Assembly (NCBI RefSeq): GCF_001304695.1
Contig: NZ_JFAQ01000061.1
Location: forward strand, 1 to 42,436
Direction: 5' to 3'
DNA: 42,436 nt
Source: Xanthomonas axonopodis
GTDB lineage: Bacteria > Pseudomonadota > Gammaproteobacteria > Xanthomonadales > Xanthomonadaceae
The notes beneath the pieces are model-generated. The model worked only from the letters and a program-made list of their open reading frames with translations. It did not search any database and had not been told where the DNA came from. Positions 1 through 42,436 of this stretch are shown here, in pieces (within the stretch, counting starts at the first letter, position 1; each line of letters opens with the position of its first letter). The translations under genes and the position numbers were made by a program.

Positions 1-185
1 ATCCGCAACCTCGTCGCCAGTGCGTACGGCTGCCGACCGGGCCGCCCCGATACCGGATAGTGCGGCGCGATCAGGGCAAGCAGTTGCTGCCACGGAACGA
101 CCTGCTCCATCTCGGCCAGGAAAATCTCGCGACGGGTTTGCTTGCGCTTGCCCAGGCCCTCAGCGTCACCGAACGTCAGTTGCAT
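1..185 (-). CDS. IS5-family transposase, N-terminal part
   Basis: Partial gene; its 3' end lies beyond the window start. The protein starts MQLTFGDAEGLGKRKQTRR and continues with a region rich in aromatic residues and prolines, typical of the N-terminus of Xanthomonas IS5-group DDE transposases. The catalytic DDE residues are outside the window. The start ATG (183-185) is preceded by a GAGGAGA ribosome site at good spacing. It belongs to the IS5 element whose end abuts tdk. Family assignment is from recall of the N-terminal motif. Confidence 0.75.
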   Translation of the reverse strand, partial: MQLTFGDAEGLGKRKQTRREIFLAEMEQVVPWQQLLALIAPHYPVSGRPGRQPYALATRLR

Positions 186-248
186 GTGATGTCTCCTCAC
201 TCCGAAACGATAGTGTCGCGCTTTTTTGGCGCGTTGTTCAGAGGTTCC
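1..248 (-). mobile_element. IS5-family insertion sequence, 5' end only
   Basis: The window opens inside an insertion sequence on the minus strand. It holds the first 61 codons of a transposase plus a leader of about 60 bases. On the minus strand the outer end reads like an IS terminal repeat beginning GGGAACCTCTGAACAA (inferred; the other end is outside the window). That end touches the stop codon of tdk at 249-251, so the exact boundary (247-250) and any target duplication cannot be fixed. Confidence 0.7.
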
Positions 249-878
249 CTAGGCAACCGGCAGCGGCAAGGCGATCTGCAGCGGATCGATGCGGCCCTCG
301 CCGCGCATGATCTTCTTGAACTCGGCGCGGCTGACCGACACATAGCGCTCGTTGCCGCCGATCTCCACCTGCGGTCCGTCCTGCACCGCGTGCCCGTGTG
401 CATCCACACGGACGGTCATGGTCGCCTTGCTGCCGCTGTGGCAGATGGTCTTGATCTCTTCCAGCTCGTCGGCCCAGGCCAGCAGGAATTGGCTGCCTTC
501 GAACAACTCGCCGCGAAAATCGGTACGCAAGCCGTAACACAGCACCGGAATCCGCAGACGGTCGACCACCTCGCTCAACTGCCAGACCTGCGCACGGTTG
601 AGGAATTGCGCTTCGTCCACCAACACGCAGTGCAACGCGCCGTCGTTGTGGATGTCGCGTTCGACCAGCTGTTGCAACTCGGTGTCGCGCTCGAAGATAC
701 GCCCATCCGCGCGCAGGCCGATGCGCGAGGCGACCACGCCGCTGCCGGCGCGGTGATCGAGCTTGGGCGTGAGGATCAGCGTGCGCATGCCACGCTCGCG
801 GTAATTGTGCGCGGACTGCAGCAAGGTGGTGGTCTTGCCGGCATTCATCGCCGAATAGTAGAAATAGAGCTTGGCCAT
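249..878 (-). CDS. tdk: thymidine kinase (TK1-like, type II)
   Basis: Phosphorylates thymidine to dTMP with ATP in the cytosolic pyrimidine salvage pathway. The 209-residue protein is normal length for bacterial TK1-like enzymes. Visible motifs: P-loop SAMNAGKT at residues 9-16, the DEAQF metal/catalytic motif at 88-92, YGLRTDF at 115-121 followed by ELFEGS, and the substrate-loop region NERYVSVSR at 176-184. The structural zinc site usual in this family looks lost: the CHCG motif is ICHSGSK here (C146 kept, S148) and the later cysteine is S183. There is no Shine-Dalgarno; a TAAAAT box sits 7 bases upstream of the ATG, suggesting a leaderless transcript. The gene ends exactly at an IS5 element. 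Confidence 0.95.
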
Positions 879-884
879 CGGGCG

Positions 885-890
885 ATTTTA
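885..890 (-). promoter_or_regulatory. putative -10 box of tdk (leaderless transcript)
   Basis: On the minus strand TAAAAT lies 6-7 bases before the tdk ATG, the spacing expected when transcription starts at the start codon. No purine-rich ribosome site is present in the gap. No clear -35 box is visible, so this is inference from position and sequence. Confidence 0.4.
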
Positions 891-1057
891 CCGGGCCGGG
901 CGGCCGGATGCGGCGCCTGTGGGTGCGGCGATGGCGTGGCCGGATGGGGGCAACGCCTGCCGTCGAGCGGAGGGGAGCGCAGCCTCCGGTGATGGGCAAG
1001 GGCTAGCGGCACGGGAGACATGAATCCATCGTGCCGGCCAGCCGCAAGCAGCCCCGG

Positions 1058-1063
1058 TACAAT
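1058..1063 (+). promoter_or_regulatory. putative -10 box of rep
   Basis: TACAAT lies 23 bases before the rep start codon and a GGAAG ribosome site follows at 1078-1082. No good -35 match is visible. Divergent from the tdk promoter across a 208-base gap. Confidence 0.35.
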
Positions 1064-1086
1064 GGCGCGCTCTGTCGGAAGCCTCT

Positions 1087-3063
1087 ATGTACGGTCTCAA
1101 TCCCCCGCAAAGCGCCGCGGTGCTGCACTGCGAAGGTCCCTTGTTGGTGCTGGCCGGCGCCGGCAGCGGCAAGACGCGTGTGATCGTGGAAAAGATCGCG
1201 CATCTGATCGCCATCGGCCGCTATCCGGCCAAGCGCATCGCCGCGATCACCTTCACCAACAAATCGGCCAAGGAAATGCGCGAGCGTGTGGCCAAACGCA
1301 TCCGCGGCGATGGTGCCGACGGCCTGACCATCTGCACCTTCCACGCGCTGGGGCTGAAGTTCCTGCAGATCGAGCATGCCGCCGCCGGTTTGAAGGGCGG
1401 CTTTTCGATCTTCGATTCGGACGATGCCGCCGCGCAGATCAAGGACCTGATGCATGGTGCCAAGCCCGATGCCATCGAGGACGCCAAGAACCTAATCTCG
1501 CGCGCCAAGAACGCCGGGCTGTCGCCGGAGCAGGCGATGGCGGCGGCACGCAGCACCCGCGAGAAGGAAGCGGCCAGTTTGTACGAGCGCTACCAGGCGC
1601 GGTTGACCAACTTCAACGCAGTGGATTTCGACGACCTGATCCGCCTGCCGGTGCAGATCCTGAAAGCCAACGAAGACATCGTGATGGGCTGGCGCGAGCG
1701 CATCGGCTACCTGCTGGTGGACGAGTGCCAGGACACCAACGATGCGCAGTACCGGCTGCTGAAGATGCTGGCCGGGCCGCGCGGCAACTTCACCTGCGTG
1801 GGCGACGACGACCAGAGCATCTATGCCTGGCGCGGCGCCAATCCGGAAAACCTGCAGCAGATGGCGCGCGATTATCCGGCGCTGGAAATCATCAAGCTGG
1901 AGCAGAACTACCGCTGCTCCAACCGCGTGCTGCGCGCGGCCAACGCGTTGATCGCGCATAACCCGCACGAACACTTGAAGACCTTGTGGAGCGACCAGGC
2001 CGACGGCGAGCGCATCCGCGTGTGGGAATGTCGCGACAGCGAGCACGAGGCCGAAAAGGTCGCTGCGGAGATCTCGTTCCTGGGCACTGCCAAGCAGGTG
2101 CCGTGGAGCGATTTCTGCATCCTGTTCCGTGGCAACTTCCAGTCGCGGCCGCTTGAAAAAGCGCTGCAGCTGTTGCGCGTGCCGTATCACCTCACCGGCG
2201 GTACCGCGTTTCTGGAGCGGCAGGAGGTCAAGGATCTGCTGTCGTGGTTGCGGTTGATCGTCAACCCGGACGACGACGCGGCGTTCTTGCGTGCCGTGCA
2301 GTCGCCCAAGCGCGAAGTCGGTGCGACCTCGCTGGCGCGTCTGGCCGAGCTGGCCAGCGCCAAGTCGGTGCCGATGTCGCGTGCGGCCGAGTCGATGGGT
2401 GCCCTGCAGCATTTGCCGCCGCGTGCAGCCAACGGTTTGAGTGCGTTTACCGACATCCTGCGCGATATGCGCGAGCACTCGTCCAGCATGCCGGCCGGCG
2501 AGCTGGTGCGCATGCTGGCCGACAAGTCCGGCCTGCTCAACGACCTGCGCAATCAGTCCAAGGACGAGACCGGCTTCCAGCGGCGTAAGCGCAATCTGGA
2601 CGAGCTGGCCGAGTGGTTCGAAGGTGGCCCGCGCGGTGCAAGCGCCAGCGATCTGGCTGCGCAGTTGGCGTTGCTGTCGCGCAACGACAAGGACGATGGC
2701 GGCAACCAGGTGCGCATGATGACCATGCATGCGTCCAAGGGACTGGAATTTCGCTATGTCTTCATCGTCGGCTGCGAGGACGGCGTGCTGCCGCACGAAG
2801 TGAGCCTGGAAGAAGGCAATTTGCAGGAAGAGCGTCGCCTGCTGTACGTGGGCATCACCCGCGCCAAGGAGCAGTTGTGGATGAGTCACAGCAAGCTGAC
2901 GCGCAAGTTCGGCGAGCATGTGCGACTGAAGCCGAGCCGGTTTTTCGATGAGATTCCGGCCGAAGAACTGCAGCGCGATGGCGCCGATCCGGTGGCCGAC
3001 GCCGAGCGCAAGAAGGAACGCGCCAGTGCGGGATTGGCAGCGATCCAGGCGTTGTTCGACTGA
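1087..3063 (+). CDS. rep: ATP-dependent DNA helicase Rep
   Basis: Superfamily 1A 3'-to-5' DNA helicase that helps replication forks pass protein roadblocks and restart. The 658 residues are close to the E. coli Rep length and align along the whole protein from recall. Motif I (Walker A) AGAGSGKT is at residues 23-30, motif Ia ITFTNKSAKEM follows, the Walker B motif is DECQD at 212-216, motif III is GDDDQSIYAWRG, motif IV-type QNYRCS, motif V MTMHASKGLEF and motif VI VGITRAKEQL. The start is supported by a GGAAG site. Rep rather than UvrD is favoured by the short C-terminus and by the FTNKSAKEM and EPSRF-like (KPSRFFDE) signatures. Confidence 0.93.
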   Translation: MYGLNPPQSAAVLHCEGPLLVLAGAGSGKTRVIVEKIAHLIAIGRYPAKRIAAITFTNKSAKEMRERVAKRIRGDGADGLTICTFHALGLKFLQIEHAAAGLKGGFSIFDSDDAAAQIKDLMHGAKPDAIEDAKNLISRAKNAGLSPEQAMAAARSTREKEAASLYERYQARLTNFNAVDFDDLIRLPVQILKANEDIVMGWRERIGYLLVDECQDTNDAQYRLLKMLAGPRGNFTCVGDDDQSIYAWRGANPENLQQMARDYPALEIIKLEQNYRCSNRVLRAANALIAHNPHEHLKTLWSDQADGERIRVWECRDSEHEAEKVAAEISFLGTAKQVPWSDFCILFRGNFQSRPLEKALQLLRVPYHLTGGTAFLERQEVKDLLSWLRLIVNPDDDAAFLRAVQSPKREVGATSLARLAELASAKSVPMSRAAESMGALQHLPPRAANGLSAFTDILRDMREHSSSMPAGELVRMLADKSGLLNDLRNQSKDETGFQRRKRNLDELAEWFEGGPRGASASDLAAQLALLSRNDKDDGGNQVRMMTMHASKGLEFRYVFIVGCEDGVLPHEVSLEEGNLQEERRLLYVGITRAKEQLWMSHSKLTRKFGEHVRLKPSRFFDEIPAEELQRDGADPVADAERKKERASAGLAAIQALFD

Positions 3064-3624
3064 GTTCCACTGAGCCGCGCGGGCAGCTTTGTGCCACATG
3101 CATCAAGAGCTGAGCCTGGCACGCAAGACGGCGCTGGGCGTGTGCCGGAGGCACTGCTGGTGCGTGCGTGGCACACATCGGTTGCGAAGCGTGCCTGGCG
3201 CTTAGCCTCCTGAGCCGGCTGCACTGCACGGCACCACGTGCGCAAGGACGGAGCGCATCGTGGAATGACCTGCAATGTTGGCAGAGAGAAGTCCATCAAG
3301 GCCCAGTGACGGCGCTTGACGTGCGCACTACGCGCTGAGGCATGCGGCCCGCCACAGAAGCGGAGCAGCTGGCATGCAGGCGCGGCATGATGGCTAGCGC
3401 TGAAGTTAGCCGTCCCAAGCCGAAGCGCTGCCGGCCAACGATGCAAGCCGGCAACGCGCCGATGGCCGGCACGACGCACCGGTGGTGCGCGCCAGTTGCA
3501 CCACCCAACCCGCGTGACATCGCCGACCTTGCGCGTCGAGCAGCGTGGCCATGCGTGCGATCGTCATGGCTTGTCAGTGCCACTGCCGCACGGCGGTCTG
3601 AGGCTCCCGCCAACGGAGTGCGCC
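3064..3624 (+). other. non-coding gap
   Basis: About 560 bases between rep and the acetyltransferase. The open frames here are GC-driven and show no recognisable protein. No clear rho-independent terminator follows rep. I see no repeat or RNA gene in it. Confidence 0.5.
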
Positions 3625-4161
3625 GTGACCGTCATCCTCGAAACCGCACGCGTGCGCTTGCGTCTGCTCGACCCCGAGCGCGCTGCCGAGGCGATGCTGG
3701 CGCTGGTCAACGATCCTGCGTTCATCGCCGGCATCAACGATCGCGGCATCCGCACCCGCGAGCAGGCGCGCGAGCATGTGCGCGAATGGGCGCAGGCGCA
3801 TCAGCAACAACACGGCTTCGCGCACTGGGCGCTGGAAACGCGCGACGGAAGCACCTTCATGGGCACCTTGGGCCCGTTGTGCCGCGAGACCTTGCCGGTG
3901 CCGCATATCGGTTTCGCGTTGTTGCCCGCGTATCGCGGCAAGGGCTATGTGACCGAGGCCGGGCGTGCGGTGCTGGAGCATGCACGCCAGGGACTGGGAT
4001 TGACCCAGATGTGCGCGATCGTTTCGCCAGGCAATGCGGAGTCGATCCGCGCACTGGAAGCGCTGGGGCTGCGCTACGACAGCCTGCGGGTGCTGAGTCC
4101 CGGCACCGAGGCCGTGGCGTACTACACGATCGACCTCGGCCCTGGTGGCGTGGACAGCTGA
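3625..4161 (+). CDS. GNAT-family N-acetyltransferase
   Basis: A 178-residue protein of the RimJ/RimL-like GNAT type, which transfers acetyl groups from acetyl-CoA to an amine; the substrate is unknown. It begins TVILETARVRLRLLDPERA, the usual N-terminal strand. The acetyl-CoA loop is in PAYRGKGYVTEAGRAVLE (Q/RxxGxG/A form, RGKG), and the C-terminal helix NAESIRALEALGLRYD is typical. I chose GTG at 3625 because a GGAG site lies 8 bases upstream and homology begins there; an in-frame ATG at 3496 would add 43 residues that look non-coding. It is followed 51 bases later by the DUF4272 gene and may be co-transcribed. Confidence 0.85.
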   Translation: MTVILETARVRLRLLDPERAAEAMLALVNDPAFIAGINDRGIRTREQAREHVREWAQAHQQQHGFAHWALETRDGSTFMGTLGPLCRETLPVPHIGFALLPAYRGKGYVTEAGRAVLEHARQGLGLTQMCAIVSPGNAESIRALEALGLRYDSLRVLSPGTEAVAYYTIDLGPGGVDS

Positions 4162-4212
4162 GCGGCGCTACGTCACCCTGCCGGTTGTTTTCCACTGCGC
4201 AGGGATGCCTGC

Positions 4213-5238
4213 ATGGCACTGTTGGTCAACGCCTATTCCACGCTGTGCGCGCCGCTGTGGCCGGACTTTCTGCCGCAGGCGGCCGTGCAGCACCGCGACC
4301 ATGCCGATCCGGAGCTGACAGATCACGTGCATGGCTTCGTCGGCTACGTGAATCAGGCCGGCGATGGGCAGATGACGCAATCGCGCTATCACCTGATGCG
4401 GCATGTGCAACGGGTGCGCCAGCACTTCAGTTTCGAGGTCGACGATGCGGACTTCGGCGCGCTGGCGCAGTGGGCCGAGCAGGCCAATGCAGTGTGTTTC
4501 CTGGCCGATGGCAGCGTGCGCGACCCGCAGGGCCGGGTGCTGATCAGCCAGGGCGAGCCGGCGATCAACGACGATGCGCAGGTGCCGTATCCTCCCGATG
4601 CGTTGCAGCGGCGCGCGCAGCAACTTTCCCTGCTGACCGTGCAAGGCATCCGCGTGCCGCCCAGCCTGCCGCCGGTGCCCGGCCAGGTCGAAGCACGCGT
4701 ACGCGATGCGGCAGTCGTCAGTCAGCGCATGCTGGCGTTGTTTGCGGTGGCGCTGCGGGCAGAAATCCTGGCCGCCGGCGATACGCCGCCGTCGCTGGAC
4801 GAGGTGGAAACGCGCCTTCCCGGCGTGGCCGCGGCGCTGTCGCCGCAGGAGCGCGCCTTCTTCGCCGAGGACGCGCAGGTGCTGGCCAACTTCGGCTGGC
4901 GCTACGAAGCCCTGGCCGTGCTGCAATGGGCCTTGGGGTTGGCCGACACATTGCCGGAGCCCACCGCCCTGTGCGATGTGCCCCTGGCCGCACAGGGCGC
5001 GCTGGACAACGCGCAAGCCGCTGAGCGCCCGACGCTGGCGCTACGCCCGCTCCCCGAGCTGCTGGACACGCTGGACCGCCACCTGCGCCTGCACTGGGCG
5101 GTCCGCCAGGCCGGCCAATCCGGTCAGCCGGTGCCTGCCGGCATCATGCCGGGCGTGGTGTATGAGCGGCATTACGCGCTCAACTGGCTACTGCACTTCG
5201 AAGATGCCGAGTGGGACGAGGTGGACACGTCGACCTGA
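4213..5238 (+). CDS. DUF4272 domain-containing protein
   Basis: A 341-residue cytosolic protein without signal peptide or membrane segments. The C-terminal two thirds match DUF4272 proteins as I recall them: EILAAGDTPPSLDEVETR, then LSPQERAFFAEDAQVLANFGWRYEALAVLQWALGL, and near the end YERHYALNWLLHFEDAEWDEV with the expected WDEV/DTST tail. The function of the family is unknown. It lies 51 bases after the acetyltransferase on the same strand. I took the ATG at 4213 as start; it gives the expected N-terminus. Confidence 0.75.
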   Translation: MALLVNAYSTLCAPLWPDFLPQAAVQHRDHADPELTDHVHGFVGYVNQAGDGQMTQSRYHLMRHVQRVRQHFSFEVDDADFGALAQWAEQANAVCFLADGSVRDPQGRVLISQGEPAINDDAQVPYPPDALQRRAQQLSLLTVQGIRVPPSLPPVPGQVEARVRDAAVVSQRMLALFAVALRAEILAAGDTPPSLDEVETRLPGVAAALSPQERAFFAEDAQVLANFGWRYEALAVLQWALGLADTLPEPTALCDVPLAAQGALDNAQAAERPTLALRPLPELLDTLDRHLRLHWAVRQAGQSGQPVPAGIMPGVVYERHYALNWLLHFEDAEWDEVDTST

Positions 5239-5491
5239 GGTTGGCGTGCCCCGGCCCTGGCGCTCAAGCGCGGGCAGTGCGGCTGCACTGCCGCGGCAGG
5301 ACGGGCCGGTGCCTCCATCCGGCACGTGCGCAGACTGACAGAGTGCAGCCGGGCGACAAGGCAGTGCGGGTCTTGTGGGCGATGCCGCATGCCTCTGCGC
5401 GCCGTGATGGGTATCGGATCCGGCAACTGCCTGATCACCCGATGCAACAGGCGCCGATGCTGCGGCACACCTGCCGCGCCGCCGCTGCAGC

Positions 5492-5513
5492 CGTCGGCGG
5501 GGTACCGCCGACG
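5492..5513 (-). terminator. hairpin directly after yceH
   Basis: Perfect 9-bp stem CGTCGGCGG / CCGCCGACG with a GGTA tetraloop, beginning one base after the yceH stop codon. There is no U-run, so it may be an RNA 3'-end stabiliser or a weak terminator. Confidence 0.4.
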
Positions 5514-5514
5514 A

Positions 5515-6183
5515 TCAGGCGCCAGCCGCGTCCAGCCGCGCCTGTACCGCCGCGAGCGCTTCCTGCAGTTCGACGATCGTCGCTTCCAGTGTCTGCACGC
5601 GCGCTTCCAGGTCGCTGGTGTCGCTGCCGCTGCGCGCGCTGGGGGCCGCACGCGCGGCGGCAGCCTGCAGCGCCTCCACATCGAGGTCGCCGCTGAGCAG
5701 ATGCGCGTAGCGGTCTTCGCGCTGACCGCTGGCGCGCGGCAGCTGTGCGGCCAGACCACGCTGGATCAGCCGCTCCAGGTGATGGCGCACGTCTTCGGCA
5801 TCGTTGAAACGCGCCAGCCGTTCGCTGCGCGCGTACAGCTCGCCCAGCGTCTGCGGGCCGCGCAACAGCAGCAGGCCGATCAGTGCGACCTGCTGGCGGG
5901 TCAGATCCAGCACGCTGCCCAGGCGGTGTTCGTAACGCTCGGCACGCGAAGAAAACTGCTGGCGCACCAGGCCCAGGCTTTCCAGCTGGCGCAGCGCGTG
6001 GTGCACCACACCGGTCTGCAGGTTCAGCACCGGCTCGCGCGTGGTCTTCTGATTCGCGGCCACCTGCGCAGCGTTGACGGTGAGCGGGTACGTGTTCGGC
6101 GTGGTGGCCTCTTTTTCGATCAAACAGCCGAGCACGCGGGCCTGGGCGGTGTCGAGGACGAGCGGGGGCGAGGTCTCTGTCAT
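5515..6183 (-). CDS. YceH family (DUF480) winged-helix protein
   Basis: A 222-residue protein of the UPF0502/YceH family, predicted to carry two winged-helix domains; biochemical role not established. Family signatures visible: [20 protein letters not shown] near the N-terminus, [12 protein letters not shown], then [19 protein letters not shown], and [22 protein letters not shown] in the second domain. The last 45 residues form a coiled coil ([21 protein letters not shown]). The ATG at 6181-6183 follows a CGGAG site at 7 bases; longer in-frame upstream sequence lacks a ribosome site. Single-gene unit, divergent from the acid phosphatase gene. Confidence 0.88.
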
Positions 6184-6474
6184 GGATGACTCCGGTAGGC
6201 AATCAGCGCACAAGGATATGCCGATCCGCTGCCGGCGTTCTTCCGCTGCGACGCTATGCCAGGTGGCCGACGACATTGACGGTATCGCGCATGTGGGCGT
6301 CGTGCGCTGGCAACCGGTCTGGGCATCCAGGCATGGGCACATGCCCGCAATCGTGTGGAAGACCGATGCAGCCCAGCGTGTATGACGACCGGCATCGCGG
6401 CGAGCGTCAGCCGTGCGCCTGTGTCAACCAACGGCGCTGCCTCGGCCAGCGCGAGCGATGCGGCGCGAACCGGC

Positions 6475-6480
6475 TAAAAT
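6475..6480 (+). promoter_or_regulatory. putative -10 box for the acid phosphatase-pyrF operon
   Basis: TAAAAT lies 39 bases upstream of the chosen start. No convincing -35 match. The rest of the 335-base gap between the divergent yceH and phosphatase genes shows nothing else I can name. Confidence 0.3.
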
Positions 6481-6518
6481 CGCAGGCTTTATTGCCGATC
6501 CCTGTCACGGTGGATGCC

Positions 6519-7469
6519 ATGCGCTCCTCGCTTTACGCTCCGTTGTCCCTTATCGCCTGCACCGCGCTGGCCCTGAGCGCCTGCAAGCCCGCCGACACGC
6601 AGCCAGCCCCGCAGGCGCAGGAAGCCGCCGCAACTGCCAATGCCGACGCCAGCGCTGCGGCCGGCAAGGCCGCGACGTCGTCCACCACCGCACCGGCCGG
6701 GGACGACAACCTCAATGCGGTGCTGTGGATGCAGCGCTCGGAGGAATACCGCGCCGTGGCCGAGCAGACCTACCGCGCCGCTGCCGACAAGCTCGATAAC
6801 GCGCTCAAGCAGCCCAATTGGGACGCGCTGGTGCCGGAAGAACACGGCAATGCCGCCACCGGCTTGAAGCCGGCGGTGGTGCTGGATGTGGACGAGACCG
6901 TGCTGGACAACTCGCCCTACCAGGCGCGCCTGCTGCGCGATGGCAAGGAATACGACGAGCTGAGCTGGGACCAGTGGGTGGCCGAGAAGAAGGCCAAGCC
7001 GATCCCCGGCGTGGTGGATTTCGCCAAGGCCGCCAACGCCCGCGGCATCACCCTGATCTACATTTCCAATCGTGCGGTGCACCTGAAGGACGCCACCTTG
7101 GCCAATCTGCGCAGCGTGGCCTTGCCGGTGGCCGACGACAGCGTCTTTCTCGGCCTGGGCACGGTGGTGCCCGGCTGCGAGCAGAACGGCAGCGAAAAGA
7201 ACTGCCGCCGCCAGTTGGCCGGACAGAAGTACCGCGTGCTGATGCAGTTCGGCGACCAGCTGGGCGACTTCGTGCAGGTCACCGCCAACACCGGCCAGGC
7301 GCGTGGCGCGTTGCTGCAGCAGTACCATGACTGGTTTGGTGAACGCTGGTGGATGCTGCCCCACCCCAGCTACAGCGGCTGGGAGCCGGCGCAGTTCAAT
7401 AACGATTACGCGCAACCCTGGCAAAAGCGCCACGATGCCAAGCGCGCTGCGCTGGAGGTGGCCCGATGA
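6519..7469 (+). CDS. HAD-type acid phosphatase lipoprotein (class C / e(P4) family)
   Basis: A 316-residue predicted lipoprotein phosphatase of the outer membrane or periplasm, probably releasing phosphate from nucleotides. Signal peptide with lipobox LSAC at residues 19-22, then an Ala/Thr/Pro-rich linker to about residue 62. HAD motif I is DVDETVLDN (D123, D125). YISNRAV acts as motif II, and QFGDQLGDF carries the motif-IV acidic pair. The conserved WDQWV and [13 protein letters not shown] segments fit class C acid phosphatases. Its stop overlaps the ATG of pyrF (ATGA), so the two are translationally coupled; nucleotide salvage and UMP synthesis are thus linked. An in-frame GTG lies 9 bases upstream as an alternative start. 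Confidence 0.88.
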
Positions 7470-8185
7470 GCCGCACGCCCTTGCCGCTGGCCGCGCATGA
7501 GCGGCTGATCTTCGCGCTGGATGTGCCCGGCCACGACGAAGCGATCGCCTGGGTGGACCGGCTCGGCGATTCGGTGTCGTTCTACAAGATCGGCATGGAG
7601 TTGCTGGCATCGGGCGAGTACTTCCACGTGCTCGACGCGCTGGCCAAGCGCGACAAGCGCGTGTTTGTGGACCTCAAGTTCTTCGACATTCCTGCCACCG
7701 TGGCCGGCACCATCCGCCGCCTGGCGCAGTGGCCGGTGAGCTATTGCACCGTGCACGGCTGGCACGCCGGCATGCTGCAGGCTGCCGCCGACGCCAACCA
7801 CGGCGATATGCGCCTGCTGGCGGTCACGGTGCTGACCTCGATGGGCCGCGCAGACCTGGCGGCAATGGGCATCGGCCGCGAACCGGTGGAGGTGGTGGTG
7901 GAGCGCGCGCTGGCTGCGCAGGCCGCCGGTATCGATGGCGTCATCGCCTCCGGCCAGGAAGCGGGCCCGATCCGCCGTGCCACCGGTCCGGCGTTTTCGA
8001 TCGTCTGCCCCGGCATCCGCCCCGGCGGTCCGGTCGGCGACGACCAGCAACGCACGGTGGGCGTGGCGCAAGCATTGAACGACGGGGCCGACGCGATTGT
8101 CGTTGGCCGCCCGATCCGCCTGGCGAGCGACCCTGCAGCGGCTGCCACCGCCATCCAGGCGGAGATCCGCGCAGCACTGGCTTAG
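7466..8185 (+). CDS. pyrF: orotidine 5'-phosphate decarboxylase
   Basis: Converts OMP to UMP, the last step of de novo pyrimidine synthesis, in the cytosol. The 239 residues are the normal length. Visible features: FALDVPG at 16-22 with the first aspartate, K41 in FYKIGMEL, the catalytic [11 protein letters not shown] at 69-79 (D69, K71, D74), [10 protein letters not shown], and the phosphate-gripper region [21 protein letters not shown]. The start codon overlaps the stop of the phosphatase gene by four bases. It is followed by a separate small-RNA-like unit with its own promoter. Confidence 0.96.
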
Positions 8186-8260
8186 TAATGCCGCTGAGCA
8201 GCCGCGAGCGCTGCTAGAAATTCAATTAAATCAACTTCTTAGACAACAATAATTAAAGCA

Positions 8261-8289
8261 TTGCTTTAACGTAAAAGTCTCGTTAACAT
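8261..8289 (+). promoter_or_regulatory. putative promoter of small RNA candidate
   Basis: TTGCTT (8261-8266) and TAACAT (8284-8289) are separated by exactly 17 bases, within an AT-rich stretch (about 8215-8290) that stands out against the GC-rich flanks. Transcription would start near 8297, at the first hairpin. Confidence 0.5.
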
Positions 8290-8296
8290 GCCGGCG

Positions 8297-8389
8297 TCCG
8301 ATGTCAGTCGGAAGCTGTGTCACTCATTGTCCACCGGGCTTGTCCCGGCTTTCGAAGGGATCGCGCCTTGTGCCCGATCCCTTTTTTTT
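8297..8389 (+). ncRNA. candidate small RNA with three hairpins
   Basis: Between pyrF and the halogenase gene lies a compact unit with no credible ORF: promoter-like boxes, then about 93 bases that fold into three simple hairpins. Hairpin 1 is TCCGA/TCGGA (8297-8301, 8308-8312). Hairpin 2 is CCGGG/CCCGG with loop CTTGT (8334-8338, 8344-8348). Hairpin 3 is the terminator (8355-8383). Loops 2 and 3 share the unpaired motif CTTGT, a possible seed for target pairing. Architecture is that of a bacterial trans-acting sRNA. I could not assign it to a named Xanthomonas sRNA. Confidence 0.6.
8355..8389 (+). terminator. strong rho-independent terminator
   Basis: Perfect 9-bp stem AAGGGATCG / CGATCCCTT, 11-base loop, followed by an unbroken run of eight T (8382-8389). 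It lies 170 bases after pyrF, behind the AT-rich promoter-like region, so it most likely ends the small RNA and may also end pyrF read-through. Confidence 0.85.
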
Positions 8390-8607
8390 GGCCGGCACGT
8401 CGTGCATGTCGCGGTGACCGGCGGCGGTGGCTGGCCGCCTGATGGCAGTCGATGGTGCGTTGCCCGCTGCACCAGCGAGCATGCATCGCCTGGACGCCCA
8501 AGCGGACTGCGCCGGTACTGCATGCTTGGATCTCTGCATCCGGATCGGCCAACCGCAACTGCCACCACTCTGGACATCAGCTCAAGCCGCAGTGCCAACC
8601 AACGTAC

Positions 8608-10128
8608 CTACGGCAGCGCCGCTGCCTTGCAATAGCGGTCGATGAATTGCTGGTGGCTGGGCATCACATCCACGCAGTGCGAAATGGTCTGCGCCACGCT
8701 GGTCAGGAAGCCTTCGGCGTCGCGGTCGGGCACCTGGTCCACCAGCGGGTGATACCCCTGCGGCAGGATGCCCTGGCCCACCATCACCTGCACCCAGCTG
8801 ATCTCGGCAAACATTTCTTCGGCATTGCGATAGAAGCGCCCGCTGTCGCGGAAAAGATCCAAGGTGCTCTGTAGCTCCGAGGTGATCGGCATGTGGCGGC
8901 AATGCCGCCAGAACGCGCTGTCGTCGCGTCCGGTGGCGTGGTAGTGCAGCAGCAGAAAATCGCGGATGCGGTCGAACTCGAATGCCAGCCGGTCGTTGTA
9001 GCGCTGCACCAGCACCGGGCTGATGCCCTCGCGCGGGAACAGCTCCAGCAATTTGGAAATGCCGGACTGGATCAGATGGATGCTGGTCGATTCCAGTGGC
9101 TCCAGAAATCCGCTGGCCAGGCCCAGCGCGACGACATTGCGGTTCCAGCATTGCTTGCGCCGGCCGGTAGTGAAGCGCAGCGGGCGCGGGTCGGCCAGCG
9201 GCTTGCCGTCCAGATTGGCGAGCAGCGTGGCGGCGGCTTCGTCGTCGCTGATGTGCGCGCTGCAATACACGTAGCCGTTGCCGGTGCGGTGTTGCAGCGG
9301 AATGCGCCACTGCCAGCCGGCCGCGCGCGCGGTGGAGCGCGTGTACGGCGTGGGTGGGCCCACTTTTTCGCAGGGCACCGCCAGCGCGCGATCGCAGGGC
9401 AGCCAATGGGTGAAATCGTGATAGCCCGTGTGCAGCGCGTCTTCGATCAGCAGCCCACGGAAGCTGGAGCAATCGATGAACAGGTCGCCTTTGATCACCT
9501 GCCCGGAGGCCAGCTGCAACGATTGCACATGGCCGCTTTCCGGATGCAGCTGCACCTGCTCGACCAACCCTTCGATGCGGGTAACGCCGCGTTGCTCCGA
9601 ATAGAGACGTAGAAAATGCGCGTACTGCGTGGCATCGAAGTGGTAGGCGTAGGCGATGTTGGCCAGCGGCGAGTTGGCCGGCACGTCGCCGGCCGAGGTC
9701 ATGAATTTGCCGCGCGTGGCCGCCACGGTGTTGAGCGTGTACGCCCCCAGCGGCTGCGCTTTGCCGCGGGCGTGTTGTTTGATCCAGTATTGGTGGAACG
9801 GCAATAGCCCCAGCGGGTGCCCGATCTGGGTGCCGAAACCATGCATGTACTTACGGCCGGGGCGTTGCCAGTCGACGAACTCGATACCGAGTTTGAAGCT
9901 GCCCTGGGTCTGGCGCACGAACTCGGCCTCATCGATGCCGAGCAGGTTATTGAAGGCCTTGATGTGCGGCACGGTGGCTTCGCCCACACCGACGGTGCCA
10001 AGCTGTTCGGACTCGATCAGCTGCACCTTGAAGGTGGGCCCAAGCACGCGCGCAAACGCGGCGGCCGCCATCCAGCCGGCGGTGCTGCCGCCGACAATGA
10101 CGATGTTGCGAGGTGGAGCGGGAATCAT
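8608..10128 (-). CDS. tryptophan halogenase family flavoprotein
   Basis: A 506-residue cytosolic FAD-dependent halogenase-like protein. The nucleotide-binding GGSTAG is at residues 13-18, VGVGEATVPHIK follows, the lysine that holds hypohalous acid in PrnA-type enzymes is K79 in GSFKLGIEFVDW, and the halogenase signature WxWxIP is present as WQWRIP at 272-277. LGLASGFLEPLESTSIHL is the second flavin motif. Members of this family next to TonB-dependent receptors occur in Xanthomonas and Caulobacter; whether they halogenate free tryptophan is unknown. It is downstream of two Oar-like receptors and likely in their operon. ATG at 10128 is chosen since the dinucleotide fold starts there; an AGGA site lies 10 bases before. 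Confidence 0.88.
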   Translation of the reverse strand: MIPAPPRNIVIVGGSTAGWMAAAAFARVLGPTFKVQLIESEQLGTVGVGEATVPHIKAFNNLLGIDEAEFVRQTQGSFKLGIEFVDWQRPGRKYMHGFGTQIGHPLGLLPFHQYWIKQHARGKAQPLGAYTLNTVAATRGKFMTSAGDVPANSPLANIAYAYHFDATQYAHFLRLYSEQRGVTRIEGLVEQVQLHPESGHVQSLQLASGQVIKGDLFIDCSSFRGLLIEDALHTGYHDFTHWLPCDRALAVPCEKVGPPTPYTRSTARAAGWQWRIPLQHRTGNGYVYCSAHISDDEAAATLLANLDGKPLADPRPLRFTTGRRKQCWNRNVVALGLASGFLEPLESTSIHLIQSGISKLLELFPREGISPVLVQRYNDRLAFEFDRIRDFLLLHYHATGRDDSAFWRHCRHMPITSELQSTLDLFRDSGRFYRNAEEMFAEISWVQVMVGQGILPQGYHPLVDQVPDRDAEGFLTSVAQTISHCVDVMPSHQQFIDRYCKAAALP

Positions 10129-10166
10129 GCGGATGCATTCCTGAGCAAAGACAGCGGACGAATACG

Positions 10167-10192
10167 CGAACGGGGCCAATTGGCCCCGTTCG
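10167..10192. repeat. perfect 26-bp palindrome between receptor and halogenase genes
   Basis: Arms CGAACGGGGCCAA / TTGGCCCCGTTCG with no mismatch. In RNA it gives an 11-bp GC-rich hairpin with an AAUU loop. It lies 43 bases after the receptor stop and 39 bases before the halogenase start, with no T-run on either strand. Confidence 0.75.
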
Positions 10193-10234
10193 ACAGGCCA
10201 CATGCCCGTCCCGGCGCATGTGGCAAGGCACGCA

Positions 10235-13200
10235 TCAGAACTTGGCGCCGATCTCCAGCACGACACTGCGTGGCACGTAGTTGATCTCGCCACTGGTGTT
10301 GATGGCGATGTCCGGAGCGAACTGACCATTGCTGCCGAAGCCGTTGTAGGCGTACGCGCTGTAGTTCTTGAAGTTGAACGCGTTGAGCAGGTTTACACGT
10401 GCATTGAGCTTGAAGTCGCCGGCCACGGTGAACTCCTTTGTGGCCTGGAAGTCCACCGTGCGGTAGCCCCAGATATCGCCGCCCACCAGGAACTTGCCGC
10501 TGCCTGGCGGGGTGACGCCGACTTGCTGGCAGGTGGCGCCATCGGGTCGGTGAAGCCGAAGCAGGCGATCGTGTTGATCGACTCGGGCGTGGCCAACACC
10601 AGCTTCGCACCGAAGGTCACCCCCCACGGGCCGTCGATCGAGCCGGAAGCGACGAAGCGATGCGCGGCCACCGCGTCGGATTTGACGAACGGGTAGTCGT
10701 GGATCGTGGCCTTGTCGAAGCCGTAGGGCTCATCGATATTGCGATTCTGGCGCGCGCTGGTGTGGGTGTAGGACAAGGTCAGGCCCCAACCGGATTCCTT
10801 GGTGTAGGGCTTGTCGGCTGACAACAGCACCTGGCTGTTGCGCTGCTCCAGGCCGTTGCTGCCCAGGATGGTGTTCTGGTAGCCCGGCACCGGCTCGCCC
10901 CACGGCACGTTGCCGTTCTGGAAATAGGCGCCATCCGGATAGCGGTTGATCAGGCCCATCGCAAAGCCGTCGTAGCTCAGGATGCGCTGGAAGGTCACAT
11001 CGGTCAGCCAGTCGCCTATCTGGTTGGTGATGCCGATGCTGTACTGGTCGCTGTACGGCGTCTTGAGCTTGTTGTTGAACATGAAGAGCTCGGCGCTGCC
11101 GGACACACCGGGAATGGTGTTGAGCTGATCGATGCCGTTGAGATACCGCGGGTCGAACGCCACGCAGGTACGGTCGGCGCGATAGCACTGCTGGGTTGCC
11201 GGATTTTCGAAATACACCGCCACTGGCGACAACGCCGCCTTGCTGGTTTCCAGCGCCAACTGTTCGAACAGGTTGCGATCGTACGAGCGCGCGGCACCAC
11301 CATGCACAATGGCCGCTTCGTCGCCGAAGATGTCATACGAGAAGCCGAAGCGCGGCGCCCAGGCATCCTTGAAGTTCTTGCGGTTGTTGCCGGTGCTGAT
11401 GTAGTCGGCCACGTTGATGCCGCTGGGCAGCAGACGATTGGCCCACGGCTGGCCGGGATTTTCCGCGTCGTTGGCATAGAGCGCGTCGACGAAGGCCTGC
11501 GAGGTGACGAAGTTGGTGTAGGCCGGGGTGTCTTCGTAATCCCAGCGCACGCCGATGTTGATCATCAACTTGTCGGTAGCGGCCCAGTCGTCCTGCAGAT
11601 AGATGCCGTACTGCTTGGACGGCGAGACCACGGTGGCGCGCTGGCCTGGCGTGGTGTAGGGCGCGATGAAGTCAACCCGGTACGGCGTTGGGTCAATGCT
11701 GCCATTGCTGACGCGATAGCTAAACTGCGGATTCAACGCCGCCGAATCCTGCGAGGTGAGCTCGATGTCCTTGTAGTTCACACCCATCTTGATGGTGTGT
11801 TCGCCATGCCACTGGAAGCTGGTGAACGTCAGATCGTTCTGGATGAACCAGCCCTTCTGGCTCTTGCGCTGCGCGTTCTTGCCGCCAGCCGAACCGGTGG
11901 TGAGGAACGTGCGCTCATCGATATCGGTGGAACCGGAGCGCGGCTGGAAATAGGTGTAGACGATGCCGTTGCCCAGGGTGCGCGGGGTCGGGTTGTTCTC
12001 CGAATTTTCGGTGCCGACGATGACCTCGTTGAACCAGTTGTCGGCACTGTGCTGCCAACGCAGGTTGGTGCGCTTGTCCTTGTTGATCTTGTCGGTGGCT
12101 TGGGCAAGCGTGTTGGTACCGCCGACGTTGGCGGTCTGCGTCTCGTCGCGGTAGATCGTGCTCAGTTCGATGCGGTCGCGATCGGTGGGCTCGAAGTCGA
12201 TCTTGCCGAACAACAGGTCTTCTTCGAACGGCATGTTGGCCGGGCCGTACTGGCTGGACAGGTTGGCCGGCAGCTGGCTGACGAAGGCCGCCGCCTCGGA
12301 ACTGGGCTGCACGCTCTTGGGCGCCACGTTTTCCTTGCCTTCGTAGGCAACGAAGAAATGCATGCGGTGCTGGATGATGGGCCCGCCCAGCGCAAAACCG
12401 TATTCCTTGGTCTGCGAATCGATCTTGCCGTTGGCTTCTTCGTCGGGCCGCTTGTCGCGTAGATCCTGATCGGTGTAGCGATAGAACGCTTCGCCGTGGA
12501 ACTCGTTGGTGCCCGACTTGGTGGCTGCGGTAATCGCCGCGCCGCTGATCTGGCCGTATTCGGCCTTGTAGTTGGACGTGATCACCTTGTACTCGCCAAT
12601 GGCGAGCTGCGGGAACGGGTTGCCCTGCGTATCGCTTTGACCGGCAACGCCACCGCTGCGCACGTAGCTCTTCTGGCCCACGCCATCGATATAGAGATTG
12701 CCGGCGCTGGCGTTGGACGCACCGCCGCGCAGCTTGGTGTTGCCGTTGCCATCGACCTGAAACACCATGCCCGGCACGGTATCGGCAAACTCCAGGAAGT
12801 TGCGCGTGGCCTGCGGCAATTGCTGGATCTGGTGCGCGCTGATGGTGTTGCCCACCTCCGAGGTCTTGACGTCGCGGATCATCGGCGCGCTGACCGTCAC
12901 CGTATCCAGCGTGGTCGCATCGCCGACCGGCGCCGCAGTCGTCTCGGTACCCAGATCGACGATGGCGCTGGAGGCCACCGACAGGGTCACCGTGCGGCTG
13001 ATGCCGTTGGATTCGACCTTGTAGGTGTCCGGCTGCAGCCCGACGATGGTGTAGTTGCCGTTCGCATTGACCGGCGCACGTCGCACCGAGCCGGTGGCGA
13101 GATTGGTGACGACGACCTCGCTGCCGCTCTGCGCGGAAGCGACCTGGCCGCGCAACGTGGCGTTGCTGGACTGGGCCATGGCCGGTGTGGTGGCGAACAA

Positions 13201-13269
13201 CGAGGCGGCCAGGGCGCAGCACAACAGGCTACGCGCCGGCAGGGTGGAGACGGTGCGGTGATTCTTCAA
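10235..13269 (-). pseudogene. Oar-like TonB-dependent receptor, frameshifted near C-terminus
   Basis: Outer-membrane receptor for an unknown substrate. A signal peptide (LLCCALAASLFATTPAMAQ) is followed by a carboxypeptidase-regulatory-like beta domain (about residues 35-115), a plug domain (TSEVGNTISAHQIQQLPQ onward) and a beta barrel ending GAKF. The reading frame breaks at about 10544-10547: after ACFGFTDP it shifts to DGATCQQVGVTPPGSGKFL, which needs one extra base. With that base restored the protein would be 1011 residues, matching its tandem paralog (1013). About 100 C-terminal residues are lost as sequenced. The start is TTG where the paralog has ATG, behind the same GGGAGGGGGAA site. 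Upstream paralog is intact. Confidence 0.85.
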
Positions 13270-13276
13270 GACTTTC

Positions 13277-13289
13277 CCCCTCCCAGGGG
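13277..13289 (-). promoter_or_regulatory. hairpin covering the receptor ribosome-binding site
   Basis: On the minus strand CCCCT-GGG-AGGGG forms a 5-bp stem that includes the Shine-Dalgarno GGGAGGGGG eight bases before the TTG start. The same arrangement exists before the paralog at 16641-16653. Confidence 0.45.
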
Positions 13290-13498
13290 TAAAGCGCGAC
13301 GCAGTGCAGTGACTGGCGCGTTGGGTTGGTGCTTTGGTGTGGAACACAGGGACAACAGGCAACAATAGCCGCAATGGCTGCAAGAACAACAAGGGTCTGC
13401 GGTGACGGTGCTTGCTCCTTCAGGCACGGGTCGAGACGGGCGAGGCAATGGCGGCGCGTGGCCGATACGGCGCATCGGCAAGCACCGGGCAATGCAAA

Positions 13499-13570
13499 CC
13501 AACGATGCATCAGAGCAGGTGCCGTGCGCAGACGCCAGCACAGGCGGCACCCCTGTGCTGACATCGTTGG
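13499..13570. repeat. nested inverted repeat after the second Oar-like receptor
   Basis: Outer arms CCAACGATG (13499-13507) and CATCGTTGG (13562-13570) enclose an inner perfect hairpin CAGCACAGG / CCTGTGCTG (13536-13544, 13552-13560). It begins 23 bases downstream of the receptor stop codon at 13593. No T-run. The rest of the 323-base gap to the next receptor holds a leader related to that of the paralog. Confidence 0.6.
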
Positions 13571-13592
13571 CGACGCTGGCGTTTCTAGCGAC

Positions 13593-16500
13593 TTACCAGA
13601 TGATGCGTGCGCTCAGGAACAGCGTCCGCGGCGAGGTGGACAGCGCGCCGTACTGGTTGATGCTGGCGCGCGGGTTGTAGACGCCGTCCTGGCCCCAGTC
13701 GATGGCGTACTGGTCGTAGTTGCGGAAGTTGAGCGCATTGATCAGATCCCCGCGCACCTGCACCGTCAATGCCTCGGTGACATGCATGTCCTTGGACAGC
13801 GACAGATCCAGCTGCCGGGTGCCGAAGATGCCGCCGCCGGCGATGAACTTGCCGCCCGGTGCATCCACCGAGACGATGCGGATGTTCTCCGACGGCTGGC
13901 CGCCGTACTGGTCGTAGGACACCGCCTCGTTGCGCGGCGGCACTGTGGCCAGGGTCAGCTTGGCCGAGGCGCTGATGCCCCAGAACAAATCGTAGATGCC
14001 GGTCAGCACCAGGCGATGGCGCGGCACTGCGTTCAGATCAAGGAACGGGTAGTCGGCGATGGTGGCCGCATCGAACCCGTAGCGCTCATCGTTGCCGCGG
14101 TTGCCGCGTGCGCGCGAGAACGTGTAGGCCGCGGTCAGCCCCCAGCCGCTTTCCTGTGTATAGGGCTTGTCGGCCGACAGCAGCAGCTGGCCGGTCTTGG
14201 TTTCCACGCCGTTGTTGCCGATCAGCAGCGAACCGAAGCCCGGCGGATTCTCGTTCCACGGCTGGCCGCCATTCTGGAAGAAATCGCCATTGGGGTAGCG
14301 GTTACCCAAGGTGAGGATCAGACCGTCCTTGCTATGGATGTAGGACAGCGTGGCCGAGGTGTTCCACTCGCCCAGCCGCGTGCGCAGGCCCAGCGAATAC
14401 TGGTCGGAATAAGGCGTTTTCACGTCGTTGTTGAGCAGGTCGATCTCGCCGTTGCGCACGCCCGAGTTGACCAGGCTGCCGAGGCTTGACGGATCGCTCA
14501 GGTACGCCGGGTTCCAGTTGACGCAGGTGCCCGGCGCCGGCGTGCAGCCGGGCGCGGCTTCGGCAAAGCGCAGCGTGTACTGCGCCAGCGCCGACTTGAC
14601 TTGCTCCAGCCCCAGGATGTCGAACAGGTTGCGGTCGTAGCTGCGCCCGGCACCGCCGAACAACACCAGCGATTCATCGCCGCGGAAATCGTATGAGAAG
14701 CCCAGGCGCGGGGCGAAGTTGTTGTTGTCCTGCTTACGGTTATGGCCGTTGCTGATGTAGTCGTTGATGTTGACGCCGCCCTTGGCCAGTTGCTCGGCGT
14801 AGGTGGCGCTCACCGTCGGGTCGGTGCCGGGGCCGTTCAAGGCCGCCACCACTTCCGGCGGGGTCACGTTATCCAGATACGAGGGAATCTTCTCGCCATC
14901 CCAGCGCACGCCCAGGTTCAACTGCAGCTTGTCGTTGACGTCCCAATCGTCCTGGATGTACAGGCCCAGCTGCTTGCTCTTGGTCGTCACCGACGGCGCC
15001 GCACCGGCAAACGGCAGATTGAACTTCACCTGGTAAGGAATCGCCGAGGTTCCCAGGCCATCGGCCACCGCGTAGTAGAACGAAGGATTGACCGTCGAGT
15101 TTTCGCTCTGGGTCAGCTCCACTTCCTTGTACTTCACGCCCATCTTGATGACGTGGCTACCGTGCCAGTCGATGCTGTTGAAGGTCAGGTCGTTCTGGAA
15201 GCTTGGGCCTTTCTGTCCCTTGCGCTGGATGGCCAGGCCGCTGGTGGCGTTGTCGCGGATCAGCACATCGTCTTCGGCCACGCCGCGGGTATAGATATTC
15301 TGGTTGCCCAGGGTGAAGGCATTGGGGTTGAACAGCACGTCCTCGTAGGAGACACGCGCCTCGTTGACGTAGCGTTCGCCAAAATGCTGCCAGCGCAGGT
15401 CGTAGCGCTCTTCGGTATTGAGGTTGTTCTTGCCGGCGATGGCGGTGTTGCGGTCGCCCACGTCGTCGCGGCTCTTCTCGTCGCGGTACTTGGCGGTCAA
15501 CTCCAGGCGGTCGTTCTCGCCCACGTCCCAGTCGATCTTGCCGAAGTACAGGTCTTCCTTGAACGGACGGGTGACCGAACCCAGGCGGCTTTGCACGCCG
15601 GCTGGCAGGTCGTCGCTCAGGGCGCTGAAGCTGTCCGGCACCGAGACCGGATTGGCCGACACCTCGAAGCCCTTGCCTTCGTAGCTGACGAAGAAATGCG
15701 CCTTGTCCTTGACGATCGGCCCGCTGAAGGCCATGCCGTATTCGTCCTGGTGGGTCTGGCGCTTGCTGCCGTCGGCATTGGGCGCACCGGCGCGCTCGTC
15801 GGCCTGACGCGCGCGGAAATCGGTATTGGTGGTGCGCCCGAAGATCTCGCCGTGGAACTCGTTGCCGCCGGACTTGGTGGAGGCCACGATCGCCGCCGAC
15901 CCCACCTGGTCGAACTCGGCCTTGTAGTTGGAGGTAATGACCTTGTACTCGCCGATCGCCAGCTGCGGGAACGGGTTGCCCGCGCTCTGCTCCTGGCCGG
16001 AGACGCCGCCGAACAGATAGCTCTTCTGGCCCACGCCGTCGATGTAGACGTTGACCGCCGAGCTGGCCTGCGCGCCACCGCGGATGCGGCTGTTGCCGTT
16101 CGGGTCGGTCTCGAACTGCATGCCCGGAACGGTGTCGGCGAACTCCAGGAAGTTGCGCGTCAGCTGCGGCACCGTGTTGATCTGCTTGAGCGACACATTG
16201 GTGCCCACTTCGGAGGTCTTGACCTCCTGCAGCGAGGTGGCGATGACCTTGACCGTGTCCAGGGTGGTGGTGGCGCCATCGGCGGGCGTTGTCGCCTCGC
16301 CGCCAGTGCCCAGATTCAGGCTCACCGAGGAAGCCACCGACAGGGTCACCGTCTTCTCGGTGCCAGGGCCGGCATTCACCTTGTAGGTACCCGGCGGAAG
16401 GCCAACCAGGGCATAGCTGCCGTCCGGCCCGGTCGCCACGCGTCGCGTGGTGCCCGTGGCGACATTGGTGGCGGTCACCAAGGTGCCTGTCTGGGATGCG

Positions 16501-16634
16501 GCGACCTGCCCGCGCAGGGTGGCATTACTGGACTGGGCCATGGCCGGGCTGGCGGCCAGCAACGAAGCGGCAAGGGCGCAGCACAGCAAGCTGCGCGCCG
16601 GCAGGGTGGAGACGGTACGGTAGTAGGTCTTCAT
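13593..16634 (-). CDS. Oar-like TonB-dependent receptor
   Basis: A 1013-residue outer-membrane protein for TonB-powered uptake of an unknown ligand, probably a carbohydrate or other plant-derived molecule. The signal peptide is LLCCALAASLLAASPAMAQ. A carboxypeptidase-regulatory-like domain follows (SSNATLRGQVAASQ, SYALVGLPPGTYKV), then the plug (TSEVGTNVSLKQINTVPQL, FLEFADTVPGM) and a long beta barrel ending SARIIW with an aromatic last residue as expected for BAM insertion. ATG at 16634 follows GGGAGGGGGAA at 5 bases. It is a tandem paralog of the receptor at 10235-13269; the signal peptide, domain order and leader are shared. A LacI regulator lies upstream on the same strand. Confidence 0.92.
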   Translation of the reverse strand: MKTYYRTVSTLPARSLLCCALAASLLAASPAMAQSSNATLRGQVAASQTGTLVTATNVATGTTRRVATGPDGSYALVGLPPGTYKVNAGPGTEKTVTLSVASSVSLNLGTGGEATTPADGATTTLDTVKVIATSLQEVKTSEVGTNVSLKQINTVPQLTRNFLEFADTVPGMQFETDPNGNSRIRGGAQASSAVNVYIDGVGQKSYLFGGVSGQEQSAGNPFPQLAIGEYKVITSNYKAEFDQVGSAAIVASTKSGGNEFHGEIFGRTTNTDFRARQADERAGAPNADGSKRQTHQDEYGMAFSGPIVKDKAHFFVSYEGKGFEVSANPVSVPDSFSALSDDLPAGVQSRLGSVTRPFKEDLYFGKIDWDVGENDRLELTAKYRDEKSRDDVGDRNTAIAGKNNLNTEERYDLRWQHFGERYVNEARVSYEDVLFNPNAFTLGNQNIYTRGVAEDDVLIRDNATSGLAIQRKGQKGPSFQNDLTFNSIDWHGSHVIKMGVKYKEVELTQSENSTVNPSFYYAVADGLGTSAIPYQVKFNLPFAGAAPSVTTKSKQLGLYIQDDWDVNDKLQLNLGVRWDGEKIPSYLDNVTPPEVVAALNGPGTDPTVSATYAEQLAKGGVNINDYISNGHNRKQDNNNFAPRLGFSYDFRGDESLVLFGGAGRSYDRNLFDILGLEQVKSALAQYTLRFAEAAPGCTPAPGTCVNWNPAYLSDPSSLGSLVNSGVRNGEIDLLNNDVKTPYSDQYSLGLRTRLGEWNTSATLSYIHSKDGLILTLGNRYPNGDFFQNGGQPWNENPPGFGSLLIGNNGVETKTGQLLLSADKPYTQESGWGLTAAYTFSRARGNRGNDERYGFDAATIADYPFLDLNAVPRHRLVLTGIYDLFWGISASAKLTLATVPPRNEAVSYDQYGGQPSENIRIVSVDAPGGKFIAGGGIFGTRQLDLSLSKDMHVTEALTVQVRGDLINALNFRNYDQYAIDWGQDGVYNPRASINQYGALSTSPRTLFLSARIIW

Positions 16635-16640
16635 GACTTC

Positions 16641-16653
16641 CCCCTCCCAGGGG
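16641..16653 (-). promoter_or_regulatory. hairpin covering the receptor ribosome-binding site
   Basis: CCCCT-GGG-AGGGG stem on the minus strand containing the Shine-Dalgarno of the receptor gene; the second copy is at 13277-13289. Further upstream (about 16735-16765) is an AT-rich stretch with TATAAC on the minus strand that may be the promoter. Confidence 0.45.
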
Positions 16654-16801
16654 TCAGGCGCGTACCGGCAGCGTGGTCGGCGTGGCGCAGGGTGACGCGT
16701 TATTTCAGGGACGAACAAGCAGCGGTAGCGGCAACAATGGCGTTATAAAAAACATAAGAAACCGTAACGAATTAGTGAAGATGCGACGTAGTGCATGGAC
16801 A

Positions 16802-17854
16802 TCAATGGCCTGGTGTGCCCAGGGCAGCGCTGGAGGCACGCACGATCAGCTCCGGAACCATCTGAGAAAACGCCGGCGGTGCAGCATCGGCAGGCGGTGC
16901 AGGCGCATCGACCAACTGCTGGCCCAGCAACAACTGCAACGCGCGCGCGCCCAGGCCGGCGGTATCCACCCGCATCGTGGTCAGCGCAGGCAGCACATAG
17001 CGCGCCATCGGCACGTCGTCGAATCCGGCCAGCGCAATGTCCTGTGGCACCTTGAGCCCGGCATGGCCGAGCGCGAACAGGCAGCCCAAGGCCATCATGT
17101 CGTTGGCGGCGAACACCGCGTCCGGGCGGTCCTGCTGCGCCAGCGCCTGGCCGGCGCGATAACCGGATTCTTCGTCGAAGTTGCCGGGCAAGACGCACGG
17201 CTGCGCGGCCGGGTCCAGCGCCAGTTCGTCGCGATACCCGCGCAGGCGCTCATGCGCATCGAAGTTGTCGTCCGGCCCGGCAATGAAGGCGATGCGGCGG
17301 TGGCCACTGTCGCGCAGATGCCGGGTCATGACCCGCGCGCCGCCGTAGTTGTCCACATTGAGCACCGGGCGCTGGCTGGCGCTACCCGCGCAATTGAGCA
17401 GCACCGCCGGCAGGCCGCCGGGCAGCGCGTCTTCATGCACGTCTGAATCGCCCAGCGACGGCGACATCACCACCACCCCGTCCACGCGCCCGGGCAGCCG
17501 CTCCAGTGCACGGCGATGCGCCTGCGGGTCGCCGTGCGAGCTGGACACCAGCAGGTGGTAGCCCTGCTCGCACGCCACCTGGTCGATGCCACGGATCAAT
17601 TCGGAAAAGAATTCGCCATGCAGGTCCGGCAGCACCACCCCGATGGTGTGGGTGCGCCGGCTGCTGAGACTGCGCGCGGCGTGGTGCGGGATGTAATTGA
17701 GCGCACGCGCCACCTGCAAGACACGCTCGCGTACCGACTCGGCCACGTGCTGATGCCCGTTCATGGTGCGCGAGACCGTCGCCACCGACACCTGCGCTTC
17801 GCGCGCAACGTCCTTGATGGTGACGCTGCCGCCTTCGGACCGTGGCCGACTCAT
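16802..17854 (-). CDS. LacI family transcriptional regulator
   Basis: A 350-residue repressor. The N-terminal helix-turn-helix and hinge helix are clear: TIKDVAREAQVSVATVSRTMNG at about residues 12-33, then YIPHHAARSL with the hinge. The C-terminal periplasmic-binding-like sensor domain has the usual TIGVVLPDLHGEFFSELIRG, HRRIAFIAGP, PDAVFAANDMMALGC and GFDDVPMARYVLPALTTMR segments; the ligand is probably a sugar. It is upstream of and on the same strand as the two Oar-like receptors and the halogenase, so it is the likely regulator of that cluster. A LacI-type palindrome at 18022-18035 suggests control of its own promoter. Start GTG/TTG alternatives are less good than this ATG. Confidence 0.92.
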   Translation of the reverse strand: MSRPRSEGGSVTIKDVAREAQVSVATVSRTMNGHQHVAESVRERVLQVARALNYIPHHAARSLSSRRTHTIGVVLPDLHGEFFSELIRGIDQVACEQGYHLLVSSSHGDPQAHRRALERLPGRVDGVVVMSPSLGDSDVHEDALPGGLPAVLLNCAGSASQRPVLNVDNYGGARVMTRHLRDSGHRRIAFIAGPDDNFDAHERLRGYRDELALDPAAQPCVLPGNFDEESGYRAGQALAQQDRPDAVFAANDMMALGCLFALGHAGLKVPQDIALAGFDDVPMARYVLPALTTMRVDTAGLGARALQLLLGQQLVDAPAPPADAAPPAFSQMVPELIVRASSAALGTPGH

Positions 17855-18021
17855 GCTGTGGCGTTCTCCAAGTCAACGCGCGTGGCGCAGCGCGCCGTGG
17901 TGAGGCGCACGGCCTGCTGGCACCGCTGGCACCGAGCGCCCGTGTCACACAGGCACAAGAATGACATCAGCCCCATCTGATGGTGACCCCCAAGCGAGAT
18001 GCAGCGCACGCTAGCAGGAAC

Positions 18022-18035
18022 TGCAAGCGCTTACA
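18022..18035. promoter_or_regulatory. LacI-family operator
   Basis: TGCAAGCGCTTACA is a 14-base near-palindrome with the central CG and AAGCGCTT core typical of LacI-family operators. It lies 168 bases upstream of the LacI gene start and about 235 bases upstream of the divergent lipoprotein gene. Autoregulation is the simplest reading. Confidence 0.6.
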
Positions 18036-18067
18036 TGATGCGTCGCAGCATTGGGCCAATCGCAAGC

Positions 18068-18107
18068 GGCGCAAGGGCTTGCGCCCGATCGCGGGACAAG
18101 TTTGTCC
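18068..18107. repeat. two inverted repeats in the divergent promoter region
   Basis: GGCGCAAG-GG-CTTGCGCC (18068-18085, perfect 8-base arms) is followed by GGACAA-GT-TTGTCC (18094-18107, perfect 6-base arms). Both lie between the LacI gene and the lipoprotein-plsB operon. They could be operators or hairpins; no function can be assigned. Confidence 0.4.
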
Positions 18108-18268
18108 GAATTAAGACATCAGCAGCCAACGTTGGACACTGGTCGACAACATGCCAGGAACGACGAAAACGTAACATCTGCGCACCATACCGCGGCGCAT
18201 GGTACGGGCTCGCCTTGCCGCCAATGCCTCCAGACAGCAAGATGCGCCGATCGATCAGGGGGAACATC

Positions 18269-19246
18269 GTGCGCATGTCGATACCTACCGTCCGTGCAGG
18301 GCGGTTCCACTCCGCCGCGTGGCTGCTGCTGGCCGCGCTGTGCGTGAGTGGCTGCCAGCGCAACCAGACCGCGCCAGCACTGCCCGGCGCCAAGGCCGAG
18401 CCGGCCGCAGCGATGCAGGCGATGACCCTGCCGCTGCGTCGCAATGATCTGGTGGCGTACGCACGCATCCGGGTCACGCCTGCGCAATACACCCAGCTGG
18501 AAGCGGCATGGCGCAGCGGTGCCAGCCGCTGGCCGCTGACCGAACTGCCGCTGCCGAATGAAGTCGGCGCGCTGCTCGGGTCGTTGTCGGCGCCCGATGC
18601 CGAACGCCGGCTGCAGCAGGCCTTCGATGCGCAGCTGGCCGGCCAGGCCCAGGGCATCGCGCAGGCGGCGCAATCGCTGGGCCAGTTCGGCGTGCAATAC
18701 CTGTGTAGCCGCAACGACTACCAGCCCGAGCAGCGTGCCCATTACGTGCAGTTGGTCAATGCTTTGAGCGCGTGGGCTGCCACCGCGCCGCTGGCCGATC
18801 GCCCCCGCGCCAAGGCCAGCATCGCCGACCTGGTGACCGCCGCGAGCGCCACCGGCATCACCTCCGATGCCGACCTGCAGCGGCTGGGCATGGAAGAAAG
18901 CCTGCGCCGGCTCGGTCCCTTCTGGGGAACCTGCAAGCAGGTGCTGGAGCGTTACGACCTGTCGATCGACAGCAGCCTGGACGCGTTGCGGACCGGGTTG
19001 ATCAAGCAGGCTGCCGACACCGCCCAGGTACGGCTGCGCTATCCGCTGGCCGCCCACGATATCGATCTGAACGTTGCGCTGATCAAGCGCGAGGGCCACT
19101 GGTATCAGCTGCAGACCCAGAACGAAGTGCAGGCCCTGCTCGATGCGCAGGCCGCGCCCTTACCCGGCGCCACTGCAGCGCCCGACACCGCAGCGGCCGC
19201 GCCGGCGAAGCCTGCCGACACCGGGCAACGCCCGGCTGGGCGATAA
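18269..19246 (+). CDS. predicted lipoprotein, conserved in Xanthomonas
   Basis: A 325-residue hypothetical protein. The N-terminus has a hydrophobic segment AAWLLLAALCVSGC with lipobox VSGC, so it should be a lipoprotein anchored in the inner or outer membrane. The middle is helical and Ala/Gln-rich (QLAGQAQGIAQAAQSLGQFG), and the end is an Ala/Pro-rich tail. I recognise no enzymatic motif. Start: GTG at 18269 sits 5 bases after AGGGGGA; ATG at 18275 is also possible and loses only two residues. Its stop overlaps the plsB start (TAATG), so it is translationally coupled to phospholipid synthesis and may have an envelope role. Confidence 0.7.
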   Translation: MRMSIPTVRAGRFHSAAWLLLAALCVSGCQRNQTAPALPGAKAEPAAAMQAMTLPLRRNDLVAYARIRVTPAQYTQLEAAWRSGASRWPLTELPLPNEVGALLGSLSAPDAERRLQQAFDAQLAGQAQGIAQAAQSLGQFGVQYLCSRNDYQPEQRAHYVQLVNALSAWAATAPLADRPRAKASIADLVTAASATGITSDADLQRLGMEESLRRLGPFWGTCKQVLERYDLSIDSSLDALRTGLIKQAADTAQVRLRYPLAAHDIDLNVALIKREGHWYQLQTQNEVQALLDAQAAPLPGATAAPDTAAAAPAKPADTGQRPAGR

Positions 19247-21897
19247 TGACCGTGATGCCGGAACAGAATCCCCTGCCGTTCCCGGACGGCCCGCCCAGCA
19301 CTGCCGACACCGGCGCCACCACGGCGTCATTGCCGCTTGCCGAGCCGGTACCGCCAGCGGTTGCGCCATCGATCGCCCCCGGCGTTGCCGCTGCGCGCAG
19401 CGCCAAGCGCCCCTGGTGGGCGCGCCTGCTCGGCCGCCTGGCAGACCCCTGGCTGAGCCTGACCATCGAGCCGGACCAGCCCGGCCGTTACGACGACGGC
19501 CGCCCGGTGGTGTACGTGCTGGAAGACTACGGCATGTCCAATGCGCTGATTCTGGACAAGGCCTGTCGCGAAGTCGGCCTGCCGTCGCCGTTGGTGCCGT
19601 TGCCGGGCGACCCGCTGGAGCGCAAGCGCGCCTACCTGGCGCTCTCACGGCGCAGCAGCAGCAATTCGCTGATTCCCGAGCAGCGCGGCGGCAAGACCCA
19701 TTCCGATTCGCTGGCCAAGCTGCTGCAGGCGCACCGCGTGCGCGCGGACCTGGACGTGCACCTGGTGCCGGTATCGATCTTCGTCGGCCGCGCGCCGGAC
19801 AAGCAGAGCGGCTGGTTTGCGGTGCTGTTCTCCGAAAACTGGGCGCTGGTTGGCCGCTTCCGCCGCCTGCTCTCGGTATTGCTCAACGGCCGCACCACCA
19901 TTGTGCGCTTCGCCCCGCCGATTTCGCTGCGCCAGACCATGGCCGAAGGGCTGCCGCCCGAGCGCACCTTGCGCAAGTTGCAGCGCGTGTTGCGCACGCA
20001 CTTCCGGCGCATCCGCGAAGCGGTGATCGGGCCGGACCTGTCTACCCGCCGTTTGCTGGTGGACCAGGTGCTGGCCGCCGAATCGGTACGCGAAGCCATC
20101 GCCATCCAGGCCAAGCGCGACAATTCCAAGCCGGTCGACGCCTGGCGCAAGGCGCATGCCTATGCGTGGGAAATCGCCGCCGACTATTCCAGCCCGGTAG
20201 TGCGCTCGGCCAGCTTCCTGCTGACCCACGTGTGGAACCGGATCTACGCCGGCGTGCTGGTGCATCACCTGGACAAGCTCAAACAGGCCGCGCCTGGGCA
20301 CGAAGTGGTGTACGTGCCCAGCCACCGCAGCCACATGGACTACCTGCTGCTGAGCTACCTGCTGTACGAACGCGGCATCGTGCCGCCGCACATCGTGGCC
20401 GGCATCAACCTCAACCTGCCGGTGGTCGGCACGCTGCTGCGCAAGGGTGGCGCGTTCTTCATCCGCCGCTCGATCAAGGGCAATGCGTTGTATTCGGCGG
20501 TGCTGAGCGAATATGTCGCGCAGCTGGTGGCCGGCGGCTATTCCATCGAATATTTCGTCGAGGGCGGGCGTTCGCGCACCGGGCGTTTGCTGCAGCCCAA
20601 GGGCGGCATGATCGCCATGACCCTGCGCGCGTACCTGCGCCAGCCGCGCAAGCCGGTGCTGTTCCAGCCGGTGTATATCGGCTACGAAAAGCTGATGGAA
20701 GGCAACAGCTACCTCGACGAGCTCACCGGCCGGCCGAAGGAAAAGGAATCCATCTGGGGCCTGCTGTGGTCCATCCCCAAGGTGCTCAAGCAGAACTACG
20801 GGCAGGTGGTGGTGAACTTCGGCGAGCCGATCGCGCTCAACGACGTGCTGGCCAAGCACGCGCCCGATTGGGACGGTCAGCCGCTGCCGGAAGACGAAAA
20901 ACCCACCTGGCTGGCGCCGGCGGTGGACATGCTGTCCACGCAGATCCAGACCCGCATCAACTGCGCCGCCGACGTCAATCCGATCAACCTGCTGGCGCTG
21001 GCCTTGCTGTCCACGCCCAAGCACGCGATGGGCGAGGCCGACCTGATCGCGCAGATCGAGCTATGCAAGAAGCTGCTGGCCGAAATGCCGTACTCGGACC
21101 GCGTCACCGTCACCCCGCACACCCCGGCGCGCATCATCACCCACGCCGAAGAGATCAACGTGCTCACGCGCGTGTCGCATCCGCTGGGCGATGTGCTCAG
21201 CGTCAGCGGCGATACCGCGGTGTTGCTGAGCTACTTCCGCAATAACGTGCTGCACCTGTTCACCGCGTCCTCGTGGGTGGCGTGCTGCTTCCAGAACAAC
21301 CGCCGCATGAGCCGCGCCGGTCTGTTGCGCCTGGGCCGCACCGTGTATCCGTTCCTGCAGGCGGAGTTGTTCCTGCCGTGGAGCGAAGACCGTTTTGCCG
21401 AGCGCATCGAGCAGATCATCGACATGTTCGTGCGCGAAGGGCTGTTGCTCAACGTCACCGACGACGATGGCGGCATCCTGGCACGCAACACCGGGCAGAC
21501 CGACGAAGTGTTTCGCCTGCGTGCGATCGGCCATTCGCTGCAACAGGCCTTCGAGCGCTATTACATCGCCATTTCGGTGCTGGTGAAAAACGGTCCTGGC
21601 GTGCTCGGTGCCGGCGAACTGGAAAGCCTGTGCCAACAGGCCGCGCAGCGTTTGAGCCTGCTGTACGCACCGGCCGCGCCGGAGTTCTTCGACAAGGCCC
21701 TGTTCCGCGGCTTCATCCAGAAATTGCGCGAGTTGCGCCTGGTGTGGCCGGACGAAAACAGCAAGCTGATGTTCGACGAGCGCCTGGATGCCTGGGCCAA
21801 GGACGCCAAGTTCATTCTCGGCCGCGAACTGCGCCACACCATCGAACGCGTCAGCCCGGCGGCGGCCAAGCCGGACGTGGTGGTGCCGCCGCAGTAA
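19246..21897 (+). CDS. plsB: glycerol-3-phosphate 1-O-acyltransferase PlsB
   Basis: Inner-membrane-associated enzyme that acylates sn-glycerol-3-phosphate at position 1, the first step of phospholipid synthesis. The 883 residues are somewhat longer than E. coli PlsB (about 800), because of a proline/alanine-rich N-terminal extension (residues 1-60). The catalytic HX4D motif is SHRSHMD (H360, D365). The later acyltransferase motifs are GGAFFIRRS, FVEGGRSRTGRL and VLFQPVYIGYEKL. The C-terminal half is the long helical domain unique to PlsB. The ATG overlaps the stop of the upstream lipoprotein gene by one base. No terminator is visible after it. Confidence 0.95.
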   Translation: MTVMPEQNPLPFPDGPPSTADTGATTASLPLAEPVPPAVAPSIAPGVAAARSAKRPWWARLLGRLADPWLSLTIEPDQPGRYDDGRPVVYVLEDYGMSNALILDKACREVGLPSPLVPLPGDPLERKRAYLALSRRSSSNSLIPEQRGGKTHSDSLAKLLQAHRVRADLDVHLVPVSIFVGRAPDKQSGWFAVLFSENWALVGRFRRLLSVLLNGRTTIVRFAPPISLRQTMAEGLPPERTLRKLQRVLRTHFRRIREAVIGPDLSTRRLLVDQVLAAESVREAIAIQAKRDNSKPVDAWRKAHAYAWEIAADYSSPVVRSASFLLTHVWNRIYAGVLVHHLDKLKQAAPGHEVVYVPSHRSHMDYLLLSYLLYERGIVPPHIVAGINLNLPVVGTLLRKGGAFFIRRSIKGNALYSAVLSEYVAQLVAGGYSIEYFVEGGRSRTGRLLQPKGGMIAMTLRAYLRQPRKPVLFQPVYIGYEKLMEGNSYLDELTGRPKEKESIWGLLWSIPKVLKQNYGQVVVNFGEPIALNDVLAKHAPDWDGQPLPEDEKPTWLAPAVDMLSTQIQTRINCAADVNPINLLALALLSTPKHAMGEADLIAQIELCKKLLAEMPYSDRVTVTPHTPARIITHAEEINVLTRVSHPLGDVLSVSGDTAVLLSYFRNNVLHLFTASSWVACCFQNNRRMSRAGLLRLGRTVYPFLQAELFLPWSEDRFAERIEQIIDMFVREGLLLNVTDDDGGILARNTGQTDEVFRLRAIGHSLQQAFERYYIAISVLVKNGPGVLGAGELESLCQQAAQRLSLLYAPAAPEFFDKALFRGFIQKLRELRLVWPDENSKLMFDERLDAWAKDAKFILGRELRHTIERVSPAAAKPDVVVPPQ

Positions 21898-22094
21898 ACC
21901 GTTGGCGAACGCCTGCAAGTCCTGTGGCACGCGTTGGGCGCCTGGCGAGATGTCTGTGGACGAGGCGCCGACCGCCTTCACACAACGGTTCCGTTCGCTT
22001 CATCGGGCGCTTGCAGCACTCCCGTTAGCATCGCAGCCTCTTTGCACTGTGATCGGCTGCGTTGCACCACCGGCGTCGCCGACAGGAGACTTGC

Positions 22095-23075
22095 ATGCGC
22101 GCAGCCATCCACACCCAGTTCGGCGACCCGTCCAAGGTGCTCGAACTTGGCGAACGTCCCACACCGCAACCCGGCAAGGGCCAGGTCCGCATCGCGATGC
22201 GGCGCTCGCCCATCCATAACCATGACCTGTGGACCGTGCGCGGCAACTACGGCTACAAGCCCACGTTGCCGGCGGTCGGCGGCAGCGAAGGGTCGGGCGT
22301 GATCGATGCGCTGGGCGAAGGTGTCGAGGGCCTGCAGGTCGGCCAGCGTGTGGTTGCTGCCGGCGTGCACGAGAGCTGGGCCGAGTACTTTCTGGCCGAG
22401 GCAACCGGTGTCGTCCCGCTGCCCGATGCACTGGATGACCACCGCGGTTGCCAGCTCATCGCCATGCCGTTGAGCGCATTGATGCTGATCGAATTCCTGC
22501 GGGTCAACAAGGGCGATTGGATTGTGCAGAACACGGCCAATGGCGCGGTCGGCAAGACCGTCGCCATGCTCGCGGCGGCACGCGGCATCAATGCCATCAA
22601 TCTGGTGCGTCGCGATGCCGGCGTGGACGAACTCAAGGCGCTGGGCATTGGCAATGCAGTGTCGACCGCGCAAGACGGTTGGCAAGACAGGGTACGCGCG
22701 CTGGCCGGCGATGCGCCGATCGTGCGCGCGATCGACTCGGTCGCCGGCAAGGCGGCAGGCGAGCTGATGGGGTTGCTTGCCGAAGGCGGCGAGCTGATCT
22801 CGTTCGGCTCGATGACTGGGGAACCGCTGGAGATTGCCAGTGGCGATGTGATCTTCAAGCAGGCCACCGTGCGCGGCTTCTGGGGCAGCAAGGTCATGCA
22901 GGCCACCAAGTCCGAGGACAAGCGCCGCATGATCGGCGAGCTGTTGAAGGCCGCGCTCGACGGCAGCCTGGCACTGCCGGTGGAAGCGGTGTTCGATCTG
23001 GCCGATGCCGCCAAGGCGGCGGCCACCAGTGCCGAAGCGGGACGTCGCGGCAAGATCCTGTTGCGCGCCGGCTGA
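22095..23075 (+). CDS. MDR-superfamily zinc-independent oxidoreductase (quinone reductase / enoyl reductase-like)
   Basis: A 326-residue NAD(P)H-dependent medium-chain reductase. The GroES-like N-terminal domain (HTQFGDPSKVLELGERPTP, PIHNHDLWTVRGNYG, GGSEGSGVIDALGEGV) lacks the zinc-binding cysteine clusters. The Rossmann domain carries NTANGAVGKTVAMLAAARG, close to the pattern of mitochondrial/bacterial trans-2-enoyl-CoA reductases (MECR/Etr-like). The substrate cannot be told from sequence; a 2-enoyl thioester or quinone is likely. ATG at 22095 follows AGGAGA at 6 bases. Monocistronic, with a GC-rich dispersed repeat hairpin after the stop codon that could terminate it. Confidence 0.82.
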   Translation: MRAAIHTQFGDPSKVLELGERPTPQPGKGQVRIAMRRSPIHNHDLWTVRGNYGYKPTLPAVGGSEGSGVIDALGEGVEGLQVGQRVVAAGVHESWAEYFLAEATGVVPLPDALDDHRGCQLIAMPLSALMLIEFLRVNKGDWIVQNTANGAVGKTVAMLAAARGINAINLVRRDAGVDELKALGIGNAVSTAQDGWQDRVRALAGDAPIVRAIDSVAGKAAGELMGLLAEGGELISFGSMTGEPLEIASGDVIFKQATVRGFWGSKVMQATKSEDKRRMIGELLKAALDGSLALPVEAVFDLADAAKAAATSAEAGRRGKILLRAG

Positions 23076-23115
23076 ACGCTGCACGTAGGAGTCTGATGGT
23101 CTCGCCCTGGCGCGT

Positions 23116-23139
23116 CCTTCTCCCGCTTGCGGGGGAAGG
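23116..23139. repeat. dispersed hairpin repeat
   Basis: CCTTCTCCCGC / GCGGGGGAAGG arms with one mismatch (a G-U pair in RNA) around a minimal loop. The sequence around it resembles a repeat I recall as common between Xanthomonas genes. It lies 40 bases after the oxidoreductase gene. Confidence 0.5.
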
Positions 23140-23326
23140 TGCCCAAAGGGCGAATGGGGCAGACGCAGCGGCAGTTGGTCAACGTCTGCGGACGCCCAGT
23201 CAGGCGCTCACGTGCGCGCCACGCCACCGCCACGCTTGCTCAACCAACCATGGCATGCCGCGCACCCCATCGCCACTCACATGTCACGCGTTCGCCGTCC
23301 CGCCAGTCAATCTGCTCACCGCCAAT

Positions 23327-23393
23327 GTAGGAGCGCGCCTGAGCGCGCCTGGCCTTGCAGGTAACGCCTCATCGCGCCCAGGTGCGCTTCTAC
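23327..23393. repeat. REP-like palindromic element
   Basis: Starts with GTAGGAGCGC and ends with GCGCTTCTAC, inverted with one mismatch; a tandem GAGCGCGCCT unit follows the left arm. GTAGGAGCGC-type ends are typical of dispersed intergenic repeats in Xanthomonas and Stenotrophomonas. Confidence 0.6.
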
Positions 23394-23475
23394 GCAGGGG
23401 TTTGGCACCCGGCGCAGGCAGACGCGGCGATCAGCGCACGGGCGCCAGCAAGCGAACGCAACCGCAGGCATGGCC

Positions 23476-23694
23476 TCACGCCGGCTCGTCGGGCACCAGT
23501 TCCATTTCCAACCGCGTAATGCAGTCCTTGAGGTGCAGCTTGCGCTTCTTCAAACGCTTCATCTGCAGCTCGTCGTCCATGTTCGCAGGCACGCGTTGAA
23601 TCTCCTCGTCCAACGCGCGGTGGGCGCGTCGCAACTCGGCGATCTGCTCGACGATCTCGGCGGTTGACAGGGTGTCCACCCTCCGAGCATACAC
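23476..23694 (-). CDS. DUF465 (YdcH-like) small protein
   Basis: A 72-residue, highly charged helical protein of the DUF465 family, probably a coiled-coil dimer; function unknown. Signature: IVEQIAELRRAHRALDEEIQR, then LKKRKLHLKDCITRLEMEL, which is the usual KKRKLxLKDxI core. The start is uncertain: ATG at 23694 has a GGGG at 7 bases, while GTG at 23679 gives the usual family N-terminus (VDTLSTAEI) but overlaps its own purine-rich site. Single gene, divergent from the next one. Confidence 0.8.
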   Translation of the reverse strand: MYARRVDTLSTAEIVEQIAELRRAHRALDEEIQRVPANMDDELQMKRLKKRKLHLKDCITRLEMELVPDEPA

Positions 23695-23831
23695 AACCCC
23701 GGGCTGCGCGCGTCACCCACGCTTGCCAAGCGGCCCGGGGCTGCGACAATGCCCGCGCGCCGCGGGGAAACGGCGGCGCGCCCCGTCCATCATTGCCGCG
23801 CGGCTACGGCCGTCGAGAAAGGAGTCTTTCG

Positions 23832-24404
23832 ATGCGTCTGCATTCTTCCCTGCTGGCCCTGGGCCTGTTTACCGCCGCCAACCTGGCCAGCGCCGCCGAT
23901 GTCGCCAAGTACGACGGCTTCCTGTGCTGCAACCTGCGCACCGACGGCAGCTGGATCAGCGACAGCAACTACGCTGAAGATGGCAAGCGCATGCTCCCGG
24001 TCGGCACCCCGGTCAGCGTCACCGGCTTCGGCCGCAACCGCGTCAACCTCAAGATTGCCGGCGAAAAGCAGTCCATCGGCAACGACTACAGCCGCGACCT
24101 GGACAACACCGCCTTTGCCGCCCGCTACGTCGTCACCGCCGATCCCAAGCTCAAGCTTGCCACGTATCCGCCCAAGATTCGCCATGCCATCATGGACGGC
24201 AAGCTCACCGGCGGCATCACCCGCGAGCAGGTGCTGATGGCGGTCGGCTACCCGATCAGCAGCGAAAACCCCAATCTGGACGCCTCGCTGTGGCGCTACT
24301 GGCGCGACAGCTTCTCCGAGTACCAGGTGCAGTTCGGCCCCAGCGGCAAGCTGGTCAAGGTGACCGCCGATCCGCAGTTGATGAATCTGATCTGGGTGCC
24401 GTGA
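23832..24404 (+). CDS. secreted protein with C-terminal BamE-like domain
   Basis: A 190-residue protein with a signal peptide (MRLHSSLLALGLFTAANLASA), predicted periplasmic. It has a cysteine pair FLCCNLRTDGSW after cleavage. The C-terminal GGITREQVLMAVGYPISSENPNLDASLWRYW, then YQVQFGPSGKLVKV, follows the SmpA/OmlA/BamE fold pattern (an outer-membrane-assembly associated fold). I do not recognise a specific function; conserved in xanthomonads as far as I recall. ATG at 23832 is preceded by AAAGGAG at 9 bases. Confidence 0.7.
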   Translation: MRLHSSLLALGLFTAANLASAADVAKYDGFLCCNLRTDGSWISDSNYAEDGKRMLPVGTPVSVTGFGRNRVNLKIAGEKQSIGNDYSRDLDNTAFAARYVVTADPKLKLATYPPKIRHAIMDGKLTGGITREQVLMAVGYPISSENPNLDASLWRYWRDSFSEYQVQFGPSGKLVKVTADPQLMNLIWVP

Positions 24405-24461
24405 GGCATTAGTTGCAAATAAGTTTTATAAGGAAGGTAACTTCGATCTGGGGTGAGACAG

Positions 24462-24983
24462 ATGGCGACTAACGCGGGAGAGGACGCAAATCGCGACGAG
24501 GTAGATCCTGAATACAGACACTGGCTTGTCGTGGCCGAGCAAAAAGCTCAAGAAGACTATGACAAGACTGTGCTTACTTTATCTGGTGGCCCGTTAGGAA
24601 TTTCCTTCGCATTTGTCAAAGATATCGTCGGCCAAAATCCGATTCAGAACTCATCTTGGCTTGTTGCAGCTTGGATATTGTGGGCGCTAAGCACGTCGGC
24701 GATGCTTGGTTCTTTTTTTGTTAGCCGGCTTGCATTGCGCAGAGCAATATTGCAGTGCGACGATGGCACTATTTTCTGCAAACCACCAGGAGGGTTTTAC
24801 ACGCAGCTTACCCGTTGGCTCAACGGGAGCGGAGCCGTTTTGTTTTTATTTGGAATATGCTTTATGGCAGCATTTGTTAAAACGAACCTCACAGAACGAG
24901 AGAATCGAAATGACAGACAAAAAACCACCGAGCCGACCACCAAGCAACCCACAACCCCAGCGCCCCCCAGCTCGCAGAGATAA
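24462..24983 (+). CDS. small two-helix membrane protein, accessory
   Basis: A 173-residue protein of unknown function, with lower GC and codon use unlike its neighbours, suggesting recent acquisition. The N-terminus is acidic and hydrophilic (DEVDPEYRHWLVVAEQKAQEDYDKTVLTL). Two membrane helices are predicted, SSWLVAAWILWALSTSAMLG and GAVLFLFGICFMAAFV. The C-terminal tail is rich in Thr, Pro and Lys. The layout (amphipathic start, two helices) resembles small membrane effector or sensor proteins found in defence islands, but that is only an inference. ATG at 24462 follows GGGGTGA; a GTG at 24453 is an alternative. The end overlaps a proline-rich micro-ORF in another frame. Confidence 0.6.
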   Translation: MATNAGEDANRDEVDPEYRHWLVVAEQKAQEDYDKTVLTLSGGPLGISFAFVKDIVGQNPIQNSSWLVAAWILWALSTSAMLGSFFVSRLALRRAILQCDDGTIFCKPPGGFYTQLTRWLNGSGAVLFLFGICFMAAFVKTNLTERENRNDRQKTTEPTTKQPTTPAPPSSQR

Positions 24984-24990
24984 GGGGTAG
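24910..24990 (+). CDS. overlapping proline-rich micro-ORF
   Basis: Encodes a 26-residue peptide beginning MTDKKPPSRPPSNPQPQ and ending RRDKG. It starts inside the last 74 bases of the membrane protein gene, in a different frame, after an AGAGA site at 6 bases. A cationic, proline-rich peptide directly overlapping a membrane-protein gene looks like a partner gene, but its short length means it could also be chance. Confidence 0.35.
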   Translation: MTDKKPPSRPPSNPQPQRPPARRDKG

Positions 24991-25042
24991 GCAAACGACA
25001 ACAGAACTACTCGAGGCTACGAGCCGCCGCCGCCAAAGCGTA

Positions 25043-25062
25043 AGTAAGAACAGATTCTTACT
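25043..25062. terminator. hairpin after the membrane-protein gene
   Basis: Perfect 8-bp stem AGTAAGAA / TTCTTACT with CAGA loop. No T-run follows on either strand, so its role as terminator is uncertain. Confidence 0.35.
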
Positions 25063-25099
25063 GTGCTGGTGACCTGAGCCAATCTCCATGCATGGCAGA

Positions 25100-25327
25100 T
25101 TAGGGGGGCTGGATTTGCCTCAGTACCTCTTCGATTTGTTCTGCTAGTAACTCGAAGCAAAATTCCAAAGCGTCCGGTGTCACCGTTACCTTGTGATCGC
25201 TAGACGCGTCTGCAGAGTGCTTAGCGCACACCAGCGACGCTAAAAAACGCAAATGATCGCGTGTTTGCAGTAACCGAAGCTGCGCATCTTCCGGCAGCAG
25301 GTAATACCCGAATAATGACTACTCCAT
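25100..25327 (-). pseudogene. XAC0095-family small protein with amber codon 3
   Basis: Read with codon 3 as a sense codon, the frame gives a 75-residue protein: ME-(stop)-SLFGYYLLPEDAQLRLL, RDHLRFLASL, and a helical tail ending EEVLRQIQPP. YLLPEDAQLRLxxxRDHLRFL is the signature of the Xanthomonas XAC0095 family (function unknown). The ATG at 25325-25327 has a strong GGAGAG site at 6 bases, but codon 3 is TAG, where CAG would be one change away. No alternative start lies between the TAG and the conserved core, so the gene is probably dead unless the amber codon is read. Confidence 0.7.
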
Positions 25328-25348
25328 GCTCGACTCTCCGGACAGGCT

Positions 25349-25369
25349 CCCGCCGCACGATGCGGCGGG
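25349..25369 (-). promoter_or_regulatory. leader hairpin before the XAC0095-type gene
   Basis: Perfect 9-bp GC stem CCCGCCGCA / TGCGGCGGG with CGA loop, ending about 10 bases before the ribosome site of the minus-strand gene. No T-run on the minus strand. It would sit in the 5' leader. Confidence 0.4.
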
Positions 25370-25380
25370 ATGCCGGGAGG

Positions 25381-25539
25381 TTAGCAACCGCAAACAGACG
25401 GCGGGCTTATTCCCCTTGCGGGTGTTGTATTCGCCGCCCTCCCGGCGCGGAGACGCCGAGCATGCGCCCGAACATCAGGCACAAAAAACCACCGCTCGAC
25501 GGGGGTGGCACCGCTGCTTGCGGAGTTGCTACGCTCCAT
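25381..25539 (-). CDS. small ORF of unknown status (52 aa)
   Basis: Encodes 52 residues starting MERSNSASSGATPVERWFF and ending SPPSVCGC. I recall similar AANTTPARG-containing predicted proteins scattered in Xanthomonas annotations, which may mean a dispersed repeat rather than a gene. No good ribosome site precedes the ATG. On the minus strand its DNA also contains CCACC-loop-GGTGG followed by six T (25483-25508), which looks like a weak terminator inside the frame. Confidence 0.3.
   Translation of the reverse strand: MERSNSASSGATPVERWFFVPDVRAHARRLRAGRAANTTPARGISPPSVCGC
25483..25508 (-). terminator. possible terminator inside the small ORF
   Basis: 5-bp stem CCACC/GGTGG with 10-base loop and a T6 run on the minus strand. 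Its position inside a small frame and upstream of the XAC0095-type gene would fit an attenuator; weak stem, so uncertain. Confidence 0.35.
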
Positions 25540-25550
25540 GGTGGAGTGTG

Positions 25551-25619
25551 CTACCGACGCATGTGGGCAGTCAAGCTGCAGGCCTGGACTCTTCGTGCTC
25601 TATTGGTTAGCAATGCCAT
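25551..25619 (-). other. 22-codon mini-ORF in the leader region
   Basis: Encodes MALLTNRARRVQACSLTAHM plus two arginines. It is followed 11 bases later by the 52-aa ORF. No proper ribosome site. Recorded because it may form a leader-peptide-like arrangement; it may equally be noise. The surrounding 25540-25844 stretch is lower in GC and holds nothing else I can name. Confidence 0.2.
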
Positions 25620-25844
25620 GCCTCAAGAGTGTAAGTCTCGATGCATGGATTCCGGATCACCGCGAAGTGGAGGAAAATTAAATACCTCAATTAATGCGTA
25701 GATGAATATCGGTAGCGCAGAAAACTACGGCGATAAATCTTCCAGCTGGGATTTGACTTCATACCCGCAACTAGGAAGGCATCATATAAGCCGAGGCGCT
25801 AAGCTTGTTCACTGGCCCAGCAAGCGTCGCGGAGCAAACCAACC

Positions 25845-26198
25845 ATGCAAAGAAATCTGAACCTGTACCCTAAAGACGACAATGGCGACACCCTTTGGCA
25901 CATCGCTCAGCAGGGGGTAGATCTTTCCAAGGCTAGAGAAATCGCTTTTTCGGTGGTCTTCCCCAGCAAGGAATCGGCGCTTGAGTTCTCGGTGAAGATG
26001 CTGCGCTTCGAACAGAAAGTCCGCTGCTGTCATTACCCGGAAAATACGGCGTTTCCCATGGATGTGACGGTGTATCCGGCCATGGTGCCCTCGTACAAGG
26101 CGATTTCGGCGTTCGAGGAAGATTTGGCAACCGAAGCCAAGCCGTTGGGCGGCTTGAATGATGGATGGAAATTTTCTGTGGACGCGAAAGACGCCTGA
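25845..26198 (+). CDS. RraB-like ribonuclease E inhibitor family protein
   Basis: A 117-residue cytosolic protein of the RraB (DUF1260) family, whose E. coli member binds and inhibits RNase E. The signature YPKDDNGDTLWHIAQQGVDLSKAREIAFSVVFPS is at the N-terminus and the LNDGW of the C-terminal core is present. Short compared with E. coli RraB (138 residues): the acidic N-terminal extension is missing, so it may be a paralog with another partner. It stands at the edge of a lower-GC patch and alone on its strand. No strong ribosome site is visible before the ATG. Confidence 0.75.
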   Translation: MQRNLNLYPKDDNGDTLWHIAQQGVDLSKAREIAFSVVFPSKESALEFSVKMLRFEQKVRCCHYPENTAFPMDVTVYPAMVPSYKAISAFEEDLATEAKPLGGLNDGWKFSVDAKDA

Positions 26199-26256
26199 CG
26201 CGCTCGGCTGGTTCGAGGACCGCACGGCGTGCCGATCCCCGATGCACGCTTGCGCA

Positions 26257-26790
26257 TCAGCGCGCCGACTGCGGCACGCGTCGTAGCTGCGAGACGTCGT
26301 AGCCCATCGCCGCGATGCGTTGCACGGCCTGCTGATAATCGGCATCCGAGACCTGCGGGGTGCGCGCCATGTACCAGACGTAGTCGCGCTTGCTGCGCGC
26401 CACGATGGTCTGCGTGTACCCCGCATCCCGCCAGGCAATCACGTACTCGGCCTTGAACGGCCAGAAGCACTGCATGCGCCAGAGCGCGCCATTGCCCTCC
26501 TTCGCCACCTGCCCGATCGGATGCATCGACTTGAGCGGCGCCTGGAAGCTGCCCTTGCGAAAGGTGAAGGTGGTCTGGATGCGGCCATCCGGTCGCAGCG
26601 CGTAGCTTTCCACCGCGTCGTAGGCGCTGCGCTCCGGGCGGGTGGGAATATGTGCGATGACGTACCAGTCGCCCATGAAGCGCGGTACATCGACGCTGTC
26701 TGCGCGGGGTAGGGCGGCACGCGCCTCGCTCCCACTTGCACTCCCGTAGACCGCTGAGGTCAGCAACAACAGCATCGAACCACCTCGCAT
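26257..26790 (-). CDS. lipocalin (Blc-like)
   Basis: A 177-residue secreted lipocalin, which binds lipids or other hydrophobic molecules in the envelope. The signal sequence is MRGGSMLLLLTSAVYGSASG, without a clear lipobox, so it is probably periplasmic rather than a lipoprotein. The lipocalin motif GxW is FMGDWYVIAHIPTRPE; YALRPDGRIQTTFTF and GALWRMQCFWPFKAEYVIAW are the following strands, and RSKRDYVWYMARTP is the third conserved region. ATG at 26790 is preceded by GGAGG at 6 bases; upstream in-frame ATG at 26859 adds an unlikely N-terminus. Monocistronic. Confidence 0.88.
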   Translation of the reverse strand: MRGGSMLLLLTSAVYGSASGSEARAALPRADSVDVPRFMGDWYVIAHIPTRPERSAYDAVESYALRPDGRIQTTFTFRKGSFQAPLKSMHPIGQVAKEGNGALWRMQCFWPFKAEYVIAWRDAGYTQTIVARSKRDYVWYMARTPQVSDADYQQAVQRIAAMGYDVSQLRRVPQSAR

Positions 26791-27132
26791 GGCAACCTCC
26801 GCCTGAAAGAATCCGTAGACAGGCCTACGGCGCTGCAGTGGGTCTGGATGCAACCCCATGCGATGCAGTTCCGGACTGGGCGCACGCTGGCTCTTGCCAG
26901 TGGGATGACGGTAACGTCCGGTACGTCACAGCGGTGTTCAAGCGCCACGCCGACGGCTTGCGCATGCCAGGAAACGCGATCACCGCGCGGTGAGCGCCAG
27001 GTCGACGATCAGCCGCAGCGACGCTTACGACGCGCGCTGGATGCGCAGCGGTAACAGGACGTGTCGTTCAGCGACGGCGGTCGCGCCATGACGGGCTGGC
27101 TGGAGTCCAGGCAGGCGGTTGCCCAACAGCAC

Positions 27133-28167
27133 TCACCAAGGCGATACCGCCTCTTCCCCATACGGATAAATCGTTGCGATCGTTCCATCTGCAGCATGCT
27201 CCAGCGGTGCCATCTTGATGCTGCGCAGATGCGTCTGGCCGCCGGAGAGTACGCTGTCGTGATAGAACAAATACCACTGCTCATGGAACAAGCAGATGGA
27301 ATGATGCGTGGTCCAGCCGACCACCGGTGCGAGCAGCACGCCTAGGTAGGTAAACGGGCCATAGGGCGAGTCGCTGGTGGCGTAGCAGATCTGGTGGGTG
27401 TCGCCGGTGGAATACGACAGGTAATACCGCCCGGCGTGTTGGTGGACCCAGGGACCTTCGAAGAAGCGGCGGGCATGGTCGTCTGCGTGCAGCGGGGCGC
27501 CGTGTTCGTCGAGGATGACGACTTCGCGGCTGGGTTCGGCCAGTTCGATCATGTGCGCGTGCAGGCGCGCCACGCGTGGACCGAGGGCGGGTGCGTCGCC
27601 CACCGGTTCCTGATGCGTCTGCGCATAGGCATTGTCGCGATAGTGCTGCAGCTGGCCGCCCCAGATGCCGCCGAAGTACAGGTAATGCGCGCCGTCGTCG
27701 GCGGCGAGCACGGCTGGGTCGATCGAGTATGTCCCGGCGATGGGCTGCGGCTCGGGGACGAACGGGCCTTCCGGGCGATCACCCACCGCCACGCCGATCT
27801 GGAACATGCCATCGGCGCGTTTTGCGGGGAAGTACAGATAGGTCTTGCCGCTGCGTTGTGCCGCATCCGGTGCCCACATCTGCCGCTGCGCCCAGGGGAC
27901 ATCGCGCACATGCAGCACTTGCCCGAGATCTTCCACCACCGCACCCGGGTGCGCCATGCGCAGCACGTGGTAGTCGGCCATGTCGAAATGCGAGCCGTCG
28001 TCGCTGAAGGCCACGCCGGCATCGAGGTCGTGCGAGGGATAGATATACAACGCACCGTCAAATACATGTGCGGACGGGTCGGCGCTGTAGAGGTGGGTCA
28101 CCAGCGGTGCGGAAATGGCGGTGCGCGCCAGCGCCTGCAGATTAGCGGCTTGCAGTTCATCGGACAT
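27133..28167 (-). CDS. glycoside hydrolase family 43 (beta-xylosidase / arabinofuranosidase type)
   Basis: A 344-residue enzyme without signal peptide, so cytoplasmic, expected to remove xylose or arabinose from imported oligosaccharides. The GH43 catalytic triad fits: base D30 in YSADPSAHVF, pKa modulator D150 in YSIDPAVL, and acid E237 in FFEGPWVH. RQMWAPDA and GQLQHY add to the five-blade propeller pattern. Its start is 32 bases after the stop of the GPH transporter, and both follow the xylan-type TonB receptor on the same strand, so all three form an operon. GH43 covers both activities, so specificity is open. This gene is intact. Confidence 0.9.
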   Translation of the reverse strand: MSDELQAANLQALARTAISAPLVTHLYSADPSAHVFDGALYIYPSHDLDAGVAFSDDGSHFDMADYHVLRMAHPGAVVEDLGQVLHVRDVPWAQRQMWAPDAAQRSGKTYLYFPAKRADGMFQIGVAVGDRPEGPFVPEPQPIAGTYSIDPAVLAADDGAHYLYFGGIWGGQLQHYRDNAYAQTHQEPVGDAPALGPRVARLHAHMIELAEPSREVVILDEHGAPLHADDHARRFFEGPWVHQHAGRYYLSYSTGDTHQICYATSDSPYGPFTYLGVLLAPVVGWTTHHSICLFHEQWYLFYHDSVLSGGQTHLRSIKMAPLEHAADGTIATIYPYGEEAVSPW

Positions 28168-28199
28168 GCCCGTACCTGTGCATGAAGTGGGAGGGGAGG

Positions 28200-29687
28200 T
28201 CAGACAGTGGCGAGCGGGGCGGCATGTCGGCGCACGCCCAGTTCGTGTTCGATGCGCGTTTCCAGCGCTTTGTCGATTTCGTACAGCGCCAGCAATGCGG
28301 TGCCGAGCAGGAACGGAAGCGAGGCGTACACGCTGATGGCCAGGCGAATGCCGTTGGTGACCGCTGCGCTTTGCTGCGGTAGCGCGGCGTCATAGCCATA
28401 AAACGCCAGGATGCCGGCGACCAGCGCGCCGCCTACGCTCAGCCCGATCTTCAAGCCGCACAACATCGCCGAGAAGATGATCGCGGTGGCGCGGCGGTGG
28501 TTCTTCCACTCCGAGTAATCGGCCACATCGGCGATCATCGCCCACAGCAACGGGATGGTGATGCCGTAGAAAAAGCCGTGCAACAGGTAGGAGGCGAACA
28601 CCCAGCCGATCGCATCCGGCGGATAGACATAGAACGCCAGCAAAAACAGGGTGGAAATCAGCAGCGCGCCACCGAACACATTGCGCTTGCCATAGCGGTC
28701 GGCCAGGCGTTTGGAAAAGCCGATGCCCACGATCATCGCCAGGATGCCGCCGGCGCTGAAGACGCTAAATGCGGAGGTCGGTGCGTCCTGTGGCCAGTGC
28801 AACGCGCTCATGCCGGCGCCAGTCAGTACGCTGTTGATGCCGGCGATGAAGCGGTTGAAGCCTGCGTGGTCGAGAAACTGCGTCAACGCATTCGCGTCGA
28901 GGTAGTACTTGAAGTAGTAGATGTACATCCCGCCCTTCATCGCCAGATTGATGAAGACCAGGATGGTGAGCGCCAGCATCACCAGCCAGGGTTTGTTGCG
29001 GACCAGATCGGTCAGATCCTGGCGTACGCTGTTGCGTTTTTCGCTGATCGGCAGCACCCGCTCGCGCGTGGTGAAAAAGGTGATCAAAAAGCACAAGGTG
29101 CCGACCGCAGCGAACAGCGCCATGGTGTTGCGAAAGCCCTGCGCCTTGTCGCCATTGCCCAGGATCAGGACCAACGGCAGCAACAGCACCTGGATGATGA
29201 ACTGCGCAAAGGTCACCGCCAGAAAGCGATACGCCGACAAGCTGTTGCGCTGCTCCATGCTGCCGGTAAGCACGCCGCTCAAGGCCGAATACGGCAGGTT
29301 GTTGGCCACGTACACCAGCATCAGCAAGGTGTAGGTGGCAAAGGCGTAGGCGATCTTGCCCTGCTCGCCGAGCGAGGGCGTATTGAAGGCGGCCAGCGAC
29401 AACGCCCCGAAGGGCAGCGCCGTCCACAGGATCCACGGGCGGAACTTGCCCCAGCGGGTGCGGGTGCGATCGGCCAGGATACCGATGACCGGCGTAAACA
29501 CGAACGCGCCCAGCATGCCGACCACAAAGATCAAGGTCGCTGCCACGCTTGCAGGAATGCGGAACACATCGGTGTAGAAGAACGCCAGGAAGGTGACCAG
29601 CGTCTGGAAGATCAGATTGGCGGCCAGGTCGCCCAGGCTGTAGCCGATTTTTTCGCGCAAGGAGAGCTGCTGTGACCGATCGTTCAT
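28200..29687 (-). CDS. GPH-family sugar:cation symporter
   Basis: A 495-residue inner-membrane transporter of the glycoside-pentoside-hexuronide family (MelB/XynP/XylP-like), carrying xylo- or arabino-oligosaccharides with Na+ or H+. Twelve helices are predicted. Signatures: LREKIGYSLGDLAANLIFQ at the start, GILADRTRTRWGKFRPWILW after helix 2, and ADVADYSEWKNHRRATAIIFS in the second half, as in GPH proteins. The open frame continues upstream for 450 codons opposite other genes; ATG at 29687 is the real start since homology begins there, though no good ribosome site precedes it. Between receptor and GH43 in the xylan operon. Confidence 0.9.
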   Translation of the reverse strand: MNDRSQQLSLREKIGYSLGDLAANLIFQTLVTFLAFFYTDVFRIPASVAATLIFVVGMLGAFVFTPVIGILADRTRTRWGKFRPWILWTALPFGALSLAAFNTPSLGEQGKIAYAFATYTLLMLVYVANNLPYSALSGVLTGSMEQRNSLSAYRFLAVTFAQFIIQVLLLPLVLILGNGDKAQGFRNTMALFAAVGTLCFLITFFTTRERVLPISEKRNSVRQDLTDLVRNKPWLVMLALTILVFINLAMKGGMYIYYFKYYLDANALTQFLDHAGFNRFIAGINSVLTGAGMSALHWPQDAPTSAFSVFSAGGILAMIVGIGFSKRLADRYGKRNVFGGALLISTLFLLAFYVYPPDAIGWVFASYLLHGFFYGITIPLLWAMIADVADYSEWKNHRRATAIIFSAMLCGLKIGLSVGGALVAGILAFYGYDAALPQQSAAVTNGIRLAISVYASLPFLLGTALLALYEIDKALETRIEHELGVRRHAAPLATV

Positions 29688-29739
29688 CAGGTGGGGTGGA
29701 CTCGAAGAATGCTGCGGAAAACGCCGCGGCGCGCATTGC

Positions 29740-29777
29740 GTCACCGGTCGCCGCTGGGAAGAACGGCGACCGATGAC
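29740..29777. repeat. long hairpin between receptor and GPH transporter genes
   Basis: Arms of 14 bases, GTCACCGGTCGCCG (29740-29753) and CGGCGACCGATGAC (29764-29777), with one mismatch and a 10-base loop. It begins 8 bases after the receptor stop codon. No T-run. Such a hairpin may protect the receptor message or lower read-through into the transporter gene. Confidence 0.6.
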
Positions 29778-29785
29778 GACAACAC

Positions 29786-32710
29786 TCAAAAGGTACCGCG
29801 GATGCCGAGCATGACGGTGCGCCCGGGCTCGTACAGGTCGTAGGTGGCGTTGGGCCAGGCGAAGGTCGTGCGCAACGGCTCGTTGGTGATGTTGGTGACG
29901 TTGAGCGTGATCTGCGGCTTGGACGGCAGCCAATCCAGTGCGTAGCTCGCCGACATATCGAGCTGGCCGCGCGCGTCGGCGTTGAGGCGCGCATACGGAA
30001 TGCCGTTCTGGTTGGCGCCAGAGATCACCATGTCGTCGTTCCAGGTGTAGGACAGGCGGATCGAGGCCGCATCCTTTTCCCAGTAGACGGTGCCGTTCCA
30101 GAGGTTGGGCGCGACACCGCCGGCCACCGCCGGCACGCCTTCGCCTTCGGACTGCTGGTTGACGTGGGTGTAGTTGAGGCTGAAGCCCAGGCCGTCGAAC
30201 AGCTTGTCCAGCGGCTGGACCCAGATGGCCTCGATGCCGCGGATATTGAGCACGCCATCGGCATTGACCTGCGTCTGCACATCCACGGTGGCTGCATTGG
30301 GGCCGCCGCGCTGGGCCAGGCCGGCCTGCTGGATCGGCAACAGGGTGTCGTAGTTCACGCCCAGGTCGTTGAACGGAATGCGGCGGATGCCGTTGACGGT
30401 GAAGCCGGTGATGCGCTTGTTGAACAGGGTCAGGCCCACATAGCCTTCGCCGCCGGTGTACCACTCGCCGCCGAAATCCACATTGGTCGACAGATACGGC
30501 TTGAGGTTCGGATTGCCCTGCGTGGCGGTCTGCGCCGAGGGATCGCTGAAGTTGGTGTTGGGCAGCATCGCGCTGGGATCGGGGCGGGTCAGCGTGCGCG
30601 AGCTGGACAGGCGCAAGACCGCCTTGTCGGCCACGTCCCAGGCTACGTTGAACGAGGGCAGGGTTTCCTTGTAATCCGAATCCAGCACCTGCACGCTGCG
30701 CACGCCATTGATGGTGACCGGGCCGGTAATGGTCTGGTCGGTGGTCACGTAGCGCACGCCGGCGTTGAAGCGCATGGTGCGGTTCCAGACATCGGCTTCC
30801 GCATTGGTCTCGAGGTAGAAGCCCAGATTTTTTTCGCGGATGCCGCCGGTCGAAGCGCCGGTGTTGGCCGAATTGCTCTCCGGTGCGGCGTCGCGCAGCG
30901 CGTAGTAGTTGGTGTCGGCCAGGAAGCGGGAGAAGTCGGCAGAGATGAAGCCATCTGGGCCGGGTTTCAGATAGCTGGCCAGGGCCGAGTTCGGGATCGC
31001 CGAGCCGGCGCCGCCATTGCACACGTTGCCGCGGCATACCACCTGTTCCCAGGCGGTGCTGTTGTCGAAGCCGCGGATGGTGCGCTCGGCCATGTCGTAG
31101 GACGCGCCGATCTTGACGTTGCGCCTGTCCTCGCCGAACTGCAGATCGGCGCGCGCGCCACGCGTTTCGGTCTGGCGCTTCTCGTTCTGGATATTGACCC
31201 GGCCGCCCGTCCAGCCCCAGCCCAGATTGGGGTCGTTGAGATCGAGCGGGCTGGTGATGCTGGGGCGGTCGCCGCCTTCGTTGCGGTAATCCACGGTGGT
31301 GAGCGGCGAGGTGACCAGGATGCTGGGCGATTCGCGCGCCAGCCAGCTACGCGTGGCATTGGCCTGCACATTGAGCTTGATGTTCTGCTCGGCGCCAAAC
31401 AGCAGTTCCGCACCGGGATTGACGCTCCAGAACTTCACCTTTTCATGGTACGGGCGCGCTTCCAAGAAGTACTGCGCGTTGGCGAAGGTGGCGCTGGTCA
31501 CCACGTTGTTCTGATCCAGCTGCATCCCGAGCGGGATCATGTTGCCGTTGCGGCCGATCAGATTCATGCTGATCCGCTCGGTGGTGCGCTCGGCTTCGGA
31601 GTACAGCGTGTCCAGATAAAAATGCATGTTGTCGGAAGGGCGCCATTCCAGCGACATCACCGACGCATCGCGGTCGCGATCGCCACTCATGTAGACGCTG
31701 CGGCCCAGACGCGGGATCAGCGCGTCGCTGATCTGGTCGATGCTCAGGCCCGGGTTGCGCGCCAGCAGCCAGGCCGCGTCGATGGTTTCGCCGGTGGTCA
31801 GGCCGCTGCCGGCAGTGGCGGGCACCGTGTCGGGAATGCGCCAGTTGCCGCCGCCATTGACGTTGCACGCCGCCGGTTGGTTGGTGGCTGGCGTCGCTGC
31901 CGGCGGTGCGAGGCCGCACTGGGTATAGGTGAGGCCGGGGTTGGTCCAGCCCACGCTCTCGAAACCGCGCACGCCGAGCTTGCTGCGCACCGAAGCCACG
32001 CCAAACAGTGCGCCGAAGGTGCCTGCTTCATTGGTCCAGCTGCCCATGAAGGCGCCGCGTGGGGTGGTTTTTTCGCTGGTGCTGTTCCAGTCGGCTTGCG
32101 CTTGATAGGTGAAGTGCACGCCAGGGCGGTCGAACGGGCGCGCGCTGCGCATGTCCACCACGCCGGAAACGCCGCCTTCGAGCATGCTCGCGGTAGGTGT
32201 CTTGCTCACCGTGAGCTGGGTGAAGAATTCGGTGGGGAACAGATTCAGATCGACTTCGCGGTTCTGGTTCTGCGCATTCAGGCCGATCGAGGCGGTGGCG
32301 ATGCTGGCGCCGTTGAGCGTGGTCTTGGTGAAGCTGGTGCCCAGGCCGCGGATGGCGATATTGAGACCTTCGCCATTGACGTCGCGCGCCAGCTGCACGC
32401 CGGGAATCCGGTTGAGCGACTCGGCGATATTCATGTCCGGAAACTTGCCGATGTCCTCGGCAAACACCGTGTCGGCAAAGCCGACCGAATCGCGCTTGGC
32501 GTCGGTGGAGAACTGGATGCTGCGTCGGTAGCCGGACACGGTGACGGTATCCAGCTGGGTCACCGCATCAGCATTGCCGGCGGTAGATGGCGGGGTTTGC
32601 GCCGTGCCCTGGGCATCGGCGGACTGTGCCCAGGCGGCGGTGCCGGACATGCCCAGCAGGATGGATCCCAACGCGCAGGACAACGCGGTTCGTGCGTAGC
32701 TGTTCTTCAC
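29786..32710 (-). CDS. TonB-dependent receptor of the xylan locus
   Basis: A 974-residue outer-membrane receptor for xylan fragments (inferred from context). Signal peptide TALSCALGSILLGMSGTAAWAQ, then a TonB-box-like VTVSGYR. Plug domain FAEDIGKFPDMNIAESLNRIPGVQ and IRGLGTSFTKTTLNG, as in the carbohydrate receptor class typical of Xanthomonas and Caulobacter. The barrel contains SFNVAWDVADKAVLRLSSSRTLTRPD and ends LGIRGTF with terminal phenylalanine. The start is GTG at 32710 after AAGGGA, since the signal peptide begins there; an upstream ATG at 32818 adds non-homologous residues. A LacI-type palindrome lies 122 bases upstream. Confidence 0.92.
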   Translation of the reverse strand: MKNSYARTALSCALGSILLGMSGTAAWAQSADAQGTAQTPPSTAGNADAVTQLDTVTVSGYRRSIQFSTDAKRDSVGFADTVFAEDIGKFPDMNIAESLNRIPGVQLARDVNGEGLNIAIRGLGTSFTKTTLNGASIATASIGLNAQNQNREVDLNLFPTEFFTQLTVSKTPTASMLEGGVSGVVDMRSARPFDRPGVHFTYQAQADWNSTSEKTTPRGAFMGSWTNEAGTFGALFGVASVRSKLGVRGFESVGWTNPGLTYTQCGLAPPAATPATNQPAACNVNGGGNWRIPDTVPATAGSGLTTGETIDAAWLLARNPGLSIDQISDALIPRLGRSVYMSGDRDRDASVMSLEWRPSDNMHFYLDTLYSEAERTTERISMNLIGRNGNMIPLGMQLDQNNVVTSATFANAQYFLEARPYHEKVKFWSVNPGAELLFGAEQNIKLNVQANATRSWLARESPSILVTSPLTTVDYRNEGGDRPSITSPLDLNDPNLGWGWTGGRVNIQNEKRQTETRGARADLQFGEDRRNVKIGASYDMAERTIRGFDNSTAWEQVVCRGNVCNGGAGSAIPNSALASYLKPGPDGFISADFSRFLADTNYYALRDAAPESNSANTGASTGGIREKNLGFYLETNAEADVWNRTMRFNAGVRYVTTDQTITGPVTINGVRSVQVLDSDYKETLPSFNVAWDVADKAVLRLSSSRTLTRPDPSAMLPNTNFSDPSAQTATQGNPNLKPYLSTNVDFGGEWYTGGEGYVGLTLFNKRITGFTVNGIRRIPFNDLGVNYDTLLPIQQAGLAQRGGPNAATVDVQTQVNADGVLNIRGIEAIWVQPLDKLFDGLGFSLNYTHVNQQSEGEGVPAVAGGVAPNLWNGTVYWEKDAASIRLSYTWNDDMVISGANQNGIPYARLNADARGQLDMSASYALDWLPSKPQITLNVTNITNEPLRTTFAWPNATYDLYEPGRTVMLGIRGTF

Positions 32711-32831
32711 CGTAATCCCTTCCCTAACAGGTAGCAGATGTCCCACGCATCGCCCCTGCGCAGGGAGTGCCGCTGCCGTTGCGCGGCGCGACGATGGTGC
32801 GATGGGGAAGACGGACAATCAATGCCTTCGA

Positions 32832-32845
32832 TGTTAGCGCTAACA
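32832..32845. promoter_or_regulatory. LacI-type operator of the xylan receptor promoter
   Basis: TGTTAGCGCTAACA, a perfect 14-base palindrome, 122 bases before the receptor start. It matches the xylan-box type (TGGTAGCGCTAACA as I recall it) described for the X. campestris xylan regulon. The cognate LacI-family regulator is not in this window next to it. Confidence 0.7.
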
Positions 32846-32991
32846 AATTCGTAACATCACGCTGCAGGGCAGCATAGATGCCTGGACGCGCCGGCATGCC
32901 GCGGGCCAACCCACGTCATGGCGCCAGACTGGCTTGCGTACGGTGGCGCAGTGCTGCACTGCGCGATGGATTTATCGCGATGCCGTGGTAA

Positions 32992-33005
32992 TGGTAGCGC
33001 TATCA
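32992..33005. promoter_or_regulatory. LacI-type operator of the MFS-xylanase operon
   Basis: TGGTAGCGCTATCA, a 14-base palindrome with one mismatched pair, 163 bases before the MFS start on the other side of the divergent region. Shares TRGTAGCGCT-type core with the box at 32832. No other feature is seen in this 457-base gap. Confidence 0.65.
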
Positions 33006-33167
33006 TCCTCGGCGCAAGGCCACCTTCGTGCAGGTGCAGTGGTCGATGAATCGAACCGAAGAACGCGGCGGCGAAGGACCCGGCCGGCACCTGACAGGTG
33101 CACGCACGCACCACATCAGCCACCCCGTGCAAGCCGGCGCGCTGGTGCGCCTGTACAGGCAACGCGC

Positions 33168-34483
33168 ATGAGCGACGTGCCCACCGCGGCGCCTGGAACG
33201 GCATCGGCAAGGCTCGGCCGGGTGCGCTGGCGGGTCTGCGCCTTGCTGCTGGCCGCCACCACCATCAACTACGTGGACCGCCAGGTCTTGGGCGTGCTGG
33301 CGCCGTTCCTGCAGACGCAGATCGGTTGGAACGAAATCCAGTACGGCTATATCGTCAGCGCGTTCCAGGCAGCGTATGCGCTGGGCTTGCTGTGCAGCGG
33401 TGCGGTGATCGACCGCTTCGGCCGCGGCTCGGCTATGCGCTGGCGATCGGGCTCTGGAGCCTGGTGGCGAGGGGGCATGCCCTGGCTACCAGCGTGGTGG
33501 GGTTTGCGATTGCGCGGTTTTTCCTGGGCCTGGGCGAATCGGGCAATTTTCCTGCAGCGCTCAAGACGGTGGCCGAATGGTTCCCGCGCCGTGAGCGTGC
33601 GTTGGCCACCGGCATTTTCAATTCGGGCTCCAATATCGGGGCCATTGTTGCGCCGTTGCTGGTGCCGTTGATTGCCACCGCCTGGGGCTGGCAGGCGGCG
33701 TTCCTGTTCACCAGCGTGCTCAGTGCCACCTGGTTGGCGGTGTTGTGGTGGTTCAGCTATCACCCGCCGGAGCAACAACCCCAGTTGTCTGCCGCAGAAC
33801 TGGCGCATATCCGCAGCGATGCGCATGAGCCGGTGCAGCGCCGGCTGTCGTGGTTACAGGTGCTGCGGCATCGGCAAGCCTGGGCGTTTGTGCTGGGCAA
33901 GTTCATCACCGACCCGATCTGGTGGTTCTTCCTGTTCTGGCTGCCGAAGTTCCTGCACGCCGAATATGGCTTGAGCCTGCTGCAATTGGGCGTGCCCCTG
34001 ATCGTGATCTTCGTGCTGGCCGACATCGGCAGCATTGCCGGTGGTTGGGTGGCCGGGCGTTTCATCGCGCGTGGCTGGAGCGTCAATCGCGCATGCAAGA
34101 CCGCAATGCTGATCTGCGCCATTTCGGTGGTGCCCATCGTCTTTGCCGCGCGCGCCGACAACCTGTGGCTGGCGGTTGCGCTGATCGGGCTGGCCACCGC
34201 CGCACATCAGGGCTGGTCGGCGAATCTGTTTACGCTGCCTTCGGACATGTTTCCACGCCACGCGGTTGCCACCGTGGTGGGCATCGGCGGCTTTGCCGGT
34301 GCGGTGGGCGGGATGTTGATCGCCAGCTTCATTGGCTTCCTGTTGCAAGCCACCGGCAGCTATGTGCCGGTGTTTCTGATGGCAGGCTCTGCCTACCTGC
34401 TGGCGTTGGCCGTCGTGCACACGCTGGCGCCGTGGCTGGAGCCGGCGCAGTTGCCTGCCGGTCCAGCGCCGACATCGTCCTAA
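33168..34483 (+). pseudogene. MFS hexuronate transporter (ExuT-like), frameshifted
   Basis: Inner-membrane MFS transporter, probably for glucuronate or methyl-glucuronoxylan products. The N-terminal frame starts at ATG 33168 and reads INYVDRQVLGVLAPFLQTQIGW to VIDRFGRG; at about 33422-33427 the frame changes and continues GYALAIGLWSLVARGHA through 12 predicted helices to the stop at 34481-34483. One missing base explains the break (GGC CGC CGG CTC expected, one C fewer seen). Restored length would be 438 residues. The motif NYVDRQVLG and FPRRERALATGIFNSGSNIGA fit the hexuronate/ACS family. First gene of the rightward xylan operon. Confidence 0.88.
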
Positions 34484-34492
34484 GGTGAGCTT

Positions 34493-35484
34493 ATGCACAT
34501 GCGCGCAGTAACACTGGGCTTGTTGATGGCGGCGGGCATGCCCGCGGCAGCACATGCGGCACCGCTCGCAGCGATGGCGTCCAAGTTCCTCGGAAGCGCG
34601 TATGGCGCGCAGCAGGCGCCGGAATTTGCGCACTACTGGAACAAGCTCACCCCGGAAAATGGCGGCAAATGGGGCAGCGTGGAGGCTGTACGCGACCAGA
34701 TGACTGGAGCACGCTGGATGCCGCCTACAGGTTCGCCCAGGCCAATCAGATGCCGTTTCAGATGCATGTCATGGTGTGGGGCAACCAGCAGCCGGAATGG
34801 ATCAAGACCTTGCGGCCGGCCGAGCAGCGCCGCGAGATCGAGCAATGGTTTGCCGCCGTTGCGCAGCGTTACCTGGATATCGCGCTGCTGGAGGTGGTGA
34901 ACGAGCCGCTCAACGACCCGCCAAGCAAGGCCGATACTGGCGGCGGCAATTATCTACAGGCGCTGGGGGGCAACGGCGACAGCGGCTGGGAATGGGTGCT
35001 GCAATCGTTTCGGCTTGCGCGCCAGTATTTTCCGCACACCAAGTTGATGATCAACGACTACAGCATCACAAACAGCGCGCAGGCAACGCAGAAGTATTTG
35101 CAGATCTTGCGGCTGCTGCAGCGTGAGAACCTGGTCGATGCCATCGGCGTGCAGGAGCATGCCTTTGAGATCACGTCGGAGGTGGCGATGTCGGTGCATC
35201 GCGACAATCTGGATGCGTTGGCCGCCACCGGCCTGCCGATCTACATCACCGAGTTCGATCTGGACGGCCCGAGCGATGCGCGGCAGCTGGCCGACTACAA
35301 GCGTGTGTTTCTGGTGTTCTGGGAACATCCGGCAGTACACGGCATCACCTTGTGGGGCTTTCGGCCCGGCTTGTGGCGCGACAAGGAAGCTGCGTATCTG
35401 ATCCGCGCCGACGGCACCGAACGTCCCGTGCTCACGTGGCTGCGCGATTACGTTGCTGCCCATCCCGGTACAACTGCGCCATGA
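34493..35484 (+). pseudogene. GH10 endo-xylanase, frameshifted
   Basis: Secreted endo-1,4-beta-xylanase, N-terminal signal peptide (GLLMAAGMPAAAHA). The first frame runs to DQMT, then a one-base loss at 34703 (ATGAACTGG expected from the paralog's QMNW, ATGACTGG found) shifts to DWSTLDAAYRFA. Both catalytic glutamates remain in the DNA: acid/base in VVNEPL (codon 34903) and nucleophile in YITEFDLDG (codon 35251). Restored, it has 330 residues. It starts 9 bases after the MFS stop with an AAGGTGAG site, so both belong to one operon. Paralog at 35975 is intact, so xylanase function may be partly kept. Confidence 0.88.
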
Positions 35485-35550
35485 CAATTGCTGATGCTTG
35501 CCATGCTCACAGACATTTGCGCGGTGTCCTGACCTTATGCCGATGCCCTC

Positions 35551-35860
35551 ACTTCAGCGTGGCGGCCGCCTGCATCGTGTGGCAAGTCGTCGCGCTGATC
35601 GGGCCGGCTACTGCCGCATACCAGGGCCGGTCGGCGCATCTTTTTATGCTGCGTTTTGACCTGCCTGCCTGTCATGCAGCTGCAACAGTCTTCGGCATCG
35701 CTGCTGCAGTGGGCGGCATGGTGATCGCACTGCTCATTGGTTTCGTTTTGCAGGCCATGGGCAGCTACATTTCGACATTTTTCCAAGGTGGGTGCGGCCT
35801 ACATTACTGCCGCTGGCGGTGGTGCACCGCCTGGTGCCACGACACAGCCGGTGCGCGTGG
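35551..35860 (+). pseudogene. degenerate copy of the MFS transporter C-terminus
   Basis: Translation gives VVALIGPATAAYQGRSAHLF, AVGGMVIALLIGFVLQAMGSY, and in another frame LLPLAVVHRLVP, matching the last 90 residues of the MFS gene at 33168 (VALIGLATAAHQGWSANLF, AVGGMLIASFIGFLLQATGSY, LLALAVVHTLAP). Several frame changes show it is an old remnant. It sits just before the second GH10 gene exactly as the full MFS precedes the first, so an MFS-GH10 unit was duplicated. Confidence 0.8.
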
Positions 35861-35974
35861 AGCAACTGACCTATACGCGGTTTCAGGTGTCTGCGCACGT
35901 TGGCGTCGATCGGACGCACGCCAGCGCACCCGTCCTTTCCGTGACTGCTTTGCTCACTTATCGAGGATGCAAAC

Positions 35975-36952
35975 ATGTTGAAACTCCGTTACCCACTCAC
36001 GCTTGTGCTGTTGCTGGGTGCTTGTGCGTCCGCTGCTGCCGCGCCGATCGCTGCCGGCAAGAAGCGCGTCCTGGGCAGCGAATACAGTCCGTCGCAATCG
36101 AAGGATTTCACCAATTACTGGGATGGCGACGTTCCAGAAAATGCAGGCAAATGGGGCAGCGTGGAAGCCGTGCGAGGCCAGATGAACTGGGGCCCGCTTG
36201 ACCAGGCCTACCAGCTGGCCAAAAGCAACCATATGCAGTTTCAATTCCATTGCGGTCTCTGGGGCGCGCAGCAGCCGACGTGGATGCGCAACCTGCCGCC
36301 AAACGAGCAGCTTGCTGCGATCGAACACTGGTTTGCCGCGATTGCGCAGCGCTACCCCGGCATCGACCTGATGCAGGTGGCCAACGAGACGCTGCCGGGT
36401 CACAACCAGCCGGACAATCGCCGCAGCGATTCGGGCAATTATATGCAGGCATTGGGCGGCACCGGGGCAACCGGCGTGGACTGGGTGCTTGAGGCGTTCC
36501 GCCTGGCACGCAAGCATTTCCCGCATACCAAGCTGATGATCAACGACTACAACGTCATCGAGTACAACGACCAAGCCAGGCAGTATCTGCACACCATCCA
36601 GCTGCTGCAGCAAGAACATCTGATCGATGCGATCGGTATCCAGGGGCACCTCTCGAGCAACGGCCCCTCAGTTTTGGTGCAGCGCGCCAACCTCGACCTG
36701 CTGGCATCCACCGGACTGCCGATCTACATCACCGAGTTCGACCTGGATGGGCGTACCGACGCTCAGCAGTTGGCAGCCTGGCAGCGCTTTTTCCCGATGT
36801 TCTGGGAGCACCCGGCCGTGCGTGGGGTGAACCTGTGGGGTTTCCGTCCCGGCATGTGGCGCGACAACGAAGGTGCGTATCTGATTAATTACGACGGCAG
36901 CGAACGCCCGGCATTGACCTGGCTACGCAGCTACGTTGCCAGCAGGCCCTGA
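35975..36952 (+). CDS. GH10 endo-xylanase, intact paralog
   Basis: A 325-residue secreted xylanase cutting internal beta-1,4 bonds of xylan. N-terminus LTLVLLLGACASAAAAP may be a signal peptide or a lipoprotein signal (LGAC at 14-17). GH10 landmarks: PENAGKWGSVEAVRGQMNW near residues 54-72 (the N/K substrate residues of motif ENxxKW), acid/base E138 in VANETL and nucleophile E254 in YITEFDLDG; HPAVRGVNLWGFRPGMW closes the barrel. VANET replaces the usual VNEP, and the usual RGHTLVWH strand reads FHCGLWGAQQPTW, so it may have altered specificity. An AACATG start with a GAGGATGC site at 6 bases is used. The unit ends just before uxaC. Confidence 0.9.
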   Translation: MLKLRYPLTLVLLLGACASAAAAPIAAGKKRVLGSEYSPSQSKDFTNYWDGDVPENAGKWGSVEAVRGQMNWGPLDQAYQLAKSNHMQFQFHCGLWGAQQPTWMRNLPPNEQLAAIEHWFAAIAQRYPGIDLMQVANETLPGHNQPDNRRSDSGNYMQALGGTGATGVDWVLEAFRLARKHFPHTKLMINDYNVIEYNDQARQYLHTIQLLQQEHLIDAIGIQGHLSSNGPSVLVQRANLDLLASTGLPIYITEFDLDGRTDAQQLAAWQRFFPMFWEHPAVRGVNLWGFRPGMWRDNEGAYLINYDGSERPALTWLRSYVASRP

Positions 36953-37004
36953 CCTGGCTTCCTGCTCACTGTCCATAGGGCTGATATCGATCATCCGTTC
37001 TTCC

Positions 37005-38411
37005 GTGTTGTCCTTGCATCCCGATCGTTTGCTGCCGGCCGATCCCGGCACGCGCGCGATCGCCCGCCGCCTGTACGCACAGGTTGCAACGATGCCGATC
37101 ATCAGCCCACATGGCCACACCGACCCAGCCTGGTTCGCCACCAATGCACCGTTCGCCAACGCCACCGAACTGTTGTTGGTGCCGGACCATTATGTATTCC
37201 GCATGTTGTACAGCCAGGGCATCGACCTCGATGCCCTGGGCATCCCGCGTGCAGATGAAACCCGCGCAGCAGTCGACCCGCGTGCGGCATGGCGCGTGTT
37301 TGCCGAGCACTACACGTTGTTGCGCGGTACGCCGTCGGCGCTGTGGCTCAATCATGTATTCCATGACGTTTTCGATTTGCGTATCCGTCTCGATGCCGGT
37401 ACCGCCGATCGCTATTACGACCACATCACCGCCGCGCTGCAGACGCCGGGCTTCCTGCCGCGCGCGCTGTTCGAGCGCTTCAATATCGAGGTGATCGCCA
37501 CCACCGAATCGCCGCTGGATCGGCTGCAGCATCATGCGGCCATTGCCGCCAGCGGTTGGCAGGGACGGGTGGTGACGGCATATCGCCCTGACCCGGTCGT
37601 GGACCCGGAGCACGAGCAGTTTGCCGGCGCACTGCAGCAGTTCGGCGCGCTCACCGGTGAGGACGTGCTGACCTGGCATGGCTACCTGCGTGCGCATCGG
37701 CAACGGCGCGCGTTCTTTGCCGCGCATGGCGCCACCTCGACCGATCACGGGCACCCCAGCGCCGCGACAGCCGATCTGTCGCCGGCCGAGGCGCAGCGCC
37801 TGTTCGATACGGTAGTGCGCGGTGCGGCCACTCCGCAGCAGGCGGAACTGTTCCGTGCGCAGGTGCTGACCGAAATGGCGGCGATGAGCCTGGACGATGG
37901 CCTGGTGATGCAGCTGCATCCGGGCTGCTTTCGCAATCACAATCGGCAGCTGTTCCAGCGGTAAGGACGCGACAAGGGCGCCGATATTCCGATGCGCACC
38001 GACTATGTGCATGCGTTGAAGCCCTTGCTGGACCGGCATGGCAACGATGCGCGCTTGCGCCTGATCGTCTTCACCCTGGACGAAACCAGCTACAGCCGCG
38101 AGCTGGCGCCATTGGCCGGGCATTACCCCTCCCTGCTGCTCGGCCCGGCGTGGTGGTTCCATGATGCGCCGGAAGGCATGTGGCGCTTTCGCGAGCAGAC
38201 CCTGGCCAGCGCCGGCTTCTACAACATTGTGGGCTTCAACGACGACACCCGCGCGTTCCTGTCGATTCCGGCGCGCCACGATGTGGCGCGGCGCGTGGAT
38301 AGCGCCTTCCTCGCCAAACTCGTCGCCGAGCATCGGCTGGAAGATGACGAGGCGACCGAGGTGGCGATCGATCTGGCTTACCGTCTACCCAAGCAGGCCT
38401 ACAACCTGTAA
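37005..38411 (+). pseudogene. uxaC: glucuronate isomerase, ochre mutation
   Basis: UxaC interconverts glucuronate and fructuronate in the cytosol, linking xylan side-chain sugars to central metabolism. The frame is open from GTG 37005 (LSLHPDRLLPADPGTRAIARR, then SPHGHTD with the metal ligands) to QLFQR, where TAA at 37962-37964 interrupts it; the same frame goes straight on with GRDKGADIPMRTDYVHALKPLL to the true stop at 38409-38411. A single change of a tyrosine codon (TAC/TAT) to TAA explains it. Restored length is 468 residues. The truncated piece lacks the second half of the barrel including the AWWFHD motif. Last gene of the xylan operon. Confidence 0.9.
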
Positions 38412-38663
38412 GCGTTGCGCAGCGACGGCATGCCGCTGTTGCTGCCTCGCCGCTGCTCGCGTGCGTCATGCGTTGGAGCATCGCACGCCATCGCAGGTGC
38501 GGGGACTGACGAGAGCCGTTCGATCAGACTGTGACGGAGAAAAGGAATTGCGCTTTCGTCAGAGCAGTGCCTTCGCCGCGGCGGAGACGGCTTCCGATTC
38601 GGCGGCGTTGTTACTGTCACAGGGAGTATGATGCTCGCCACTCCATCCACGTGAGGCAGGCAA

Positions 38664-39709
38664 ATGGAAAAGCTCGGATCGAAGTATGTGCTTGGTGCAT
38701 GCATTATCGGAAGTGTCTCCAGTGCAGCGGCCGCCACCCAGTCCGCGGGGATCGACGCCGCTGGCGGCGATGTCGGCGTGGGAGGCGACGCTGCGGCAGG
38801 ACGCGCCTGCCATGGAGGGCTGCTTCCGTTCTTCGTTCCCAAACAACGGTTGGCAGGCAGTGCGCTGCGCGCCGTCGCCGAAGGTGGTCTCGCGGCCGCC
38901 AGCGATCGCTCACCGCAAGGATGGCAGCATCACCGCGCGCACCGAAGGTACGATGACCGTCGGTAACGGCGTCGACTACGCCGCACGCACCGGCTCGCGC
39001 ACCCGTTCGGCGGTGGGATCGTTCCCCGCGGTGAACGGCGTGACCACCGGCGTGGAGGACTATTCGCTGCAGATCAACACCAACCTCGACAAGAACTTCG
39101 TCACCTGTGTGCAGTTCGGCTATACCTCGTGCGCGACCTGGCAGCAGTTCATCTATTCCACCGATAGCGACGCCGATCCCAGCAATGGCCGCACGCCGAT
39201 CGCCTTTATCCAGAACTGGTTCTATGCCGGCAGCGCGGCCGAATTCAAGGCAAAGGGTTGCCCGGGTGGCTGGAATCACTATTCCGACAGCGACTACAAC
39301 GCCTGCTACACCAATTAGCTATGCGGTGGAGGTGCCGCTGGTGCCAGTCTCGAAGATCGGCAGCATCCAACTGAGCGGCTCGGCGACCGCCGGTAGTGTG
39401 GACACCGTGATGTTCTCGATCAACGGTCAAGCCTACAGTGTCAGCCAGAACGCCAAAACGCTGAACATCAACAAGATCTGGCGGCAGTCCGAGTTCAATA
39501 TCTTCGGCAATGGCATCGACAATCCGGTGGTGTCTTTCAACCGCGGCTCGAGTGTCACGGTGAACGTGGCCGTCAACGACGGCACGACCAATGCGCCGAC
39601 GTGCCTGGGCAACGCCGGTACCACGTCTGAGCAGAACAACCTGACACTCGGCAGCTGCACCGCCTCGGGTGGTTCGTCGCCGCGCATCAGCTTCACCCAA
39701 AGCAACTAA
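38664..39709 (+). pseudogene. secreted hypothetical protein, copy 1, two frameshifts
   Basis: Paralog of the intact gene at 40108. Reading begins at ATG 38664 (MEKLGSKYVLGACIIGSVSSAAAA, signal peptide, preceded by GAGGCAGG). The frame shifts at about 38755-38775 to SAWEATLRQDAPAMEGCFRSSFPNNGW, and again at 39315-39316, where an extra T turns AAT AGC into AAT TAG C; the correct frame then reads YAVEVPLVPVSKIGSIQLSG to the end FTQSN. With both corrected it would be about 347 residues. Function unknown; both copies appear to be exported cysteine-containing proteins. Confidence 0.8.
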
Positions 39710-39726
39710 AGGACGCGTGCGTGCTC

Positions 39727-39763
39727 AACGCCCGGGAAGGCTGTGGCCTTCCCGGGCGTTTGT
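39727..39763 (+). terminator. rho-independent terminator of copy 1
   Basis: Perfect 15-bp stem AACGCCCGGGAAGGC / GCCTTCCCGGGCGTT with TGTG loop followed by TTTGT. Homologous in position and sequence to the terminator of copy 2 at 41173. Confidence 0.85.
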
Positions 39764-40107
39764 CGTTGTATGCGTTTTAGCCGCCCTATGAAGCGATGCT
39801 TGCGCTGTGCCCGTGGCATGCGCTACGTCTGCGGATCACGCGTGCCGTGCCTTCGCGCGCGGTGCTGCTGAAACATGTCTATCGCCTTTATCGCCGTCGA
39901 TAGCCGCATCGCTCCGATATCGGTGCCGCAGTCCGGACCCAGCGGGTCGCAGATTGCACTGCATCGCAGTACGCTTGTGATGGAAGCCGACTTGTACATA
40001 CCGCCTTATCGGCGCCTTCGCCAACGCGCAGATCGCTTCCGGCTTGGCCGTCGTGCCGCGTCGCTGACGAGCATGATCCAGCGCTCCACCCATCACCAGG
40101 AACGCAA
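39764..40107 (+). other. gap between the paralogous secreted-protein genes
   Basis: About 344 bases without a recognisable gene. Open frames here do not resemble either paralog. I see no PIP-box-like TTCGC-N15-TTCGC and no clear promoter. Confidence 0.4.
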
Positions 40108-41163
40108 ATGATGAATATCGGAGTCAAGCTCTTGCTTGCCACTTGCATCATCGCAAGCACGGCTAATGCAGCGGAAACCGGGCAAACTGCGGCGAGCGCA
40201 TCGGCGGGTCGCACCGCGGCGATCTCGTCCTGGGAAACGACGATCCGGCAGGACGCGCCCGCCATGGAGGGATGCTTCCGTTCGTCGTTCCCCAACAATG
40301 GCTGGCAGGCAACCGCCTGCGTGCCCTCGCCAAAGCTGCTCTCGAGGCCGCCGGCCATCACTGTCCACAAGGATGGCGCCATCACCGCGCGCACCGATGC
40401 GGCGCTGACCGCCGGTAACGGTGTCGACTACGTTGCAGGCACACGCCAGCTTATCCAATCGACGTTGGGAACATTCCCGAGCGTGACTGGCGTGGCCACT
40501 GGCGTGGCGGACTATTCGCTACAGATCAACACCAATCTCGATAGGAACGCTGTCACCTGCGCACAGTTCGGATATTCCTCGTGCTGGACCTGGCAGCAGT
40601 TCTTCTACTCCACCGACTACGACAGCGACCCGATCAACGGCCGCACGCCGGTCATCTTTATCGAGAACTGGTTCTATGCCGGCAATGCCGAGGAATTTGA
40701 GGCGAAGGGCTGCCCGTCTGGTTGGAATTCCTACTCCACCTTCGATTACAACGCGTGCTATAGCAACAGCAATGCGGTGATTGTGCCGCTGGTTCCAATC
40801 TCGCAGATCGGCAGCATCAAGATGAGCGCTTCGGCGACCGCGGGCGGCGTGGACACCGTGACGTTCTCGATCAACGGCAGGGCCTACAGCGTGAGTCAAA
40901 ACGCCGACACTCTGAACATCAACAGGATTTGGCGGCGCTCGGAGTTCAATATATTCGGCAACGGCAGTGCCCACCCGCTGGTGTTGTTCAATTCGGGCTC
41001 GCATGTCACCGTGAACGTGGCCGTCAAAGATGGGACCTCCAATGCTCCGAAGTGCCTGGGTCCCAACGCCGGTTATTCGGGGCAACAGAACAACCTCACG
41101 CTCGGCAAGTGCACCGCGTCTGGTGGTGCCTCGCCTTCCATCACCTTTACCGAAAGCAACTGA
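40108..41163 (+). CDS. secreted hypothetical protein, copy 2
   Basis: A 351-residue exported protein of unknown function. Signal peptide MNIGVKLLLATCIIASTANA, then SWETTIRQDAPAMEGCFRSS, VDYVAGT, YSLQINTNLDRNAVTCAQFGYSSCWTWQQFFYSTD, FIENWFYAGNAEEFEAKGCPSGWNSYSTFDYNACY and a beta-rich C-terminus rich in Ser, Thr and Asn (GVDTVTFSINGRAYSVSQNADTL, NIFGNGSAHPLVLFN). The paired cysteines and aromatic residues look like an extracellular binding or lectin-like protein; secretion by type II is plausible but not shown. Start ATGATG after an AGGAA site. Paralog of 38664, with its own terminator. Confidence 0.8.
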   Translation: MMNIGVKLLLATCIIASTANAAETGQTAASASAGRTAAISSWETTIRQDAPAMEGCFRSSFPNNGWQATACVPSPKLLSRPPAITVHKDGAITARTDAALTAGNGVDYVAGTRQLIQSTLGTFPSVTGVATGVADYSLQINTNLDRNAVTCAQFGYSSCWTWQQFFYSTDYDSDPINGRTPVIFIENWFYAGNAEEFEAKGCPSGWNSYSTFDYNACYSNSNAVIVPLVPISQIGSIKMSASATAGGVDTVTFSINGRAYSVSQNADTLNINRIWRRSEFNIFGNGSAHPLVLFNSGSHVTVNVAVKDGTSNAPKCLGPNAGYSGQQNNLTLGKCTASGGASPSITFTESN

Positions 41164-41172
41164 CGCCTGTGC

Positions 41173-41210
41173 AACGCCTGGGAAGGCCAAGGTCTTCCCA
41201 GGCGTTTTTT
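41173..41210 (+). terminator. rho-independent terminator of copy 2
   Basis: 13-bp stem AACGCCTGGGAAG / CTTCCCAGGCGTT followed by six T (41205-41210). It lies 10 bases after the copy 2 stop. Confidence 0.88.
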
Positions 41211-41580
41211 GTTGCCGGGGCTACCGATCGCTGTCTGCGGCGTGCGTTGGCGGGTGCGCAGTGCCCATCTGAGTACGCAACCTCAGCGAAACCTTCGAAC
41301 AGAACATCCCGACGCTGCGCAACTCGACCATTTCGAGAAGGGCATCGTCACATGATGCTTTCACACAACACAATTCACTGCGCCCACCATGCGGCAAGTC
41401 GTGTGTGTGCGGACAGTGTTGTTGGCAACCGGCACTCTGCCTCCTTCCACGCTGCGCCTCCGCCGTCGATAGCGCATAGGCGCTATAGCAATTGGTGTGC
41501 CACATAATGCAGTCGTGCGGACGGATGCGATTGCCACTGATGCGCAAACTGCCGCGGCTTGATCGAGGTCACCACGGAAG
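41211..41580 (+). other. gap before the GH10 fragment
   Basis: About 370 bases with no recognisable gene. A small inverted repeat TAGCGC-ATAG-GCGCTA (about 41470-41485) is the only structure noted; it is not at a sensible distance from any intact gene. Confidence 0.35.
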
Positions 41581-42059
41581 ATGTGTTCTTCAACGCGGAT
41601 CGGCGCCCCTGTTGGAAACGGAAGCGGCTATGCTGCATCACCGCCATCGCCAGCTGCCGCCACGCCCTGTCCGAAGCAGACGCTCAAGCAGGCGTATGGC
41701 GATGCCTTCTTGATCGGCACGGCCGTCAATACCGAGATCGTGTCCGGCCATGATGCTGCCTCCGCGGTCTTGGTGGCCTGTCACTTCCACGCGGTCACCG
41801 CGGAAAACGTGATGAAGGCCGAAGTGGTGGCGCCGCGTCGTGGTGTGCAAGATTTCAGCGCAGTCGATGCATTCGTGGCTTACGCACAACGTCACCGGCA
41901 GTTCGTGGTCGGCCACACTCTGGTTTGGCACAACCAGACACTGGACTGGTTCTTCGTCGATGCGCAAGGCAGGCCCGATACCGCGGAGGCACAGCTGGAG
42001 CGCATGGGCGCGCATATCGCCCAGGTGGCCGGAAGCTATGTCGGCAAGGCGCAGGCCTG
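41581..42059 (+). pseudogene. GH10 xylanase N-terminal fragment
   Basis: The frame reads LKQAYGDAFLIGTAVNTEIVSG, ENVMKAEVVAPRRG, and HRQFVVGHTLVWHNQTLDWFF: an unmistakable GH10 N-terminal half (GHTLVWHNQ is the substrate-binding strand). It stops at GSYVGKAQA, where the family continues to VVNE with the acid/base residue; instead CNYG and a stop follow. ENDMK is changed to ENVMK, another sign of decay. The original start and signal peptide cannot be seen clearly; ATG at 41581 has a GGAAG before it but no signal-like sequence. This is a third GH10 gene, distinct from the two at 34493 and 35975. Confidence 0.82.
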
Positions 42060-42315
42060 CAACTACGGCTGAGCGATGGGGCAAATAAGAAAAAGTTAAG
42101 CGAAGAAGCGATTCAGCTTATTCGCGAGGATGCTCGTCAGGCGCGTGAAACAGATTTCAAGCTTGCGCCGCTCAAGAGCAGGATTGATTTGTATGGTTAT
42201 CTCGCTAAAAAACCAATTGATTCTCCACTTAATGCTCTAGTTGAAAGTTTAGAGTTCAATGAAAAGGGCGTAACCACCTTTTCGTATCGAGAACTGAGCG
42301 GACTGACGGCTCGTC
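42060..42315 (+). pseudogene. low-GC orphan coding fragment
   Basis: Immediately after the GH10 breakpoint the composition drops and a frame encodes KKKLSEEAIQLIREDARQAR, LKSRIDLYGYLAKKPID and KGVTTFSYRELSG. It looks like real protein but has no start and runs into the IS3 element on its right, so both ends are lost. I do not recognise the family. The mix of Lys/Arg/Glu and the low GC point to foreign origin. Confidence 0.5.
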
Positions 42316-42436
42316 CGACGTCCCCCCGATTTTGAGTAGCACGCCAGTTTGGAGTCCAATTCCCTACCTGAAGGAGATTGGACGTGAAGAAGCGTTTTAC
42401 CGAGGAACAAATCATTGGCTTTTTGCGCGAGGCCGA
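42316..42436 (+). mobile_element. IS3-family (IS407 group) element, left end
   Basis: Leading sequence with CCCCCCGATTTTGAG, then the transposase OrfA start. The left boundary is about 42316-42320 and is estimated only; the right end is beyond the window. Confidence 0.6.
42384..42436 (+). CDS. IS3-family transposase OrfA, N-terminal part
   Basis: Partial: GTG at 42384 after an AAGGAGATT ribosome site at 5 bases gives (M)KKRFTEEQIIGFLREAE, the N-terminal helix-turn-helix of OrfA in IS407-group (IS1404-like) elements. The rest, including OrfB with its DDE core, lies outside the window. Confidence 0.88.
   Translation, partial: MKKRFTEEQIIGFLREA

What the first reader, a model, noticed from the sequence alone, without database searches (positions are those of the whole stretch)
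8261..8389. Unannotated small RNA with repeated CTTGT loops
Seen: boxes TTGCTT-N17-TAACAT in an AT-rich island, then three hairpins in 93 bases, the last a 9-bp terminator with T8. No ORF fits. Loops 2 and 3 both expose CTTGT, so the RNA may offer repeated seeds. The promoter lies outside pyrF, so it is an independent unit.
Basis: partly seen in the sequence, partly recalled or inferred. Interest (0 to 1): 0.72.

Follow-up and report, generated by a model that had tools for sequence, protein, structure and literature searches.

The report
Known small regulatory RNA sX14
The interval is the gene of an already described Hfq-dependent small RNA of Xanthomonas (sX14, also called Xoo3); comparison with relatives moves its likely mRNA-pairing part from the two hairpin loops to the strand between the first two hairpins, extends the RNA to the wider bacterial family, and shows a fixed binding-site motif for the DNA-bending protein IHF in front of its promoter.

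Summary
In detail: a sigma70-type promoter (TTGCTT-N17-TAACAT), three hairpins and a terminator with T8. It is not unannotated: it is Rfam RF02233, sX14/Xoo3 (113.3 bits, cut-off 80), published with Northern blot, 5' RACE (93 nt), loss in an hfq mutant and a deletion proteome (PMC3039613, PMC3771888). Both loops spell CTTGT in 22 of 35 same-genus loci, 2 of 3 of one sister genus and 0 of 66 others, whereas GCCAC in the linker between hairpins 1 and 2 is kept in 94 of 104. New here: Rfam's cut-off finds the RNA in 18 of 297 family genomes, a model built here in 199 of 297. The stems covary. The promoter carries an IHF consensus at a fixed place (at least 8 of 9 positions in 81 of 83 loci and in 20 of 20 validation loci). 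Best explanation: an Hfq-dependent, trans-acting sRNA that pairs through the linker, from an IHF-tuned promoter; seed and IHF control are inferred. No target was found: seed complements are not enriched at start codons and no shared site was found between genera.

The parts
8229..8241 (+). IHF-consensus motif AATCAACTTCTTA (WATCAANNNNTTR, 9 of 9), centred about 61 nt upstream of the RNA start
   Evidence: at least 8 of 9 positions in 81 of 83 loci and in 20 of 20 validation loci; consensus as quoted in PMC5963220 (passage)
8253..8269 (.). dyad TTAAAGCA-T-TGCTTTAA overlapping the -35 box; possible operator (tentative)
   Evidence: the most symmetric centre of the promoter region (5.04 of 8 pairs against 3.82 for the next centre), but pairwise covariation is weak
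8261..8266 (+). -35 box TTGCTT
8284..8289 (+). -10 box TAACAT, 17 nt after the -35 box
8296..8389 (+). sX14/Xoo3 small RNA (RF02233 match 8296-8387; 93 nt by published RACE in X. oryzae)
   Evidence: (PMC3039613)
8297..8312 (+). hairpin 1 (UCCGAU/GUCGGA)
8313..8332 (+). linker between hairpins 1 and 2; conserved G(C)CAC 8319-8323 (GUCAC in the window) and GUCC 8329-8332; inferred pairing seed
   Evidence: in the window's own lowest-energy fold the linker forms a weak 5-pair hairpin with UCACU in its loop
8334..8348 (+). hairpin 2, loop CUUGU 8339-8343 (loop not conserved)
8349..8353 (+). U-rich spacer before the terminator, candidate Hfq contact together with the U tail (inferred)
   Evidence: Hfq dependence published for the same RNA in relatives
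8354..8389 (+). intrinsic terminator hairpin, loop CUUGU 8367-8371 not conserved, T8 tail 8382-8389
7466..8185 (+). pyrF (orotidine 5'-phosphate decarboxylase), upstream neighbour, not part of the sRNA unit

Best explanation
A free-standing gene for the trans-acting, Hfq-dependent small RNA sX14. RNA polymerase starts at 8296 from a TTGCTT-N17-TAACAT promoter and stops at the 3' hairpin-T8. Two short, covarying hairpins flank a linker whose GCCAC core is among the most conserved unpaired bases; with Hfq on the U-rich spacer and tail it most likely pairs with start regions of several mRNAs and changes their translation or decay. An IHF site about 61 nt upstream of the start, at constant distance from the -35 box, probably bends the promoter DNA and ties expression to growth phase. 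Shown here or published: gene, structure, conservation, promoter motif and, in relatives, transcript, Hfq dependence, growth-phase change and deletion phenotype. Inferred: the linker as seed, IHF binding, and direct targets.
For: RF02233 at 113.3 bits; own genome and 34 of 34 others of the genus; published 93-nt transcript, Hfq dependence, early-growth peak and 26 changed proteins on deletion. R1, built without any sequence of the window's genus code (g1), finds the window as its only hit in the whole genome (E 4.9e-8). Covariation: 95.8% of cells paired against 83.0% in shuffles, 13 of 17 pairs with changes on both sides, score 0.407 against 0.183 shuffled and at most 0.116 slid. GCCAC in 94 of 104 loci; mean unpaired probability of the 7 bases from its G 0.52-0.96 by genus, 67 sequences scored and 4 not. 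Promoter with a 17-nt spacer anchored in 82 of 84 loci; IHF motif; 20 of 20 loci outside the training set carry both, although the model does not cover the promoter.
Against: No target evidence: linker-complement matches of at least 7 nt at 531 starts are 34 against 38.7 +- 10.2 for shuffled linkers; seed-complement screens in G014 and G320 and in G160, G172 and G277 gave no orthologous gene with a start-proximal site in common. The linker 3' of GCCAC differs between genera (mostly AAC against UC), the window itself has GUCAC, and GUCC is about as conserved as GCCAC in the 11 genera. The loci were found with models that score these bases, so their conservation is partly ascertained. In the genus, loop 2 is more accessible than the linker core. 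IHF occupancy is not tested; shuffles of the same A/T-rich regions reach 9 of 9 in 0.17% and 8 of 9 in 3.1%, and the reverse strand reached 8 of 9 in 11 of 83 loci. Many loci are near-identical, so counts are not independent events.
Confidence: 0.7

Rival explanations
1. Loop-seed model of the first reader: loops 2 and 3 expose CUUGU twice and kiss ACAAG sites, like the C-rich loops of sX13.
For: Both loops read CUUGU in the window and in 22 of 35 same-genus loci; loop 2 is accessible (0.92 in the genus); sX13 is a published precedent for loop-driven pairing.
Against: 0 of 66 loci outside the genus and g63 keep it, and loops vary within the genus (CGUGU, CUGGU, CAUGU, CCUGU); ACAAG not clearly enriched at starts.
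Confidence: 0.08
2. The RNA acts mainly by binding a protein (Hfq titration or an Rsm/Csr-type sponge) rather than by base pairing.
For: Short, structured RNA whose level depends on Hfq; no target signal found.
Against: No loop of the window carries GGA, the RsmA/CsrA signature (recalled; loops read); a fixed unpaired GCCAC is more typical of a pairing seed (inference); deletion changed 26 identified proteins in both directions.
Confidence: 0.14
3. A two-state RNA: the 5' arm of hairpin 1 pairs with the 3' arm of hairpin 2 and encloses the linker, so that GCCACAA sits near an apical loop.
For: This nested fold is the lowest-energy structure in several relatives (L038, L041, L048, L069, L085).
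Against: Covariation does not support it: 84.7% paired against 85.0% shuffled, while the local hairpins give 96.4% against 88.3%; the same-genus folds printed are local.
Confidence: 0.06

Closest known systems
sX14 / sRNA-Xoo3 (Rfam RF02233)
   Same: Full-length match above the cut-off, same size, same kind of place (intergenic, flanking genes in different orientations).
   Different: Nothing in kind. Rfam's cut-off of 80 bits is passed only within the window's genus code among 297 family genomes; the model built here matches in 31 further genera.
sX13 (Xanthomonas)
   Same: Short structured sRNA with three stem-loops in the same bacterial family.
   Different: sX13 lies downstream of polA, acts without Hfq and through C-rich loops (passages); sX14 lies downstream of pyrF or the acid phosphatase gene, its level needs Hfq, and its loops are not conserved.
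Hfq-dependent trans-acting sRNAs with an exposed seed (general class, recalled)
   Same: Conserved unpaired stretch, U-rich 3' end, intrinsic terminator, Hfq dependence (published for the relatives).
   Different: Seed between two hairpins; targets unknown; in the evalue scan of 13 relatives' loci no other Rfam family matched.

Membership tests
sX14 (RF02233) | covariance-model score at or above the gathering score of 80 bits | tested here: met
   113.3 bits, positions 1-92 of 92
sX14 (RF02233) | three hairpins, the last an intrinsic terminator | tested here: met
sX14 (RF02233) | expressed as an RNA of about 93 nt that depends on Hfq | not testable with these tools
   published for X. oryzae (size, Hfq) and X. 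campestris pv. vesicatoria (Hfq), not for this genome
sX13 | C-rich (CCCC) apical loops | tested here: not met
   loops GUCA, CUUGU, CUUGU; loop definition from PMC3771888
sX13 | located downstream of polA | tested here: not met
   downstream of pyrF; polA location from PMC3771888
RsmA/CsrA-sequestering sRNA | GGA motifs in hairpin loops | tested here: not met
   no loop holds GGA in the window; definition recalled; GGA motifs are mentioned in PMC7694677 (passages)

The most novel reading that the evidence does not exclude
sX14 is a core, mostly single-copy, IHF-gated Hfq sRNA of the whole family Lysobacteraceae/Xanthomonadaceae that travels with its own promoter module (IHF box, dyad over the -35 box, fixed 17-nt spacer). 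Its ancestral seed GCCACAAC was re-spelled to GCCACUC in the genus Xanthomonas, so the regulon was rewired there while promoter and scaffold stayed fixed.
Probability: 0.35. Interest if true: 0.5.

Novelty: already known. Interest (0 to 1): 0.3.

Why it matters
The window's feature is a described sRNA, so its existence is not news. What the comparison adds is usable: a corrected candidate seed, a family-wide distribution that the curated threshold hides (18 against 199 of 297 genomes), and a promoter motif that names a testable regulator, IHF. That lets target capture be done in harmless relatives.

Tried and rejected
Loop seeds (ACAAG) and linker seeds at 531 predicted start windows in 800 kb of one relative (G014): no clear enrichment. 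Gene prediction there was home-made (535 genes, 75-80% coverage), so start errors dilute the test. Start-proximal GTGGCACA in G014 (43 sites) and G320 (44 sites): 14 usable genes, no orthologous pair (one 30%-identity, 84-aa hit at E 3e-4, not taken as orthologous). All G320 sites and all G014 sites but three (2971534, and two beside the sRNA itself at 5017120 and 5017268) were fetched. GTTGTGGC before ATG in G160, G172 and G277: 40, 33 and 34 sites, of which 30 each were laid as loci; 12 usable genes, no pair across genomes.

Nested alternative fold: rejected on covariation. RNAalifold on the plain MAFFT alignment A1 gave no pairs, because the hairpins were out of register; model-fitted alignments were used instead, which lean towards their structure. 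Sigma54 reading of TTGC: rejected, no GG at the needed distance (by eye; consensus recalled). Dyad as operator: kept only as tentative. L068, L082 and L088 were dropped as non-homologous by eye; L036 and L037 are duplicates of L032 and L035. Weak hits in another family of the order (L146, L148) lie behind pyrF but lack GCCAC and this promoter: left open.

Full report
What is there. Rfam names it: RF02233, sX14/Xoo3, 8296-8387, 113.3 bits against a cut-off of 80, E 9.9e-21. The own genome and 34 of 34 other genomes of the genus have one match each; of the 26 genomes outside the genus in that search, 0 had one. The pattern scanner reported no promoter in the region and did not list this terminator.

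What is published. In X. oryzae pv. oryzae, sRNA-Xoo3 was cloned, mapped by 5' RACE (93 nt; about 80 nt on the Northern blot), peaked in early growth and was strongly reduced without hfq; its deletion lowered 18 and raised 8 identified proteins, redox enzymes among the lowered (PMC3039613: passages, sections 6 and 10). In X. campestris pv. vesicatoria, sX14 was strongly reduced in an hfq mutant and restored by hfq (PMC3771888, passages). PMC3039613 reports no similar sequence in two Xylella strains and no related sRNA in other bacteria. A whole-word search for sX14 in the held library gave 15 papers; of these, judged from listing titles, only PMC3771888 concerns this RNA. sRNA-Xoo3 appears in one paper. 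The paper that PMC3771888 cites for sX14 was not seen.

The RNA reaches across the family. The Rfam model passes its cut-off in 18 of 297 family genomes, all of the window's genus code, but gives weaker matches in many more (109 of 297 at E <= 0.1; the same search also gave one sub-cut-off match in 14 control genomes). I fetched 52 of the non-genus matches, mostly the stronger ones. Three were dropped as non-homologous (L068, L082, L088). Of the other 49, 39 have pyrF upstream (36 at 133-291 nt, 3 at 1187 nt), 8 of the remaining 10 have the acid phosphatase gene that precedes pyrF in the window, and 2 have the rep/UvrD helicase gene that lies further upstream in the window. In the genus itself 32 of 35 loci have pyrF at 153-189 nt; L022 shows part of it 1211 nt away, and L004 and L021 show none in 3,092 nt. 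A model built from 20 sequences, none of the window's genus code (R1), finds the window as its only hit in the whole own genome, E 4.9e-8. A second model from 64 sequences (R2) finds 199 of 297 family genomes, in 32 of 54 genera, at E <= 1e-4, two of the 199 with two matches; in a class-wide set it finds 3 of 274, all three in the window's family and one of them the own genome. Training sequences match by construction, the E-values are rough, and the stricter filters can miss weak matches. As an independent check I fetched 20 loci, chosen from the stronger R2 hits (E 3e-16 to 5e-10) of genomes not used in training, 18 of them from genera not in training. 20 of 20 have the promoter, at least 8 of 9 IHF positions (13 of 20 have 9 of 9) at the same distance from the -35 box, and the acid phosphatase gene upstream (in L298 with pyrF in between), although none of this is in the model. 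Named carriers from an exact pattern (27 stretches) include Stenotrophomonas maltophilia, S. panacihumi, Pseudoxanthomonas spp. and Xanthomonas albilineans; three hits in unrelated MAGs (Acidobacteria, Limnochordia, Lachnospiraceae) do not show the RNA, by eye. X. albilineans carries the g26 type, so the tool's genus code g1 is narrower than the name Xanthomonas.

Structure and seed. On the model-fitted alignment A3, 95.8% of cells pair (83.0% shuffled), 13 of 17 pairs show changes on both sides, and the covariation score is 0.407 (0.183 shuffled; at most 0.116 when slid) (A4: 94.9%, 11 of 17). A3 contains three weak rows (L068, L035:662-725, L016:186-255) that were left out only of the conservation count. 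In several relatives the lowest-energy fold is a nested one that pairs hairpin-1 arms with hairpin-2 arms, or another alternative; covariation does not support the nested one (84.7% against 85.0% shuffled), while it supports the local hairpins (96.4% against 88.3%). The most conserved unpaired bases of 11 genera are G.CAC (8319-8323) and GUCC (8329-8332), about equally; GUCC is broken in several validation loci (L283-L286, L300-L302, by eye). GCCAC is kept in 94 of 104 loci and GCCACAA in 59 of 104, never in the window's genus (0 of 35), where the spelling is mostly GCCACUC; the window has GUCAC. Both loops spell CTTGT in 24 of 104 loci: 22 of 35 in the genus, 2 of 3 in g63, 0 of 66 elsewhere. 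So the loops behave like structural loops and the linker like a seed, with two cautions: the loci were found by models that score these bases, and in the genus loop 2 is predicted to be more open (0.92) than the linker core (0.72).

Promoter. Anchored at the -35 box, 82 of 84 loci align with a 17-nt spacer to TA...T; TTGC.T is present in all of these but L032 (TTAATT). L034 has a 16-nt spacer and L089 no such promoter at the expected place. About 30 nt further upstream all 11 genera carry a WATCAANNNNTTR-like motif: 9 of 9 positions in 64 of 83 loci, 8 in 17, 7 in 2; the offset from the -35 box is -32 or -31 in 81 of 83. Upstream windows of 531 genes of a relative gave 0 with 9 of 9 and 2 with 8 of 9; shuffles of the same A/T-rich regions gave 9 of 9 in 0.17% and 8 of 9 in 3.1%; the reverse strand of the same regions reached 8 of 9 in 11 of 83. 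The combined pattern (IHF half, -35, -10) occurs once each in G000, G014, G320 and G115, at sX14, and not in G172, which has the RNA but not the exact pattern; the reversed control gave 0. The consensus is the E. coli IHF site as quoted in PMC5963220 (passage). In the window the site is 8229-8241, all nine positions matching. Because the motif is also present in loci without pyrF, it belongs to the sRNA and not to pyrF. A dyad centred on the first T of the -35 box is visible (perfect 8-1-8 in the window, 8253-8269), but the evidence that it is an operator is weak.

Function. The published deletion and Hfq data, the fixed linker and the U-rich 3' part fit a trans-acting, Hfq-dependent pairing sRNA. 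I found no target: searches are negative, with small and partly incomplete samples. The published early-growth peak and an IHF site together suggest growth-phase control, but the direction (activation or repression by IHF) cannot be told from sequence. A search for papers joining integration host factor, Xanthomonas, sRNA and Hfq listed five, judged from the listing only; none is on this RNA by title.

Verdict. Known sRNA, observation correct, 'unannotated' wrong, loop-seed idea not supported; the useful additions are the linker seed, the family-wide range and the IHF site. On checking this report against the calls, the confidence of the main explanation was lowered from 0.72 to 0.70 and the protein-binding rival raised from 0.12 to 0.14, because of the accessibility numbers.

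Noticed in passing
window 25364-25446 (-): A second Rfam sRNA in the window: sRNA-Xcc1 (RF02221), 78.6 bits, cut-off 53; it lies antisense to a mechanical ORF 25261-25701.
   Followed up: no
window 8608-13392 (-): Tryptophan halogenase gene (PF04820) ends convergently about 220 nt from the sRNA terminator; a long ORF behind it (10393-13392) looks like a TonB-dependent receptor (by eye).
   Followed up: partly
L146 1952-2050 and L148 1845-1926 (family f7 of the order): Behind pyrF (49% identity) lies a hairpin-terminator stretch sharing CTCTCCGGC..GCCGGACTT with the hairpin-2 region of relatives, but without GCCAC or the sX14 promoter: distant remnant or coincidence.
   Followed up: partly
L057, L058, L066 (g48): In these three loci pyrF lies 1187 nt upstream of the RNA instead of 133-291 nt, as if a gene had been inserted between them.
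   Followed up: no
promoter spacer of many same-genus loci, e.g. L001, L006: CTTTAACGTTAAAG, a perfect palindrome running from the -35 box into the spacer, stands in many same-genus promoters; not seen in other genera by eye, and imperfect in the window (CTTTAACGTAAAAG).
   Followed up: no
G014 sites 545729, 550870, 2965274, 2971534: Four similar GTGGCACACT..GGGCATG / GGGGAGCATG stretches, apparently a repeated gene start in that relative.
   Followed up: no
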